This document shows positions 1 to 64,000 of a DNA stretch of 64,000 bases, piece after piece. A program made the position numbers and the translations under genes. The notes beneath the pieces are model-generated. The model saw only the letters and a list, made by a program, of their open reading frames with translations. It was not told the origin of the DNA and searched no databases. Numbering within the stretch: position 1 is the first letter of the stretch; each line of letters opens with the position of its first letter. The stretch comes from Priestia megaterium NBRC 15308 = ATCC 14581 (GTDB lineage Bacteria > Bacillota > Bacilli > Bacillales > Bacillaceae_H). The stretch lies in assembly GCF_000832985.1 (NCBI RefSeq), contig NZ_CP009920.1, positions 868,001-932,000 on the forward strand, in the 5' to 3' direction.

Positions 1-30
1 TTCAACGTTCGGATCTTTCTTCGACTAACA
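1..30 (-). repeat. Edge-truncated copy of terminator-bearing repeat
   Basis: The first bases closely match the gene-proximal hairpin end of the repeat copies near 1760, 38685 and 61400 (shared core CGTTCGGATCTT, then a C/T-rich run and a CTAA). It lies about 55 bases beyond the dfrA stop codon, the same placement and orientation as the other copies relative to their genes. The rest of the copy is outside the window. Confidence 0.6.
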
Positions 31-70
31 TACTTTGTCCCAGACTCGCGTTTTTTATAAACAAAAGAGA

Positions 71-556
71 TCAGCTTCGCTCGTATACGGTAAAATAATA
101 CGTGTAGGGATTTTTTTCATCTTTAATTCCTTGCTGCTTCGAAATAACTTTCCATTCGCTCAGATCAATCGCAGGAAAATGTGTATCTCCTTCAAAGGAT
201 TCTTCAATATGCGTAATATAAAGTCGGTTTGCAACGTCTAATGTTTGTTCATACAGAGTAGCTCCGCCAATCACGAAGAGCTCGTCTTCTTTTTCAGCAT
301 CTAATGCTTCTAGTTCCTCAACTGAATGAATAACGGTTGCTCCTTCTTGCTGATAATCTTTTTGACGCGTAAGAACCACATTTTCGCGATTAGGAAGCGG
401 TCGTCCAATTGATTCAAATGTTTTTCTTCCCATTACAATCGTATGACTCGTTGTGATGCGCTTGAAATACTTTAAATCTTCCGGAAGACGCCATGGCAAA
501 TCATTCTCTTTACCGATCAGCCTGTTTTGATCCATTGCGACAATGAGGGAAATCAT
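71..556 (-). CDS. dfrA: Dihydrofolate reductase
   Basis: This gene encodes 161 residues, the normal length for bacterial DHFR, which reduces dihydrofolate to tetrahydrofolate with NADPH in the cytoplasm. Visible family marks are the N-terminal [14 protein letters not shown] strand, PWRLPEDL with the catalytic acid at D27, [15 protein letters not shown] for NADPH binding, and VIGGATLY late in the protein. Its start overlaps the thyA stop by four bases, so the two form a thyA-dfrA operon with coupled translation. This makes sense because thymidylate synthase produces dihydrofolate, the DHFR substrate. A repeat-borne hairpin follows the stop codon at the window edge. Identification is secure. 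Confidence 0.97.
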
Positions 557-1347
557 ACGCTCACAGCTCCTTTGATGTGAGGATGCGCATTATAGTCTAC
601 TAACTCAAAGTCTTCAAATTTAAAGTCAAAAATTGATTTTACGTCTGGATTGATTTTCATTTTTGGCAAAGCATGAGGCTCACGCGTCAACTGCAGGTTT
701 ACTTGTTCAATGTGATTGCTGTAAATATGCGCATCGCCAAACGTATGAACAAAATCACCCGGCTCTAAATCACACACTTGTGCCACCATCATTGTAAGTA
801 GCGCATATGAAGCAATGTTAAACGGTACGCCTAGGAAAATATCAGCTGAACGCTGATACAATTGACAAGACAATTTGCCGTCCGCTACGTAAAACTGAAA
901 TAAGCAGTGACACGGCGGTAAAGCCATATTGTCTACATCAGACACATTCCAGGCGCTTACCATTAAGCGGCGAGAATCAGGGTTGTTTTTAATTTGATTG
1001 ATAACATTGGTAATCTGATCAATTTTTTCTCCGTCCGGCGTTGGCCATGAACGCCACTGATGCCCATACACAGGGCCAAGCTCGCCGTTTTCATCCGCCC
1101 ATTCATTCCAAATGCGCACGCCGTTATCTTGTAAATACTTAACGTTTGTATCTCCTTGTAAAAACCAAAGCAGTTCATGAATAATTGATTTTAAATGAAG
1201 TTTTTTTGTCGTTAATACCGGGAAACCTTCTTGTAAATTAAAACGCATTTGATAGCCAAATGTGCTAATTGTACCTGTTCCTGTCCGATCTTCTTTTTTT
1301 GTTCCATTTGCTAACACATGCTCGCAAAGTTCAAGATATTGTTTCAC
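553..1347 (-). CDS. thyA: Thymidylate synthase
   Basis: ThyA-family enzyme that methylates dUMP to dTMP using methylene-tetrahydrofolate and releases dihydrofolate. Motifs are [20 protein letters not shown] near the N terminus, the catalytic cysteine in [30 protein letters not shown], and a C terminus in IKGAVSV. The open frame could begin at a GTG at 1398, but no ribosome site precedes it. The GTG at 1347 follows AAAGGAAGTGTCGGAA and gives 264 residues, the usual length of the short bacterial ThyA type, so I chose it. It is the first gene of the operon with dfrA. Identity is secure; the exact start is an inference. Confidence 0.95.
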
Positions 1348-1525
1348 TTCCGACACTTCCTTTATTAAAAAGTCCTTTTCTATTGTATAAGTGTTCACGA
1401 GCTAAGTAAACAACTAAATCTCAGCTCATGCAGAAAAGTTTTTTATCATTTAGATACGCAATTCCCCCTAAAAAAACGAGAATGAGACCTAACAAAATCA
1501 ATTAAATAATCGAGTATGAATCGCT

Positions 1526-1770
1526 TATGACACCGCGGTTGCTCTCCGTGCAAGGCTTTGCTTTCCGCGGGCGGCTGATGAGCCTACTCGTCGCTTACAC
1601 TTGGGGGATCTCATCTGTTCCGCTTTCCCCGCAGGAGTCTTCGCCTTGCCCTCCAATCAACCGCTAGAAGCAACTAAATAGATTAAATCTACGTTCACTA
1701 TCAAAATAAAAAGATCCGAACGAGTTAGATTCTCTGCCAAGAATCTCGATTCATCGTTCGGATCTTCCTT
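1526..1770 (-). repeat. Terminator-bearing intergenic repeat, copy A
   Basis: This copy fills the 457-base gap between thyA and purU. Read on the minus strand it starts about 39 bases after the purU stop with a hairpin (arms GATCCGAACGA and TCGTTCGGATC, an inner AGATTC/GAATCT stem, then TTTTTATTTT). It continues through a GC-rich body containing GAAGACTCCTGCGGGG and CCGCCCGCGGAAAGCAAAGC. Copies B (38490-38690) and C (61150-61402) share this order. It presumably ends purU transcription. No protein is encoded. Confidence 0.8.
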
Positions 1771-1804
1771 CGGCTAAACTACTTTTTTAACAGCTTAGTC
1801 TTTG

Positions 1805-2707
1805 TTAATTAAATACAATTGTGCGGTTTTCATGCACTAAAATGCGGTCTTCTAAATGCCATTTTACAGCACGTGCGAGCACCGTGCGTTCAATTAAGCG
1901 GCCTTTTTTCTTTAAGTCATCCGCATCATCACGGTGGTTCACGCGTTCAATATCTTGTTCAATAATTGGTCCTTCATCCAAGTCGTCTGTTACATAGTGA
2001 GACGTAGCACCAATTAACTTTACACCTCGTTGATATGCGCGTTCATATGGACGTGCTCCAATGAATGCCGGTAAGAATGAATGGTGAATATTAATGATAC
2101 GATACGGATTTTCAGCCACAAAAGTCGGCGTTAAAATTTGCATATAACGCGCCAAGATAATCACGTCAATATTATAATCTTTTAATACCTGCAGCTGTTT
2201 GGCTTCTGCTTCTTGGCGAATGTCTTTTGTCGCAGGTATATGCTTAAACGGTATACCGAATGATTCAACCACTTCGCGCGCATCTTCGTGATTGCTCACA
2301 ACGACAGCAATGTCTGTCATCAAATCTCCGCTTTCCCATGCCCACAGCAGCTCTAGCAGACAATGAGGCTCTTTTGACACAAAAATAGCTGTTTTTTTCA
2401 AATTATGAGCATATGTAAACTGCCAGTTCATTGAAAATGTATTGGCAATTTTTTTGAAACTTTCTTCTAGTTTTGCTTCTTTAGCTAATAAATCCTCACA
2501 TTCAAATTCGAAACGGATAAAAAACATCCCCCCTTCGTGGTTCGTTGAATGTTGACTTGATTCTACAATATTTGCACCGTGCTCATGTAAAAACGTAGAT
2601 ACTGCCGATACAATACCCGGTTTGTCCGGACAGCTAATTAGCAGCCGACCGCGATTTTTATATTTCTCTTTATATGAAGTTAAATGTTTTTGAATATGCG
2701 ATTTCAT
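1805..2707 (-). CDS. purU: Formyltetrahydrofolate deformylase
   Basis: The 300-residue protein has an N-terminal ACT domain (about residues 20-95, starting LLISCPDKPGIVSAVS) and a C-terminal formyltransferase fold. The latter carries NIHHSFLPAFIGARPY with the catalytic histidine, then GATSHYVTDDLDEGPII. The family hydrolyses 10-formyl-THF to formate and THF and so balances one-carbon pools. The ATG follows GAGAGGGAATTAC, a good ribosome site. It appears monocistronic, apart from a possible 52-codon frame whose stop overlaps this start. The repeat-borne hairpin downstream is its likely terminator. Confidence 0.95.
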   Translation of the reverse strand: MKSHIQKHLTSYKEKYKNRGRLLISCPDKPGIVSAVSTFLHEHGANIVESSQHSTNHEGGMFFIRFEFECEDLLAKEAKLEESFKKIANTFSMNWQFTYAHNLKKTAIFVSKEPHCLLELLWAWESGDLMTDIAVVVSNHEDAREVVESFGIPFKHIPATKDIRQEAEAKQLQVLKDYNIDVIILARYMQILTPTFVAENPYRIINIHHSFLPAFIGARPYERAYQRGVKLIGATSHYVTDDLDEGPIIEQDIERVNHRDDADDLKKKGRLIERTVLARAVKWHLEDRILVHENRTIVFN

Positions 2708-2862
2708 GTAATTCCCTCTCTTTTTTTAAATATACAGACAATTGTACCATTATCCTTGTAGCGATGCGACATTGAAATAGTGCTTTGACAAAAGAAAGCT
2801 GAAACGTTTGCTTCAGCTTGTGTACTTGTTGTTTTAACATCCACTCCCATTAAATCGTTCAT
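2704..2862 (-). CDS. Possible 52-residue ORF upstream of purU
   Basis: An ATG at 2862 follows AAAGGTGAGTGA and opens a stop-free frame of 52 codons. Its TGA overlaps the purU ATG (ATGA), the arrangement seen in translational coupling. The protein starts MNDLMGVDVKTTSTQAEA and ends CIFKKREGIT; I recognise no family. Against it being real, a terminator-like hairpin (2797-2819) lies inside the frame and the 3' end of the frame is simply the purU ribosome site. It could be a leader peptide, part of a regulated leader, or chance. Confidence 0.3.
   Translation of the reverse strand: MNDLMGVDVKTTSTQAEANVSAFFCQSTISMSHRYKDNGTIVCIFKKREGIT
2797..2819 (-). terminator. Hairpin with T-rich tail in the purU leader
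   Basis: On the minus strand, arms AAGCTGAA and TTCAGCTT flank an 8-base loop and are followed by TCTTTTG. It could terminate transcripts before purU (attenuation) or end a short upstream transcript. iucC upstream already has its own stronger terminator. Confidence 0.45.
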
Positions 2863-2960
2863 TCACTCACCTTTACGTTCTACACATACCTAAAATGAGT
2901 GTTTCCTAAAGTGCTACAGCTCATCCCCTTCGCTTCCTGCTTTTGAATTAACCATAAAAA

Positions 2961-2985
2961 AGCCGCTGGCACAACACCAGCGGCT
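2961..2985 (-). terminator. Terminator of the siderophore operon
   Basis: Nine-base perfect arms (AGCCGCTGG/CCAGCGGCT) with a 7-base loop, flanked by an A-run on the left and T-run on the right. On the minus strand it follows iucC by about 10 bases and is followed by six Ts, so iucC is the last gene of the operon. Confidence 0.85.
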
Positions 2986-2993
2986 TTTCCTTA

Positions 2994-4799
2994 TTATTGA
3001 ACAGCTTTTTCACTAACTTCATGCAAGGCATTCCGTACCTTTCCATATTCACTTGCGTGAGGACGATCTCCGTCGTCTTCGTATCCGTAATCAAACATTC
3101 GATTTCGATTTAACGTTAACTTAGTAATAGTTGGACGCAATAAATCAAATAATTCAAATCTTTTCTGTAAATGTGGAAATGATGCCTGATAATGTAAAAT
3201 TTCTGCTCGTACACTTTTCCAAAAGTCCTCTTCTTCTACACCTTCATGCTCTTCTAAAATAGTCGCTAAATAGCGGAAGTGACAAATAAATAACCCTGTT
3301 AAAATAAACTGCGTCAATCCTTCTGGCTCTTCGCTGCGCAGCACTTCTTTTAATTCAAAAGATAACTGCTGCAGTTCTTCAAACGGCTGATCACTAATAT
3401 TCACGTCGTCTACAAAATCTTTCATAATAATTCGAACCGGCTTGTTATTTTTGAGAACCAGTACCGTATTTTGCCCGTGGGGGGAGAATACAGTTCCGTA
3501 TTGATACAAGTAGTGAAGTAGCGGCGGCAAAACAGCGCTGGTTAGCGCATCAATCCACTCGTTAGGAGTCAGGCCCGACCTTTTTATATATGACGAAACT
3601 AAAGCTTGTCCTTCACTGTCAACATGTAATAACGCAGCTAGCGTAATCGCACGCTCGCCTTCTTCTAACTCTTGATAAATGCTTTCACGCCAAACGACTC
3701 CAAGCATTTCTAAATACTGATAAGGTGCGTTTTTAATAGAAGCAAACGTTGGCTGAGATACGTTTAACGTAGCCACTTCGCCTAAAAGCCCTACTTTGCA
3801 CGTATCTTTTAAAAACGTGTCGCGATCTCTTATGCCTTTTATATGCTGAGTGACTTGAGGAGCAATTACCGTCCGCTCACTTGGAAGGCCTCTGTACACA
3901 AGCGTATTTAATATACTCATGGGAAGCTTCACGTGATACTTATCTCGATTTGTTGTATTCACAAATGTCCGAATCGACTGCTGAGGCAAGTATTGATCTT
4001 CACCTTCTCCTAACGGAACAATTAAATCATTTGCAATGTATTCAGCGAATAAAGGAACAATCACGTTCATCCACTGCCATTCATGGACGGGAATATAGTA
4101 ATAGTCCGCTGCTAAAAGGTCTTGGCTTGTTAATTCTTTTTCAAATTCAGCTAGCGTCTCACCGCTTATCTCCTGTTTCATAACATCATCAAAGCCGAGG
4201 GTATCTAATGAATGAAAAGAAGCAATTTGCTTCGCTACAGCAATCCATGAAAGCTGAATTTTTTGTTTTTGCTCGGGCGCAAACCGAAGATAGTCATCAT
4301 AGCCAAACCCAATGCGCCCTTTATTATACGTAATCCAAGGATGTCCCGTCATTTCACCTTCTAGCTCTGCATAATCCATATCTGCTAATTCATCCGCTGA
4401 TTTTCGATTTTGCAAATGCAAATCTGCTACTAGTGTATGAAAATATTCTTTTGCTAAGTGACCTGCAGTTGAGCTAGACATTCCTTTGTCTTCAGATAAG
4501 CTAATTAACAGCTGCAGCGCTTCTGAAAATGTAGGGGTTGACGCTTTAGATGTCAGCTTAATACTTTCTGGCAGTACAGAAAAACTGTCAAACAATCGCT
4601 GTTTCGCTTGATATGTATACGTGACGCCTCGGTGGTCTTCCCATCGATACGTGGCAAGCGCACCCTGCTTTTGCAGCTGTTTTGGCTCAATAATATTTTC
4701 ATACATGAATTCCCGCAGCATTTTAGCTAAAAGCTGGCGATTTGCTTTTTCCCATGATTGCTTATTAAATACGGAAAGATTCGTTTCTTTGATTTTCAT
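2994..4799 (-). CDS. NIS siderophore synthetase, IucC-type (second condensation)
   Basis: This 601-residue protein belongs to the IucA/IucC family of NRPS-independent siderophore synthetases. These adenylate a citrate carboxylate and couple it to an amine or hydroxylamine. Visible marks are GHPWITYNKGRIGFGYDDY near residue 150, PVHEWQWMNVIVP, SIRTFVN and HGQNTVLVLKNNKPVRIIMKDF. In the rhizobactin-type gene order this position is held by the enzyme joining the second hydroxamate arm, here presumably completing schizokinen. The ATG follows CGAGGAGAATGAAGG. The IS110 element separates it from the rest of the operon by about 1.7 kb, so its expression may be altered. The family is certain; the substrate is inferred from the cluster. 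Confidence 0.88.
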   Translation of the reverse strand: MKIKETNLSVFNKQSWEKANRQLLAKMLREFMYENIIEPKQLQKQGALATYRWEDHRGVTYTYQAKQRLFDSFSVLPESIKLTSKASTPTFSEALQLLISLSEDKGMSSSTAGHLAKEYFHTLVADLHLQNRKSADELADMDYAELEGEMTGHPWITYNKGRIGFGYDDYLRFAPEQKQKIQLSWIAVAKQIASFHSLDTLGFDDVMKQEISGETLAEFEKELTSQDLLAADYYYIPVHEWQWMNVIVPLFAEYIANDLIVPLGEGEDQYLPQQSIRTFVNTTNRDKYHVKLPMSILNTLVYRGLPSERTVIAPQVTQHIKGIRDRDTFLKDTCKVGLLGEVATLNVSQPTFASIKNAPYQYLEMLGVVWRESIYQELEEGERAITLAALLHVDSEGQALVSSYIKRSGLTPNEWIDALTSAVLPPLLHYLYQYGTVFSPHGQNTVLVLKNNKPVRIIMKDFVDDVNISDQPFEELQQLSFELKEVLRSEEPEGLTQFILTGLFICHFRYLATILEEHEGVEEEDFWKSVRAEILHYQASFPHLQKRFELFDLLRPTITKLTLNRNRMFDYGYEDDGDRPHASEYGKVRNALHEVSEKAVQ

Positions 4800-4984
4800 C
4801 CTTCATTCTCCTCGTATATTATATTTAAGCCCTATTTAGGAGCTAAGATCTGTTTCCATATTAATTAATAAACTAAATAACATATTACTTGGATGTCTCA
4901 AGATATTTCTAGATAATGATCATAGGATCATTTGGGACAATTCTTCTTTCTCCTGTGGATTAACCACAATGTAAGACTGTTTCT

Positions 4985-5150
4985 CAGTGAACGCGCGGGA
5001 CTCCCTACTCGCAGGCTGAGCAGCCTGTCATTCGAACCTAGAGGGTAGTAGCTCTATGGCGGCTTTCGAATGCAGGGGAAGCTCTGATACACGAGGTTGT
5101 TGGTCGGCGTACACACTAGAGATATCTCGAGACGTCCAAGGAAATGCCAA
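4985..5150 (+). ncRNA. Candidate IS110 bridge RNA
   Basis: About 250 bases ahead of the transposase are non-coding but strongly folded. A hairpin has arms CAGGCT/AGCCTG (5012-5027). A stem CATTCGAA/TTCGAATG (5029-5036 with 5065-5072) encloses an internal loop and an inner TAGAG/CTCTA stem (5039-5043 with 5052-5056). A further GAGATATCTC palindrome lies near 5120-5135. Stem, internal loop, stem is the layout described for bridge-RNA guide loops in IS110-group elements, where the RNA lies upstream of the recombinase. The assignment rests on family knowledge and hand folding; guides and ends were not resolved. Confidence 0.5.
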
Positions 5151-5180
5151 GTGATTCTAAATCGAAAGGAGGTCTCTCCC

Positions 5181-6410
5181 GTGAGATTATTTGTTGGTTT
5201 AGATGTAAGTTCGTTTGATATGAAAGTATGCATTTTAAATGGTGAAGGAGAAAAGCTGAATGCCTTTACCGTCACCAATGACTTACCAGGCGCGACGTTG
5301 CTTAAAGAGCTTTTATTGGACTGCATAGGCGATCAAGAAGTTGACGTCTTAAAGATTGGCTTAGAATCTACATCGGTCTATAGTTTTCACCCGTCGATGT
5401 TTCTCCATCATGATGAAGACTTAAAAGTCTTCGGTGCCAAGGTGTTTGTCATGAACCCTAAACAAATAGCTAATTTTAAGAAAAGCTATTCGGACATGAA
5501 CAAAACAGATGAAATCGATGCCTTTATCATTGCGGATTACTTACGTTTTGGACGTAACCAGATGTCAGTGGTCAAAGAAAGCCAATACGTGGCCTTACAA
5601 CAACTGACTCGGTCCCGTTACCAACTCATTCGTATGATGACAAAAGAAAAGCAGCATTTTCTTCAACACCTAAGCTATAAGTGTAATACTTTCTCTCAAG
5701 AAGTAGACTCCTCGGTCTTCGGTAACGCAATGATGGAGCTTTTCTTAGAGAAATACAGCTTGGAAGAACTAGCCCACCTACCACTGGAGGAACTAGCAGC
5801 ATTCCTTCAAGAGAAAGGGAAAAACCGATTTGGTGACCCGAAATGTGTGGCAACCTCCATTCAGAAAGCCGTGCGATCTTCGTATCGCTTGGACAAGGTA
5901 GTGGAAGATTCCATGGATGTGATACTTGGGACCTCGATCGAGGTCATTCGCACCTTCCAAAAGCAGATAAAAGAAATTGACAAAGCGATCAAAAAACTGA
6001 TGGCTGGATTGACACACACGCTTGAATCCATCCCTGGCATTGGTCCCGTATTCGCTGCGGGTATCATAGCTGAAATTGGCCAAATAGACCGGTTTGATGA
6101 TGAAGCTAAAGTAGCAAAATACGCAGGTCTATACTGGCGAAAGCATCAGTCTGGGCGCTTTACTGCCGAAGACACGTCCCTATCACGTAACGGTAACCAC
6201 TACTTGCGATATTACTTAGTTGAAGCCGCCAACTCCGTACGAAAGCAAGTTCCAGATTACCGGGATTACTACGTGAAAAAGTACAGTGAAGTACCAAAAC
6301 ATCAACACAAACGTGCACTCGTTCTAACCGCAAGAAAACTCGTGCGATTGGTGGATGCGCTACTACGCAGTCACCAACTCTTTACGCCAGAAAGGGGCGT
6401 GAAAATATGA
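5181..6410 (+). CDS. IS110-family transposase (bridge-RNA recombinase type)
   Basis: 409 residues from a GTG at 5181 preceded by GAAAGGAGGTCTCTCCC; the frame is open back to 5097 without a good ribosome site. The N-terminal RuvC-like DEDD domain shows VGLDVSSFDMKV (first D), IGLESTSVYS (E) and KTDEIDAFIIADYLRFG (D, D). The C-terminal Transposase_20 domain shows LESIPGIGPVFAAGIIAEIG, KYAGLYWRKHQSGRF, then SLSRNGNHYLRYYLVEAAN with the serine expected for catalysis. Length and architecture match complete members, so the enzyme looks intact and the element may be active. It is transcribed against the siderophore operon. Confidence 0.93.
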   Translation: MRLFVGLDVSSFDMKVCILNGEGEKLNAFTVTNDLPGATLLKELLLDCIGDQEVDVLKIGLESTSVYSFHPSMFLHHDEDLKVFGAKVFVMNPKQIANFKKSYSDMNKTDEIDAFIIADYLRFGRNQMSVVKESQYVALQQLTRSRYQLIRMMTKEKQHFLQHLSYKCNTFSQEVDSSVFGNAMMELFLEKYSLEELAHLPLEELAAFLQEKGKNRFGDPKCVATSIQKAVRSSYRLDKVVEDSMDVILGTSIEVIRTFQKQIKEIDKAIKKLMAGLTHTLESIPGIGPVFAAGIIAEIGQIDRFDDEAKVAKYAGLYWRKHQSGRFTAEDTSLSRNGNHYLRYYLVEAANSVRKQVPDYRDYYVKKYSEVPKHQHKRALVLTARKLVRLVDALLRSHQLFTPERGVKI

Positions 6411-6525
6411 CATAAAACTTGTCATCGCTACCTTTCAAATAATTTCCAGTAAATAACATTCGTTACTGGTCTAGTTTCGTGATGCTTTTTTTAAGTAAAT
6501 TGCCCTTTGATAACTTTACGTTCTT

Positions 6526-7698
6526 TCATTTTTCAGTTGACATACTACCGCAGGTCTTTACTTGTCTTAGAATAGGGATTGTTTTATTACGCAACGGCAT
6601 TACAGCGCTAGCAGCTAGCAAAGCAGCGGCACCAACTGCTAAAGGAAGCGCTAAATTTACTTTGCTGATTTCTAGTGCTAAAAGCGGTGCAATCAGCAGG
6701 GCAATATTTTGAACAGCAATAAGCCAGCTGTAATAGTAAGCAGCTCCTTCTTTGCTTTTTTGAAATAAGTAGATATCAAGTATAACCATGCTGAGATAAA
6801 ACCCGGCTCCATATAAAATTCGACTTATAATAAACATGCTGAGATGATCGGCATATGCTTGCAAACATAGCAGTAAAGCACTAGCACCCGTTACGCTATA
6901 AAAAAGCAGTATAACTTTTCCATTAAATAGCTTTGTAGGTACCGCAAGCTTTAAGACGATCGCCATAATACTCGGCATCACATATAACAAAGCGCTGCCT
7001 TGACTGCTCATGCCATATGTGCCACTTGTAAACAATGTAAAATAAGGGCGAATGACATTGTGTCCAAGGTGAAAAAAGAAAATAGCCAGCAAATAGAAAA
7101 AAATAGGCTCGTTTATACTTTGAGTGTATGCTGGTGTTTTTTCTTTTTTTAAAGATGAAGCTTTTCTTGTTACGAGCCATACGGCCAGTACCATATCAGT
7201 TAAAGCAAAGTATTGATATACTTTAAGCGGCATTTCCCATGCAATAATCGCACTTCCAAACAAGCTAGCGACAATAATAGCCGTATGAACAATAAATACA
7301 TAGGTTGTTGCAGCACCTGCCTTTTTCTGTCCATTTTTCATGCCGCCTACTAAATAGGGGTATAAAAGATATAAACTGCTTTGAAACACAAGTAATACTA
7401 ACGAAGTGGCTAAAAACCCATAAAAAGTAGAAACTTCACTCAGAATGACTTTAACTAAGGCTGTCATTAGAAGTGACGCTACGATTATATGTTTTACTTT
7501 CCACTTCTTAAGCAGCATTCCCCATAAAGGAGTCATAACAATGACCACAATCCGGCAGCAAATAATAAAAAAAGACGTCATTGCAACTCCATCCACATGG
7601 AAAGCACTTGTAAAATACTGCGGATAAAATGGTGATAATAACACTTCCGACGTCATGGTCATAAATAAACAGATAAAAACAAAGCGCGGAGAAATCAT
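6526..7698 (-). CDS. MFS transporter of the siderophore cluster
   Basis: A 390-residue hydrophobic protein with about 12 membrane segments in two halves joined by a basic loop (TRKASSLKKEKTPAY, about 180-195). This is the major facilitator layout. It starts three bases after the iucD-like stop codon, so it is cotranscribed, and its position points to export of the finished siderophore rather than an unrelated role. No direct specificity signature is visible. The IS110 element lies just downstream; the C terminus (GSMSTEK) may be native or slightly altered by the insertion. The family is sure; the substrate is inferred. Confidence 0.8.
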   Translation of the reverse strand: MISPRFVFICLFMTMTSEVLLSPFYPQYFTSAFHVDGVAMTSFFIICCRIVVIVMTPLWGMLLKKWKVKHIIVASLLMTALVKVILSEVSTFYGFLATSLVLLVFQSSLYLLYPYLVGGMKNGQKKAGAATTYVFIVHTAIIVASLFGSAIIAWEMPLKVYQYFALTDMVLAVWLVTRKASSLKKEKTPAYTQSINEPIFFYLLAIFFFHLGHNVIRPYFTLFTSGTYGMSSQGSALLYVMPSIMAIVLKLAVPTKLFNGKVILLFYSVTGASALLLCLQAYADHLSMFIISRILYGAGFYLSMVILDIYLFQKSKEGAAYYYSWLIAVQNIALLIAPLLALEISKVNLALPLAVGAAALLAASAVMPLRNKTIPILRQVKTCGSMSTEK

Positions 7699-7701
7699 CT
7701 C

Positions 7702-8991
7702 TTAAAACCCAAACTTTTGGAAAACAGTATTTTTATATATTTTATACACGTTTTTACCTGCAATTTGATTAATCAAGACAGCATTGCGATAAGCGCCTAA
7801 ACCTAAGTCTGGTGCTCCAACCCCGTGTGTATGAAGTTCTCGGTTTTGAACGAATAGCGGGGCGCCTTTTTTCTTCATCTCAACTTGATAGAGTTCGTTA
7901 ATTTTCAGCTGTCCTTTTTCATCAAACAGCAAATGTTCTTTTAAACCTTCCATAAAAGAAGGCTCTTTTGCATGATAGCCCGTGGCCATAATGACAATTT
8001 CACTTTCTTCTTTTTCAAACGAGTCCTGCTCGTATTGGTGAAGAGTAAGAAGATGTGTATCGTTTGTCTTTTCAACGCCTGCAAGTTCCGTAAGCGCGCG
8101 CATCGTTAGCGGCACTTCTTTTCCTCCAATTGTTCGTTCGTAAATCAAATCATAAATATCACCGATCGTTTCAAAGCTTATTCCTTTGTATAAAAGAGCT
8201 TGATTTCGTAAAACGCTCTCTTTTTTCTCTTGGGGCAATCTGTAAAAATAGCGGGTATAATCAGGCGAAAAATGTTCAAGGCCAAGCTTTGAATATTCCA
8301 TCGGATAAAACCCTTTTGAGCGCGTATACCAATTCAGCTTATAGTCAAACTGAGGCTGCTGTTGAAGTAAGTCATAGACAATTTCAGCTGCGCTTTGACC
8401 AGAGCCAATTACGGTAATACTTTTAGCCTTCAGCGTTTGTTCACGATTCATTTTGTACTGAGCGGAGTGATAGAACGTATCGCTGGCTACTGATTGAAAG
8501 TCTCTTGGCACTACGGGCTGTGTACCTACTCCGGTTACAAGATGATAGCTGTAATAGGTATGAAGCTTTCCTTCTTTTTCAACCGTTACTTCATAAAAAG
8601 GTTTAGCGTCTTCATGCATTTTTACTTCTTTTACTGTGCTGTTAAATTCAAGCCCACTCAGCTGGCTCGCTACCCAGCGGCAATAATGATTGTATTCATT
8701 TCTCGGAATGTGAAACTTCTCAAAGAAATAAAACTGATACAAGCGCTCATGCTCATGCAAATAATTTAAGAACGTGTACGGACTCTTCGGATCCACCATC
8801 GTGACCACGTCTGCCATAAACGGAACTTGAAGAGTTGTCCCTTCTAAAAGCATTCCTGGATGCCAATTAAACTCCTTTTTTTGTTCAAAACATTTATATG
8901 TACAATCTGTTTTATCAATTAAAGCTGCTAATCCTAAATTAAATGGACCAACTCCTACTCCAATTACGTCTAAAATGTCCCGTTGTTCCAT
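7702..8991 (-). CDS. Diamine N-hydroxylase (IucD/RhbE-type monooxygenase)
   Basis: Flavin-dependent N-hydroxylating monooxygenase. The FAD motif GVGVGPFNLGLAALI lies near the N terminus, the NADPH motif VIGSGQSAAEIVYDLL near residue 200, and the family's ATGYHA motif near residue 340. In this cluster the substrate should be 1,3-diaminopropane, giving the N-hydroxy amine used in schizokinen; lysine or ornithine are the alternatives in other members. The ATG at 8991 follows AAGGTGGAGCGA; a GTG three codons upstream is possible. The start overlaps the acetyltransferase gene, showing tight operon packing. Family membership is certain. Confidence 0.9.
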   Translation of the reverse strand: MEQRDILDVIGVGVGPFNLGLAALIDKTDCTYKCFEQKKEFNWHPGMLLEGTTLQVPFMADVVTMVDPKSPYTFLNYLHEHERLYQFYFFEKFHIPRNEYNHYCRWVASQLSGLEFNSTVKEVKMHEDAKPFYEVTVEKEGKLHTYYSYHLVTGVGTQPVVPRDFQSVASDTFYHSAQYKMNREQTLKAKSITVIGSGQSAAEIVYDLLQQQPQFDYKLNWYTRSKGFYPMEYSKLGLEHFSPDYTRYFYRLPQEKKESVLRNQALLYKGISFETIGDIYDLIYERTIGGKEVPLTMRALTELAGVEKTNDTHLLTLHQYEQDSFEKEESEIVIMATGYHAKEPSFMEGLKEHLLFDEKGQLKINELYQVEMKKKGAPLFVQNRELHTHGVGAPDLGLGAYRNAVLINQIAGKNVYKIYKNTVFQKFGF

Positions 8992-9563
8992 TCGCTCCAC
9001 CTTCTTTCAAATACTGTTCTTTCACATTTCAGCAGTACGCCTGTTTTATCAGGCAGCGACACTTCTTTCATAAATTGAAACCCGCATTTTTTAAATACTG
9101 CAATCATCTTTTCATTTCGTATATCTGGTTCCGCTATTACTTTAGCAGTATCTGCTACCTCGAACTTGTGCTTTAGTAAACTAAGAAGGAGCGGATAAAT
9201 ATAGCCTTTTCCTAAAAAAGCAGGGTCTCCAATTAATAAATGAATCCCTTGGTCTCCTTTTTCATAAGGGTAATAGTTACTGATAATATCGCCGTCAACC
9301 GTATAAGATTCCCAATAGCTCATAGGCACACCGTCAATTTCTCCAATTAGCAGTTTTTGATGGGAATCAGCTAGAAATGTTTTTAAATGCTGCTCATACG
9401 CCTGTTTTGAAATATTTAAATTCCAATACGGAATAACATGCGGTTCATGCATCCACTTGTACAGCCGTTCGAAATCTTTTGCAAAAGAAACAGAGCGAAA
9501 GGTGATGCTCTGCTCCTTTTGCTGCATCATAAATGGATACTGCGTTTGTAATGCCGATTTCAT
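8970..9563 (-). CDS. Hydroxylamine N-acetyltransferase (IucB/RhbD-type GNAT)
   Basis: A 197-residue GNAT-fold enzyme. It carries RLYKWMHEPHVIPYWN, the acceptor-side region, and GDPAFLGKGYIYPLLLSLL, the acetyl-CoA pyrophosphate loop, followed by VIAEPDIRNEKMIAVFKKCGF. The family acetylates N-hydroxylated diamines or lysine to hydroxamates during siderophore assembly. Its start overlaps the iucA-type gene by four bases (ATGA), so translation is coupled, and its end overlaps the hydroxylase gene. The acyl donor is probably acetyl-CoA from the schizokinen structure, which is an inference. Confidence 0.87.
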   Translation of the reverse strand: MKSALQTQYPFMMQQKEQSITFRSVSFAKDFERLYKWMHEPHVIPYWNLNISKQAYEQHLKTFLADSHQKLLIGEIDGVPMSYWESYTVDGDIISNYYPYEKGDQGIHLLIGDPAFLGKGYIYPLLLSLLKHKFEVADTAKVIAEPDIRNEKMIAVFKKCGFQFMKEVSLPDKTGVLLKCERTVFERRWSEWNNGTF

Positions 9564-11314
9564 ACCCGTACACCTGCAGATTCGTACAGAGGATTTTCAA
9601 CATTTACATAAACAGACTGCGTTTCAAGAGAGCCTACCAGCTCATCCATATCATGAACGCGCGTTAAGAAATTGGCTTTGCAAGGAAGCACTTTCTCTTC
9701 TAACATCGATGAAACAAGCCCCGTATGATCTTTTTCTTTGTACCTCTCTATTTCTTGTCGCAGAATCAATAGCAGATCTGACTCTTGAACGAGGCCAGCT
9801 GCACCAAAAGCATTAACTAATCCTAAAATATGATTAAAAAATACGTAATAACGAAATCTTTCTTCTGCTACAGCATCATCACATACCGTATCGCTTTCTC
9901 CGTTTAAGGAAGGAAGCAGCTTGCGAAGCTCTTGTTCCTTTGATTTCATAAAGTAATAGCCTTGGTTGTCACGGTAGTAAAACACCGATGGATATCCGTT
10001 TTCATCAAGTTTAATAACGGAATTTTGCTGATGAGCTTCCAGCGCAATTCCTTTTTGAGTGTAAAGCCACATCATAGGATGAAAAGAGACATCTAAATAG
10101 CGTTTAAACCAGCGCTTGCTTATGTCTTCATTCGTACTATTTTCACTTGAAACAATATGATTAATAATATTTTCAATTTGAGAAGCTTTCCCAAACACAT
10201 GATCTTGACACAAACTTGCTAGGAGTGTTGTACGGTTCCCTTGCTCACCTTGAAAAGGGTTGCTTCGAATCATGACTTCAAACCCAAACTCCTTTTTTCC
10301 GATCGTGATGTAAGCAGGATCTTCAATCACTTGAAAAGCCGGATGATTTTCTTGAAGCTCCGCCTGTAATCCTTCTTGCAATAAACGACTCACTTCTACA
10401 CCTCTGCTTAATTCTTTGCGTTTATTCACTCTCAGTGAATTCGTAATCTTCACCGGAATAGAAAATTTGTACATCACATCTGCATCTTCACTGTATACGG
10501 TTCGAACAGACGAAGTCGGATAAAACGGCTGACCGTGTGGCCCTAGATAAGCAAGCCGGCCTTTTTGAATCCATTCACACACTTCTTCTTTTCCTAAAAG
10601 ATAACGAGCTTGCAGCGGATGCATAGGTATAAGTGAATAATCATCCGCTTGGCAATACGACTGTATGAATTCTTCAGAAACCTTCTTATCTTTTTTCAAC
10701 TGCTCTTTAATAAGCTGTGAAGCGGTTTGACTCTCGGCGGACTGTTCTGCAACAAGCGATTTATGTGCTCTAAAATAATGAAGCTGAAATTTGCCGTTCA
10801 CTTCAGGCCCAAACACCTCTTCTTCTTCAGGTAATATCCCTTGACGGCTTTTAGGTGTCGGATGCAGCTGGTGGCCAATAAGCAATGACTGCTCAGATTC
10901 TAAGAACGTTTTGTCCCATTTATAGCACGTTTCTAACTCTTTCTGTCTTTTTTCAATGAACAATTTCATATTTTCGTAGCTTAATAGCACACGTACAATC
11001 AGCTCATTCACCTGTAGTAAATGATCTGTTACTTCTTTTAAAAGAAAGGCTAAAAGAGTGACGACATCTAACTCCTTGAGCTCCTCTTTCTGAATGCGAT
11101 AATAAAAGACCGGAAAGAACAAGTGACGTCCGGTAGCTGAACGGTACTTTACTGGAAAGTAAAGAGTTACCGGCTGTTTTTCTAGCCTAAGAACGAGCGT
11201 TTCTTCGCTTTTCATTTCTGAAACGGACTGCCATACTCCCTTACCTGTTTCTCGAATATAGCAATTAATAATATTTTGCATTGTAATAAAATTAGCCGAT
11301 AACTGTGCGTTCAC
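9560..11314 (-). CDS. NIS siderophore synthetase, IucA-type (first condensation)
   Basis: The 584-residue protein is a second IucA/IucC-family synthetase, divergent from the one at 2994-4799. Motifs are IGHQLHPTPKSRQG, IPMHPLQARYLLG, SVRTVY, EAHQQNSVIKLDENGYPSVFYYRD and a C-terminal helical domain. In two-synthetase pathways the A-type member couples citrate to the first arm. The GTG start at 11314 follows AAAAAGGAGGAGCGATTAC, a strong ribosome site, and overlaps the end of ddc by 23 bases. It should act with the C-type enzyme now beyond the IS element. Confidence 0.88.
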   Translation of the reverse strand: MNAQLSANFITMQNIINCYIRETGKGVWQSVSEMKSEETLVLRLEKQPVTLYFPVKYRSATGRHLFFPVFYYRIQKEELKELDVVTLLAFLLKEVTDHLLQVNELIVRVLLSYENMKLFIEKRQKELETCYKWDKTFLESEQSLLIGHQLHPTPKSRQGILPEEEEVFGPEVNGKFQLHYFRAHKSLVAEQSAESQTASQLIKEQLKKDKKVSEEFIQSYCQADDYSLIPMHPLQARYLLGKEEVCEWIQKGRLAYLGPHGQPFYPTSSVRTVYSEDADVMYKFSIPVKITNSLRVNKRKELSRGVEVSRLLQEGLQAELQENHPAFQVIEDPAYITIGKKEFGFEVMIRSNPFQGEQGNRTTLLASLCQDHVFGKASQIENIINHIVSSENSTNEDISKRWFKRYLDVSFHPMMWLYTQKGIALEAHQQNSVIKLDENGYPSVFYYRDNQGYYFMKSKEQELRKLLPSLNGESDTVCDDAVAEERFRYYVFFNHILGLVNAFGAAGLVQESDLLLILRQEIERYKEKDHTGLVSSMLEEKVLPCKANFLTRVHDMDELVGSLETQSVYVNVENPLYESAGVRV

Positions 11315-12812
11315 GTAATCGCTCCTCCTTTTTCTCCAACTCTTTTCCTAAAGCCACGACTTCCTCTAACTGAGTGGCAACAGAATCAACTGTAATCATA
11401 GGATTTAACATCGTTAGCTTTAAATAAGCTTGCTCTTTATGCTTTGTTTTTGCCATGATAAAAGTGCCTTTTTCATATAAATGCTGCTGAATACGCTGAT
11501 TTAACTTATTTTCATAGTGCTGCTGTTTTTGACAATCACTATATAAAGTATCTGGCACATAGCGAAATACAACCGCGTTCATATAAGGATCATTTAACAC
11601 CGTAATATTCCTCTGCTTTCGTAAATGTTCAGCTGTCTGCTTAGCCGTTTCAATCGTATGATCAACCATTTTTCCATACTCATTTGTACCTACTGCACGG
11701 AAAGTCAGCCATAGCTTCAAGGCGTCAAATCGTTTGGTCGTTTGAATACTGCGATCTACCAAATGTACATGCTCATCTTCTTCAGGATTTAAATAATCTG
11801 CATGAAGCTGAATGTGTTTGAACATAGCTGAATTCTTCACTAGAAATGCCCCGCAGCTTACCGGCTGATAAAACCACTTATGAAAATCCATCGTAATAGA
11901 ATCTGCCCGTTCAAGAGCTTTTAAGCGTTCACGATATTTATGTGAAAATAGCAGCGCTCCTCCATAAGCGGCGTCAGCATGAAGCCAAAGTCCTTCTTTT
12001 TTAGCTAGCTTACTCATTTCAAAAAGAGGATCTACGCTTCCAAAATCCGTCGTGCCTGCCGTTGCTACAACAGCAAAGGGAAGGTTTCCCTCTGCTTTAA
12101 CTTCCCGTATTGCTTCTTCTAAATTTTCTATATCCATCTCGTGCCTTTCATTGCACTTTACACTCACCACTGCATTCATGCCCAGCCCAAGCTGAGCTGC
12201 AGATTGCTGCACCGTAAAGTGGGCTTTTTCGGAGCAGAAAATCCGCAGTTTTTTAGCTTGGAGCGGTAAACCTTCTTCACTAACATCAATTGAAAATGCA
12301 GCATGACAATATTCATTACGAGCAAGCAGAAGGCCCATATAATTCGACTGAGTCCCTCCGCTTGTAAAAACGCCGGAAGAAGAGCTTGGATAACCAATTT
12401 GTTGTGTTAACTCATCAATCACTTGATCTTCTATATACGTAGCTGCCGGACTTTGATCCCACGAGTCCATAGATTGATTCAAAGCAGAAATCATCACTTC
12501 CGCAGCAAGGGCCGGTATAATCGGAGGACAATGCAAGTGTGCCATTGCCCCGGGATGCGAAACATGAAGCGAATGATCCATCACTACGGCTTGTACGTCA
12601 TCAAACAGATCTTCTAGCGGCTGTTCGTGTTCGCTAAAATAGACCGCACGATTGACTAAGTTCGATAGTTCGTCAACGTCTATGTGAGTATAAGGGGATT
12701 TTAGTGTATGGTAGTGACGTTTAATCATCTCTGTCATTCCGCCCATCATGGCTTCATAATTCTCGAGGCTTTCTTTGGATGATGATAAAAACCACTTTTC
12801 AAACGGCGCCAT
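11292..12812 (-). CDS. ddc: L-2,4-diaminobutyrate decarboxylase
   Basis: A 506-residue PLP-dependent group II decarboxylase. It shows GVFTSGGTQSNYMGLLLARN, LPFAVVATAGTTDFGSVDP, HADAAYGGALLFS and the PLP lysine in SITMDFHKWFYQPVSCGAF. In a rhizobactin-type cluster the enzyme converts 2,4-diaminobutyrate to 1,3-diaminopropane. Its ATG comes one base after the aminotransferase stop codon, so the pair is coupled. Aromatic amino acid or glutamate decarboxylase would be the alternatives from sequence alone; the neighbouring aminotransferase makes diaminobutyrate by far the likeliest substrate. Confidence 0.9.
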   Translation of the reverse strand: MAPFEKWFLSSSKESLENYEAMMGGMTEMIKRHYHTLKSPYTHIDVDELSNLVNRAVYFSEHEQPLEDLFDDVQAVVMDHSLHVSHPGAMAHLHCPPIIPALAAEVMISALNQSMDSWDQSPAATYIEDQVIDELTQQIGYPSSSSGVFTSGGTQSNYMGLLLARNEYCHAAFSIDVSEEGLPLQAKKLRIFCSEKAHFTVQQSAAQLGLGMNAVVSVKCNERHEMDIENLEEAIREVKAEGNLPFAVVATAGTTDFGSVDPLFEMSKLAKKEGLWLHADAAYGGALLFSHKYRERLKALERADSITMDFHKWFYQPVSCGAFLVKNSAMFKHIQLHADYLNPEEDEHVHLVDRSIQTTKRFDALKLWLTFRAVGTNEYGKMVDHTIETAKQTAEHLRKQRNITVLNDPYMNAVVFRYVPDTLYSDCQKQQHYENKLNQRIQQHLYEKGTFIMAKTKHKEQAYLKLTMLNPMITVDSVATQLEEVVALGKELEKKEERLRERTVIG

Positions 12813-12813
12813 T

Positions 12814-14178
12814 TTATTTATTCACCCACTTCTCTTCTGCTGCTTTTATCGCTTCTTCAAATCTTGTCAACACTTCGTCGGTTTGTTGTTTCGTTAAAAT
12901 TAATGGAGGAAGCAGACGAATAACAGCACCATGTCTTCCACCCACTTCTAAAATGACGCCTCTGTCGAAACATTCTTTTTGAATCAGCTTAGCTAACTCA
13001 CCGTTTGCAGGATGACTGCCGATTTTATTAGCCGGCTTTGTTGCGTCTATGATTTCAACGCCCAGCATCAAACCTCTTCCGCGTACATCACCAATTGAGA
13101 ATACTTGCTTTTGAATATGTTTTAGCTGACTCTGAATATAAGCTCCTAATTCATGAGCATGTGCAGGTAAGTTTTCTTGTTTTATAAATTGCAGAGTGGC
13201 TTGTCCTGTAGCCATCGCAAGCTGATTTCCTCTAAAGGTGCCGATATGTGCACCCGCTTCCCATTGATCCAGCTTTTTATCATATAGAACGACTGATAAA
13301 GGAAGGCTGCCTCCAATTGCTTTAGATAGCACTAATACATCCGGTTGAATATCAGCGTGCTCGAATGCATACAGCTTTCCTGTTCGTCCAATTCCAGTTT
13401 GAACTTCATCGACAATAAGCGGAATGTTTCGTTCTTTTGTGATTCTGCGAAGCTCTTTTAACCATGGAATCGGCGCCGGAACAGAGCCTCCTTCTCCTTG
13501 CACAATTTCTACTACAACACCCGCCGGAGTAACAATTCCGCTTTCAGGATCATCCAGCATATTTTCAATGTATGTACTAATGTAAGTGTGACCTTCAGCA
13601 CCTACGCCAAACGGGCAGCGGTATTCATATGGATAAGGTAGAAAATGTGTATCGGGCACTAGCGCATGAATGTGCTTTTTGGGACTCGTTGTACCGCTGA
13701 TGCTTAACGTTCCGTGCGTGGAGCCGTGATATCCCCCTTGAAAAGATAAAATCGTTCGGTTGCCGGTTGCTGTTTTTACAAGCTTCAAAGCCGCTTCAAT
13801 TGCGTCTCCTCCAGTTGGACCGCAAAACTGTATTTTCGCTTTGTTTGCAAATTGTTCTGGCAAACTAGCAAATACTTCATCGATAAAAGCTTCTTTCACA
13901 GGCGTTGTTAAATCTAATGTATGTAAAGGAATAGATTTTGCTAAAACGTCTTGTATTGCTTCATGGACTACGTAATGGTTATGACCAAGAGCAAGCGTGC
14001 CGGCTCCTGCTAAACAATCAATATACTCTTTTCCATCCATATCCGTGATTACGGCGCCTTTTGCTTGTTTAATTGCAATAGGAAGGCGTCTAGGATAAGA
14101 CCTTGCATTGGATTCACGTTCATTTTGCATAGCAAGCAGCATTTCGTTTGATGTAAGTTGTTTCGTTGACGTTGACAT
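12814..14178 (-). CDS. dat: Diaminobutyrate--2-oxoglutarate aminotransferase
   Basis: A 454-residue class III aminotransferase. Marks are CLAGAGTLALGHNH, FCGPTGGDAIEAALKLVK, GGYHGSTHGTLSISG, VDEVQTGIGRTGKLYAFEH and the PLP lysine in VLVLSKAIGGSLPLS. The family member next to a diaminobutyrate decarboxylase makes L-2,4-diaminobutyrate from aspartate semialdehyde with glutamate as donor, the first step to diaminopropane. It is the first gene of the siderophore operon, preceded by AGGAGGATATG and by two Fur boxes, so iron starvation should switch it on. Confidence 0.92.
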   Translation of the reverse strand: MSTSTKQLTSNEMLLAMQNERESNARSYPRRLPIAIKQAKGAVITDMDGKEYIDCLAGAGTLALGHNHYVVHEAIQDVLAKSIPLHTLDLTTPVKEAFIDEVFASLPEQFANKAKIQFCGPTGGDAIEAALKLVKTATGNRTILSFQGGYHGSTHGTLSISGTTSPKKHIHALVPDTHFLPYPYEYRCPFGVGAEGHTYISTYIENMLDDPESGIVTPAGVVVEIVQGEGGSVPAPIPWLKELRRITKERNIPLIVDEVQTGIGRTGKLYAFEHADIQPDVLVLSKAIGGSLPLSVVLYDKKLDQWEAGAHIGTFRGNQLAMATGQATLQFIKQENLPAHAHELGAYIQSQLKHIQKQVFSIGDVRGRGLMLGVEIIDATKPANKIGSHPANGELAKLIQKECFDRGVILEVGGRHGAVIRLLPPLILTKQQTDEVLTRFEEAIKAAEEKWVNK

Positions 14179-14202
14179 ATCATATCCTCCTGTTTATTCA
14201 AT

Positions 14203-14217
14203 TGATAATGATTTTCA
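14203..14217 (-). promoter_or_regulatory. Fur box 2 of the siderophore operon
   Basis: TGATAATGATTTTCA matches the 7-1-7 Fur operator with one mismatch. It lies between the likely transcription start and the dat ribosome site, so it would add a second repressor dimer. Confidence 0.8.
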
Positions 14218-14229
14218 TTAACAATTACA

Positions 14230-14259
14230 ACAATAAATGATAATGATTATCACTGTCAA
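14230..14259 (-). promoter_or_regulatory. Promoter and perfect Fur box of the siderophore operon
   Basis: On the minus strand TTGACA (14259-14254) and TATTGT (14235-14230) are 18 bases apart. The perfect 7-1-7 operator TGATAATGATTATCA (14238-14252) lies between them, so bound Fur would cover the promoter. This predicts repression by iron. Confidence 0.85.
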
Positions 14260-14411
14260 TGATTATTCTGAAAATATGAAATTATTCCTATTTCACTCTA
14301 AAGTCGAAAAAACACAGCATTTCTCTTATGTATCAAGGATTCACAGGGTTTTATGATGTTTTCCATTTAGGGAAAACCATGTAATAAGTCCCTTTCTGTT
14401 TCCAAATAAAA

Positions 14412-14437
14412 AAGTGCTACAATTCCTTGTAGCACTT
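14412..14437 (-). terminator. cutC terminator
   Basis: Eleven-base perfect arms (AAGTGCTACAA/TTGTAGCACTT) with a 4-base loop, followed by Ts on the minus strand, just after the cutC stop. Confidence 0.85.
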
Positions 14438-14440
14438 CTG

Positions 14441-15133
14441 TTACTTTTGCTTATTCATCGTTTCTTTTGCAGCTTTTACACTCCTTGGGTCAAGCGGTTT
14501 CGTATATTGACAATTCACTCGAACCCCTGAACCGATACGAATTTCTTTCACGGGAGTAACGGATAAGAACGCTTGAAGATTTTCAGGTTTCAGCCCTTTT
14601 GTCCCGATTAAAATAATATCTTTATCTTTCATTCTTCTTAACAGTTTTTTAATATGAGGAATACCGTTTAGTGCACTTTTATCCGCTCCTGAAGTCATGA
14701 CACGCTGAATTTGCTTATAGCTTAAAAGCGTTTCAAGCGCCTTTTCTTGATCACTGATTTCATCAAATGCTAAGTGGAACGTTACGTTCATTTCTCCTGC
14801 CGCATCCAGCAGTCGCTTTAAAGCTTGCTCATCGATAATTTTGTCCTCTGTTAAACAGCCAATTTCAATTCCATCAATGCCAATTTCTCTTGCATAGTGA
14901 ATATCTTCAATCATTGTTTGCAAATCGTCTTCATCATATTGAAAAGATTGATTATGTGGACGAATCATCACAAATATTGGGATATGTATCGTTTCTTTCA
15001 CTTTTTTCATCAAACCGTAGCTTGGGGTTAAGCCGCCTTCTCCGATTCCAGTTACAAGACTTATACGATCGGCACCATGTTCCTGGGCAACTTTAGCATC
15101 ATGTAAGGTTGCAGCTGTGACTTCTAATATCAT
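14441..15133 (-). CDS. cutC: CutC-family TIM-barrel protein
   Basis: A 230-residue TIM barrel. It begins ILEVTAATLHDAKVAQEHGADRISLVTGIGEGGLTPS and carries IHIPIFVMIRPHNQSF, GIEIGCLTEDKIID and FHLAFDEISDQEKALETL. These match the CutC family, first described as a copper-homeostasis protein although that role is disputed. It is monocistronic with its own terminator. It lies next to a methionine-rich repeat protein on the same strand, which could be coincidence or could reflect copper binding. Family membership is secure; the biochemical function is not established. Confidence 0.9.
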   Translation of the reverse strand: MILEVTAATLHDAKVAQEHGADRISLVTGIGEGGLTPSYGLMKKVKETIHIPIFVMIRPHNQSFQYDEDDLQTMIEDIHYAREIGIDGIEIGCLTEDKIIDEQALKRLLDAAGEMNVTFHLAFDEISDQEKALETLLSYKQIQRVMTSGADKSALNGIPHIKKLLRRMKDKDIILIGTKGLKPENLQAFLSVTPVKEIRIGSGVRVNCQYTKPLDPRSVKAAKETMNKQK

Positions 15134-15257
15134 TCTAAAAACACCCTTTCCCCTTTAATATAGAGCTTTTGCCTTCTTTTCCCTGTATTTATACTTAAAA
15201 AACTCTACCAAACTCTCTTATGTAAGAAAACACCCAAAAGATGTGATTAATATTTGC

Positions 15258-15309
15258 AAAAAATTGAATGTCATGGAAAAAGAGTAAGAACTATTCTTTT
15301 TCTCATGAC
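15258..15309 (-). terminator. Likely terminator of the Met-rich repeat gene
   Basis: On the minus strand an imperfect stem (GTCATG...CATGAC with an inner AAAAAGA/TCTTTTT pairing) lies about 75 bases after the stop codon and is followed by ATTCAATTTTTT. Confidence 0.55.
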
Positions 15310-15384
15310 GTTTCAATTAATAAAATTCTATATTTATACTAAAGATCCAAAAATACATCCCTTTTATCTAGGGTAAAGGATTTA

Positions 15385-16170
15385 TTAAAAAGAGCGTGGA
15401 TTTGTTTGTTGCATGAACATCCACTCATTTAAAGAATGAGGCTGCTGATGACCAACGGGTGCTGAGAAATCGCGACATCCGCAATCATGCATCGGCATTT
15501 GACCCATTCCTCCTTGCATTGGCGGCATTCCTCCTTGCATCGGCATTTGACCCATCCCTCCGTACATTGGCGGCATTCCTCCTTGCATTGGCGGCATTCC
15601 TCCTTGCATCGGCATTTGACCCATCCCTCCGTGCATTGGCGGCATTCCTCCTCCTTGCATCGGCATTTGACCCATCCCTCCGTGCATTGGCGGCATTCCT
15701 CCTCCTTGCATCGGCATTTGACCCATCCCTCCGTGCATTGGCGGCATTCCTCCTTGCATCGGCATTTGACCCATCCCTCCGTGCATTGGCAGCATTCCTC
15801 CTTGCATCGGCATCTGGTCCATTCCTCCGTGCATTGGCGGCATTCCTCCTTGCATCGGCATCTGGTCCATTCCTCCGTGCATTGGCGGTAGCTCTCCGTA
15901 CATTGGCATTTGAGCCATATCTTTTTGCATCGGTGGCATTTCGCCTTGCATCGGCATTTGATTCATTCCTCCATGCATCGGCGGCATTACATCTTTCATC
16001 GGCGGCATTTCTCCGTACATTGGCATTTGTTTTGTGCCTTCTTGCACCGGCATTGCCTGCATTTCTTTTGCAGAAGGCATAGGCGGCATTTTAGCAGGTT
16101 TAGGTGCTGCTTGCATATATGGATTGGATATCGGTTGTCCGGTTTGTTTCATTCCATACGAATTTCTCAT
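15385..16170 (-). CDS. Methionine/glycine/proline tandem-repeat protein
   Basis: A 261-residue low-complexity protein. An N-terminal region (about 1-45, with MRNSYGMKQ and PKPAKMPPMP) is followed by about seven near-identical 16-residue repeats of the type MPPMHGGMGQMPMQGG. A non-repeat tail contains HDCGCRDFSAPVGHQQPHSLNEW. Roughly a quarter of the residues are methionine. No signal peptide or membrane segment is seen. The ATG follows GGAAGGAG. Similar Met/Gly-rich tails occur in Bacillus spore-coat proteins, and Met/His/Cys richness would suit copper binding; neither is shown here. The function is unknown to me. Confidence 0.75.
   Translation of the reverse strand: MRNSYGMKQTGQPISNPYMQAAPKPAKMPPMPSAKEMQAMPVQEGTKQMPMYGEMPPMKDVMPPMHGGMNQMPMQGEMPPMQKDMAQMPMYGELPPMHGGMDQMPMQGGMPPMHGGMDQMPMQGGMLPMHGGMGQMPMQGGMPPMHGGMGQMPMQGGGMPPMHGGMGQMPMQGGGMPPMHGGMGQMPMQGGMPPMQGGMPPMYGGMGQMPMQGGMPPMQGGMGQMPMHDCGCRDFSAPVGHQQPHSLNEWMFMQQTNPRSF
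15495..15990 (-). repeat. Coding tandem repeat, 48/51-bp units
   Basis: Direct repeats encode the 16-17-residue Met-rich motif. Most units are 48 bp, and the two units with an extra glycine (GGG) are 51 bp. Near-identity at the DNA level across the central units suggests recent unit duplication, so copy number probably varies between strains. Confidence 0.9.
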
Positions 16171-16335
16171 TTTTAAGGGCTCCTTCCCATTCTCTTACTC
16201 TGTTTACGTTATTCTTTTTACCATCAATCTGAAATTCGTCCATAAGAAAATAGGCCTTCTACACATTCAAAATTGTAGAACGTATAAGAAAAAAGCTATA
16301 ATCGAGGCAAATTGCAGATAGAAAGGTGGCACATG

Positions 16336-17763
16336 ATGAATAAAACCATTATCGTATGGATTCGAAAAGATTTTCGGCTGGTTGATAACCCATCTCTATT
16401 TCACGCAGCTAAAGAAGGAATGGTTGTACCTGTTTATATCCATGATGACTATGAAGAAAGCTCAATGGGAAGTGCAAGTAAATGGTGGCTTCACCATGCG
16501 CTGAATGACTTTAAAAACTCGATCGAAAAAATACAAGGAACGCTGATTGTACAAAAAGGAAACCCTAAAGATGTGTTACAAAAACTACTCCATGAAACGA
16601 ATGCCCAAGATATTTATTGGAATAGACGCTATGAACCACATGTGCTAAAAAGAGATAAAGAGCTTCAAGCTTTTTTTTCAGAGCAACAAATAAATATTCG
16701 CACATTTGAGGGGTTTCTCCTTCATGAACCTTGGAAAATCACAAAAGAAAATGGAGATCCTTATAAAGTGTTTACAGCTTACTATAAAGCTTCTCAAAAA
16801 CATTCCGTATCTTCTGCTGTAAAAAAAGTTACTTCCATACAGGCTTCCTCTAAACCCGTTGAATCTCTTTCAGTCTCAGATCTCGATTTGCTTCCAAGCA
16901 TACCGTGGGATAAAACGATTAAGTCGACGTGGGAAGCTACGGAAAAAGGCGCTATTGATGTGTTCAAAACGTTTTTAAAGAATAAGCTGCTTCATTATGA
17001 AAAAGGACGAGATTTTCCTGCTGAAGCATTAAATTCATGTCTATCTCCTTATTTCGCTGCAGGACAGCTCTCAGCTCGAGTTCTTTATCATTATTTGAGA
17101 ACTAAAGTAGAAAAAGTACGTTCTGATGCTTTTGAACAGCAAGCTGAAATGTTTATTCGTCAACTTATATGGAGAGATTTTGCTTATCAGCTGCTTTATC
17201 ATTTCCCGCACACTACAACTGAACCGCTTAATGAAAAATTCAAGCAATTTCAGTGGGCTGACGGCAATGAAGAGCTTCAAGCTTGGAAAAATGGAAAAAC
17301 CGGCTATCCCCTTGTCGATGCCGGAATGCGGGAGCTGTGGGAAACAGGTTTTATGCACAATCGAGTTCGAATGGTAGCTGCTTCCTTTTTAGTAAAGCAC
17401 CTTTTAATTCATTGGAAACACGGAGCAAATTGGTTTTTTGATACCTTAGTAGACGCAGATTTAGCTAATAACACAATGGGCTGGCAGTGGGTTGCAGGCT
17501 CGGGAGCAGACGCCGCGCCATATTTTCGTATTTTTAATCCAATTACTCAATCAGAAAAATTTGATAGAGAAGGAGAATATATTAAAAAGTGGCTTCCAGA
17601 GCTTAAGCATATTCCTTCTTCTTATATTCATAAACCTTGGGAGGCCCCAGCAGACGTATTAGAAAAAGCAAACGTTACGCTTAATAAAACATATCCGACT
17701 CCAATTGTCGATCATAAAGCAGCTAGAGAGCGAGCGCTAGAGCATTATCAGCCTATCAAATAA
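16336..17763 (+). CDS. phr: Deoxyribodipyrimidine photolyase
   Basis: Photolyase/cryptochrome-family protein of 475 residues. The N-terminal antenna domain starts IIVWIRKDFRLVDNPSLFHA. The C-terminal FAD domain shows FIRQLIWRDFAYQLLYHFP, WKNGKTGYPLVDAGMRELWETGFMHNRVRMVAASFLVK and NNTMGWQWVAGSGADAAPYFRIFNP. It repairs UV-induced cyclobutane pyrimidine dimers using light. The start was chosen because GAAAGGTGG stands seven bases ahead of the second of two adjacent ATGs. It is divergent from the Met-rich gene. A long perfect hairpin overlaps its stop codon. Spores and exposed soil cells would benefit from such repair. Confidence 0.95.
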   Translation: MNKTIIVWIRKDFRLVDNPSLFHAAKEGMVVPVYIHDDYEESSMGSASKWWLHHALNDFKNSIEKIQGTLIVQKGNPKDVLQKLLHETNAQDIYWNRRYEPHVLKRDKELQAFFSEQQINIRTFEGFLLHEPWKITKENGDPYKVFTAYYKASQKHSVSSAVKKVTSIQASSKPVESLSVSDLDLLPSIPWDKTIKSTWEATEKGAIDVFKTFLKNKLLHYEKGRDFPAEALNSCLSPYFAAGQLSARVLYHYLRTKVEKVRSDAFEQQAEMFIRQLIWRDFAYQLLYHFPHTTTEPLNEKFKQFQWADGNEELQAWKNGKTGYPLVDAGMRELWETGFMHNRVRMVAASFLVKHLLIHWKHGANWFFDTLVDADLANNTMGWQWVAGSGADAAPYFRIFNPITQSEKFDREGEYIKKWLPELKHIPSSYIHKPWEAPADVLEKANVTLNKTYPTPIVDHKAARERALEHYQPIK

Positions 17764-17795
17764 GAGGTAAATCACGCCTCTTATTTGATAGGCTG
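17749..17795 (+). terminator. phr terminator overlapping the stop codon
   Basis: Perfect 19-base arms (17749-17767 and 17777-17795) with a 9-base loop, followed by AATTTTTTAA. The left arm encodes the last residues and stop codon of phr. Confidence 0.9.
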
Positions 17796-17941
17796 AATTT
17801 TTTAAATGTTTAAAAATTCCATTTCGCATCTATTTGCAACTAAAAACATGTATTTGAAATCTATTTATAGGGTTTTCAAGCCCAGTTTCCCTCTCTATAG
17901 CACATTTGATTTTTCATATTTTTTCCTATAATTTGAATATA

Positions 17942-17956
17942 TAATAATGATTATAT
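17942..17956 (+). promoter_or_regulatory. PerR/Fur-like palindrome before the histidine kinase
   Basis: TAATAATGATTATAT matches the PerR consensus 7-1-7 at 13 of 15 positions and Fur at 12 of 15. It lies 46 bases before the kinase start codon, in an AT-rich region where such palindromes can arise by chance. Confidence 0.35.
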
Positions 17957-18002
17957 ATGCTTGAGAACTCTCTCATTGCATAGATCTGATTGGAGTGATT
18001 CG

Positions 18003-19208
18003 ATGCCCGTTTGTCCTTCTTGTAACTATAAGGAAGACTATAATTTTTGCAGAATGTGCGGCACTCAAGTTCGGCACACCTTCACGAACCAAGAAGATCA
18101 GCTTTTTTATCCATTAAAAGATCGAATCATGACGGATGACAATGAACCAAAGCATCAAGCTATTTTATCTCATACCCATGATTTAGTATGTGCTATTACT
18201 GGAGATGGCATTTATGAATACGCTTCTCCTTCTTACGCTAAAACTTTAGGCGTTTATCCTGATGAGCTTATTGGACAACATGTGCTTATCAATGCGTATC
18301 CTGAAGACAAACACCTAATCTCGACTATTTTAGCTAACATGAGCAAAACAAAAGATGCCTCCACATTTGAATACCGAAAGTTTCACGTGAATGGCACCAT
18401 CGTTTTATTAGAATGTAAAGGCGCTCCAATTATCACATCCACTGGAGAAATCGAAGGGTTTGTATTTGTCTCACGAGACGTAACAGAAAAAAGACAAGCA
18501 GAGAAAAAGATCCGAAATTCAGAAAAACTTTCTGTCATTGGTCACCTTGCTGCAAGTATCGCACACGAGGTTAGAAATCCTTTGACAACCATTAAAGGGT
18601 TTATACAACTGTTCAGTGAGACACAGCAGCCGAAAAAAACAATGATTTATCGAGATCTCATTCAGCATGAGCTCTCGCAAATTGAACATATTATCGCAGA
18701 ATTTATGAGTTTAGCTAAACGAGAGTACGCATATACAGAAAGCCTTGTTATGACAGACTTGCTAGATGAGGTATTAAAGCAATTTGAACCGGTTACTGGA
18801 GTCAAAAATATCCACATCATTCGCCATTATCCAAAAGAACATCCCCTGCTCATTAGTGGGCAAAAAACACAGCTAACCCAAGCATTTATTCATATTATAC
18901 AAAATGCCATTGATTCGATGGAAAGTGGCGGCAAGCTGACTGTATCGATTAAAAAAGCAGCTAGAGAAACGCTATGTATTGTGATAAAAGATAGCGGATG
19001 TGGAATTGACTCAAAGCGTATCTCTCATATAGGAGAGCCTTTTTATACAACAAAAGAACGAGGAGTAGGCCTGGGACTAACCATTTGTAACAAAATTATT
19101 AATGAGCATAATGGTTTTTTTCACGTATCAAGCGAAGAAAATGACGGCACAAGCATTACCATTACCCTGCCTATGAAAACGCCTGAACTTTATGTGGTAG
19201 AAGTGTAA
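18003..19208 (+). CDS. Zinc-ribbon PAS sensor histidine kinase
   Basis: 401 residues from the ATG after TTGGAGTGATTCG. Domains in order are a four-cysteine zinc ribbon (CPSCNYKEDYNFCRMCG, residues 3-20), a PAS domain (about 50-165), a HisKA helix pair with the phosphorylated histidine in SIAHEVRNPLTTIKGFIQLF, and a HATPase domain (QAFIHIIQNAIDSM, DSGCGIDSKRISHIGEPFYTTK, GVGLGLTICNKII). There is no membrane segment, so it senses an internal signal. The kinase half resembles the sporulation kinases KinA/KinE. No response regulator gene is adjacent, which fits a phosphorelay orphan kinase. The metal ribbon is an unusual addition. Confidence 0.9.
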   Translation: MPVCPSCNYKEDYNFCRMCGTQVRHTFTNQEDQLFYPLKDRIMTDDNEPKHQAILSHTHDLVCAITGDGIYEYASPSYAKTLGVYPDELIGQHVLINAYPEDKHLISTILANMSKTKDASTFEYRKFHVNGTIVLLECKGAPIITSTGEIEGFVFVSRDVTEKRQAEKKIRNSEKLSVIGHLAASIAHEVRNPLTTIKGFIQLFSETQQPKKTMIYRDLIQHELSQIEHIIAEFMSLAKREYAYTESLVMTDLLDEVLKQFEPVTGVKNIHIIRHYPKEHPLLISGQKTQLTQAFIHIIQNAIDSMESGGKLTVSIKKAARETLCIVIKDSGCGIDSKRISHIGEPFYTTKERGVGLGLTICNKIINEHNGFFHVSSEENDGTSITITLPMKTPELYVVEV

Positions 19209-19210
19209 AA

Positions 19211-19239
19211 GAAGCCATCTGAGTAAATCAGATGGCTTC
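19211..19239. terminator. Bidirectional terminator, kinase/ydjM
   Basis: Eleven-base perfect arms (GAAGCCATCTG/CAGATGGCTTC) between convergent genes, with A-rich and T-rich flanks on both sides. Confidence 0.85.
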
Positions 19240-19244
19240 TTTCT

Positions 19245-19739
19245 TTAAAACAGCTGGGTGTACAGCTGATACTTATAAAGCATATAAAAACTTCCTATCA
19301 CTGCCAGGTAAAAGATGAGAGTCTCTGCTCCACCACCTGTTTCATATGTTAAAGGAGGCTTAAACTTCTTCTTGCTAAGAGGAGAGAAAAAAGGTACCCC
19401 TCGTTTAGAAAAGAAATCTCCAAGAATATGAAAAGCGTATCCATAGGCTATCCCTAATGTAAAATCGTTGTTATACATCGTATGTAAATAAAAAATAAGT
19501 CCACTTGCAAGAATAGAATGCGTAATACCTCGGTGTCCAAAAATAGATTTAATGACTTTTGCGAGACCAAGAGATCTTCTACCAATATATGAATTTGGTT
19601 CATCAATATCAGGAAGCAGCGCTCCAATCGCAATGCCTACAACATAAGGAAATGTAAACGAAGCGTCTCCTGTTATAGCCACACCGGCACCGGCAGCAAT
19701 CGATGTTGCAATATGTGTGTGATATCTCAAATATGCCAC
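19245..19739 (-). CDS. ydjM: YdjM-type SOS-regulated membrane hydrolase
   Basis: A 164-residue membrane protein of the YdjM family (putative metal-dependent hydrolases). It shows HTHIATSIAAGAGVA, GALLPDIDEPNSYIGRR and FGHRGITHS, whose His/Asp residues form the presumed metal site, plus three or four membrane segments. E. coli YdjM is LexA-controlled, and here an SOS box lies upstream at 19782-19795, matching that regulation. It was named by similarity to that family; the enzymatic reaction is unknown. Confidence 0.88.
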   Translation of the reverse strand: MAYLRYHTHIATSIAAGAGVAITGDASFTFPYVVGIAIGALLPDIDEPNSYIGRRSLGLAKVIKSIFGHRGITHSILASGLIFYLHTMYNNDFTLGIAYGYAFHILGDFFSKRGVPFFSPLSKKKFKPPLTYETGGGAETLIFYLAVIGSFYMLYKYQLYTQLF

Positions 19740-19781
19740 CTTCTTTCTTTTTCAACTTAAGGCAAGCACCGTGACCAAAAT

Positions 19782-19795
19782 CATACATATGTTCG
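19782..19795 (-). promoter_or_regulatory. SOS (LexA) box upstream of ydjM
   Basis: The minus-strand sequence CGAACATATGTATG differs at one position from the Bacillus pattern CGAAC-N4-GTTYG. It lies 43 bases ahead of the ydjM start. Confidence 0.7.
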
Positions 19796-19846
19796 CCCAA
19801 CGTTAACTATAAGTGAAGGTGGTAAAAATGTCAAAATAATCTATAG

Positions 19847-20014
19847 TTACGTAAACTGCAGACCGACTAACCCGATAAGCATCACAAGAAAACTAATAAG
19901 AGTACCCTTTCCATTTTTCTTTGCTCTTCCATCTTTTTTGACAATGGAATAAATCCACGTACTCGAATACACGGCGAATCCAAGAAAACCAAATAACGTG
20001 ATATATGTAAACAT
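19847..20014 (-). CDS. Small two-TM membrane protein
   Basis: 55 residues from the ATG at 20014, which follows AAAGGAGTTTCGGC; an upstream extension in frame has no ribosome site. A first hydrophobic segment (YITLFGFLGFAVYSSTWIYSIV) and a second (TLISFLVMLIGLVGLQF) are separated by a basic loop KKDGRAKKNGKG, so both termini probably face outward. I recognise no family. It stands alone between ydjM and a divergent small gene. Confidence 0.7.
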   Translation of the reverse strand: MFTYITLFGFLGFAVYSSTWIYSIVKKDGRAKKNGKGTLISFLVMLIGLVGLQFT

Positions 20015-20138
20015 GCCGAAACTCCTTTGCTTGTCATTACTATTAACTATACGAGATTTTATAAAAAAAAACAAAGTAGTATGACGGCTTGTTTAATATC
20101 TCTTTCTTTTTCTTATACTAAAAAGAGGAGGGATGGCT

Positions 20139-20381
20139 ATGCACCAAAAGCAGTTGGAAGATATATTTGACTTTTATGGACTGAGCGAGGTTTATCGAGG
20201 CAAATTTGAAGATGTTGAACACCACTGGTTATTTAAAGACGCCGAGCCAACTATACTAGAAGATTTTTTTAATTCTCACGATTGCGAAGACCTTGAATGC
20301 TGTACTCTAGAAGAATTTTGTTTTTTATTCATGAATTTTCAATCAATCCATGCACAAATTCCCCACGTGTACTATTACTAA
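20139..20381 (+). CDS. Small acidic hypothetical protein
   Basis: 80 residues, rich in Glu/Asp/Phe and with four cysteines, including HDCEDLECCTLEEFCF. The ATG at 20139 sits eight bases after AGAGGAGG; the ATG six bases upstream is too close to that site. There is no membrane segment or signal peptide and no recognised family. Its own terminator is shared with convergent gabD. Confidence 0.7.
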   Translation: MHQKQLEDIFDFYGLSEVYRGKFEDVEHHWLFKDAEPTILEDFFNSHDCEDLECCTLEEFCFLFMNFQSIHAQIPHVYYY

Positions 20382-20416
20382 AAAAGTGATTTCGCAGGAA
20401 AGCGAAATCACTTTTT
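20381..20416. terminator. Bidirectional terminator before gabD end
   Basis: Perfect arms AAAAAGTGATTTCGC and GCGAAATCACTTTTT around a 6-base loop lie between convergent genes. The left arm starts at the last base of the small acidic gene's stop codon. Confidence 0.9.
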
Positions 20417-20417
20417 A

Positions 20418-21842
20418 TTAAAAGCCTAAAGAAATATATTTTACTTCCAAATATTCTTCAATTCCGTAATGTCCGCCTTCACGTCCAAGTCCACTTTCTT
20501 TAAAGCCGCCAAACGGCGCTTGTGGTGTAGAAGGTAGTCCATCATTTAACCCTACAATACCATATTCTAAAGCTTCAGCAATACGAATAGCTTCTGAAAT
20601 ATTTTCAGTGAACACATAGGCTGCTAATCCGTAAGGAGAGTTATTTGCACGGCGAATAACTTCTTCTTCTGTTTGATACGTCGCAATTGGAGCAATTGGT
20701 CCGAATGTTTCTTCGTACATACAAAGCATGTCGTCCGTTGCACCATCTACAACCGTAGGCTCAACAAAAAGCCCGCTTCCCTCTTCGCGTACAGCCCCTC
20801 CAGTTAAGACATTTCCACCCTTTGCTACAACATCATCTAAGTGGCGCTTTACTTTTTCTAACGCTTTTTCATCGATTAAAGGTCCGATATCCGTACCTTC
20901 TTCTAAACCGTTTCCGACTTTCAGCTGACTAACAGCCGCTGCAAACTGCTCTGCGAACGGTTTAGCAATAGACTCGTGCACGTAGATGCGGTTTGTACAT
21001 ACGCATGTTTGACCAGCGTTACGGAATTTAGAAGCAATTGCATTTGTTACTGCTTTGTCTAAATCAGCATTTGCTGTTACGATAAACGGAGCGTGTCCGC
21101 CTAACTCTAAAGACACTTTTTTAACCGTATCAGCTGCTCCGCGCATTAACAGTTTACCTACTTCTGTAGAGCCCGTAAACGATAGTTTACGTACGCGTCC
21201 ATCTTGAAGCCACGCTTCTCCAATCGCTTTTGCATCTCCCGTAACTACATTAATTACGCCTTTTGGAATACCCGCTTCTTGTGCAAGCTCTGCTAGTCGA
21301 AGAGCCGTTAGTGGCGTTTGTTCTGCGGGTTTAATAACCGCTGTACATCCAGCTGCTAAAGCTGGGGCTACTTTACGCGTAATCATAGCTGCCGGGAAGT
21401 TCCAAGGTGTAATAGCTGCCATGACTCCCACAGGCTGCTTATGAGCAAATAATCGTTTATTAGGAGAAGAAGCTGGAATTGTTTCTCCGTAAATGCGTTT
21501 GCCTTCTTCTGCGTACCATGAAACAAATCCGTTGGCATAGCCAATTTCACCTTTTGCTTCTTTAAGAGGCTTACCTTGCTCAACTGTCATTATTTCAGCA
21601 AGTTCATCCGTGTGTTCTTCGATCAGCTGATGCCATTTAAATAATAATTTACCGCGCTCTTCTGCTGTTTTTTTAGACCATGTTTGAAACGCTTCATAGG
21701 CAGCATCTGCTGCTAGCTTTGCTTCTTTTTCTCCACCTTTTGCAACAGCAGCCACTACTTCATTTGTTGCTGGATTTACCACTTCATATGTATCATTTGC
21801 TGAAACAAATTCTCCGTTAATATATAAGTTTGCTTGCTTCAT
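20418..21842 (-). CDS. gabD: Succinate-semialdehyde dehydrogenase
   Basis: A 474-residue aldehyde dehydrogenase. Marks are ITPWNFPAAMITRKVAPALAAGCT, SFTGSTEVGKLLM, the glutamate in SLELGGHAPFIV and the catalytic cysteine in FRNAGQTCVCTNRIYV. GabD oxidises succinate semialdehyde to succinate, the second step of GABA use after GabT. It follows the sigma-54 activator gene by 31 bases and lies in the same direction as gabT, so it belongs to the gab module. NADP preference is typical of GabD but cannot be settled by eye. Confidence 0.93.
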   Translation of the reverse strand: MKQANLYINGEFVSANDTYEVVNPATNEVVAAVAKGGEKEAKLAADAAYEAFQTWSKKTAEERGKLLFKWHQLIEEHTDELAEIMTVEQGKPLKEAKGEIGYANGFVSWYAEEGKRIYGETIPASSPNKRLFAHKQPVGVMAAITPWNFPAAMITRKVAPALAAGCTAVIKPAEQTPLTALRLAELAQEAGIPKGVINVVTGDAKAIGEAWLQDGRVRKLSFTGSTEVGKLLMRGAADTVKKVSLELGGHAPFIVTANADLDKAVTNAIASKFRNAGQTCVCTNRIYVHESIAKPFAEQFAAAVSQLKVGNGLEEGTDIGPLIDEKALEKVKRHLDDVVAKGGNVLTGGAVREEGSGLFVEPTVVDGATDDMLCMYEETFGPIAPIATYQTEEEVIRRANNSPYGLAAYVFTENISEAIRIAEALEYGIVGLNDGLPSTPQAPFGGFKESGLGREGGHYGIEEYLEVKYISLGF

Positions 21843-21873
21843 ATTTCTTCACTCCCTGCTTAAATTTATCTAC

Positions 21874-23244
21874 TCAATATTCTGTGCTGTCCGAAACGTA
21901 CTTTCGAATTTTACGACTGGCTTGCGATTGGCTAATACCAAGCTGTTCTGCTACTTTGTAAGACGACCTATGCTGTTCAAACGCCTTGATGACCATTTCT
22001 TTTTCCACATGTTCAATCATTTCAGGAAGCGTATGCACAGGTGGGTCGATAGCAAACTCTTTTGCAAATGGCAAGTCTTTAAGCGTAATCATTTCTTCTC
22101 CTGTAACAACCAGGCGCTCAATGATATTTTCCACTTCGCGAACGTTTCCTTTCCATTCCTGTCCTAAAAATGCATCTAATGCCTTTGGTGATAAGCGTAC
22201 ATTACGTTCATATACCGTATTAAAATGATGAAGAAACTGATAGACAAGAGGCAGAATATCTTCTTTTCGCTCTCGTAAAGGTGGAATCGTAATTGGCACC
22301 ACGTTAAGTCGATAGTACAAATCACGTCTAAACTTTCCTTCTTCGACCATTTGTTCTAGATTTTGATTCGTAGCAGCAATAATTCGTACGTCTATTGATA
22401 CTGCTCTTGTTGAACCCACGGGACGAATTGTACGGTCTTGCAGCACATGGAGCAACTTACTTTGTGCTGAAAGAGAAAGTTCACCAATCTCATCTAGAAA
22501 AAGCGTGCCTTCGTTCGAAAGCTCAATGATCCCTTTTTTCCCTTCTCGAAATGCTCCAGTGAACGTACCGCCTTCATAGCCAAATAGCTCTGATTCAATA
22601 AGCTGTTCAGGAAGCGCTGCACAATTAAGCTCATGATACGGCTGCTGTTTTCTTGTACTAAGCTGGTGAAGCAGTTTTGCCACTCTGCTTTTTCCTACCC
22701 CTGTTTCTCCAAGTAAAAGAACGGTTGTATTTACAGAAGCAACTCGTTGAATGGTTGAAAAAACTTTTTTCATCGCTTCACTTTTTGTCACGATGCCTTC
22801 TAAATCCACGGCTTCGTTTAACTCTTTTTTATAGTTTTCAAGCTGTTCTTCCATCTCTTCTACTTTTCGTTTTAATTCCATTAAGTCTGTGAGATCCCGA
22901 GAATAGCTAATAACGCTTTTTAAATGCCCGTCGTTTGTAAATACCGGCCTTGTCCGCACATGAAGATACCGGCCGGAGTTTGTTTTTTGAACCAATTCAA
23001 TTGCTTGATTAGATTCAATCACTTTTAGCGTGGCCGAAGGATAAAAAATCCCCATTTCCTGCAGTTCTTTTACGTGCTTTCCAATAAAATCTTCCACTTT
23101 CAAAGCATAGTTTTTTTCACACTCTGAATTTACAACTAACACATATCCATTTGCATCAGTTACAAAGATTTCATCAAATGATGACTCAAATATATCGTAA
23201 AGTTCGTCGTTAATTTGCTGAATATGCTTTTTATGAATGGTCAT
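21874..23244 (-). CDS. Sigma-54-dependent activator of the gab genes
   Basis: 456 residues from the ATG after AAAAGGTGATTCAA. An N-terminal PAS domain (about 10-115) is followed by a coiled-coil linker (LKRKVEEMEEQLENYKKEL), then a sigma-54 AAA+ domain with Walker A GETGVGKS and Walker B GTLFLDEIGE. A C-terminal Fis-type helix-turn-helix ends the protein (VAEQLGISQSQASRKIRKY). The sigma-54 contact loop reads GTFTGA instead of the common GAFTGA. Position between gabT and gabD, plus the -24/-12 promoter and distant inverted repeat before gabT, indicate that it activates the gab genes, as described for Bacillus cereus-group GabR. B. subtilis GabR is a different (MocR-type) protein. Confidence 0.9.
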   Translation of the reverse strand: MTIHKKHIQQINDELYDIFESSFDEIFVTDANGYVLVVNSECEKNYALKVEDFIGKHVKELQEMGIFYPSATLKVIESNQAIELVQKTNSGRYLHVRTRPVFTNDGHLKSVISYSRDLTDLMELKRKVEEMEEQLENYKKELNEAVDLEGIVTKSEAMKKVFSTIQRVASVNTTVLLLGETGVGKSRVAKLLHQLSTRKQQPYHELNCAALPEQLIESELFGYEGGTFTGAFREGKKGIIELSNEGTLFLDEIGELSLSAQSKLLHVLQDRTIRPVGSTRAVSIDVRIIAATNQNLEQMVEEGKFRRDLYYRLNVVPITIPPLRERKEDILPLVYQFLHHFNTVYERNVRLSPKALDAFLGQEWKGNVREVENIIERLVVTGEEMITLKDLPFAKEFAIDPPVHTLPEMIEHVEKEMVIKAFEQHRSSYKVAEQLGISQSQASRKIRKYVSDSTEY

Positions 23245-23351
23245 TTGAATCACCTTTTCGTCAAAAAATAATTATTATTTTATTTTATCAGAAAATGAAA
23301 AATCTATAAATAGAGTGTCCAAACATACCTATTCTTTGCGATTCATGAAGA

Positions 23352-23379
23352 ATGAGTGAAGAGTTCTCTCTTCACTCAT
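23352..23379 (-). terminator. Hairpin after gabT
   Basis: Twelve-base perfect arms (ATGAGTGAAGAG/CTCTTCACTCAT) around a 4-base loop. The T-tract after it is weak (TCTTC), so read-through into the regulator gene is possible. Confidence 0.7.
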
Positions 23380-23392
23380 GTCTCAATTTCAC

Positions 23393-24748
23393 TTACACTT
23401 CAACCGTTTGCTGTACGCTTGCTTCTAGTGCTGCTTCAAAAATAGCTAAGCCTTCTTCCAGCTGCTCATCTGTAATAACAATCGGCATTAAGATACGAAG
23501 AACGTTTCCAAATACTCCTGCGCTAAGCAGTAATAATCCACGTTTGTTTGCTTCTTTTACGATACGCTGTGTGAGCTCTTTGTCTGCTTCTTTTGTTTCA
23601 CGGTCTTTCACAAGCTCAATCGCAGACATTGCTCCTAATCCGCGGATATCACCGATACAGTCATATTTTTCTGCTAGTTTTTCAAATCGTGATGTTACCA
23701 CTTTTCCAAGGTACTCACCGCGTTCGTTTAGCTTTTCTTCTTCAATGATATCAAGTACAGCTAAAGCTGCTTCACATCCAAGAGGACTTCCGCAATACGT
23801 TCCGCCAAGCTCACCAGGATTAGATTCATCCATGATTTCAGCACGGCCAATGACACCGCTGATTGGTACGCCAGCTCCTAATGATTTTGATACCGTAATT
23901 AAATCAGGCTCAACGTCAAAATGTTCAATACCGAAGTAGCGGCCTGTACGTGCAAATCCTGCTTGAATTTCATCTGATACAAATAAAATTCCGTGCTCTT
24001 TACATAATTGATACACTTCTTGCACAAAGCGTTTACCTGGAACAATGAAACCACCTTCGCCTTGAATCGGCTCCATTACAACAGCTGCAATCGTTTCCGG
24101 TGCTACTTCTGTATTTAAGAAGTTTTTGAATTCTGTAATCATGAAATCTTCGTATGCTTCAACTGATAACCCTTGTGGACGGCGATACTCATAAGGATAT
24201 GGAGCTTTGTATACTTCAGGAGCAAACGGTCCAAATTCATATTTATATGGTTTTACTTTACTTGTCATTGTCATTGTCATTAATGTACGGCCATGGAAAC
24301 CGCGGTTAAAGGAAATAATTCCTTGGCGCTTTGTATATTTACGAGCAATTTTCACTGCGTTTTCTACAGCTTCTGCTCCGCTATTTAAAAGTAATACTTT
24401 CTTGTCAAATTCACCCGGTGCAATTGCTGCTAATCTTTCTGCAAGCTCTACGTATGACTCATACATCATTACGTTAAATCCCGTGTGAATAAAACGGTCT
24501 ACTTGTTTGTGAAGCGCTTCTTTTACTTTTGGATGACTGTGCCCTACATTGATTGTGCCAATTGCGCCTACGAAATCAATAAACGTATTGCCATCGACAT
24601 CTTTAACGATCGCCCCTTCAGCCGTATCAGCAAATGTCGGAATGCCATAACTTACACCTTTCGGAATGGCACGGTGTCTTCTATCTAATAATTGCTTTGC
24701 ATTTTCTCCCGGTAAATTTGTTGCTACTTTGCTAAAAGTTTGACTCAT
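23393..24748 (-). CDS. gabT: 4-aminobutyrate aminotransferase
   Basis: A 451-residue class III aminotransferase. It shows FVGAIGTINVGHSHPKV, LLNSGAEAVENAVKIARK, FNRGFHGRTLMTMTMTSK, SDEIQAGFARTGRYFGIEHF and the PLP lysine in LITVSKSLGAGVPISGV. It converts GABA and 2-oxoglutarate to succinate semialdehyde and glutamate. A consensus sigma-54 promoter and a 36-bp inverted repeat stand upstream. The hairpin after it separates it partly from the activator and gabD genes. Assignment as GabT rather than ornithine aminotransferase follows from the gabD neighbour. Confidence 0.93.
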   Translation of the reverse strand: MSQTFSKVATNLPGENAKQLLDRRHRAIPKGVSYGIPTFADTAEGAIVKDVDGNTFIDFVGAIGTINVGHSHPKVKEALHKQVDRFIHTGFNVMMYESYVELAERLAAIAPGEFDKKVLLLNSGAEAVENAVKIARKYTKRQGIISFNRGFHGRTLMTMTMTSKVKPYKYEFGPFAPEVYKAPYPYEYRRPQGLSVEAYEDFMITEFKNFLNTEVAPETIAAVVMEPIQGEGGFIVPGKRFVQEVYQLCKEHGILFVSDEIQAGFARTGRYFGIEHFDVEPDLITVSKSLGAGVPISGVIGRAEIMDESNPGELGGTYCGSPLGCEAALAVLDIIEEEKLNERGEYLGKVVTSRFEKLAEKYDCIGDIRGLGAMSAIELVKDRETKEADKELTQRIVKEANKRGLLLLSAGVFGNVLRILMPIVITDEQLEEGLAIFEAALEASVQQTVEV

Positions 24749-24790
24749 TTTTTATCTTCCTCTCATATTAAATAATTCTTCAATTAGTTT

Positions 24791-24810
24791 ATATGCAAAA
24801 AACGTGCCAA
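24791..24810 (-). promoter_or_regulatory. Sigma-54 (-24/-12) promoter of gabT
   Basis: The minus strand reads TTGGCACGTTTTTTGCATAT, which fits TGGCAC-N5-TTGCA exactly. It lies 43 bases ahead of the gabT start codon. Confidence 0.92.
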
Positions 24811-24861
24811 CTTTTAAAAAGCTGAAAAATAAGCATTTTTAGATAATTCTAACGATATTTT

Positions 24862-24897
24862 ACTCATCAATAAGTCTATATAAACTTATTGATGAGT
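24862..24897. promoter_or_regulatory. Inverted-repeat activator site upstream of gabT
   Basis: Perfect 14-base arms (ACTCATCAATAAGT/ACTTATTGATGAGT) around an 8-base spacer, about 55 bases upstream of the -24 element. Size and placement suit an upstream activating sequence for the neighbouring sigma-54 activator. Confidence 0.8.
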
Positions 24898-25024
24898 CAA
24901 TAAAGACTTTCCTCTCGCATAAAGTACAGGAATTTTATATTGCCATAAAAGGAACAAGGCTTTTATAATAAATGTATAAATATAGTAATGTTAGGATTGA
25001 CCTCTTTATAAAGGAGTGAAAAAT

Positions 25025-25450
25025 ATGCTAGAGGGCTGGTTTTTATGGGTTATTTTATTTTGGGTGGTCTTTTTAATGAGCATGTTTGCTATCGGCGGAT
25101 TTTTTATGTTCAGGAAATTTTTAAAGCGCTTACCAAAAGAAGACGGCATGTCTGAGCTTGATTGGCAAGATCACTATCTTTCCAAAACCGTCCACCTTTG
25201 GTCAGCGGATCAAAAGCAGCTATTAAACGTTCTTGTTGAACCAGTACCTGAACTATTTCGCGATGTAGCCAAACAAAAAATCGCGGGAAAAATTGGGGAA
25301 CTCGCAATTGAGGAACAAGCAGCCTCTATAACGGAAGACTTAATCGTACGTGGATACATTTTAGCTACGCCTAAACGTGATCATAAATTTTTATTAAAAA
25401 CATTAAAAAAGCAAAAAATAGATGCCGTCCCTTATCAGCATTTATTTTAA
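25025..25450 (+). CDS. YneK-like single-TM protein (DUF2621 type)
   Basis: 141 residues from the ATG after AAAGGAGTGAAAAAT. One N-terminal membrane segment (GWFLWVILFWVVFLMSMFAIGGFFMF) is followed by a cytosolic domain with GMSELDWQDHYLSKTVHLW and a PVPELFRDVAKQKIAGKIGELA helix. B. subtilis has yneK in the ccdA-ccdC neighbourhood, and this protein fits that family in size and start. The function is unknown. It is convergent with ccdC across a perfect palindrome. Confidence 0.75.
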   Translation: MLEGWFLWVILFWVVFLMSMFAIGGFFMFRKFLKRLPKEDGMSELDWQDHYLSKTVHLWSADQKQLLNVLVEPVPELFRDVAKQKIAGKIGELAIEEQAASITEDLIVRGYILATPKRDHKFLLKTLKKQKIDAVPYQHLF

Positions 25451-25490
25451 ACTAAAAAAGGTGGCTGCGCAGCCACCTTTTTTAGTTTAA
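25447..25490. terminator. Bidirectional terminator, 44-bp perfect palindrome
   Basis: The 44 bases are fully self-complementary around TGCGCA at 25466-25471. They include the stop codons of both convergent genes, with six As and six Ts flanking the GC core on either side. Confidence 0.9.
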
Positions 25491-25973
25491 TATCGTTGTA
25501 TTCCCAAGACGATCATTATGCAGCTTTCGTTCGAGCTTTTTGTACGATGTGTACATAGCAATGCGCCACGGTACAATCATACCAAATGCTAAAATCCAGA
25601 ACATACCGCCAAGCTGGCCAACATCAATTGAAGAACTTAAATATATTTTCATTGCAATTCGAATAATAAGCAAACCAATAATAATGAATGCAAAAGCTTT
25701 TGAACGCTTCAAGTAAATATGATCGTCACGAATTTCAAATTTAGACGTTTTAATTAACAGGATTGAGAAAATCATGCCTGCTATTAACGCCTCAAGCAGT
25801 TCTGCACCCGTTACTCGAAACATTGGAAAGATAAACATTAATGCTCCCGTACTCATAAAAAAAGGCGGAAGTATAATTTTTTTTGCATTCGTTGGTTTAT
25901 CAGCAGCTTTCATTCGAATAACTAATATGAAAGAAGCCATAAAAATTGCGACAAGTGTTGAAGCAATAACCAA
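25482..25973 (-). CDS. ccdC: CcdC-family membrane protein
   Basis: A 163-residue protein with about four membrane segments: residues 2-22, 35-70 as two, and 92-112 plus 122-140. It contains KPTNAKKIILPPFFMSTGALMF, typical of the CcdC (YneJ) family. In B. subtilis ccdC lies downstream of ccdA; its role in cytochrome c maturation is not demonstrated. Here the order is ccdA, an UPF0316-type gene, ccdC, and I see no ccdB (yneI) between them. Confidence 0.82.
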   Translation of the reverse strand: MVIASTLVAIFMASFILVIRMKAADKPTNAKKIILPPFFMSTGALMFIFPMFRVTGAELLEALIAGMIFSILLIKTSKFEIRDDHIYLKRSKAFAFIIIGLLIIRIAMKIYLSSSIDVGQLGGMFWILAFGMIVPWRIAMYTSYKKLERKLHNDRLGNTTILN

Positions 25974-26077
25974 TGAAATCCTTCCTTTACTATAGTTTAG
26001 TGTTTGCTTATATTATAATCCAAAAAACATCAGAAGTAAAAGTGCAACAAAAAAACAAAAGAGTGTCTCTTCTGTTT

Positions 26078-26644
26078 TTATTTAGTAGAGGTAAGATCCG
26101 CTTTTGCTTTTTGCTTTTGTTTTTGCTTTTTCATTGATTTTAGTAAGAACCCGCCTTTAAATTTACGCGGCTCGTACGAAATAATGAAAGCACGAGGCTC
26201 ATATTCTTCAATGAATGCTAATAGCTCTTCTTCTCTACTTCTTTTTGTTAAAATGTCCAATCTATAGCGTGCACTGTCTCTTCCTTCTCCTTGGTAAACA
26301 GTAACACCAAAACCTTCCTGTCGAAGGCGGTTAATTAACTCTTCATTTTTGGTCATAAGGTTAACTAAGAATGTTGTATATCCGATAGCAAGTCTAGATT
26401 CGATATAACTTCCAAGAATAATTCCCACTCCAAACCCAACTGCATATACAACCATAGCAAGCGTGCTTTGATCTCCTGAAAATACAAGAGATAAGCCGAA
26501 TACATAAATTAACGCTTCAACAAATCCAAAAACCGAGGCATACATACTCATACCTTTGACTAAAAAAATTGTGCGCAGCGTCAAGATCGGTACATAGATC
26601 AGTTGCAAAAGCAAGATTAACAAAATATCTTTCAATTTATACAC
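26078..26644 (-). CDS. UPF0316/DUF2179-type membrane protein
   Basis: A 188-residue protein. Three N-terminal membrane segments (about 5-25, 35-55, 60-80) are followed by a cytosolic domain with EELINRLRQEGFGVTVYQGEGRDSARYRLDILTKR and PRAFIISYEPRKFKGGF. This is the DUF2179-like fold that also ends many YitT-type proteins. The C-terminal tail is strongly basic (KKQKQKQKAKA). The function is unknown; members have been discussed as nucleotide-binding. It sits between ccdA and ccdC on the same strand with about 200 bases to ccdA. Confidence 0.8.
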   Translation of the reverse strand: MYKLKDILLILLLQLIYVPILTLRTIFLVKGMSMYASVFGFVEALIYVFGLSLVFSGDQSTLAMVVYAVGFGVGIILGSYIESRLAIGYTTFLVNLMTKNEELINRLRQEGFGVTVYQGEGRDSARYRLDILTKRSREEELLAFIEEYEPRAFIISYEPRKFKGGFLLKSMKKQKQKQKAKADLTSTK

Positions 26645-26800
26645 CTCTTTTTAACAATTAAAAATATGACGATTTCATTGTATCACTCCGTATTTATAGA
26701 AGATATAGTAAAAAAATTTTTTTCTATATATTTTTTACATCATATTCTTGTATATTTCCTAAGAGCAAAAGTAACTATTTTATCTTTTGAAAAATAAAAA

Positions 26801-26823
26801 GAATCTGCCAATTATCAGATTCT
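26801..26823 (-). terminator. ccdA terminator
   Basis: Seven-base arms GAATCTG/CAGATTC around an 8-base loop, with runs of A and T outside; 22 bases after the ccdA stop. Confidence 0.8.
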
Positions 26824-26844
26824 TTTTTTTATCATCTTCCCTTT

Positions 26845-27552
26845 TTAAAAGCCCGTAAACCCTCCAAATACGCTCGTTGTATAAATAATAATTTTTGTCA
26901 TCCAGTCAAAATACAAAATAAATCCCATACCGATCATTGCATATCCGCCAACTTTCATCATAGAATTCATATGTTTTTTTAACCAGTTCATTTTCCCGAT
27001 AAAAAACGTCATAATAAAAAATGGAATAGAAAACCCAAGTGAATAAGCTATCATATACAAAAGACCGGAGCCTGGGTTTGTCGCTGCAAGGGCCATAACT
27101 GATACTAAAATAGGGCCCGTACACGGAGTCCAGCCGGCAGCAAAAGCCATACCAATAAAAGAAGAACCTAAGAGTCCAGCCGGCTTATTTGCGAATTTAA
27201 GCTTGTGTTCCTGCATAAGAATTCGAGGCTTAAAAATTCCTAGTACAACTAGACCAAAGAAAATAATAAGAATAGCGCCAATCTGCCGAATTAAATCCTT
27301 ATAGTTAAAAAACCACTGACCAATAAAAGAAGTAGCAAAGCCAATCATAATGAAAATAACAGAAAACCCCAATAGAAAAAATGCTGTGTGAATAAAAGCT
27401 TTGCGCTGATGTGACTTAGCGCCTTCCTTTAGCTCGCTAACTGACACTCCCGTTATGTACGATAAAAAAGCTGGGTACAAAGGCAAACAGCAGGGTGAAA
27501 TAAACGATAAAAACCCCGCGCCAAATGCCAAAAACAAATTTAAATCTCCCAC
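26845..27552 (-). CDS. ccdA: Cytochrome c biogenesis protein CcdA
   Basis: 235 residues with six membrane segments. CcdA/DsbD-type proteins carry electrons across the membrane from thioredoxin to reduce cytochrome c and sporulation thiol-disulfide partners. The paired-cysteine region FISPCCLPLYPAFLSYITG lies near the N terminus and the second cysteine in AAGWTPCTGPILVS in the middle. I chose the GTG at 27552 because it gives the family's 235-residue length and starts GDLNLFLAFGAG; a GTG three codons upstream is the alternative. It is divergent from the Spo0E-like gene. Confidence 0.93.
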   Translation of the reverse strand: MGDLNLFLAFGAGFLSFISPCCLPLYPAFLSYITGVSVSELKEGAKSHQRKAFIHTAFFLLGFSVIFIMIGFATSFIGQWFFNYKDLIRQIGAILIIFFGLVVLGIFKPRILMQEHKLKFANKPAGLLGSSFIGMAFAAGWTPCTGPILVSVMALAATNPGSGLLYMIAYSLGFSIPFFIMTFFIGKMNWLKKHMNSMMKVGGYAMIGMGFILYFDWMTKIIIYTTSVFGGFTGF

Positions 27553-27691
27553 ATTTCCCACTTCCCTTTTTTGTTCTTTTTGTTCTTTTTCGTTACCATT
27601 TTGTAACCAAATTGTCTTATCTCACTTCTTTCAAATAGTACCATTATCTTGTATAATTAGGTAAACGACTTGTTAGAAGGGATACATAGCA

Positions 27692-27868
27692 TTGGCCAAA
27701 AAAGATATTCTATTAGCGATTGAAAAGAAACGAGAAGAACTCATCCGCATAGTCCGAGTAAGTGGATTAAACTCTCCACCTGCTATTAAACATAGTCAAG
27801 AATTAGATCATTTATTAAACGTTTACAATGAATTCCCTGCTCAAACAACAGAAACAACCTCTTCATGA
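27692..27868 (+). CDS. Spo0E-like aspartyl-phosphate phosphatase
   Basis: A TTG start after AGAAGGGATACATAGCA opens a 58-residue frame. The protein has a helix EKKREELIRIVRVSGLNSP and then the family signature SQELDHLLNVYNEF. Spo0E-family phosphatases remove phosphate from Spo0A~P (or related regulators) and restrain sporulation. Small size and the SQ(E/D)LDxLLNxY motif make the family assignment firm; the target is inferred. The rare start codon would lower translation. A terminator overlaps its last codons. Confidence 0.85.
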   Translation: MAKKDILLAIEKKREELIRIVRVSGLNSPPAIKHSQELDHLLNVYNEFPAQTTETTSS

Positions 27869-27885
27869 AGGTTGTTTCTTTTTTT
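27851..27885 (+). terminator. Terminator of the Spo0E-like gene
   Basis: Arms GAAACAACC and GGTTGTTTC around a 10-base loop, followed by seven Ts. The left arm is coding sequence. Confidence 0.85.
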
Positions 27886-27890
27886 TACCT

Positions 27891-29696
27891 TCACTCTATC
27901 AATTCTGTATAAATCTCTTTTACTCCTGTTTCTTTGCTGAAATTCTCTTCTTTTTCACTGTGCTGAAGCTGATACATATTATAGTACAAACCGCCTTTGT
28001 TTAGCAGTTCAGTATGTGTGCCTTTTTCGACGATTTTTCCTTTATGCAGTACTAAAATACAGTCGGCGTGTTGAATAGTGGATAAACGATGGGCAATCGC
28101 AATTGTTGTACGGCCTTTTCCCATATCTCTTAACACTTCTTGAATCGCTTCTTCTGTTTGTGTATCAATGTGTGCTGTTGCTTCATCAAGAATAAGGATT
28201 TTAGGATTCCGGATGACCGTTCTTGCAAATGCTAAGAGCTGACGCTGGCCGCTTGATAAAGTGGAACCTCTTTCGACTAGCACTTCATTATACTTATTTG
28301 GAAGGGCTTCGATAAATGCATGAGCTTGCACAAATTCCGCCGCTGCTTTTACTTGTTCATCAGAAAAATGGTCTTCGTGCAGCGTAATATTTCGTTTCAC
28401 GGTATCTGCAAATAAAAAGGCATCTTGAAGCACTAGCCCTACCTCATCTCGAAGCTGTTTATTTGAAAAAGACGATAGCGGTTTATTATCGATCAAAATG
28501 TCTCCTTTTTGCTGCTCATAAAAACGCATTAATAAATTAATGATGGAGCTTTTCCCGCTTCCCGTATGGCCTACTAAAGCCACTGTTTCTCCTTCGTTTA
28601 CCGTAAACGATATATCAGAAAGTACATCTCGAACACCATCATAGGAAAACGTTACGTTTCTGAATTCTACCGTTCCTTTTTGTACCCCCTGCTTTTGTTC
28701 TCCTGTCATGACTGGATTTTTTTCTTTTTCATCCATCAAGTCAAATACCCGAGAGGCTGATACCATCGCTTGCTGATACATAGAGAGACGCTGCATCATT
28801 TCATTAACAGGCTCAAAAAAACGATCCAAGTAGTTGATAAACGCGTAAAGAACACCAATTTTAACAGGACTGTCAGCTACGGAAATACCAAAATAACTGA
28901 GCACAAGAATAACGGCCAAAATGTAAAGAATTTCGACTGCCGGCCTTAGCAGCAAACCATCTAACTTAATATTGCGCATCCCCGCTTTGTAATGTTCATC
29001 ATTGATTTCTTCAAATTCCGAGCGCAGCCGCTTTTCTTGACGAAATAGCTGAATAATAGACATGCCTTGCAAAGACTCATGAAGCTTGGCATTTAACTGG
29101 CTTAGTTTCTCTCGAAGCTGTCCGTAGTAAATAGCGCTGTAATGCTGATAAAGCTTCATAAGTCCCCAAATGAACGGGAGAAGAACTAAACAATAAAAAG
29201 CCAGCTTCATATCTAGCATAAACATGGCTATAAAAATACCGACCAAAAATACCCCATTTTGAATAAAAACCGCGATGACTTCTACAAACATTTCTTTCAT
29301 GGCTTCCGTGTCATTTGTAATTCGAGATACCAGGCTTCCCGTGGGCGTGTTGTCAAAAAAGCGAAGAGCCAAGCGATGAACATGAGAAAAAACGTCAATT
29401 CGAATCTGCTGAATAATTTGAAGCGCAATTTTTTGGAACTGCAGAAGCTGAAAGTATTGAACGACAATTTTTAAAAGCTGTAAAAGCAAATAACTGCTAG
29501 CCAGCCACACAAGAGGCTGAAGAGGCAAATACTTAGGAGTTAAATAATCGTCAATGAAAATTTTAATCAAAATGGGCCCTAATAAATCCGCAGCCGTAGC
29601 AATTAATAATAGTGTGAACGCTAAAAAAAATGATTTTTTATGCGGAATTGTATAGCGAAACAGACGTTTATGTACCGAAGAATGCTCAATTTTCAT
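27891..29696 (-). CDS. ABC exporter half-transporter (YheH-type)
   Basis: 601 residues: six membrane segments (about 20-330) fused to an ATP-binding domain with GHTGSGKSS, signature LSSGQRQ, ILILDEATAHIDTQT and the switch histidine in AIAHRLSTI. The catalytic glutamate is present (LDEAT), while the signature departs from LSGGQ. It overlaps the preceding ABC gene by 11 bases, so the two form a heterodimeric multidrug-type exporter like B. subtilis YheI/YheH, in which one ATP site is degenerate. The substrate is unknown. Confidence 0.87.
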   Translation of the reverse strand: MKIEHSSVHKRLFRYTIPHKKSFFLAFTLLLIATAADLLGPILIKIFIDDYLTPKYLPLQPLVWLASSYLLLQLLKIVVQYFQLLQFQKIALQIIQQIRIDVFSHVHRLALRFFDNTPTGSLVSRITNDTEAMKEMFVEVIAVFIQNGVFLVGIFIAMFMLDMKLAFYCLVLLPFIWGLMKLYQHYSAIYYGQLREKLSQLNAKLHESLQGMSIIQLFRQEKRLRSEFEEINDEHYKAGMRNIKLDGLLLRPAVEILYILAVILVLSYFGISVADSPVKIGVLYAFINYLDRFFEPVNEMMQRLSMYQQAMVSASRVFDLMDEKEKNPVMTGEQKQGVQKGTVEFRNVTFSYDGVRDVLSDISFTVNEGETVALVGHTGSGKSSIINLLMRFYEQQKGDILIDNKPLSSFSNKQLRDEVGLVLQDAFLFADTVKRNITLHEDHFSDEQVKAAAEFVQAHAFIEALPNKYNEVLVERGSTLSSGQRQLLAFARTVIRNPKILILDEATAHIDTQTEEAIQEVLRDMGKGRTTIAIAHRLSTIQHADCILVLHKGKIVEKGTHTELLNKGGLYYNMYQLQHSEKEENFSKETGVKEIYTELIE

Positions 29697-31449
29697 TTTT
29701 CGTCTCTCCTTCTTCTACCGCACGTTCAAGCTGCTGTCTATCGTACATATCCTGGTACCAGCCGCTCACGCTAAGCAGTTCCTCATGAGTTCCTCGCTGA
29801 ATAATTTTCCCTTTATCAAATACAAGAATCAGGTCTGCATGAGTAACCGAGCTCAGCCGATGCGCTGTAATAATCGTTGTTCGATTTTGACGTTTCTGCT
29901 TCAGCGCTTGTAAAATACCCGCTTCCGTTTTTCCATCTACCGCTGATAGCGAGTCGTCTAAAATTAAAAGCTCAGGATCTAATAGAAGAGCTCTTGCAAT
30001 CGAGATACGCTGTTTTTGTCCACCTGATAATGAAACGCCTTTTTCGCCTACTATTGTTTGATAGCCATCTGTAAAATCGAGAATGTCTCTATGTACATTG
30101 GCAACCTTAGCCGCTTCTTTAATCTCTTGATTGCTTGCTTCTCTTTTTCCAAAAGCGATATTATCAGCAACTGTTGTTGAAAACAAAAAGTGATCTTGAG
30201 GAACATATCCAATGCTTTTGTACAATGAATCAAAAGCATAGTCTTTAATGTCTTTTCCTCCCCATAAAACAGCTCCGTCTCTTACATCAAATTCACGAAG
30301 CAGCAGCTTTAAAATCGTGGTTTTCCCAGCACCCGTCTTTCCGACAATCCCTAACGTTTGACCGCGAGAAAGTGTAAAATAAATTTCGTTTAACGTATAT
30401 GCGTCTTCTTTACCATACGAAAACCTATGAATAACAGCTTCAATATTTCCTGTTGGCATTTCAACGCTAGGATGCGCTGCTTCTTCAATCGAATTTTCTT
30501 CTTTTAATAAAGAAAATACCCTATCATATGATGCTCTTCCACGTTCTACAATGTTAAATAGCCAGCCAAACGCGAGCATCGGCCAAATAAGAAGGCCCAA
30601 ATAAGTTGTAAAGGTAACAAGCTGACCCAGTGTTAACTCTTCACTAATAACCATCTTGCTGCCAAAAATAAGAGCAAGTAAAAAAGAAAGTGCTACAATA
30701 ATCGAAATGGTCGGATCAAACAATGCATCTACTCGGGCTACTTTCATGTTCTTTTGCACAACATCTGCAGACTTAATGCGAAATTCTTCGACATCAGCTG
30801 CTTCTTCCCCAAACGTCTTAATGACTTTAATTCCGCTAATGCTTTCTTGAACCTTATCATTTAAAGTAGAAAATGCTGCTTGTGCGTGATGAAACCGCGC
30901 ATGAAGCAATGTACCATAGTAACTTGTTAAAACGGCCATAAGCGGCATAGGAATAAGGCAAATAAGCGTTAATTTCCAGCTGATTGTGAGGGCCATTGTG
31001 CATAGAACAAGCCCTCCTGTGACAATGGAATCCACGAGTGTCAAAACGCCCGAACCTGCAGTTTGTTGAATAGCTTGAATATCGTTTGTTGCATGAGCCA
31101 TCAGATCCCCAATTCGCCGCCGTTGATAAAAGGCCTGATTCATCTTGGTAAAATGAGTGTAGAGGGTATTTCTCAGCTGCTTGGCTAGTTTAACAGATGA
31201 ACCAAATATCATAATACGCCATATGTATCTTGTGAAATAGGCCACAACAGCAGCTCCTAGCAAAATGCCAACCATCTGCATTAAGCGCTTTCCATTCAGC
31301 GTCCCTTCTTTAATGCCATCTACCGTTAAACCAATAATTTTAGGCGGGAGAAGTTCTAATGCTGCCACAATAATGAGCAGCGCTATCCCCGTTATATAAG
31401 ACTTTTTTTCCTGTTTGAAAAACCACCATAACTCTCGAAAAATTTTCAT
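29686..31449 (-). CDS. ABC exporter half-transporter (YheI-type)
   Basis: 587 residues with a transmembrane domain and a nucleotide-binding domain: GKTGAGKTT, canonical signature LSGGQKQRIS, and Walker B LLILDDSLSAVD. Here aspartate replaces the catalytic glutamate, the hallmark of the degenerate half of heterodimeric exporters. It is the first gene of the pair. Its canonical signature completes the active ATP site of the partner, and vice versa. Likely role: export of drugs or other amphipathic compounds; B. subtilis YheI/YheH is also tied to sporulation signalling. Confidence 0.87.
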   Translation of the reverse strand: MKIFRELWWFFKQEKKSYITGIALLIIVAALELLPPKIIGLTVDGIKEGTLNGKRLMQMVGILLGAAVVAYFTRYIWRIMIFGSSVKLAKQLRNTLYTHFTKMNQAFYQRRRIGDLMAHATNDIQAIQQTAGSGVLTLVDSIVTGGLVLCTMALTISWKLTLICLIPMPLMAVLTSYYGTLLHARFHHAQAAFSTLNDKVQESISGIKVIKTFGEEAADVEEFRIKSADVVQKNMKVARVDALFDPTISIIVALSFLLALIFGSKMVISEELTLGQLVTFTTYLGLLIWPMLAFGWLFNIVERGRASYDRVFSLLKEENSIEEAAHPSVEMPTGNIEAVIHRFSYGKEDAYTLNEIYFTLSRGQTLGIVGKTGAGKTTILKLLLREFDVRDGAVLWGGKDIKDYAFDSLYKSIGYVPQDHFLFSTTVADNIAFGKREASNQEIKEAAKVANVHRDILDFTDGYQTIVGEKGVSLSGGQKQRISIARALLLDPELLILDDSLSAVDGKTEAGILQALKQKRQNRTTIITAHRLSSVTHADLILVFDKGKIIQRGTHEELLSVSGWYQDMYDRQQLERAVEEGETKNEN

Positions 31450-31495
31450 CGTATCCCCCTAGCCCCACAACTATTTTCTTATCTCTATCATAAAA

Positions 31496-31526
31496 CAAAA
31501 GACACCCTTCTGAATAGAGAGTGTCT
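31496..31526 (-). terminator. yneF terminator
   Basis: On the minus strand, arms AGACAC and GTGTCT with a 15-base loop are followed by TTTTGTTTTA. The stem is modest. Confidence 0.6.
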
Positions 31527-31539
31527 GTCCAATTAACCA

Positions 31540-31752
31540 TTATTTAATTTGGCCGTTCATTGCTTTCATCATTTGGTTAATTTTTTTCTGCGATGGTTTC
31601 ATGCCCATTTGCATCATCATCATTTTTAACATTTGTTCATTAATTGGTGGATTTTTCTTCAGATAGCTCATCATATACTTACGAGCAATGAAAAATCCTA
31701 GCGCTATCCCAACAATTAATGCTAGAACACCAACTAGAATATACATTCCCAT
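31540..31752 (-). CDS. yneF: UPF0154 small membrane protein YneF
   Basis: A 70-residue protein. One N-terminal membrane segment ([25 protein letters not shown]) is followed by [36 protein letters not shown], a pattern specific to the UPF0154/YneF family. The function is unknown. Position next to sirA and tkt matches B. subtilis gene order. Confidence 0.9.
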
Positions 31753-31842
31753 GGTATTACTTCCTCCTTCGTGTTGTCTAACTTACAGTGTACTAGACCA
31801 TACGCTATTATACAATATTTCCGTTCCAATTTCCTTAAATAA

Positions 31843-32283
31843 TTACACAAATTTTCTTGTTTTCACAGGCCTCAGCCAGCCGTATTCATCCGTTCCATAA
31901 TTCACTGCTAAAAAACAAGGATCTAGCTTGCGTAATACTTCAAAAAAAGCTGTCTCAGCATCAACATTGCCATCTCCTTCAATTGTTATACAGCGATTCG
32001 TTAATTTTATAGATGCTCGACTTTTTTTATGAGGATATTCCAGCACAAACGTCTCTTGATGAGTAAAAAAATGAGGATAATGAGAAAACGCCTGAAGCAA
32101 TTCTCGTTGAATAAATGAAATGGGCAGTTGGCGAGTAATGTAATGAACTTGTTTTTGTAAGTGCGTTTCCTGCAAGTGACGTTTCATTCTATATTCAATC
32201 AGCAGCTGATAAATGAGCTTTTCTCTTCGAAAATAGGATGATGCAACTTCTTCCTCCATTAAATATACTTCATACGTTCTCAC
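31843..32283 (-). CDS. sirA: Sporulation inhibitor of replication SirA
   Basis: 146 residues beginning MRTYEVYLMEEEVASSYFRREKLIYQLL, which matches SirA (YneE). SirA binds domain I of DnaA early in sporulation and blocks new rounds of replication. Its place between tkt and yneF is the conserved Bacillus order. In B. subtilis it is switched on by Spo0A~P; I did not identify a clear 0A box. Confidence rests on the N-terminal pattern plus synteny. Confidence 0.88.
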   Translation of the reverse strand: MRTYEVYLMEEEVASSYFRREKLIYQLLIEYRMKRHLQETHLQKQVHYITRQLPISFIQRELLQAFSHYPHFFTHQETFVLEYPHKKSRASIKLTNRCITIEGDGNVDAETAFFEVLRKLDPCFLAVNYGTDEYGWLRPVKTRKFV

Positions 32284-32389
32284 GATTCATCCTCCCTTTC
32301 GGCTCGTTCTTTTTTGTACCATTATACCGAATGGTGTACGCAATGCTTGTCTATCGATGAAAAAATTCCTTTGTTTTTTTGTCGAAAAA

Positions 32390-32418
32390 AAAGAGCAGAC
32401 CACAGGAGTCCGCTCTTT
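32390..32418 (-). terminator. tkt terminator
   Basis: Imperfect stem AAAGAGCAGAC/GTCCGCTCTTT with single-base bulges, followed on the minus strand by TTTTTT. Confidence 0.75.
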
Positions 32419-32432
32419 CTTATGAAAAAGAA

Positions 32433-34439
32433 TTATGCATTAAGCAAGCTTTTCACTTTTGCTACTACATTTTCAACTGTAAAACCAAATTCTTTCATGA
32501 TTGTTTCACCAGGAGCAGATGCACCGAAGTGATTAATACCAAGAACTTGTCCTTCGTCTCCAACATAGCGTTCCCAGCCAAGTGTAGAAGCCATTTCAAT
32601 ACCTAAACGTTTTTTCACTGATTTAGGGATAACACTTTCTTTGTACTCAGCAGATTGCTCTTCGAAACGGTCCCATGCAGGCATACTTACTACAGATACG
32701 TCAATGCCTTCTGCAGCTAATGCTTTTTGTGCTTCTACTGCTAGGCTTACTTCAGAGCCTGTTGCAAGTATTAATGCATCCGCTTGGTCTTTACCAGCTT
32801 TAGATACAACGTATGCACCTTTAGACACGCCTTCGTATGCATTTTCTTTTGTACCTTCAAGCGTTGGCAAGTTTTGACGAGTCAATACAAGCGCCGTTGG
32901 GCGGTCAGTTGATTCTAATGCTAGGCGCCATGCAGCAGCTGTTTCATTTGCATCTGCAGGACGAACCACTGAAAGACCTGGCATTGCACGAAGTGATGGT
33001 AATTGTTCAATTGGCTCATGTGTTGGGCCGTCTTCTCCAACTGCGATACTGTCATGTGTGAATACATATGTTACAGGAAGCTTCATTAAAGCTGCTAAGC
33101 GAATTGCTGGGCGAAGATAATCAGAGAATACAAAGAATGTTCCTCCGAATACTTTTACACCGCCGTGTAGAGCCATACCGTTTAATGCAGCTCCCATTGC
33201 AAATTCACGTACACCAAACCAGATATTACGTCCGCTGTAATCAGCTGCAGTGAAGTCTTCTGAACCTTTAATCATTGTTTTATTTGAGCCAGCTAAGTCA
33301 GCTGAACCGCCGAAGAATTGAGGTACAGCTTGTGCTACTGCGTTTAATACTTCTCCAGAAGAAGCACGGCTAGCTAGGCTTGAACCCGTTTCGTATGCTG
33401 GAAGCGTTTCTTCCCAGCCTTCCGGTAACTTTCCTTCTACTGCTAGTTCAAATTGACGACCTAGTTCAGGGTATTTTTCTTTATACTGTGCAAATACATC
33501 GTTCCATTCGTTTTCTTTCTTTTGGCCATCTTCAGCAATTGTAGCTTTGAAGTGAGCATACACTTCTTCTGGCACATAGAAATCTTCTTCAAATGTCCAT
33601 GCATAAGCTTCTTTTGTTAATTTTGTTTCATCGGAACCTAATGGAGAACCGTGCACGCCAGAAGTACCCGCGTGGTTTGGAGAACCAAATCCGATTGTTG
33701 TTTTTACTTCAATTAGCGTTGGGCGTGTTAAATCGCCTTTTGCTTCTTCAATTGCGTTTGCAATCGCTGTCAAGTCATTGCCGTCTTCAACGCGGATTAC
33801 TTGCCATCCGTAAGCTTTGAAACGATCTTCTACGTTTTCAGAGAACGAGCGATCTAAATCTCCGTCTAAAGAAATATCGTTTGAATCGTATAAAACAACT
33901 AAACGTCCTAATTTTAAATGTGCTGCTAATGAAGCTGCTTCAGCAGATACACCTTCCATTAAGTCTCCGTCACCACAAATACCATACGTAAAGTGGTCTA
34001 CAATTTCTAAACCTTCTTTGTTGTATGTTTCAGCTAAATGACGTTCTGCCATTGCTTTACCAACAGCCATTGCAATACCTTGTCCTAGTGGGCCAGTTGT
34101 TGCATCAACACCTGCTGTATGACCGAACTCTGGATGACCTGGTGTTTTACTTCCCCATTGACGGAAGTTTTTAAGGTCTTCAATTGATAAGTCATATCCA
34201 GCTAAATGAAGCAAGCTGTATAATAGTGCCGATCCGTGTCCTGCTGATAATACAAAGCGGTCACGGTTGAACCAGTTTGGATTCTTTGGATTGATGTTCA
34301 TAAATTTTGTCCACAATGTATATGCCATTGGAGCAGCTCCCATTGGCATACCTGGGTGACCTGAATTTGCTTTTTCAATCGCATCGATTGATAAAGTACG
34401 AATTGTTGCAATCGAAAGATCTTCAATACGTTGTGTCAT
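32433..34439 (-). CDS. tkt: Transketolase
   Basis: 668 residues from the ATG at 34439 (GAAAGGAATGAAGAGT precedes it); the frame stays open ten codons further. It starts [39 protein letters not shown] and carries the thiamine-diphosphate motif [26 protein letters not shown] with [33 protein letters not shown] follows in the pyrimidine domain. It transfers two-carbon units in the pentose phosphate pathway. It is flanked by ynzC and sirA as in B. subtilis. Confidence 0.97.
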
Positions 34440-34568
34440 ACTCTTCATTCCTTTCAAAACTATGTACATATGTTATCATACTAATGATTTGCTTATTTGT
34501 ACAATACTTGAACCAAAAAATTTTCCACTTTTACAGTTTTTGTGTGCCTTATTAAAAATATACAAAAA

Positions 34569-34592
34569 ACTAGAGGGAACATTCCCTCTAGT
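34569..34592 (-). terminator. ynzC terminator
   Basis: Nine-base arms ACTAGAGGG/CCCTCTAGT around AACATT, followed on the minus strand by TTTTTTG; 15 bases after the ynzC stop. Confidence 0.85.
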
Positions 34593-34606
34593 TTTACTAG
34601 AACGTC

Positions 34607-34837
34607 TTAGTGAAGACGCTTCTTTTTACTCTCTTTTAACTTCTTAGGCGTAACATCTTTACCTTCTTCGTCCACAACTTTAATCGTATGAAGGTGGTTT
34701 GTCATAGATTGTCGGAAAACTTTTAAATATTCCTGACGTAGCTCTTGCTGTTCTTTCGCTTCAGATTCTGTCAGACCTTCAGCCTTTGCCTTTTTTGAAA
34801 GAGCATTAATACGAGCAAGTTTATCTTTTGATAGCAT
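34607..34837 (-). CDS. ynzC: UPF0291 protein YnzC
   Basis: 76 residues beginning [38 protein letters not shown], a two-helix hairpin that defines the UPF0291/YnzC family. In B. subtilis it belongs to the SOS-induced yneA-yneB-ynzC operon, and the same order is present here. The function is unknown. Confidence 0.92.
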
Positions 34838-34906
34838 ATAAAACCTATCTCCTTATAATCAATAATTAAAATTACCGAACCGTTCCGGCAACATGTAGTC
34901 ATCTTA

Positions 34907-35608
<702 letters not shown>

Positions 35609-35628
35609 TCAGGAACGACCGTTACACA

Positions 35629-35958
35629 CTACTGTTCAATTGCCACTTGATTATGTAACTCTTTTTTTAAAACAGGAATATATAATTTATCTCCAGGAGA
35701 TAAAGACTGGACAGTGTCTGAGTTTAAGTCATTGACGTCTTCAACCCATTTGACAAATTCATTGGTGGTCAAATGATGGTGATTATGATACTTGTTGGAC
35801 AATTCCCAAAGCGTATCTCCTTTTGTGATAGTAACCGTTGAATATTTGTCTAAATCTACTTTATCCGCTCCTAAAACCAGCGTCAATACATATGTAAGTG
35901 CAGCGATAACTGCAAAAAAAATAGCGTAATGTTTCATAGAATGTAAGAATTGTTGCAT
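35629..35958 (-). CDS. yneA: Cell division suppressor YneA
   Basis: 109 residues: one membrane segment (YAIFFAVIAALTYVLTLVLGA, about 11-31) and a LysM domain (STVTITKGDTLWELSNKYH to LSPGDKLYIPVL). YneA delays septation during the SOS response and is divergently transcribed from lexA. Three SOS boxes lie between the two genes. LysM would anchor it to peptidoglycan outside the membrane. Confidence 0.93.
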   Translation of the reverse strand: MQQFLHSMKHYAIFFAVIAALTYVLTLVLGADKVDLDKYSTVTITKGDTLWELSNKYHNHHHLTTNEFVKWVEDVNDLNSDTVQSLSPGDKLYIPVLKKELHNQVAIEQ

Positions 35959-35976
35959 ATTATGATCCCCCTATCA

Positions 35977-35988
35977 GAATATATGTTC
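35977..35988. promoter_or_regulatory. SOS box 1 (yneA side)
   Basis: GAATATATGTTC matches the Bacillus GAAC-N4-GTTC core with one change in the left half. It lies 19 bases before yneA. Confidence 0.75.
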
Positions 35989-36001
35989 TTATTTTAGTGA
36001 G

Positions 36002-36015
36002 AACATTTGTTTCTG
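36002..36015. promoter_or_regulatory. SOS box 2
   Basis: AGAACATTTGTTTC fits the GAAC-N4-GTTT pattern; it lies in the middle of the yneA-lexA gap. Confidence 0.8.
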
Positions 36016-36031
36016 TCAATGGAATTCTTCG

Positions 36032-36045
36032 AACTTATGTTTGTA
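36032..36045. promoter_or_regulatory. SOS box 3 (lexA side)
   Basis: CGAACTTATGTTTG fits CGAAC-N4-GTTYG fully. It is just upstream of a TATAAT at 36064-36069, so LexA would repress its own gene here. Confidence 0.9.
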
Positions 36046-36104
36046 TATTGACACATCACGTGGTATAATTCACCTAAAGAATAGCTAAAATTGAGGTGAA
36101 AAAT

Positions 36105-36722
36105 ATGAAGCTATCAAAACGTCAACAAGACATACTAGATTTTATTAAGCATGAAGTAAAATTAAAAGGTTATCCGCCTTCTGTTCGTGAGATTGGGGAA
36201 GCGGTAGGATTAGCCTCTAGCTCCACTGTACACGGACATTTAGCTCGTTTAGAAAGCAAAGGGTTAATTCGCAGAGATCCGACAAAACCAAGAGCAATCG
36301 AAGTTCTTCAACTAGACGAAGTAAACATCCCTAAAAGCAATGTCATTAATGTTCCTGTTATCGGTAAAGTAACAGCGGGTCTGCCTATAACAGCCGTTGA
36401 AAATGTGGAAGAATATTTCCCTCTTCCAGATAAATTCGTTTCTCCAGATGATCATGTATTTATGCTTGAAATTATGGGAGAAAGTATGATTGAAGCAGGT
36501 ATTCTAGATGGCGATATGGTAATCGTACGTCAGCAGCAAACAGCTAATAATGGAGATATTGTGGTCGCTATGACCGAAGACAACGAAGCAACGGTAAAAC
36601 GTTTCTTTAAAGAAGAAAATTTCGTTCGTTTACAGCCTGAAAATTCAACGATGGCGCCTATTATTCTTCGCCACGTAACGATTTTAGGAAAAGTAACTGG
36701 TGTGTATCGCACGATTCACTAA
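36105..36722 (+). CDS. lexA: SOS repressor LexA
   Basis: 205 residues from the ATG after TTGAGGTGAAAAAT. An N-terminal winged helix ([44 protein letters not shown]) precedes a C-terminal S24 peptidase domain. The Ala-Gly self-cleavage site lies in KVTAGLP, the catalytic serine in [14 protein letters not shown] and the lysine in ATVKRFF. RecA-stimulated self-cleavage relieves repression of SOS genes; targets in this window include yneA-yneB-ynzC and probably ydjM. Confidence 0.97.
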
Positions 36723-36739
36723 TCAGACACTGTATGTAA

Positions 36740-36772
36740 AACCAACTAATCATGATGTTAGTTGGTTTTTTT
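36740..36772 (+). terminator. lexA terminator
   Basis: Ten-base perfect arms AACCAACTAA/TTAGTTGGTT around CATGATG's core, followed by a run of Ts. Confidence 0.9.
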
Positions 36773-36828
36773 ACGTTTGTTTTCTAAAAAAATTGGCATA
36801 TTATAAATGATACGTTGAATCATCGCAG

Positions 36829-36882
36829 GCAGGTAGAACGGTTTTTGTAAATCTTGTTTTACCTTTTTTACTTTCTACCTGC
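36829..36882 (+). promoter_or_regulatory. Candidate attenuator: competing hairpins before the GMN protein
   Basis: GGTAGAAC (36832-36839) can pair with GTTTTACC (36856-36863), which is followed by six Ts, a terminator shape. The same left arm, as GCAGGTAGAA (36829-36838), can instead pair perfectly with TTCTACCTGC (36873-36882). The two folds exclude each other. The stretch lies 50-110 bases before the start of the downstream gene and after the lexA terminator. Hand folding only. Confidence 0.4.
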
Positions 36883-36935
36883 ATTTCCTCGACTCTTACA
36901 AGGAAATACAACCGACTATAAGAAGGATGTAGTTT

Positions 36936-38381
36936 ATGACCAATACACCAAGGAAAACAGAACCATTTCAAACCATTGTACCTACCAAAGCAATGAACAT
37001 GTTTCTTTTTCCTTTTTCCTTTGACCGAAAAAATAAAGAGCAGCTTGTTCATGCACTAGAAGCAAATTTGTTTGAGTTTTTTTCCATTCAAAACAAACAT
37101 GTAGAAAAAGAATACTACGGAGAACAGTATTACGTATCTCATGATAGCTTGGATCAATATTTTCTTCCTTACATTGAATGTATTCTATTCCCTGATTCCT
37201 GCGAAAAAGAAGGCTTGCTTCGATTTTCAAAAAAAATAGACCATACCGTTACGCTACAAACTTCCTCCACCACCGTGTCTAGCAACGTGCTGTCTGTGGA
37301 TGTTTTTTTATGTCCTTTTGAAATTGGCGTCATGACCATTCGCACTGAGATGAGTCATAATCATTACACCTATGATGACATTTTAGAATTCATGAATCAT
37401 TTTCGTGTATTAGAACCGAAGCTTGCTGAAGAGCATGGATCCACCATTACCTATGAACATCATCGCTATAGCAAAGTACAGGATTATATTTTTTCACAGC
37501 TTGCGCCATTTTTGAACGAACACATCAAAAAAGAAGCCACGCGTGAACAGCATGTAGGGAGCCTTCCTTATTTTATCGATGAACGGATGTTTGTATTAAG
37601 TTATGTAACGGTAAATCAAGAGCAAGAGATTAACTCCACAACTTTATTTCGTACTGGGCAGCTAAATAGCTATACGCCTGACGGGAAACCGTTTATCTCT
37701 GCACACAACCACGAGTATATTAAAACGTATAATACCAAACACGTGTACTCCAGATGGGCTCCTGAAACCTATTACGTTATAACAGACCATGTGTTTTCGT
37801 GTATTTCTAAATCGACAGACTCTAAAACGGATCAGCTTTTGATGAATCATCTATTTGGCCAGCATTACTATAATTTATTTTTGCATTTTTTCTATAAAAT
37901 CGTGTTGCTAAAACTATCTTATGAGTATTCTCAGCTCACGTTTCATAAAAATTCAGAGGGCATTGAGCGACTAATCCGCTCTATTACCGTATTTTCAGGT
38001 AAATATTTATTTTTAGAAATTAGCTCTCGCACAGAAGGTCAAGAGTTTTCTGAGCTCTTTAAAAAAATCTTCCACATCAATTCTCTTTATCAAGAAGTCA
38101 AAGAAACCCTTGGTACTTTGTATCAAAATCAAGAGAAAATCGCGGCCAAGCGTCACAATTACTTATTATTAATTTTAACGATTTATACCGTTCTTTCCGG
38201 TATTTACGGAATGAATTTAGTTATTAGCAAGCTAAAGGGAAACATCAATTGGGATAGTATGAAGCAGTTTTCTATCTTTGAATATATCGCTTTAATAGTA
38301 GCTCTATCAGGAATTCTGATCAGCATTAGTCTCGGAGTGAGCTCCCTATGGAATTTATTAAAAGATCGATTTAAAACATAA
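36936..38381 (+). CDS. Divergent two-TM GMN protein (CorA-like)
   Basis: 481 residues. A long soluble N-terminal part (about 1-400) has no motif I recognise. It ends in a coiled-coil region (KETLGTLYQNQEKIAAKRH) followed by two membrane segments (YLLLILTIYTVLSGIYGMNLV and IFEYIALIVALSGILISISLGV). The GMN triplet at the end of the first segment, a preceding coiled coil and a C-terminal pair of membrane helices are the layout of the CorA/GMN metal transporters. Length exceeds that of typical CorA (about 320). The start follows AGAAGGATGTAGTTT. Transport of Mg2+ or another divalent ion is inference from architecture only. Confidence 0.65.
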   Translation: MTNTPRKTEPFQTIVPTKAMNMFLFPFSFDRKNKEQLVHALEANLFEFFSIQNKHVEKEYYGEQYYVSHDSLDQYFLPYIECILFPDSCEKEGLLRFSKKIDHTVTLQTSSTTVSSNVLSVDVFLCPFEIGVMTIRTEMSHNHYTYDDILEFMNHFRVLEPKLAEEHGSTITYEHHRYSKVQDYIFSQLAPFLNEHIKKEATREQHVGSLPYFIDERMFVLSYVTVNQEQEINSTTLFRTGQLNSYTPDGKPFISAHNHEYIKTYNTKHVYSRWAPETYYVITDHVFSCISKSTDSKTDQLLMNHLFGQHYYNLFLHFFYKIVLLKLSYEYSQLTFHKNSEGIERLIRSITVFSGKYLFLEISSRTEGQEFSELFKKIFHINSLYQEVKETLGTLYQNQEKIAAKRHNYLLLILTIYTVLSGIYGMNLVISKLKGNINWDSMKQFSIFEYIALIVALSGILISISLGVSSLWNLLKDRFKT

Positions 38382-38489
38382 AAGCTGTTCGCACCAGAGA
38401 ATACACATTTAAAAAGAGAAGAGGTCGAGACATAACTCCCTCTCCAATCTACAGACGAACAAATCGGATACATGAGCTAGTAGGAGTCG

Positions 38490-38690
38490 CTTGTTACACC
38501 GCTGGTGATTTCTGAGCAAGACTTCGCTTTCCGCGGGCGGCCGGTGAGCTTCAGCAGGAGTCTTCGCCTGCCCTTCAATCAACTGCTAGAAGCAACTAAA
38601 AACATGAAGCCTACGGTCACCATACCAATAAAAAAATCCGAACGAATTGGATTCTCCATCAAGAATCTGGATTGATCGTTCGGATCTTCT
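38490..38690 (-). repeat. Terminator-bearing intergenic repeat, copy B (shortened)
   Basis: This copy occupies the 343-base gap between the GMN gene and the CDF gene. On the minus strand it starts about 39 bases after the CDF stop with arms ATCCGAACGA/TCGTTCGGAT (inner AGATTC/GAATCC) followed by TTTTTTTATTGG. The GC-rich body follows, but about 50 bases present in copies A and C are missing between GCAGGAGTC and GCCCGCGG. The orientation matches the other copies. Confidence 0.78.
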
Positions 38691-38724
38691 TCAATTAAAA
38701 TAATTTTGTCCAAACCTCTTCTTT

Positions 38725-39702
38725 TTATTCTTTTTGAAGCTGTAAATCACTTGGCGCCCAGTCCGGAATTCCATCATCTTCATCAAATTCAATAATGACA
38801 TCCGTTACTCCTTTTTCCTGTAAAATACGATTTTCCAGACGATCTTTAATGTCATCAGCTTCTGCCACTGTTAAAGAAGGATCAATTTCTACTTTTAATT
38901 CAACGTGAAGCTCTTCTCCTTCTTTCATCACCATTAATGTTTGAATATCACGCACTTGTACATCTTGCATGACAATCGCGCCAATTTTTATTTCCATTTC
39001 TTTATCTGCTTCACCAAGCGCTCCAGCAGCATTATCTAAAAATACTCGTCCTACCACAAAAAACATCATAAGCCCAATTAAAATAGAAGCAATTCCTTCA
39101 GCTTGGTGAAAAGGTGTAAACCGTGAAATGAAAACGGCTATTAACGCCAATACGCCTCCTCCAGTAGCTACCAGATCTTCCATAAAGACCAGCTTGGTTG
39201 CTGGCTTTGCTTTCCTTAAATGAACAAAGCTTTGGGTAAAAACATTGACCTCTGCAGTATTCATTCCGACATCGTGCAAAATTTCTTTCATTGCCTTAAA
39301 TAGGACAAACATCTCAAGTAACACCGAGATGCCAAGTACTGCAATATTTAAAATAAAGCCTGAAGACTTCGTGGGATGAAGAATATGGTGATATCCTTCT
39401 TTAATCGTTTCAAACGCCATAATCCCTACTACAAGAACTGCTCCTAATAGAACAAGATTAACCAATCGGCCGAAACCGTTTGGAAATCGTTTGGTCGGGG
39501 CTTTTTTACTTAATGCCGAACCTATAAAGACAAAAAACTGATTAGCTGCATCGCCTAAGCTGTGCATCGTTTCAGCAAACATTGCTACATTCCCTGTTAA
39601 AGCGAAGGCAATACCTTTAATGATAGAGATAATGGTATTAACTACAGCGGCCATGATGGCTGATTTATTTCCCTTTCGCAACAATTTAATTAATTCACTC
39701 AT
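38725..39702 (-). CDS. Cation diffusion facilitator transporter
   Basis: 325 residues with about six membrane segments and a cytosolic C-terminal domain (from about 235). CDF marks are AMFAETMHSLGDAANQFFVFIG in the second segment and LVFMEDLVATGGGVLALIAVF in the fifth. The histidine/aspartate residues normally bind Zn2+ or a similar ion exchanged for protons. Closest in style to B. subtilis YdbO and the SLC30A9 branch. The metal is not determined. It is monocistronic, with repeat copy B as probable terminator. Confidence 0.88.
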   Translation of the reverse strand: MSELIKLLRKGNKSAIMAAVVNTIISIIKGIAFALTGNVAMFAETMHSLGDAANQFFVFIGSALSKKAPTKRFPNGFGRLVNLVLLGAVLVVGIMAFETIKEGYHHILHPTKSSGFILNIAVLGISVLLEMFVLFKAMKEILHDVGMNTAEVNVFTQSFVHLRKAKPATKLVFMEDLVATGGGVLALIAVFISRFTPFHQAEGIASILIGLMMFFVVGRVFLDNAAGALGEADKEMEIKIGAIVMQDVQVRDIQTLMVMKEGEELHVELKVEIDPSLTVAEADDIKDRLENRILQEKGVTDVIIEFDEDDGIPDWAPSDLQLQKE

Positions 39703-39768
39703 ACAATCCCTCCGTTTGCGCCTTTGATGAGATTCGATTACGGTTAGTGTATGTGAATTTAAAAATTA

Positions 39769-39798
39769 AAAACCTCCAACATACAAGTTGGAGGTTTT
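39769..39798 (-). terminator. kimA terminator
   Basis: Twelve-base perfect arms AAAACCTCCAAC/GTTGGAGGTTTT around a 6-base loop; 14 bases after the kimA stop codon. Confidence 0.9.
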
Positions 39799-39811
39799 TA
39801 GTCATGTTTCA

Positions 39812-41638
39812 TTATTTTTTAAAACGGTACGGTACAGTTGTAACAATTACATTTTTACGGTAAAGCAAATGTGCTTTTAACAACAGACTGGACTGATTGT
39901 GAAGGATATTTTGCCAGCTTTTTTTCGTAATGAATTGCGGAATAACGACCGTAATAGCCATATTATTTTCCCGAGCTTTTTCCTCAGCCATATCGATGAA
40001 TCGAAACAGCGGCCGAACTAAGCTGCGGTATTGAGAATGAAACGTAACAATACGAATATCAGGCTGCCACTTCTCCCACTTCTCTTCCATTCTCTTTTCG
40101 CTTTCTCGATCAAAGGCCACATGCACTGCAATAACGGTATCGCCAATCGTTCTTGCATAATTTAATGAATTTTCTACTACCTTTGTCATTCCTGCTACAG
40201 GAACAATGACCACACTTCCTTCAAGCTTTCCAATCTTTTCTCCTTGCTTAATGCGAAGCTGCTCTCCTACCGCTTCATAATGCGTATGAATTCGATGGAA
40301 AATATAGACAATAACCGGTAAGAAAATGAGCACGGACCATACTTGTGAAAACTTCGTTGTAAACAAAATAATTAGCACCGTTAAGGTAATGAGGGCACCA
40401 ATTAAGTTAATGGTTAGCTTCCCTTGCCAGCCGGCCGGCTTTTCTCTAAGCCATTTGACAATCATGCCTGTTTGAGAAAGCGTAAATGGAATAAACACCC
40501 CGACTGCATAAAGAGGAATTAATTGTTCAGTCGCTCCTTTAAAAGCTACAATTAAGACAATAGAAGCAATTCCAAGGGTCACAATTCCATTTGAATAGCC
40601 TAATCGATCGCCACGAATTTGAAACATTCTTGGCATGTATTTATCAGACGATAAGTTGACAGCCAGCAAAGGGAAAGCTGAAAAGCCCGTATTCGCCGCT
40701 AGCACTAGAATTAGAGCTGTTGTGCCTTGAATAAAATAATAAAATCCATTTCGTCCAAACACACTCGATGCAATTTGTGATACAACCGTTTCATCTGCTT
40801 TTGGAGAAATGCCAAGCCAATAAGCTAAAAACGTGATGCCAGAAAATAAAACGGCTAAAATACCGCCCATCAGCATTAATGTATGAACAGCATTTTTTGC
40901 ACCTGGCTCTTTAAAGTTAGGCACTGCATTTGAAATAGCTTCTACACCTGTCAATGCGGAACAGCCTGATGAAAAAGCTTTTAATAATAAAAACAAACTA
41001 ATACCTGGCACTACTGTACCGAGAGATGGATGCAGCTCAGGTGAAACTTGACCCGTCGCTATTTTAAATAAGCCTACCGCTATTAACAAAATAAGAGCAA
41101 TAACAAATAAATAAACCGGATAAGCTAATACGGAAGCGGATTCTGTTACACCACGTAAATTTAAGACGGTAATAAAAATCACCAGCAAACACGCAATTAC
41201 TACATTGTAATGATGCAGCGCGGGAAAAGCCGAAGTTAAAGCATCGGTTCCTGCTGAAACACTCACAGCAACTGTTAAAATATAATCCACCAACAATGAT
41301 CCCCCAGCGATAAGCCCGGGATTTTCCCCTAAATTGGTTTTCGAAACAATATAAGCTCCTCCGCCTTGCGGATACGCATAAATAATTTGGCGATATGAAA
41401 GAATTAAAGCCGTCAGCAGAACCAATACCCCAAGCGCAATTGGAATCGAATACCAATAGGCAAGGACGCCGACTGTTGCAAGTACAATCAAAATTTGTTC
41501 TGTTCCATAAGCCACTGAAGATAAGGCATCTGATGATAAAATAGCCAGTGCTTTAAGCTTACTAAGTTTTTGGTCGCCTAACTCTTTTGTTTTAAGCGGC
41601 TTTCCAATCAATAATCTTTTGAGAACTGAATAGTTCAC
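39812..41638 (-). CDS. kimA: Potassium importer KimA (YdaO)
   Basis: 608 residues. The APC-superfamily transporter domain has about 12 membrane segments, from SSVAYGTEQILIVLA to IIVYIFHRIHTHY. A cytosolic C-terminal domain of about 150 residues includes GSVVIVPVAGMTKVVENSLNYAR. KimA imports K+ with H+ and is the gene controlled by the ydaO c-di-AMP riboswitch in B. subtilis (607 residues there). The same riboswitch precedes this gene, which makes the assignment firm. High c-di-AMP, signalling enough K+, should end transcription early. Confidence 0.95.
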   Translation of the reverse strand: MNYSVLKRLLIGKPLKTKELGDQKLSKLKALAILSSDALSSVAYGTEQILIVLATVGVLAYWYSIPIALGVLVLLTALILSYRQIIYAYPQGGGAYIVSKTNLGENPGLIAGGSLLVDYILTVAVSVSAGTDALTSAFPALHHYNVVIACLLVIFITVLNLRGVTESASVLAYPVYLFVIALILLIAVGLFKIATGQVSPELHPSLGTVVPGISLFLLLKAFSSGCSALTGVEAISNAVPNFKEPGAKNAVHTLMLMGGILAVLFSGITFLAYWLGISPKADETVVSQIASSVFGRNGFYYFIQGTTALILVLAANTGFSAFPLLAVNLSSDKYMPRMFQIRGDRLGYSNGIVTLGIASIVLIVAFKGATEQLIPLYAVGVFIPFTLSQTGMIVKWLREKPAGWQGKLTINLIGALITLTVLIILFTTKFSQVWSVLIFLPVIVYIFHRIHTHYEAVGEQLRIKQGEKIGKLEGSVVIVPVAGMTKVVENSLNYARTIGDTVIAVHVAFDRESEKRMEEKWEKWQPDIRIVTFHSQYRSLVRPLFRFIDMAEEKARENNMAITVVIPQFITKKSWQNILHNQSSLLLKAHLLYRKNVIVTTVPYRFKK

Positions 41639-41757
41639 GTAATTTCCCTCCGATGATTGCTTAGCTACTATTTACTGTTCATTGCTAAGCTCCGTTACAA
41701 GTTCATAAATAAGTGATATTATCCCTAAAAAGTACCTTTTTATGTTAAAAAAGCGCA

Positions 41758-41786
41758 CAAAAAAAACACTAAGGGTTCTCAGCGTT
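41758..41786 (-). terminator. Riboswitch-controlled terminator of kimA
   Basis: On the minus strand, ACGCTGAG pairs with CTTAGTGT (two G-T pairs) around AACC and is followed by eight Ts. It lies between the riboswitch and the kimA start. Confidence 0.85.
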
Positions 41787-41814
41787 TTTACACAGCTTAA
41801 ACCTCCTCTCCAAA

Positions 41815-41935
41815 ACGCTTATGGGGTTAGCTGTCGGATTCGGGCTATGAGAGTAGCCCTACCTTTTAAAAAAAGGATTCACCCCAAGTGACAATGCACA
41901 AATTTGGGTCCCCCACTTCTGACGAATTAAGCGAT
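41815..41935 (-). promoter_or_regulatory. ydaO-type c-di-AMP riboswitch
   Basis: On the minus strand the outer stem CGCTTAAT...CATAAGCG encloses the family's conserved blocks: GGGGGACCCAA, GTGCA, TTGGGGTGAAT, GGTAGGGC, and CCGAATCCGACAGCTAACCCC. Order and spacing match the ydaO/yuaA class. It precedes a terminator and kimA, the classical arrangement in which ligand binding turns the gene off. Confidence 0.95.
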
Positions 41936-42012
41936 AACAGGTCAATATAATTTTCGGTTAAAGGGTATGATCGATAACATGTTTCTTTCATAACTATCCT
42001 TTGTTCTTAGAT

Positions 42013-42041
42013 AATATACTCCCGTACAAATGGTTTGTAAA
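42013..42041 (-). promoter_or_regulatory. Sigma-A promoter of kimA
   Basis: TTTACA (42041-42036) and TATATT (42018-42013) on the minus strand are 17 bases apart, upstream of the riboswitch. The leader would be about 365 bases. Confidence 0.7.
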
Positions 42042-42097
42042 GCATTATTTTACGTAAACCATAAAATAGTGCTTAAGGCACTTTTAACAGAAAAACA

Positions 42098-42131
42098 AAA
42101 GGTCTTCTGCCCGCGTACAGAAGACTTTTTT
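42098..42131 (-). terminator. Amidase gene terminator
   Basis: Arms AAGTCTTCTG and CAGAAGACTT (one mismatch) with an 8-base loop lie just after the amidase stop, with Ts following on the minus strand. Confidence 0.85.
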
Positions 42132-42134
42132 GCT

Positions 42135-43193
42135 TTAACTTTTTGCTTTTAAAACGGCTGCTAGCTTGTTTTTCGTTTGAGGACCATAAATGCCATCCAC
42201 ATCATAAGGAAGATACACAAGCTGAAAACGTCTGACTGCATCTTTCGTTTGAACTCCATATATTCCGTCTACTGACCCTACTTTAAAATTAACTGCGTTT
42301 AATGCTTTTTGAAGCTGTTTCACGGCTTCTCCAGAATCACCTTGTTTTAAAATTCCATTTGGAAGTGGATATTGTTCCGAAGGTGGAGTTGGTGACGGTG
42401 TTGGAGATGGGTTTGGTGAAGTTCCTGAAGGAATAACAATTGTTTTTCCAACCTGTAGGGTTAAAGGATCAGAAAGCCCTTTATTTGCTTCTTGCAGCGC
42501 TTGTACTGTTATTCCGTACTTCTGTGCAATACTGTACAGCGTATCTCCTTGCTTGATCGTATACGTTTTTGTACCTGGTTCAGAAGGTGATGGATTTGGT
42601 GTCGGTGTCGGTGTTGGAGATGGTGATGGATTTGGAACTGCACGCCGAGGTAAATTTAAATATACGGCAATTCCTTTAGCATACGATTCACCCATACTTT
42701 TTAAAAAAGCTTCATTTTGAAGAAGTGCTGCATCGGCGCTCCTATCAATAAAAGCTATTTCAGTGAGTACTGCAGGCATATTTGTTAAGCGAAGCACCGC
42801 ATAATTGGCTGATTTTCGTCCGCGATTCGGATGATTATACGACAGCAGCGTTGGCTGTACTTGACCGTGCACAATCGATTGAAACGTTTTACTGGCATTG
42901 CTAGCGCTTCTATAAACATAATCTTCGTATCCTGTTCCTCCACCGGCATTTACGTGAATAGACATAAACGCATCTGCGCCCCACGAATTAGCTTGAGAAG
43001 CTCGCTGAGATAACGATAAAAAAACATCTGTGGTACGAGTGGTTTTAATCGTAAAATCACTGTACATGCTATTTAAATAGCTTATTAAATATTGTTGAAT
43101 TTTTAAAACTAAGTTTTTTTCATACAGTCCGTTCGCTCCAACTGCTCCTACATCTGCCCCACCATGTCCTGCATCAAGATAGATTTTTTTCAT
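42135..43193 (-). CDS. N-acetylmuramoyl-L-alanine amidase with LysM and PG-binding domains
   Basis: 352 residues. An Amidase_3 zinc domain (1-180) has IYLDAGHGGADVGAVG, the glutamate in YEKNLVLKIQQYL, SIHVNAGGG and VLTEIAFID. A Ser/Thr-Pro linker, a LysM domain (about 211-255, TYTIKQGDTLYSIAQKYG), a second Pro-rich linker and a peptidoglycan_binding_1 domain (about 278-345, LKQGDSGEAVKQLQKAL) follow. It cuts the amide bond between MurNAc and the peptide. There is no signal peptide: the catalytic domain starts at residue 3. That resembles CwlC/CwlH-type enzymes made in the mother cell late in sporulation, or endolysins; no phage genes are nearby. Confidence 0.92.
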   Translation of the reverse strand: MKKIYLDAGHGGADVGAVGANGLYEKNLVLKIQQYLISYLNSMYSDFTIKTTRTTDVFLSLSQRASQANSWGADAFMSIHVNAGGGTGYEDYVYRSASNASKTFQSIVHGQVQPTLLSYNHPNRGRKSANYAVLRLTNMPAVLTEIAFIDRSADAALLQNEAFLKSMGESYAKGIAVYLNLPRRAVPNPSPSPTPTPTPNPSPSEPGTKTYTIKQGDTLYSIAQKYGITVQALQEANKGLSDPLTLQVGKTIVIPSGTSPNPSPTPSPTPPSEQYPLPNGILKQGDSGEAVKQLQKALNAVNFKVGSVDGIYGVQTKDAVRRFQLVYLPYDVDGIYGPQTKNKLAAVLKAKS

Positions 43194-43274
43194 GTTACTT
43201 GTCCCTCCTTATTGTTAACATATGCACGAGCGAAAAAAGTGCTACGTATACTAGCCTACCAGGTGAAAAATCAC

Positions 43275-43386
43275 TAAAAAAAGACCCGCTGCCTAATGGT
43301 AACGGGTTATTCTGCTTTATAGACAGAATACTGAATAAGGGTAGCTCTCAAGGAGTGACAGCTATATGCAGAGTGTTGATTTGTTG
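43275..43386 (-). ncRNA. Candidate Fur-controlled small RNA (FsrA-like)
   Basis: About 110 bases on the minus strand run from a promoter covered by a perfect Fur box to a terminator (ACCCG...CGGGT then TCTTTTTTT, 43276-43305). No open frame with a ribosome site is present. It contains CACTCCTTGAGAG and TACCCTTATT; the CTCCTT stretch is complementary to Shine-Dalgarno sequences, as expected of an iron-sparing regulator such as B. subtilis FsrA. The locus differs from fsrA of B. subtilis as I remember it. Identity is inference from promoter, size, terminator and anti-SD motif. Confidence 0.55.
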
Positions 43387-43391
43387 ATTGA

Positions 43392-43419
43392 ATGATAATA
43401 ATTATCATTTTCATTTAAA
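43392..43419 (-). promoter_or_regulatory. Promoter with perfect Fur box for the small RNA
   Basis: TTTAAA (43419-43414) and TATCAT (43397-43392) are 16 bases apart on the minus strand. The perfect 7-1-7 operator TGATAATAATTATCA (43393-43407) overlaps the -10 and the spacer. Confidence 0.8.
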
Positions 43420-43467
43420 GTATACACTATGAGGAAAGTTTTGTCTATTTTATTATTAGATTTGGAG

Positions 43468-43569
43468 CTACTTAAAAAGCAGGATACCTATAACAATGAG
43501 AATAGTCCAAATTGGAATGCTTATTAATATGCCTATTACTAAACCTTTGAAAAAATTTCCTTCTTGCAT
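43468..43569 (-). CDS. 33-residue single-TM membrane protein
   Basis: An ATG at 43569 follows GTTGGAGAGGAATGGAATAAAA and opens a 33-codon frame. The protein starts MQEGNFFKG and continues as one membrane segment (LVIGILISIPIWTILIVIGI) ending in a single lysine. A negatively charged start, an uninterrupted hydrophobic helix and a good ribosome site argue for a real small membrane protein. It lies immediately upstream of the Fur box of the small RNA. No family is recognised. Confidence 0.6.
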   Translation of the reverse strand: MQEGNFFKGLVIGILISIPIWTILIVIGILLFK

Positions 43570-43879
43570 TTTTATTCCATTCCTCTCCAACAGTATTTTC
43601 TAATGACACTACGACTGGCTGAAAATTCTCTGAAGTTATACTGAAGTGCAGAGTGAACACATAAACAATCTCTCTATCTGTTATACACTACTTTTACATA
43701 TAGATTCAATGAGACAAAAAGCTTATCCTTTTTAATTCATATAACCAAATTCTTTCCTGTATATAACAAAACAACAAAAATCCTCCCGTAAATTTTACGA
43801 CAGGCAGTTATACTTGTTTTATAAACAGCTTAGTTCGATATTTAATATGCGCAATGTTATTCATTTTGAAAAACAAAAA

Positions 43880-43916
43880 AGTCCGAGAGAACGTATAAAC
43901 GATCTCTCGGACTTTT
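43880..43916 (-). terminator. glnA terminator
   Basis: Eleven-base arms AGTCCGAGAGA/TCTCTCGGACT, A-run and T-run outside; five bases after the glnA stop codon. Confidence 0.9.
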
Positions 43917-43921
43917 AGGAA

Positions 43922-45256
43922 TTAATATTGGCTCATGTATTGGTCACGTTCCCAAGGATGAACTTGTGTACGGAACATATCCCATTCGATTTCTTTCGCT
44001 TCAACGAAGTGCTCTGCTAAGTGTTCACCTAATGCAGAAACCATAACTTCGTTTGATTGGAAGCTATCTAAAGCTTGAGCTAATGTTGCAGGTAAATCTA
44101 CGATACCTTCTTCAACACGCTCTTCTTTTGTCATTACATAGATATTACGATCGATAGGTTTTGGAGCTTCAAGGTTGTTCTTGATTCCATCTAAACCAGC
44201 TTTTAATAGAACAGCCATTGCTAAATATGGATTAGCAGCTGGGTCTACGCTACGTACCTCAACACGAGTTCCTACGCCGCGAGAAGCTGGGATACGGATT
44301 AATGGGCTACGGTTGCGAGCAGACCATGCAACATAACAAGGAGCCTCATATCCAGGTACTAGACGCTTATAAGAGTTTACAGTAGGATTTGTTACTGCTG
44401 TAAAGCTGTGTGCATGCTTGATGATACCTGCGATAAATTGACGAGCAGTATCACTTAGCTCTAGATTACCGTTTTCATCATAAAATGCGTTTTGACCATC
44501 TTTAAATAATGAAACGTTACAGTGCATACCTGAACCATTCACACCAAATAATGGTTTTGGCATGAATGTAGCATGTAAGCCATGTTTACGTGCAATTGTT
44601 TTTACAACAAGTTTGAACGTTTGGATATCATCACAAGCTTTTAATGCAGCAGCATATTTGAAGTCAATCTCGTGTTGTCCAGGAGCTACCTCATGGTGAG
44701 ATGCTTCAATTTCAAAGCCCATTTCTTCAAGCTCTAATACGATGTCACGACGGCAGTTTTCACCAAGGTCAGTTGGCGCTAAGTCGAAGTAGCCACCTTT
44801 ATCATTTAATTCTAATGTAGGTTCGCCTTTTTCGTCTAATTTGAATAAGAAGAACTCTGGCTCAGGTCCAAGGTTAAAGTCAGTAAATCCTAACTCTTCC
44901 ATCTCTTTTAACACACGTTTTAAGTTATTACGTGGATCGCCATCAAACGGAGTTCTATCTGCATTGTAGATGTCACAAATAAAACGTGCTACTTTACCTT
45001 TTTCAGATGTCCAAGGGAAAATAACAAATGTATCAATGTCCGGGAATAGGTACATATCTGATTCTTCAATACGTACAAACCCTTCAATAGAAGAACCGTC
45101 AAACATCATTTTGTTGTCTAACGCTTTTTCTAGTTGACTTACTGGAATTTCAACGTTTTTAATTGTTCCTAAAATGTCAGTGAACTGAAGACGAATATAC
45201 TTTACATTCTCTTCTTGAACTTTGCGGAAAATATCTTCTTTTGTGTACTTTGCCAT
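43922..45256 (-). CDS. glnA: Glutamine synthetase (type I-alpha)
   Basis: 444 residues, the Gram-positive GSI-alpha length. Marks are [53 protein letters not shown], and [14 protein letters not shown]. It makes glutamine from glutamate, ammonia and ATP. There is no adenylylation insert; in Bacillus the feedback-inhibited enzyme instead controls GlnR and TnrA. It is cotranscribed after glnR with an 80-base gap, under GlnR-box control. Confidence 0.97.
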
Positions 45257-45339
45257 CGTGTGATCCTCCCCTAAATCTCTATATAATATTTATAATCTAT
45301 ACCACTCATATACGAACGGCATAAATATTGATAACTTTA

Positions 45340-45747
45340 TTAATGAAAGAACCTGGACATATCTCCTTGATTTAAAGTTGCTCGATTAAAACGGCCTGCT
45401 TGCATAAGTTCTGCACGAAGCATTTTTCGCAATTCATCGTCCGTTAATTCTGGCTTTGCTGTTGCTGCCACAACTTTTTCTTCTTGCTTATGCCCTTTTT
45501 GCTCCTTTTGAAGATGAAACAGCTGTTTTACACCTGCTAAGTTCACACCTTGTTCAATAAGATCACGGATTTCAAGTAGCTTATCAACATCGTTAAATGA
45601 GAATAATCGTCGATTTCCCTCTGTTCTTACTGGTGCAACTAATTCATGTTCTTCATAGTAGCGAATTTGGCGAGCCGACAACTCAGTTAACTGCATCACA
45701 ATTCCAATTGGGAAAAGTGGCGTATTTCTTCGAATGTTGTCACTCAT
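45340..45747 (-). CDS. glnR: MerR-family repressor GlnR
   Basis: 135 residues. The N-terminal winged helix-turn-helix ([46 protein letters not shown]) is typical of GlnR/TnrA. The C-terminal tail ([23 protein letters not shown]) is needed for feedback by glutamine synthetase. It represses glnRA when nitrogen is plentiful. Two operator-like sites overlap and flank its own promoter. It is GlnR rather than TnrA because of the glnRA operon. Confidence 0.95.
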
Positions 45748-45777
45748 TTCAGTTCCTCCTTTGGATTAACTATTTAC

Positions 45778-45806
45778 ATTGTATGCTATGTTAGTTCACC
45801 TGTCAA
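45778..45806 (-). promoter_or_regulatory. glnRA sigma-A promoter with overlapping GlnR half-site
   Basis: TTGACA (45806-45801) and TACAAT (45783-45778) are 17 bases apart. TGTTA-N7-TGTCA at 45789-45805, an imperfect GlnR box, overlaps the -35 element and the spacer. Confidence 0.85.
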
Positions 45807-45811
45807 CCGAA

Positions 45812-45828
45812 TGTTAGTAATTCTAACA
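45812..45828. promoter_or_regulatory. GlnR box upstream of glnRA
   Basis: TGTTA-N7-TAACA is a perfect match to TGTNA-N7-TNACA, just upstream of the -35. The pair of sites mirrors the double operator of B. subtilis glnRA. Confidence 0.9.
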
Positions 45829-45937
45829 TAAATTTTTCTGAACATTTCTTCTATACAAATAAATAGCGCTTCGTTTATTTTTATAAGCCTATCTTTTCTT
45901 TCTTAGCGGGGAGAAAATAGTCTTTCTATCTTATATT

Positions 45938-47203
45938 TTATAAAAGTTCTTTCGTCAGCATTTGATCTACTGCCATGCATATTGCTACTTTTACGTGAGC
46001 ATACGTTAACCCGCCCTGCACGTAAGCAACATAAGGAGGCCTGATAGGTCCATCTGCCGTCAGCTCAAGGCTTGCTCCTTGTATAAACGTTCCAGCTGCC
46101 ATAATCACATCATCTTCGTACCCTGGCATATAAGCAGGATAGGCCGTTACGTGTGAATTAATTGGCGAAGCAAATTGAATAGCCTGACAAAAAGAAACCA
46201 TCTTATCACGGTCATCGAACTGCACGGATTGAATTAAATCCGTTCGTTCACTGTTCCACTTCGGTTCACTTTGCATCCCTAGCTCTTCGAACATAGCGGA
46301 TGAGAAAACCGCTCCTTTTAATGCTTGACCGACTACGTGCGGAGCCAAAAAGAAACCTTGATACATTTCTTGCAAGCTATACAGCGTCGCTCCAGCTTCT
46401 GCACCGATTCCAGGAGTTGTCATTCGGTATGAACAAGCTTCCACTAGGTCTTTTCGTCCTGCAATATAGCCGCCGATTTTAGCAAGACCTCCACCAGGGT
46501 TCTTAATGAGCGACCCCGCCATCAAATCTGCTCCTACATGCGTTGGCTCGATTGTTTCTACAAATTCACCGTAGCAGTTATCGACAAATACTATAACGTC
46601 AGGCTTAATACTCTTTACAAAAGAAATCATTTCTTTTATTTGCGCGACTGTAAAAGAAGGGCGAATGCCGTAACCTTTTGAGCGCTGAATGCCTATCATC
46701 TTTGTGTGCTCATGAATAGACGCTTTCACTTCTTCAAAATCCACTTGACCTTGCGCTGTTAAATCTACTGATTTATAGCTAATATTATATTCTTTTAAAG
46801 AGCCTACGCCGCTTCCTCGTATACCAACAATTTCTTCAAGAGTGTCATAAGGCTTTCCAGTTATATATAATAGTTCATCTCCAGGACGCAGTACACCAAA
46901 CAGCGATATACCAATTGCGTGCGTACCTGAAATAATTTGCGGACGCACCAGGCAAGCTTCTGTTCCAAAAACGTCCGCGTATACTTTCTCCAACGTATCG
47001 CGGCCTAGATCGTCATATCCATACCCCGTTGTCGGATTAAAATGTGAATCACTCACTCGATTTTGCTGAAAGCTTTGCAGCACCCGAAATTGATTTGCTT
47101 CAATGCGCTCGTCAATTTTCTCATGTACAGGCTTAATTTGTTTTTCTACTTTTGCAGCAAGTTCCCGAATGTGTGCCCCGTTTTTTAACTGATCAAACAT
47201 CAT
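45938..47203 (-). CDS. ynbB: PLP-dependent Cys/Met-metabolism-type enzyme YnbB
   Basis: About 421 residues. This is the family often labelled methionine gamma-lyase or aluminium-resistance protein: QNRVSDSHFNPTTGYGYDDLGRD, VRPQIISGTHAIGISLFGVLRPGDEL, FVDNCYGEFVE and the PLP lysine in GSLIKNPGGGLAKIGGYIAGR. The true reaction is not established. I chose the ATG after TTGAGGAACAAAGAA; a TTG five codons upstream would overlap hflX. It is the conserved hflX-ynbB pair upstream of glnRA. Confidence 0.9.
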   Translation of the reverse strand: MMFDQLKNGAHIRELAAKVEKQIKPVHEKIDERIEANQFRVLQSFQQNRVSDSHFNPTTGYGYDDLGRDTLEKVYADVFGTEACLVRPQIISGTHAIGISLFGVLRPGDELLYITGKPYDTLEEIVGIRGSGVGSLKEYNISYKSVDLTAQGQVDFEEVKASIHEHTKMIGIQRSKGYGIRPSFTVAQIKEMISFVKSIKPDVIVFVDNCYGEFVETIEPTHVGADLMAGSLIKNPGGGLAKIGGYIAGRKDLVEACSYRMTTPGIGAEAGATLYSLQEMYQGFFLAPHVVGQALKGAVFSSAMFEELGMQSEPKWNSERTDLIQSVQFDDRDKMVSFCQAIQFASPINSHVTAYPAYMPGYEDDVIMAAGTFIQGASLELTADGPIRPPYVAYVQGGLTYAHVKVAICMAVDQMLTKELL

Positions 47204-47214
47204 TTCTTTGTTCC

Positions 47215-48477
47215 TCAACTTTCTTCAAACGTTTGTAGCTTTTTGTAAAGGGGATGCTCTTTTGCAATATACCCTTTGCACTGATACTTCTCAGTTTCTT
47301 CATTAAATTTTAACGACTCAAGAATAGAGACCGTTTTGAGTTCAGCGAGCATTTTTCCTTCATAAGCCGGCAGCAGCACATGAAAAAACGCCATTTCTTT
47401 TTTCATTTCTTCTTGAATTCTTTCTCCAAGCTTCACTAAATCAGTAGCTTTAAAAGCGCTCATTGATAAAGATGTGGAAGCGGATGGGACAAATAGTTCA
47501 TGCTGCATATCTTCTTTATTGTAAACTGTCAGCATCGGAATGTCCGTTACGTTCAGCTCTTCTAGTAAGCGATGCACTGTTTTTTCGTGGTTGTTGTAAT
47601 CTGGATTAGAAGAATCTACCACGTGCAGAACAAGGTCAGCTTCGGTTACTTCTTCAAGTGTTGAACGGAACGCGGCTACTAACGTTGTTGGAAGATCTTG
47701 AATAAATCCAACCGTATCCGTTAAAAGAGCCGTTAGTCCTGACGGAAGCGTATACTGTCTTGTCGTTGGATCAAGAGTTGCAAACAGCTGATTTTCTTCA
47801 AAAATACCCGCCTCTGTTAAGCGGTTAAAGATCGTCGATTTACCAGCGTTCGTATAGCCCACAATTGCAATTTGATAGACATGATTACGCTTACGTCTTT
47901 CTCGATAACGTTCGCGGTGACTTACCACTGTCTTTAACTGACGCTTAATTTCATCAATTTTACGGCGAATATGTCTGCGGTCACTTTCAAGTTTCGTTTC
48001 ACCAGGACCTCTTGTTCCAATTCCGCCTCCAAGACGTGACAAAGCGGTCCCTTGTCCTACTAACCTAGGCAGCAGATAATTTAATTGAGCCAGTTCCACC
48101 TGCATTTTTCCTTCTCGCGTTTGAGCACGCTGTGCGAAGATATCCAAAATCAGCTGCGTACGGTCAATAACACGCGCAGATAACCCTGCTGACAAATTGC
48201 GGATTTGACTCGGTGACAATTCATCATTAAATACAATTAAATCAGGCTCTAACTCTTCTTCAAGAGCCACAAGTTCTTCTACTTTCCCTTTTCCAATATA
48301 AGTAGCTGGATGAATGCGATCGCGCTTTTGCGTTAACCTTACCAGCACTTCGCCTTTTGCAGTCTCAGTTAAAGATGCTAGCTCATCCATTGAATATTCA
48401 AAACGTTCGTCATCGTCATGAAGCTGACATCCGACTAAAATTACGCGTTCAAGTTCAGTATTCATTTCTGCTGTCAA
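47215..48477 (-). CDS. hflX: Ribosome-associated GTPase HflX
   Basis: 420 residues. The HflX N-terminal domain is visible ([49 protein letters not shown]). A glycine-rich linker ([19 protein letters not shown]) precedes a GTPase domain with G1 [19 protein letters not shown] and TVYNKED. It rescues or splits stalled ribosomes. The TTG start at 48477 has AAGGAAAAATCT ahead of it; an ATG four codons later lacks a ribosome site. It is followed by ynbB after 11 bases. Confidence 0.94.
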
Positions 48478-48631
48478 AGATTTTTCCTTCCCTTACTATT
48501 AAATTGACAAATCATTCATATCATATCAAAAAAATGTCCATTTCTCCATCTTTGCAAAAGAGACAGAATACATTGTCTTTTACTAGTTTAACACCCTTTT
48601 TAAAATCTATAAAACGATGATTAAAAAAACA

Positions 48632-48660
48632 TTGAAATATCACGAAATTCTGTATACAAT
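48632..48660 (+). promoter_or_regulatory. Sigma-A promoter of the TRIC-like gene
   Basis: TTGAAA and TACAAT are exactly 17 bases apart. About 27 bases further on a short hairpin (AATCAGG/CCTGATT, 48688-48704) with a TTTT tail lies in the leader. Confidence 0.7.
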
Positions 48661-48754
48661 TTGAATTGGTTTACTTATCGAAATTTGAATCAGGCTGCCT
48701 GATTTTAAAATAATAGTCGCTACTTGGTGAAAACAGAATAAAGGGGATAGCATC

Positions 48755-49366
48755 ATGACTTGGGACGTACTTAGCATTATTGGAACGATTGCCTTTGCAA
48801 TCAGCGGAGCTTTCATTGCCATGGAAGAGGAGTATGATATTTTAGGCGTTTACATACTGGGAATCGTAACGGCTTTTGGCGGAGGAGCCATTCGAAACCT
48901 GCTTATTGGTGTACCGGTGTCTGCCCTTTGGGAACAAGGACTCTTTTTTCAGATTGCTTTATTATCTATCACTGCCACTTTTTTATTTCCAAACAATATC
49001 TTAAAACATTGGAAGCGATGGGGAAACTTTTCGGACGCCATTGGCCTTGCAGCATTCGCGATTCAAGGAGCGCTTTATGCCACTCATATGAACCATCCGC
49101 TTAGCGCGGTTATTGTAGCTGCGGTCTTAACAGGAAGCGGCGGGGGAATTATCCGAGATTTATTAGCACGCCGAAAGCCTACTGTTCTTAAAGATGAAAT
49201 TTATGCGGTATGGGCGATTATCGCAGGATTTAGCGTAGGGCTGCATATTACAAATACGCCTGTAGAACTTTATACGTTATTTATCTTACTTGTAGGTCTT
49301 CGGATGTGTTCATATATTTACAAATGGCGCCTGCCGATCAAAACGATTCGACAACCAAATATGTAG
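48755..49366 (+). CDS. TRIC-type membrane protein (UPF0126 family)
   Basis: 203 residues with seven predicted membrane segments in two repeats. Each repeat carries the family's glycine-rich turn: FGGGAIRNLLIG and TGSGGGIIRDLLARR. Prokaryotic members are related to TRIC cation channels; transport of glycine or cations has been suggested for different members, so the substrate is open. The start follows AAAGGGGATAGCATC. It is convergent with spoVK across a bidirectional terminator. Confidence 0.87.
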   Translation: MTWDVLSIIGTIAFAISGAFIAMEEEYDILGVYILGIVTAFGGGAIRNLLIGVPVSALWEQGLFFQIALLSITATFLFPNNILKHWKRWGNFSDAIGLAAFAIQGALYATHMNHPLSAVIVAAVLTGSGGGIIRDLLARRKPTVLKDEIYAVWAIIAGFSVGLHITNTPVELYTLFILLVGLRMCSYIYKWRLPIKTIRQPNM

Positions 49367-49374
49367 AAAAAAAA

Positions 49375-49394
49375 AGCCTTTCGTAACGAAAGGC
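49375..49394. terminator. Bidirectional terminator, TRIC gene/spoVK
   Basis: AGCCTTTCGT/AACGAAAGGCT stem with nine As and eight Ts outside, between convergent genes. Confidence 0.9.
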
Positions 49395-49400
49395 TTTTTT

Positions 49401-50339
49401 TTACAGCTGAATATCGCTTGACGTTAAAGTTAGAAGCTCGTTGCGCTCAAAGCTTTCTTCTTCTAAAAGCCTCATGGATTGAGTACGTATGGAACGTTCG
49501 ATAATGTTTCGCACATATCTACCGTTACTAAAATCCCTAGGCGTCTGATTGTACTTCACGTCCATAAAATGATCTTTTAGCTTTTTATAGGCCTCTGTAC
49601 TAAACTGATACTGCCTGTCATTCATCATGTGACCGGCAATGTCCATCAGTTCATTGACATCATAATCCGGAAAATCAAAAATAAACGGAAACCTAGAGCG
49701 CAGCCCTGGATTAAGACTTAAGAAATTTTCCATTTCTCTTGGATAACCAGCTAAAATCAATACAAACTTATCATTTGAATCTTCCATATGTTTAACCAAT
49801 GTATCAATCGCTTCTTTTCCAAAATCTTTTTCTCCTCCTCTTGCAAGAGAATAAGCCTCATCAATAAATAAAATACCTCCAAGCGCTTTTTTTACAAGAT
49901 CTCTCGTTTTCTGAGCGGTATGACCAATGTATTCTCCAACTAAATCTGCCCGCTCTGCTTCAATTAAATGTCCTTTAGACAAGATGTTCATATTCAAAAA
50001 TAATTTACCTAGCAGGCGGGCTACCGTCGTTTTCCCTGTTCCTGGATTTCCTTTAAACATCATATGCAGCGCCTGCTTTCCCGCTTTTAAGCCCTGTTCC
50101 TCTCTTTTTTTGTTAATATATAACCACGCATATATTTCTTTTATCATTTTTTTCAATTCTTCCATTCCAACCAGTCCGCTCATTTCTCGTTCAATTTCCC
50201 GAAGCGGCTCATGATTTATGACAGCTTTTTTGGCAGGACGCGGAATTGATGTCGTATACGATTTTTCCTTTTTTGTTTCATTATTTAAAATGATATTAAT
50301 TTGCCCATTATTTTTAAGAGTTATCGGCTGTTCCACCAT
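49401..50339 (-). CDS. spoVK: Stage V sporulation AAA protein SpoVK
   Basis: 312 residues with a CbxX/CfxQ-type AAA+ domain: GLVGMEELKKMIKEIYAWLYINKKREEQG, Walker A GNPGTGKTTVARLLG, Walker B GGILFIDEAYSLARGG and RSRFPFIFDFPDY. SpoVK acts in the mother cell in spore maturation. The ATG at 50339 after GAGAGGTGAAC gives the MVEQPITLKNNGQINIIL start expected of the family; an ATG six codons upstream is less likely. Position next to hfq-miaA is conserved. Confidence 0.93.
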   Translation of the reverse strand: MVEQPITLKNNGQINIILNNETKKEKSYTTSIPRPAKKAVINHEPLREIEREMSGLVGMEELKKMIKEIYAWLYINKKREEQGLKAGKQALHMMFKGNPGTGKTTVARLLGKLFLNMNILSKGHLIEAERADLVGEYIGHTAQKTRDLVKKALGGILFIDEAYSLARGGEKDFGKEAIDTLVKHMEDSNDKFVLILAGYPREMENFLSLNPGLRSRFPFIFDFPDYDVNELMDIAGHMMNDRQYQFSTEAYKKLKDHFMDVKYNQTPRDFSNGRYVRNIIERSIRTQSMRLLEEESFERNELLTLTSSDIQL

Positions 50340-50510
50340 GTTCACCTCTCGTTTCATCCCACTTCTCTGTATCGCATAGCTGCATGCGATGAACGATACG
50401 AAGACAATGATCCCTTATTACCGAAGAAATAATCGTCTATTATAAGGTTTATGTTCAATGAGTAAAAACAATGTTAAGAAACTTTTCTAAGCCTTTATTT
50501 ACATAAAAAA

Positions 50511-50532
50511 AGCATCCGAATATGCGGATGCT
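50511..50532 (-). terminator. hfq terminator
   Basis: Eight-base arms AGCATCCG/CGGATGCT around AATATG, followed by Ts on the minus strand; 12 bases after the hfq stop. Confidence 0.85.
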
Positions 50533-50544
50533 TCTCTTTAATCT

Positions 50545-50769
50545 CTATTCAAGTTCTACTGTAATATTTTTATTTGGTACAAATGTCGAAATCGCATGTT
50601 TATAAATCAGCTGCTGTTTTCCTTCAGATTCAATTAACACAGTAAAATTATCAAATCCTTTAATTAGTCCTCTTAATTGAAAACCATTTAAAAGAAATAC
50701 TGTCACATAGATATTTTCTTTACGTAATTGATTTAAAAATTGATCTTGAATATTAACTGATTGTTTCAT
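50545..50769 (-). CDS. hfq: RNA chaperone Hfq
   Basis: 74 residues: [39 protein letters not shown] (Sm1) and [12 protein letters not shown] (Sm2, with the YKH residues of the family). Hfq hexamers bind AU-rich RNA; in Bacillus the phenotype is mild. Downstream of miaA with about 30 bases between them. It could matter for the candidate small RNA at 43.3 kb, although FsrA in B. subtilis works mainly with other partners. Confidence 0.96.
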
Positions 50770-50801
50770 TATTCGGCCTCCTCGTTTCTCTATCTGTTTA
50801 C

Positions 50802-51779
50802 TTAATTCGCTTCTTTCTTCAGCTTTCCTGCAATATATGTAAAAATTTCAGCAAACTTTTCGGGAAATTTGTCAACTTCCATCTCTATCCATTTTACAGG
50901 CATTTTATTTCGAAACCACGTTAACTGACGCTTTGCATATCTGCGTGAATTTTGTTTCAACTGTTCAACGGCTTCTTCGAGCGTACAGCGTCCCTCAAAA
51001 TAAGCATAAAGCTCTTTGTAGCCGATAGCTTGAATTGATTGTACATCATGCAGACCACTTTCGTACAATGATTTGACTTCCTCAAGCAGTCCAGCCTGCA
51101 TCATCATATCGACTCGGTGATTAATTCTCTCATATAATACGTCTCTATCCATTGTAAGTCCAATAATGGTTACATCGTATAATAACTCTTGCGACTGTTC
51201 TTTTGTATAGTCACTGAATTTTTTGCCGGTTACTTCATAAACTTCAAGCGCTCGAATTACACGGCGATGGTTATTTTTATGAATAGCAGCCGCACTGTCT
51301 GGGTCAATTTCTTTGAGCTTTTCATGCAGGGGATCGATGCCATGAGCTTCAATAAATACTTCCATTCGTTCACGAACTTTTTCATCACTAGGAGTTTCTG
51401 TGAACTGATAATCATAAATAACGGATTGAATATAAAGACCCGTCCCTCCAACAATCATCGGCATTTTTCCTCTAGCATGAATATCATCGATTTGTTTTCT
51501 TACAATCTCTTGAAATTCTGCCACAGAAAACGATTCATCCGGCTCCTTAATATCGATCAGGTAATGGGGAACCCCCTGCATCTCTTCTTCTGACACCTTT
51601 GCTGTTCCGATATCCATCCCTTTATAAATTTGCATCGAATCACCTGAAATAATTTCTCCGTCTAACTGTTTGGCAAGTTCAATGCTTAATTTTGTTTTAC
51701 CAACCGCAGTTGGTCCAATAATGACAATAAGTTTTGGTTTCTCTCCCGTCATAACAACACTACTTTCATCTATAGGCAT
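50802..51779 (-). CDS. miaA: tRNA dimethylallyltransferase
   Basis: About 325 residues. Motifs are the P-loop [37 protein letters not shown], the isoprenyl-acceptor part [26 protein letters not shown] and [12 protein letters not shown]. It adds dimethylallyl to A37 of tRNAs reading U-starting codons; MiaB, also in this window, then methylthiolates the same base. Neither ATG (residue 1 or 10) has a strong ribosome site, so the start may be ten residues shorter. Confidence 0.95.
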
Positions 51780-51827
51780 TCACATCATTCCATTTTATCC
51801 AAATGGTGATGATTTATTCAACAAAAC

Positions 51828-51847
51828 GGCTAGCTGCAGCTAGCCGC
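51828..51847 (-). terminator. mutL terminator
   Basis: A 20-base perfect palindrome (CGGCTAGCTG/CAGCTAGCCG) followed on the minus strand by TTTTGTTG; five bases after the mutL stop codon. Confidence 0.75.
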
Positions 51848-51852
51848 ATTGC

Positions 51853-53730
51853 CTACATCACTCGCTTAAACATTTTTTCCATTTCATACGTCGAATGATG
51901 AATAATAATTGGTCGTCCGTGCGGACACGTAAATGGATCCGTAGTTTTTCTCAACGTTTCAAGTAAAGCAAAAATCTCATCGTTTCGCAAATGATGATTC
52001 GCTTTAATCGATCCTTTACAGCTCATCATAATAGCCGCTTCTTCTCGTAACTTTTCGATATTGACTCGTTTCATGGTAAAGATTTGCTGAATCATTTCTT
52101 CAATGGTTTCCTGTTCCTCTCCTTTTGGAAACCACTGCGGATGCGAACGAACTATATAGGAGTTTTGTCCAAACGGTTCTAAGAAGACTCCTACTTCAGC
52201 AAGCATGTCTTTGTATTCTTCTAAAATCAAAGCTTCATTTCCCGAGAACTCTAGCGTGAGCGGCATAAGCAGTTCTTGAACTTCTGAATCTACTTCTCCG
52301 AGCTTTCGCTTAAAATATTCGTACTTAATTCTCTCCTGCGCCGCGTGCTGATCAATAATAAATAATCCTTTTTCATTTTGTGCCAAAATATACGTTCCGT
52401 GCATTTGACCAATTGGGTACATCGCAGGAACACGCGGTTCTGGCTGATCTTCGGCTGAATGGTTCGGTTCTGGAATAGGAGCGTTTTCTTCCACCGATTC
52501 TTCATAGTGTTCTATTTCTCGAAACGTTGGTTGGAGTTCTTCATCTTGACGTATGACCTCTGTTTTAACAGGCGGCATAATCTCGTCTACACGAGCCGGA
52601 GCCTCCTTAAAACTAGGCTCGCGAACCGTATTAGAAGGCTGATAGCCAGACGTTTTAGACTGATGATCAAATGTAAAGGTCTGCTGCTCAGTTGGCTGAA
52701 CAGCAGATTTTGACTTAGTTGGTACTACAGCATCCGGAATTAACTGCTGCTTTTTAAAAGCAGCTTTCACTCCTTGTTCAATAAGCTCAAACAGCTCCGC
52801 TTCTTTACTTAAGCGCACTTCTAGTTTCGCTGGATGAACATTCACGTCCACTAACAAAGGGTCCATTGTAATGGTTAAAAACACGATTGGAAAACGGCCG
52901 ATAGGTAAAAGGGTATGATAGCCCTGCTGTACCGCTTTTAACAGCCCGTAGTTTTTAACAAACCGACCGTTAATAATGGTGGACATATAGTTACGAGAAG
53001 CTCTTGTAATTTCAGGAAGAGCGACGTAACCATTCACTTCATAATCAAGTGACTGAACGTTAATCGGAATCATTTTTTTGGCTACTGCCATTCCATAAAT
53101 AGCGGCAAGCACTTGGCGCACATCTCCGCTTCCGTTCGTATATAGAAGCTGTCTTCCTTGATGCATCAGCCGAATTGAAACTTCAGGATGAGACATCGCA
53201 AGGCGATTGACGACATCCGTTACGTTACCAAGCTCTGTGTTTACCGTCTTCATATATTTCAAACGTGCAGGTGTGTTGAAAAATAAGTTTTCAATAACAA
53301 GTTCGGTACCTTTTCGGCTTGACGTTAATTCGTGATGAACGATTTCTCCGCCTCTAAGTTTAAGATGAGTGCCGGCTTCTTCTCCCGTACTCGTTTTGAG
53401 TTCAAGCATTGAAACTGAAGCAATACTTGGCAAAGCTTCACCGCGAAATCCTAACGTTCGAATTCGAAATAAATCTTGTTCTGTTTTGATTTTACTTGTC
53501 GCATGTCTTTTAAAAGCGGTCAAGCAGTCTTCAGAAGCAATGCCGTCTCCATTATCCAATATACGAATTTTTGAAAGCCCAGCTTCTTCTAGCTCAATTT
53601 CAATAACTGTACTGTTTGCATCAATAGCATTTTCGACTAGTTCTTTCACCACCGAAGCAGGTCGTTCAACAACCTCTCCGGCAGCAATTTTATTTGAAAG
53701 TTCGTCTGAAAGCTGCACAATTTTACCCAC
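51853..53730 (-). CDS. mutL: DNA mismatch repair protein MutL
   Basis: 625 residues. The N-terminal GHKL ATPase has [25 protein letters not shown] and [17 protein letters not shown] variable linker (about 340-430) is followed by a C-terminal dimer/endonuclease domain with the metal motif [12 protein letters not shown] and [12 protein letters not shown]. It is therefore a nicking MutL, as usual in bacteria lacking MutH. It follows mutS by 18 bases. Confidence 0.97.
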
Positions 53731-53748
53731 AGACTCACTCCTCTCAAT

Positions 53749-56406
53749 CTATTTCTTCTTTAATGATTTTTGCAGTTCATACATCGCATTCATTGCGTCT
53801 AAAGGCGTCATTTCTAAAATATCCAGCTCTTTTAAACGATCTATAATTGCTTTTTCCCGTTTCGAAAGCGCAGGCTTTTCTTTTTTCTCTTCTATTTCAA
53901 AGAACGAAAGCTGATTGGCTTCATCTGCTTTTTTATTATCTGCACGTTCTTCTTGAACCAAAGAAGCACCTTCTTGTGGAACTTGTTGTGTCATCTCTTC
54001 TCTTTTTGGAGCCTGACGTACAGGTTCACGCTCAGAAGATTGTTCTAAGTCGTGTAAGATGACGCGAGCTCGCTCTAGAAGCGGATCTGGAAGTTCTGCT
54101 AGTTCCGCTACGTGAATACCATAACTTTTATCTGCAGCACCATCTTTGATTTTGTGTAAAAAGACGACTTTCCCATTTTTTTCAACCGCGCTTACATGAA
54201 CATTTTTAAGCGCAGGAAGCGACTCATCGAGTACGGTTAATTCATGATAATGAGTAGAAAATAGGGTCTTACAGCCAATATGTTCATGAACGTATTCAAT
54301 AATTGCTTGAGCAAGAGCCATTCCGTCATACGTAGACGTGCCGCGTCCAATTTCATCTAATAGAATTAGACTCGACTGAGTGGCATTTGTCACTGCATTT
54401 TTCGTTTCTAGCATCTCGACCATAAATGTACTTTGACCTGAAATTAAGTCATCGGCTGCTCCGATACGTGTAAATACTTGATCAAAAATCGGCAGAACCG
54501 CTTCGTCTGCTGGCACAAAACAGCCAATTTGAGCTAATATCGCCGTTAAAGCGACCTGGCGCATGTACGTACTTTTACCAGACATATTGGGTCCTGTAAT
54601 CAGCAAAATTGAACTATCATCCGTCATTTGACAGTCGTTTGGCACATATTCCTGCGAATTCATTACTTTTTCTACCACTGGATGGCGTCCATTTTGAATC
54701 GAAATATCTTCACTTGAAAAAATAGGCTTCGTGTAATGACGTTCTTCACTGATTTTTGCAAAGCACTGCAGTACATCAAGCTCACTTACTTTTTTAGCGA
54801 GTTCTTGCAGCCTTGGGATATATGCTTTTACTTCCTCACGGATTTGTAAAAACAATTCATATTCCAGCTCTACAATTTTCTCTTCCGCTTCTAAAATCAG
54901 CGCTTCTTTTTCTTTCAGTTCAGGCGTAATAAAACGTTCTGCATTGGTTAACGTCTGTTTTCGTTCATACATTCCTTCAGGCAAAAGATGCAGATTTGCC
55001 CGCGTTACTTCTATATAATAGCCGAACACGCGATTATAACCAATTTTCAGTGAGCGAATCCCTGTTTTCTCACGCTCTTGCTGTTCAAGTGACGCAATCC
55101 ACGTTTTTCCGTTTCGGCTTGCATCTCGGTATTGGTCAAGCTGTTCATGATAGCCGTCATTAATAATGTCTCCTTCTTTAATTGACAAAGGAGGGTGCTC
55201 TTTTAATCCTCTTTCAAGAAGATTAGCTAATCGCTCACAAGGATCAATGTCTTCAACAAGCTTTGTCGCATAAGGATGATTCAAACGATTCACAACCTCT
55301 TGAATATGAGGTACATTTTGCAATGATTTTTTTAATTGAATTAAATCACGAGCATTTACATTACCAAAAGCGACTCGACCAGCTAAGCGTTCTAAATCAT
55401 ATACGTCTTTTAGCAACTCACGCAGTTCTTCTCGTTCAAAAAACTGTTTCATTAAGACATCTACCATATTCAAACGATTATCAATATCCGCTTGTTTTAA
55501 AAGCGGACGGTCAATCCAATTTTTTAATAAACGGCCGCCCATTGCCGTAACGGTCTGGTCTAATAACCATAGAAGCGAGCCTTTCTTTCCTTTTGAACGA
55601 ATCGTTTCGGTTAACTCTAAGTTTCGCTTAGAGAACAAATCAATTTTCATATATTCATTGATTTGATAAAACTGCACGGGCTGTAAGTGTTCAAGCGAAC
55701 GCTTCTGCGTGCGAGTTAAATACTGAAGAATACGCGCAAACGTTGTGATAAGCTTTTGCTGCTGAAGCGACTCTACTAAATAATCTAGTCCTTCTACTTG
55801 CTCTGTACTATTCTCATAAGAAATGGTAATCGTCATGCGCTCTTTTAGTGTTTGTAATAAGTCAGCAGGAAACTCAGAGCTTACAACGACTTCTTTTGCT
55901 TCTTTTGCATAAATCTCTGAGACTATATCGTGAAACGAACTAACAAGCGTTACGCTGTTTTCTCCTGTAGACAAATCAGAAAGAGCAAGACCAAACGTTT
56001 GATCCTCGAACGCAGTAACAGAACAAATATAGTTATTTTCCTTTTCATGCAGTCCGCGTTCGTTCATCAGTGTTCCGGGTGAAATCACCTGCACCACTTC
56101 CCGCTTTACAACACCTTTTGCATGCTTAGGGTCTTCTACTTGCTCACAAATAGCTACTTTAAATCCCTTTTCAATTAAACGCTCGATATACGTAGGAGCA
56201 GAGTGATACGGAACCCCGCACATCGGAATTCTCTCTTGTCCTCCTCCGTCTCGGCTTGTTAATGTTATTTCAAGTTCTTGAGAAGCTGTCGTAGCATCTT
56301 CAAAGAACATTTCATAAAAATCACCTAATCTAAAAAACAAAAAGGCATCTTGATACTCTGCCTTAATTCTCAAATATTGCTGTATCATTGGCGTATACGC
56401 TGCCAT
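53749..56406 (-). CDS. mutS: DNA mismatch repair protein MutS
   Basis: 885 residues from the ATG after GGAGGAATAGT; an in-frame ATG six codons upstream is less likely. The mismatch-binding domain starts [35 protein letters not shown] with the F-x-E motif. The ATPase domain has [36 protein letters not shown] and FSTHYHELT. The C terminus after about 800 is Gln/Glu-rich and carries the beta-clamp-like motif QLSFFEIEE. It recognises mismatches and recruits MutL. Confidence 0.97.
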
Positions 56407-56530
56407 ACTATTCCTCCATACCACATCTAGTTGTGCGTTTTTGCTACACGTATTATAACATAAGTCTTTCTTAAACTTAATTTATTCAAATAGAACAATC
56501 TTCAATTTCTTTTCATAAAACAAATAAAAA

Positions 56531-56563
56531 AGCTTCGGACGAAGGAAGAAGCTTGTCCGAAGC
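56531..56563 (-). terminator. APC permease terminator
   Basis: Ten-base arms AGCTTCGGAC/GTCCGAAGCT around a 13-base loop, followed by Ts on the minus strand. Confidence 0.85.
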
Positions 56564-56569
56564 TTTTCA

Positions 56570-57967
56570 TTATTTACTGCTGTTCAAATGACTATGCTTA
56601 CGTCCGTATAAGAAGTAAACCACTAGCCCTAATACAAGCCAAATTACGAAACTAATCCATGTTAACTTTGGAAGCTGAAGTGCTAAGTATAAACAGAACA
56701 CAAAAGCTAAAATTGGAATCACCGGCACGAACGGTACACGGAAACCAGTCGATTCTGAAGTTTGTTTTGATTTACGTAAATATAAAATTCCAATTGATAC
56801 GGTCATGAAAGCAAAAAGAGTACCGATGTTTGTTAACTCAGCTAATCTTCCTAATGGTACTAAACCAGAGAAGATGGATACTAGTAAACATGTAATCCAC
56901 GTATTTACTACCGGCGTTTGTTTTTTCTCACTGATTTTTGAAAAAGGCTTTGGCAATAGACCATCTCGACTGATCGCATAAAATAAACGAGTTTGTCCAT
57001 ACATCATAACGAGTAATACCGTTGTAATACCAACAATTGCGCCTAATGAAATAAATCCTGCTACCCAGTCTTGGTTAATGTAGCTTAAAGCAAACGCTAC
57101 AGGGTTTTTAACATTTAATTCTGTATAAGGTACGATTCCTGTTAAGATAAGCGATACGACGATATAAAGGACTGTACAAATCGCAAGAGATGCGATAATT
57201 CCGATTGGCATATCCCGCTGAGGCTTGCGTACTTCCTCGGCCGCTGTTGCTACAGCATCAAACCCAATGTAGGCGAAGAATACAGTTGCTGCTCCAGTCG
57301 CTACTCCCGAGAAACCAAACGGCATAAACGGCGTCCAGTTTTCTGGTTTAACATAGCTAACTCCTACCCCGATAAACAGAAGTACAACAGCCAGTTTAAT
57401 AATAACCATGATAGCATTAAAACGTGAAGATTTTTTTACTCCTTGAGTTAAAAGTAATGTGATTAAAAATACGATCATAATTGCTGGAATATCAATATAA
57501 GTGCCGTTTGCAGGATTATATGCACTTGTTAAAGCTTTTGGAAAATGTATGCCAAACCCTGCTAATAATCCTTGGAAATACCCGGACCATCCGCTGGCTA
57601 CAGCAGAAGAAGCAAGACCGTATTCCAAGATAAGATCCCACCCTAAAATCCAAGCGATTAATTCACCAAATGTTGCATAACTGTAAGTGTATGCACTTCC
57701 TGAAACGGGAACTGTTGAGGCAAACTCTGCATAACAAAGAGCTGCAAACACACACGCAAGTCCTGACATAATGAAAGATATAACTAAAGCTGGACCGGCA
57801 TGTTCAGCGGCGGCTACGCCCGTTAATACAAAAATTCCGGTTCCGATAATGGCTCCAATCCCTAACATTGTTAAATCGAAAGCGCCTAAATCCTTTTTTA
57901 ATTTAACACCTTTAGAGTTGGTTTCACTAATTAACGTTTGAATTGATTTTTTACGAAATAAGCTCAT
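56570..57967 (-). CDS. APC-family amino acid permease
   Basis: 465 residues with 12 membrane segments: LGAFDLTMLGIGAIIGTGIFVLTGVAAAEHAGPALVISFI in the first two, SYATFGELIAWILGWDLILEYGLASSAVASGWSGYF, and FFAYIGFDAVATAAEEVRKPQRDMPIGI. These mark the cationic amino acid transporter (CAT/YfnA) branch of the APC superfamily. The specificity cannot be read by eye. It is monocistronic, between mutS and cotE, a position that is not part of the conserved mutSL cluster. Confidence 0.88.
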   Translation of the reverse strand: MSLFRKKSIQTLISETNSKGVKLKKDLGAFDLTMLGIGAIIGTGIFVLTGVAAAEHAGPALVISFIMSGLACVFAALCYAEFASTVPVSGSAYTYSYATFGELIAWILGWDLILEYGLASSAVASGWSGYFQGLLAGFGIHFPKALTSAYNPANGTYIDIPAIMIVFLITLLLTQGVKKSSRFNAIMVIIKLAVVLLFIGVGVSYVKPENWTPFMPFGFSGVATGAATVFFAYIGFDAVATAAEEVRKPQRDMPIGIIASLAICTVLYIVVSLILTGIVPYTELNVKNPVAFALSYINQDWVAGFISLGAIVGITTVLLVMMYGQTRLFYAISRDGLLPKPFSKISEKKQTPVVNTWITCLLVSIFSGLVPLGRLAELTNIGTLFAFMTVSIGILYLRKSKQTSESTGFRVPFVPVIPILAFVFCLYLALQLPKLTWISFVIWLVLGLVVYFLYGRKHSHLNSSK

Positions 57968-58121
57968 AGTAAACCCCCAAAAAATACTTATCTGATATAA
58001 CTAAATTTTCTGAAAATTAATGCATTATTTTCTTTAGATTTACTATACACTGCGCATTCGACAAAAAGCAATATATTTTTTTGTTTTTATAAGAATTTTC
58101 TTAAAATAGTAAAAATAAAAA

Positions 58122-58146
58122 AACTAGGAAGAACTTCTTCCTAGTT
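58122..58146 (-). terminator. cotE terminator overlapping its stop codon
   Basis: Arms AACTAGGAAG and CTTCCTAGTT, A-rich on the left side; Ts follow on the minus strand. Confidence 0.8.
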
Positions 58147-58690
58147 ACTCATCGTCCCCTAATATAAAATCAGGATCCAAATCTTCAAATTCATCGTCAT
58201 CTACGTCTAAATCAAACTCGTCTTCATCATCGCAGCCTTTCGGATTTACTGCAACACAAACCTTTGTTTCACCAATCACTTCCGCCAACAATTCTCTCTC
58301 TACTTGAACAATCGTTTTATTGCCATTTGGTGAAATTGTGCACTCTAGGCAATTTGGCTGCTGCAGCACGCGAACAATTACTTCGTAATCGTCTCCAATC
58401 GAATCTTCATCTTTATAGCGCAGCTTAATATTATCTTTGTATGATACGGTTTCCGTCCAAACTTCGGTTTTTGTATTATTATTGTACGAATACCAAATAT
58501 TAATATCATATCTGCCGTCAACTTCTACATTGCTGCCGCTTTTCTTTGCTTTGTACTCATGGTTAATCACCCAGCACCCTAAGATGCTTGTTGGTCGATT
58601 TTTCGGTGCAAGCGTATGAGACGATTGTGTAAACTTGCGACCTTTACCTACGACTGCTTTTGTAATAATTTCTCTATAGTGTTGTGACAT
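58145..58690 (-). CDS. cotE: Outer spore coat morphogenetic protein CotE
   Basis: 181 residues. It starts [45 protein letters not shown], typical of CotE, and ends in a highly acidic tail ([28 protein letters not shown]). CotE sits at the interface of inner and outer coat and recruits outer coat proteins. The ATG follows GAGGAGGGTATGCTCAC. The position after ricA is conserved. A CATAGGAT sequence at 58731-58724 could be a sporulation -10 box, but I could not pair it with a convincing -35. Confidence 0.95.
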
Positions 58691-58880
58691 GTGAGCATAC
58701 CCTCCTCAAACTATCTTCATTTCATCCTATGCAGGCTCATTCACTTGTTTGCACATTATTTTTAAGAAACTAGGTTTAAGGCATAAAAAACCTATGTTCC
58801 ATTGTATGCAAGGATATAGAAAAACGTGACAATTATTAGAGAGAAAATCTGCCCAATTTTTATACCACGGAATGCACAAA

Positions 58881-58911
58881 AAAATGCCTCAGCAAATTGC
58901 TGAGGCATTTT
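58881..58911 (-). terminator. ricA terminator
   Basis: Fourteen-base perfect arms AAAATGCCTCAGCA/TGCTGAGGCATTTT around AAT, followed by T-rich sequence; just after the ricA stop codon. Confidence 0.9.
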
Positions 58912-58915
58912 TTCT

Positions 58916-59347
58916 TTATGAGCAGCTAGATCCAGGGCTGTTTCGCACCTGTGAACCTGTTTCACCGCGCAGTAAGTCACCATCTGTTGACACAATAATT
59001 TCATCCGTTACTGTGTTTGAAATAGTGTTAGCAACAAGTTGAAGCAAATCATTCACGTTTATTTGAGACTCTTGAAACTGCTGAATAATCGGCAGTTCAT
59101 CCAACTCTTCCTGTAAACGATCGATTTTTGCCTCCACTTGTTTTAACGCTTCTGTTTTACCATAATGTTGGAAATTAACAGCTTGTTTTTGCAAACTTTT
59201 AATGCTTGCAATGGTTTCACGCACTTTTTGATTTTCGTTAAGCTGAGCTTCGGCACGCTTGAAGAAATCTACTTCTTCCGTTTCAGCAATCATTTTTGCC
59301 AGCTCTTGAGCACGTTTAATTACGTCACTCTTGTTATACTGCGCCAT
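58916..59347 (-). CDS. ricA: RicA (YmcA), biofilm/competence/sporulation regulator
   Basis: 143 residues, mostly helical (YlbF/YmcA family): MAQYNKSDVIKRAQELAKMIAETEEVDFFKRAEAQLNENQ and VNDLLQLVANTISNTVTDEI. RicA works with RicF and RicT to mature mRNAs via RNase Y and to promote Spo0A activation. The tail ends GSSCS; I count one cysteine in the whole protein. It starts one base after the miaB stop, so the two are coupled. Confidence 0.92.
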   Translation of the reverse strand: MAQYNKSDVIKRAQELAKMIAETEEVDFFKRAEAQLNENQKVRETIASIKSLQKQAVNFQHYGKTEALKQVEAKIDRLQEELDELPIIQQFQESQINVNDLLQLVANTISNTVTDEIIVSTDGDLLRGETGSQVRNSPGSSCS

Positions 59348-59348
59348 A

Positions 59349-60878
59349 TTACTTCACCTCTGCTGTTTCTTCTACCATTTCCCCGTTTAATGTCCATGTT
59401 TTGGCTTTTGTAACTTTTACTTTTACAAGTTGCCCAATCACTGACTTAGGTGCTTTGAAGTTTACAAGCTTACTTTTTTCCGTGTAGCCTGCTAATACTT
59501 CCGGATTATTTTTACTTTCACCTTCTACTAATACTTCGACAACTTTACCTTCATATTCCTTCAATTTCTTTGCAGAAATTTCATTTACAAGAGCATTTAA
59601 GCGCTGAAGACGCTCTTTTTTCACTTCCATTGGTACGTTGTCTTGCATCTTAGCAGCTGGCGTACCTTCACGAGGTGAATAAATAAATGTATAAGCACTA
59701 TCAAATTCAACCTCACGATATAGCGACATTGTTTCTTCAAACTGCTCATCCGTTTCATTTGGGAAACCAACAATAATATCAGTTGTTAAGGATGCTGTTG
59801 GAATGGCTTCTTTAATTTTACGAACAAGCTCTAAATAATGTTCACGAGAATATTTTCGTGCCATAATTTTTAAGATATCGCTGCTTCCTGATTGAACAGG
59901 CAAGTGAATGTGGTCGACAAGATTTCCGCCTTTAGCAAGAACTTCAATTAAACGGTCATCAAAGTCACGAGGATGACTTGTTGTAAAACGGATACGAGCA
60001 ACGTCAATTTTACGGATTTCGTCCATTAAGTCGCCTAGGCCGTACGTTATGTCTTCAAAATCTTTTCCGTATGCATTAACGTTTTGACCTAAAAGCGTAA
60101 TTTCTTTGTAGCCTTGAGCAGCTAAGTGACGTACTTCTTGGATAATGTCTTCTGGACGGCGGCTTCGTTCTTTTCCTCGCGTATACGGAACGATACAGTA
60201 CGTACAGAACTTGTCACAGCCGTACATGATGTTAACCCATGCTTTGACGCTGCCTTTACGTGCTCTTGGAAGGTTTTCAATAACGTCCCCTTCTTTAGAC
60301 CATACTTCAATCACCATTTCTTTTGCTAAGTATGCTTCGTTTAAAATGTGAGGCAAACGGTGAATGTTGTGTGTACCAAAAATCATATCCACGTGCTGAT
60401 GTTTTTGTAAAATTTTATTTACAACTGACTCTTCTTGAGACATACACCCGCAGACGCCGATTAATAGCTCAGGGCGCTCGCGCTTTAAGGCCTTCAAGTG
60501 TCCTAATTCACCAAACACTTTATTCTCCGCATTTTCACGGATCGCACACGTATTCAATAAAATAACATGAGCATCTTCAACAGAGTCAGTTGGCTCGTAG
60601 CCAAGGCCTAGAAAAATACCAGCCATTACTTCTGTATCGTGCTCATTCATTTGACAGCCGTACGTACGGATATAAAACTTACGTCCCTGTCCCATTCCAT
60701 GAAACTGTTCATCGATTGCAAAATCATTGTGATAGGAAACTTCTTCTTTTCCTCGTTTTTTCGCATCTTTTAAAGAAGGTGGCATGTATACTGTTTGAAA
60801 ATATTTGCTGTAATCCTTTTCGGATTTTTTGTCCGCTGGATTAACTTGGTTGCTTTCTAAACGTTGTTTTTCGTTCAT
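59349..60878 (-). CDS. miaB: tRNA methylthiotransferase MiaB
   Basis: 509 residues from the ATG after GAAAGGAGATTTTTTT; the frame continues 11 codons upstream without need. Order: an N-terminal MTTase domain with cysteines in TYGCQMN, NTCAIRE and GVCGCM, a radical SAM motif [15 protein letters not shown], and a C-terminal TRAM domain (about 445-505). It adds the methylthio group to i6A37 in tRNA made by MiaA, using two Fe-S clusters. It forms an operon with ricA. Confidence 0.96.
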
Positions 60879-60898
60879 AAAAAAATCTCCTTTCACCA

Positions 60899-60910
60899 TG
60901 ACAATTGTCA
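60899..60910. promoter_or_regulatory. 12-bp palindrome ahead of miaB
   Basis: TGACAATTGTCA lies 21-32 bases before the chosen miaB start, just upstream of its ribosome site. It is a perfect palindrome and could be an operator; no known regulator is assigned. Confidence 0.3.
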
Positions 60911-61149
60911 CGTTGCACCTGTAAATCGCAAAAAAATGTGACAGCCCTATGCTTATGCATAAAACTCATCACATTAACATAGTATATAACTTTCAAGTAG
61001 CGAACACAATCATATACCTATTTTCTATACCTGTTTCGTTAAAATTCCATTCGGCTTTCGAAACATTTCTTAAATCACAAGAAGAGATTGATACATAACT
61101 AAATTATTCTATTTTAGAGACGAACAAACGGGATAAAAGAGCTCATAGA

Positions 61150-61402
61150 AATTCGCTTATTACACCGCTGTTGATTTCTGTGCAAAACTTCGCTTTCGGC
61201 GAGCGGTCGATGAGCCTCCTCGTCGCTTCCGCTCCCGCGGGTTCTCACCTATTTCGCTTTTCTCGCAGGAGCCTTCTCCTAGCTCTCCAATTAACAGCTA
61301 GAAACCACTCACTACATGAAACCTACGTTCGCTATCACTATGAAAAAATCCGAACGAGTTGGATTCTCCATCAAGAATCTCAGTTCACCGTTCGGATCTT
61401 CT
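61150..61402 (-). repeat. Terminator-bearing intergenic repeat, copy C
   Basis: Lies in the 555-base gap between miaB and korB. On the minus strand it starts about 34 bases after the korB stop with arms ATCCGAACGG/CGTTCGGAT-type pairing, inner AGATTC/GAATCC stem and TTTTTTCATAG tail. The body carries GGAGCCTTCTCCT..., CCGCGGGAGCGGAAGCGACGAGGAGG and CGCCGAAAGCGAAG blocks. Full length, like copy A, with some changed bases in the palindromic parts. Confidence 0.78.
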
Positions 61403-61433
61403 CTCTACTAAACTGCTTTTATTGCAGCCTCTT

Positions 61434-62300
61434 TTACATAAATTCAGCTACTAGCTCATCAAACTTTTCCTCAGTCATACCTAAGTCTGCTTTTGACAGC
61501 GGCTCTTCACTATAACCGTGAACAAGCTGCTGATACGACGGCTGATGCGCATTTTGATAAATAAGTCCTGTTACTAAGCCGTTATGCTCCATTAACGTCT
61601 GCATAGCTTGCATACGATTGTTTGCATCATAACCTTCAATTGTGCTAAGACTAGTTAGGTTTTCTTTAAACCAATCATACGTGTTCACTTTGTTATACGT
61701 TACGCACGGGCTAAATACGTTAATTAAAGAAAAACCTTTATGCTGGATGCCTTGTTCAATTAAGCTTGTTAACTCTTTTAAATTCGTTGAAAAGCTTTGA
61801 GCCACAAACGTTGCTCCAGAAGTTAACGCAAGCTCCATGACAGATAAAGACGACTCAATTGATCCTTGAGGCGTACTTTTTGTCTTGAATCCTACTTCAC
61901 TACGAGGAGATGTTTGTCCTTTTGTTAAACCATAGATTTGGTTATCCATTACGATATACGTCACATCGATGTTTCGGCGAATCGCGTGTACCGTGTGTCC
62001 CATACCGATAGCAAACCCATCTCCATCGCCGCCAGATGCGATAACGGTTAAGTCACGATTAGCCATTTTTACACCTTGAGCGATTGGAAGCGCACGTCCG
62101 TGAATACCGTGAAAACCATATGAATTAATATAACCAGAGATACGTCCAGAACATCCAATACCTGAAATAACAGCAAGCTCATGAGGTTCTAAACCTACGT
62201 TAGCAGATGCGCGTTGAATGGCTGCTTGTACGGAGAAATCTCCACACCCCGGACACCAGTTAGGTTTTACACTGTTACGAAAATCTTTAAACGTTGCCAT
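61434..62300 (-). CDS. korB: 2-oxoacid:ferredoxin oxidoreductase, beta subunit
   Basis: 288 residues. Marks are NWCPGCGDFSVQAAIQRA, GIGCSGRISGYINSYGFHGIHGRALPIAQGVKMAN and the thiamine-diphosphate motif SGGDGDGFAIGMGHTVHAIRRNIDVTYIVMDNQIYGLTKGQTSP. The family decarboxylates a 2-oxoacid (2-oxoglutarate or pyruvate) with CoA and reduces ferredoxin. It overlaps korA by 14 bases. Which 2-oxoacid is used cannot be read here; the symbol is by convention. Confidence 0.9.
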   Translation of the reverse strand: MATFKDFRNSVKPNWCPGCGDFSVQAAIQRASANVGLEPHELAVISGIGCSGRISGYINSYGFHGIHGRALPIAQGVKMANRDLTVIASGGDGDGFAIGMGHTVHAIRRNIDVTYIVMDNQIYGLTKGQTSPRSEVGFKTKSTPQGSIESSLSVMELALTSGATFVAQSFSTNLKELTSLIEQGIQHKGFSLINVFSPCVTYNKVNTYDWFKENLTSLSTIEGYDANNRMQAMQTLMEHNGLVTGLIYQNAHQPSYQQLVHGYSEEPLSKADLGMTEEKFDELVAEFM

Positions 62301-64000
62301 TTAACACAAACATCTCCTTACTTTTTGCGTATACTTCTTGCGGAAGAAATGGATTTCCATCATACTTCAATACGCTTTGAATTTTATCATGACTTGCAAT
62401 ATTCATTTTTAAAATATTAGCAAGCTGTCCAGTAGCATTGTTTTCAACGACGACTACTTTTTTAGCTCCTTGCACGTAAGGAAGCAGTTCGTCAGCTGGG
62501 AAAGGATGAATTAAACGAATGTGAGCGTGATTTACTCTTATACCGTCCTGTTCCAAACGTTCCATTGCCTCTTCAATAACTCCACGCGTCGAATTAAATC
62601 CAACAAATAAAATATCAGACTCTTTTTCATGAGAGTGAACATGAATTGGCGTATTAAAACGAATTCCTTTTGTTTTACGAAGACGCTTATTCATTTGATC
62701 ATCGCGGTTCACCGGAGATTCAGATGGCTTTCCTGTCTCATCATGTTCTACTCCCGTTACGTGATGAATTCCATGCTTCATTCCTGGAATGACGCGTGGT
62801 GATACACCGTCTTCTGTTACGCGGTAGCGCTTGTAGTACTGTTTTTCTTCCAGCTCTTCTAGCTCTCCTTGGTGAAGCTTACCGCGGCGGATTTCAACGC
62901 GGTTATAGTCAAGCGGTTCTACTGATTGCTTCCCAAGTGAAAGCTGTAAATCCGTTAGCATAATAACTGGACACTGATATTCTTCTGCTAAGTTAAACGC
63001 TTCAATCGTATCGTAGAATGCTTCTTCAACCGTACTTGGCGCCATGACGATCTTCGGAATTTCACCGTGCGTACCGTAAATCATAGCCATTAAATCAGAC
63101 TGTTCTTGCTTAGTTGGAAGCCCTGTACTAGGACCGCCGCGCTGCGTATCGATAATCACAACAGGCTGCTCAGTGATACCCGCTAATCCAATCGACTCCA
63201 TCATTAAGGATAAACCTGGTCCAGCTGATGCTGTCAGCGCGCGTACGCCTGCATAGTTAGCTCCGATAGCCATCGTACATGCTGCGATTTCATCTTCTGT
63301 TTGAATAACGGTTCCACCGAATTGAGGAAGCTTTTTAATTAAGTATTCCATGATTTCTGAAGCAGGGGTAATTGGATATGCTGGCATAAAACGAGCCCCA
63401 CCGGCTAAAGCACCTAGCGCAATGGCATCGTTTCCAATCATAAACATACGTTTTTTACCATCCGCTGGATCTAGTTTCATTGTTTCTAATTGTTCGCCTA
63501 GCTGTTCACGAATGTAATCTGCACCTTTTTTAATAGCTTCCATGTTTTTTTGTACAACTTTTTGGCCCTTTTTACCGAAGATTTCAAGTACTACTTCTTC
63601 AAATACTTCTGTGTCAATATGAAGCACAGCACTTGAAGCGCCTACAGCAACCATGTTCTTCATTAGCGACGTTCCTAATTCCGTTGCAATTTCCGTAAAC
63701 GGAACAGCATATAGCGTAGCAGTTGTACATGTTTCGGGCAGACTTGGGTTGAATTTCGCATCTGCAATTACAACGCCTCCTACGCGCAGCTCATGGACGT
63801 TTACATCGATTGTTTCCTGATCGAACGCAACTAAAATATCCAAATCATCTGACACAGATCGAACTTGAGTTGTACTCACTCGAATCTTATTATTTGTATG
63901 TCCACCTTTGATACGAGAAGAAAAATGACGATAGCCGTATAAGTAATAACCTAATCGATTTAAAGCGGTTGAAAAAATTTCTCCCGTACTTTCGATTCCC
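62287..64000 (-). CDS. korA: 2-oxoacid:ferredoxin oxidoreductase, alpha subunit (partial at right edge)
   Basis: The frame is open to the window's last base: upstream of a GTG at 63879 it continues as GIESTGEIFSTALNRLGYYL and KGGHTNNKIRV, clearly conserved gamma-domain sequence. The gene therefore starts beyond the right edge and lacks only its first residues here. A gamma domain (to about residue 200) is fused to the alpha pyrimidine-binding domain (ALGALAGGARFMPAYPITPASEIMEYL, ASAGPGLSLMMESIGLAG). It forms the enzyme with KorB. This alpha-gamma fusion is usual in Bacillus and Staphylococcus. Confidence 0.9.
   Translation of the reverse strand, partial: GIESTGEIFSTALNRLGYYLYGYRHFSSRIKGGHTNNKIRVSTTQVRSVSDDLDILVAFDQETIDVNVHELRVGGVVIADAKFNPSLPETCTTATLYAVPFTEIATELGTSLMKNMVAVGASSAVLHIDTEVFEEVVLEIFGKKGQKVVQKNMEAIKKGADYIREQLGEQLETMKLDPADGKKRMFMIGNDAIALGALAGGARFMPAYPITPASEIMEYLIKKLPQFGGTVIQTEDEIAACTMAIGANYAGVRALTASAGPGLSLMMESIGLAGITEQPVVIIDTQRGGPSTGLPTKQEQSDLMAMIYGTHGEIPKIVMAPSTVEEAFYDTIEAFNLAEEYQCPVIMLTDLQLSLGKQSVEPLDYNRVEIRRGKLHQGELEELEEKQYYKRYRVTEDGVSPRVIPGMKHGIHHVTGVEHDETGKPSESPVNRDDQMNKRLRKTKGIRFNTPIHVHSHEKESDILFVGFNSTRGVIEEAMERLEQDGIRVNHAHIRLIHPFPADELLPYVQGAKKVVVVENNATGQLANILKMNIASHDKIQSVLKYDGNPFLPQEVYAKSKEMFVLNGNV

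Follow-up and report, generated by a model that had tools for sequence, protein, structure and literature searches.

A putative Fur-controlled small RNA gene with predicted ribosome-site-pairing segments between glnA and an amidase gene in the Priestia megaterium group

Genes and features of the glnA-amidase interval

Between glnA and a cell-wall amidase gene of a 5.75-Mb Priestia genome lies an interval which holds a candidate gene for a small RNA (sRNA). The interval is part of the window, i.e. the whole stretch of DNA that was analysed, with a length of 64,000 nucleotides, which we infer to derive from a soil bacterium of the P. megaterium group. Members of this group are used industrially. 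An initial annotation had proposed a Fur-controlled sRNA at 43275-43419 and had given no strand; the candidate locus was found at this place on the minus strand, with the following features:

43922-45256, minus strand: glnA (name from inspection of the protein)
43471-43569, minus strand: 33-codon hydrophobic open reading frame (ORF) MQEGNFFKGLVIGILISIPIWTILIVIGILLFK, upstream neighbour, outside the transcript
43419-43447, minus strand: putative promoter with -35 element TAGACA (43447-43442), 17-nt spacer and -10 element TATACT (43424-43419), 10 of 12 consensus matches
43393-43407, minus strand: Fur box TGATAATTATTATCA, perfect 7-1-7 pattern, 0 mismatches
43276-43412, minus strand: predicted sRNA of about 137 nt, start placed from the -10 element and end from the terminator
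43366-43392, minus strand: A/C-rich 5' part, predicted to be single-stranded (folding, conservation)
43341-43365, minus strand: hairpin 1 with CUCCU (43355-43351) in the loop, proposed ribosome-site-pairing segment
43331-43341, minus strand: C-rich linker, CCCUUAUUC in the window and UCCCUAUU(C/U) in the orthologues
43308-43330, minus strand: hairpin 2 (UAUUCUGU...GCAGAAUA)
43276-43307, minus strand: intrinsic terminator with a 7-pair stem ACCCGTT/AGCGGGT (43307-43284) followed by T7 to 43276
42135-43193, minus strand: amidase gene, downstream neighbour, with Amidase_3, LysM and PG_binding_1 domains (domain matches)

The upstream 33-codon ORF MQEGNFFKGLVIGILISIPIWTILIVIGILLFK is preceded by GGAGAGG 12 nt 5' of its ATG and is unbroken in five close genomes, whether or not these carry the sRNA; a Pfam search with it gave no match. 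On the downstream side, the amidase start codon follows the end of the terminator after 82 nt on the same strand, and this spacer contains a 26-nt block (43259-43234) which is identical in the three genomes carrying the sRNA and was also found in two relatives without it (G007 and G009). A sporulation-type promoter for the amidase gene, considered on the basis of a consensus, was dropped, as the implied start site falls on the ribosome site. Further along the window, a c-di-AMP (ydaO/yuaA) riboswitch was detected at 41801-41943 (minus strand; 109.1 bits) before a permease-like gene at 39812-41638.

Transcription signals and Fur boxes

In a simple scan, promoter-like sites in the region were not in excess (4 found, shuffle mean 7.0), and the promoter call therefore rests on position and conservation. 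On the opposite strand, the sole promoter-like site listed in 42400-44600 was at 44438. The Fur box TGATAATTATTATCA is located just downstream of the -10 element, at about +5 to +20 if transcription starts near 43412. It is the only one at the locus when up to two mismatches are allowed, and it is unchanged in G001 and G003, the two other genomes carrying the locus. Genome-wide, it is one of 4 perfect sites, the count rises to 13 if one mismatch is tolerated, and the reversed-pattern control gave 0. The perfect 7-1-7 box of the initial annotation was thus recovered at 43407-43393; a promoter-like site is also present, but the box lies downstream of the -10 element and does not cover the -35 and -10 elements as had been proposed.

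The intrinsic terminator, expected within about 110 bases of the box, was confirmed, the distance from the end of the box being 85 nt to the terminator hairpin and 117 nt to the end of the T-run. A simple terminator scan with a loop limit of 8 did not contain it, the outer loop here being 10. Folding predicts the hairpin in all three orthologues, and its stem shows one two-sided compensatory change (C-G to A-U) and one one-sided change (U-G to C-G); in G003 one outer pair is broken.

By inspection, several of the remaining boxes precede what look like ABC or siderophore-uptake, FeoA-like and aminotransferase genes. In the window, two adjacent boxes at 14203-14252, one of them perfect, lie before a minus-strand aminotransferase-like gene and perhaps mark the start of a siderophore biosynthesis operon. 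Among the 13 Fur sites scanned, that of the candidate is the only one that is followed by a terminator but has neither a gene nor any other ready explanation. A second orphan box (L012, L175, L176) was set aside as an sRNA, as it holds a 30-codon hydrophobic ORF: at L012 1547-1639 (plus strand), and likewise at L175 and L176, the box is followed by this ORF (MVSLFVIGALATYVGVTTYVMKNIEKAQKA) and then by a terminator. The ORF is identical in the three genomes compared and likely encodes a Fur-controlled small membrane protein. Plus-strand terminator matches at L002 and L007 (with L166 and L169) were assigned, by position only, to the converging neighbour gene.

Predicted fold and reading frames of the RNA

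The segment 43412-43274 is predicted to fold with an energy well below that of shuffled sequences (z = -4.8), and the three orthologous RNAs gave z values of -4.26, -4.12 and -3.96, with 0 of 200 shuffles as stable for each of them. A common layout is predicted for all three, in which an open 5' part is followed by hairpin 1, a C-rich linker, the second hairpin and the terminator. The linker is open in the two orthologues; in the minimum-energy structure of the window's RNA it is partly paired, as an extension of hairpin 1 takes up some of it. In hairpin 2, 8 pairs are retained wherever a sequence has letters at both positions. The transcript contains two pyrimidine runs of at least four nucleotides with CC, and the motifs named in the initial annotation, CTCCTT and CCCTT, are at 43355-43350 and 43341-43337, respectively.

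No convincing ORF had been seen in the candidate before, and this was upheld, with the frames of at least 30 codons over the transcript being broken in both relatives. A 35-codon minus-strand frame (43414-43307) has a stop at codon 9 in both orthologues, and a 62-codon plus-strand frame starting from TTG (43199-43387) is cut or shifted in both. A 9-codon plus-strand frame (43366-43395) is positioned behind AAGGAG, which is the complement of the supposed anti-Shine-Dalgarno (anti-SD) motif; compared with G003, two of its codons differ, and the residue is changed at both.

Distribution and conservation in Priestia

By blastn, the locus was detected in 3 of 10 Priestia genomes, i.e. G000 (the genome of the window), G001 and G003. 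Among these three, invariant positions amount to 26 of 29 in the promoter, 28 of 29 in the Fur box with its surroundings, 23 of 24 in the 5' part (43389-43366) and 25 of 26 in hairpin 1 (43365-43340), i.e. 90-97% compared with 55% just upstream of the promoter (11 of 20) and 69% in the terminator (22 of 32). For the linker and hairpin 2 the counts were 6 of 9 and 20 of 23, and as yardsticks the 33-codon ORF has 88 of 102 and the amidase gene 684 of 750 invariant positions. The excess conservation in the regulatory part is real but, with three sequences, moderate. Covariation over the whole structure was not above shuffles (172 of 500; one compensatory pair in three sequences), which is as expected because only three sequences were available.

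G007 and G009 retain the 33-codon ORF as well as the amidase gene with its upstream block, and no match to 43285-43442 was found in their interval. In place of the sRNA, both genomes carry another segment (G009, L051; G007, L052) with a C-rich stretch of its own, a pairing region and a terminator-like hairpin, adjacent to a repeat-like element GAAGACTCCTG...CGAAGC. This segment had no Rfam match and is possibly another small RNA. Sixteen of the 30 Fur boxes of these two genomes were examined, and no box was seen to run into a terminator with neither a gene nor some other explanation; a substitute RNA may be located elsewhere in them. In G002, G004, G005 and G006 the flank lacks such an interval, and in G008 the contig ends about 470 nt past glnA. 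In the comparison of glnA and its upstream sequence among six genomes, G007 was nearest to G000 (98.7%, versus 98.2% for G001), while in a tree of the glnA region, with within-group supports of 0.60-0.98 and based on this one region only, G009 was placed near the outgroup. The presence of the sRNA is therefore not explained by a single step on the tree, and its absence from G007 and G009 would reflect repeated loss or an exchange of the segment.

Wider searches were also conducted. A 25-mer of the window's own sequence had 0 exact matches in a species-level genome collection, and a 30-mer common to the three loci had one, in Priestia aryabhattai B8W22. A blastn search in 299 relatives matched 99 genomes at E <= 0.01, including G000, G001 and G003; with 2 candidates scored per genome among the matches listed, its sensitivity was limited. 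Most of the other matches listed were short and over the Fur-box part and were not taken as homologues, and further ones lay partly or wholly outside this part (e.g. query 1-42, 2-64, 69-93, 74-97 and 79-118). With a covariance model (R1), strict filters and 30 candidates scored per genome, the matches listed for 120 relatives comprised, apart from the 3 known loci, two weak candidates (L064 and L065); these were rejected as homologues since by eye no Fur box was visible in the sequence printed.

Predicted pairing with ribosome sites

Interactions were calculated for a sample of 393 genes, taken from the window and 20 sampled stretches and covering about 8% of the genome, by a script with stacking and loop energies, a Shine-Dalgarno (SD) consensus and a simple gene caller; the energies are rough, and ranks were used. 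For a 711-residue Fe-S protein (L113) the row was unusable, as the caller had picked a late start. Over the 393 genes, binding to ribosome sites was stronger than binding to coding sequence by 2.60 kcal/mol for the loop segment (-0.41 to -2.52 in its four shuffles) and by 1.65 kcal/mol for the linker (-0.74 to -1.01 in its four shuffles). For whole hairpin 1 the difference was 0.97 kcal/mol (shuffles, +0.09 to +0.97) and for the 5' part 0.53, which is not above the shuffles of that part; no preference was seen with hairpin 2 or the terminator. Because the linker beats its four shuffles and the loop is nearly equalled by one, the linker looks clearly tuned to ribosome sites and the loop less clearly so in this model. 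The suggestion that the CTCCTT and CCCTT stretches suit pairing with ribosome sites thus holds in that both prefer them, with the reservation that one shuffle comes close to the loop. On ribosome regions, the pairing of segment 21-82 was on average stronger than that of its dinucleotide shuffles, with a mean z of -0.60 (sd 1.13, n = 197).

The targets of FsrA comprise sdhC, citB, leuCD and lutABC. Of these, sdhC ranked 4/393 by duplex energy with segment 21-82 and 21/393 with segment 21-137; 3 of 500 shuffles were at least as strong, and after normalisation it ranked 9/197. Once accessibility was counted by opening energies, its rank was 147/393, so that sdhC is strong by duplex energy but average with accessibility. 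Ranks by energy (segment 21-82 for citB, leuC and lutA) and with accessibility were 253 and 122 for citB, 128 and 175 for leuC, 252 and 196 for lutA, 17 and 70 for leuD, and 20 and 54 for a glcF-like gene (each of 393); in this model citB, leuC and lutA appear unremarkable, and leuD and the glcF-like gene lean weakly the same way as sdhC. The top accessible target in the sample was a cupin-like protein, named by inspection. The target lists are at noise level, for iron enzymes and otherwise. The script located the sdhC leader in 7 of 10 Priestia genomes. Five close genomes, among them the two without the RNA, share exactly the same 45 nt in front of the sdhC start, so that covariation between RNA and leader cannot decide. 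Wobble-tolerant exact matches to the anti-SD segment numbered 11 genome-wide including the locus itself, compared with 7 for the reversed pattern. Four of them are located before genes, by inspection none for an iron enzyme; these genes look like those of a lipoprotein, a flagellar hook protein, a single-strand-binding protein and a 217-residue secreted-type protein.

Relation to known Fur-repressed sRNAs

According to two reports (PMC12871923, PMC9410917), FsrA is a Fur-repressed sRNA of Bacillaceae whose C-rich stretches pair with ribosome sites; its length is given as 84 nt, and homologues are stated for Bacilli, Staphylococci and Listeria (PMC12871923). IsrR is described, in its report, as a Fur-repressed RNA with C-rich regions binding ribosome sites, and the Fur-repressed sRNAs of different lineages (RyhB, PrrF, FsrA and IsrR) as not orthologous but sharing targets (PMC9410917).

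The candidate resembles FsrA in its predicted Fur control and in C-rich segments predicted to pair with ribosome sites, and FbpB-type proteins are encoded in Priestia. It differs in its predicted length of about 137 nt versus the 84 nt given for FsrA, and in that the anti-SD motif of FsrA is described as a single-stranded region between two helical ends, whereas the candidate has a hairpin loop plus a linker. At 43180-43600, a search up to E = 10 gave 6 matches, none of them to the FsrA covariance model (RF02273). At the Rfam gathering score, FsrA was absent from the window and no riboswitch or leader family was found at the locus; the sub-threshold families there (PrrF, mir-515, petD, anti-hemB, caiA and cyano-S1) were not accepted. 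Over its Rfam cut-off, FsrA was found in none of the 10 Priestia genomes, with the best 150 of 870-1353 candidates per genome scored, and among 14 control genomes in B. subtilis only. Because the model reached its cut-off in this one control, Priestia may contain a diverged FsrA. The single weak match, in G005 (30.1 bits), was rejected, since it was judged by eye to be a chance hairpin, with T residues behind it and an open frame immediately 5'. The earlier description as an FsrA-type iron-sparing RNA therefore stands only as an analogy: the RNA is not matched by the FsrA model, and of the FsrA-type targets tested sdhC alone stands out, when accessibility is left aside.

FbpB-family proteins, which act as partners of FsrA in B. 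subtilis, were detected in all 10 Priestia genomes, with 4 matches in the window's genome, one of which is marginal and inside a 355-residue frame. One FbpB-family gene of this genome (contig C6, 4808734-4808847, minus strand) lies downstream of the aconitase gene (4809860-4812580) at a distance of about 1 kb, and by coordinates all 10 Priestia genomes have a same-strand FbpB match a few kb or less away from that to aconitase.

With IsrR, as described in its report, the candidate shares Fur repression, which here is predicted, hairpins with C-rich loops, a terminator and scant covariation in the first stems (PMC9410917). By the same description it is set apart by one Fur box and two C-rich segments compared with two boxes and three C-rich regions. 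IsrR has 174 nt and is given as present in all Staphylococcus genomes screened by its authors, whereas the candidate is patchy (PMC9410917). The comparison with PrrF (RF00444) gave 25.6 bits (E 0.026), the cut-off of 90 bits being far above this, and the alignment consists in essence of the 5' Fur box and the 3' terminator. A Fur-regulated sRNA of P. megaterium was not found described in the titles and abstract starts of the open-licence literature.

Interpretation and alternative explanations

At the sequence level, the promoter-like site, the box, the terminator and the conservation, together with the lack of a conserved ORF, support well the view that a terminated RNA without coding function is made here under Fur control, with motifs suited to ribosome-site pairing, and the locus is very probably a real Fur-controlled sRNA gene. 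The sRNA is probably directed at ribosome sites, as the interaction model suggests, and by analogy it is possibly iron-sparing. Taken as a whole, we somewhat favour a stand-alone, trans-acting Fur-repressed sRNA which blocks ribosome sites and, by analogy with FsrA and IsrR, acts on iron-enzyme mRNAs. In this mechanism, iron-loaded Fur would bind just downstream of the -10 element and repress transcription, and iron scarcity would release it. The CUCCU loop of hairpin 1 and the CCCU-type linker would then pair with the SD regions of chosen mRNAs and block their translation, while the terminator hairpin would stop the RNA before the amidase gene. By the same analogy, the targets would most likely be mRNAs of dispensable iron enzymes, with sdhC as the best single candidate tested.

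The RNA could also be a real Fur-controlled base-pairing sRNA with targets other than iron enzymes (uptake, surface or metabolic functions), or an RNA sponge. This we regard as unlikely: the cupin-like protein and others outrank sdhC, citB and leuC when accessibility is included, and the exact anti-SD matches precede genes of the lipoprotein, flagellar hook, single-strand-binding and secreted types, but the lists are at noise level either way, with about 8% of the genome sampled, and those Fur-repressed sRNAs that are known from Bacillus and Staphylococcus have an iron-sparing role, according to the reports (PMC9410917, PMC12871923). With the amidase gene on the same strand 82 nt beyond the terminator, the RNA might instead be a Fur-controlled leader with an attenuator that passes the iron status to the amidase. 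Such a role is improbable, as a compensatory change keeps the terminator stem, the amidase gene and its 26-nt block are retained in G007 and G009 without the sRNA segment, and no riboswitch or leader family exceeded its gathering score at the locus.

Patchy presence in the clade would suit a Fur site followed by a chance terminator, either a relic or fortuitous and in both cases without function; this reading has very little probability in view of the promoter, box and hairpin 1, which in the three sequences are conserved above neighbouring non-coding DNA. A very short mRNA is most improbable, even though suitable frames exist: the 35-codon frame starts right at the expected end of the transcript, has no ribosome site before it and stops at codon 9 in both orthologues, both codon differences of the 9-codon frame from G003 change the residue, both orthologues have the 62-codon frame in a cut or shifted form, and the only plus-strand promoter-like site listed in 42400-44600 is the one at 44438.

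The stand-alone sRNA favoured here is likely a new, lineage-restricted and patchy addition to the known class of Fur-repressed sRNAs, and probably one more independently evolved iron-saving RNA. As a tentative and rather doubtful extension, the P. megaterium group may lack FsrA and use its own, independently evolved iron-sparing RNA, with an anti-SD loop and a C-rich linker, encoded in an exchangeable segment which in some close strains is replaced by a different structured one, so that the response would vary between strains. If true, a further unrelated iron-sparing RNA inside FsrA's own family would extend the convergence among these RNAs, and near-identical genomes with and without it would provide a natural experiment on the worth of such an RNA.
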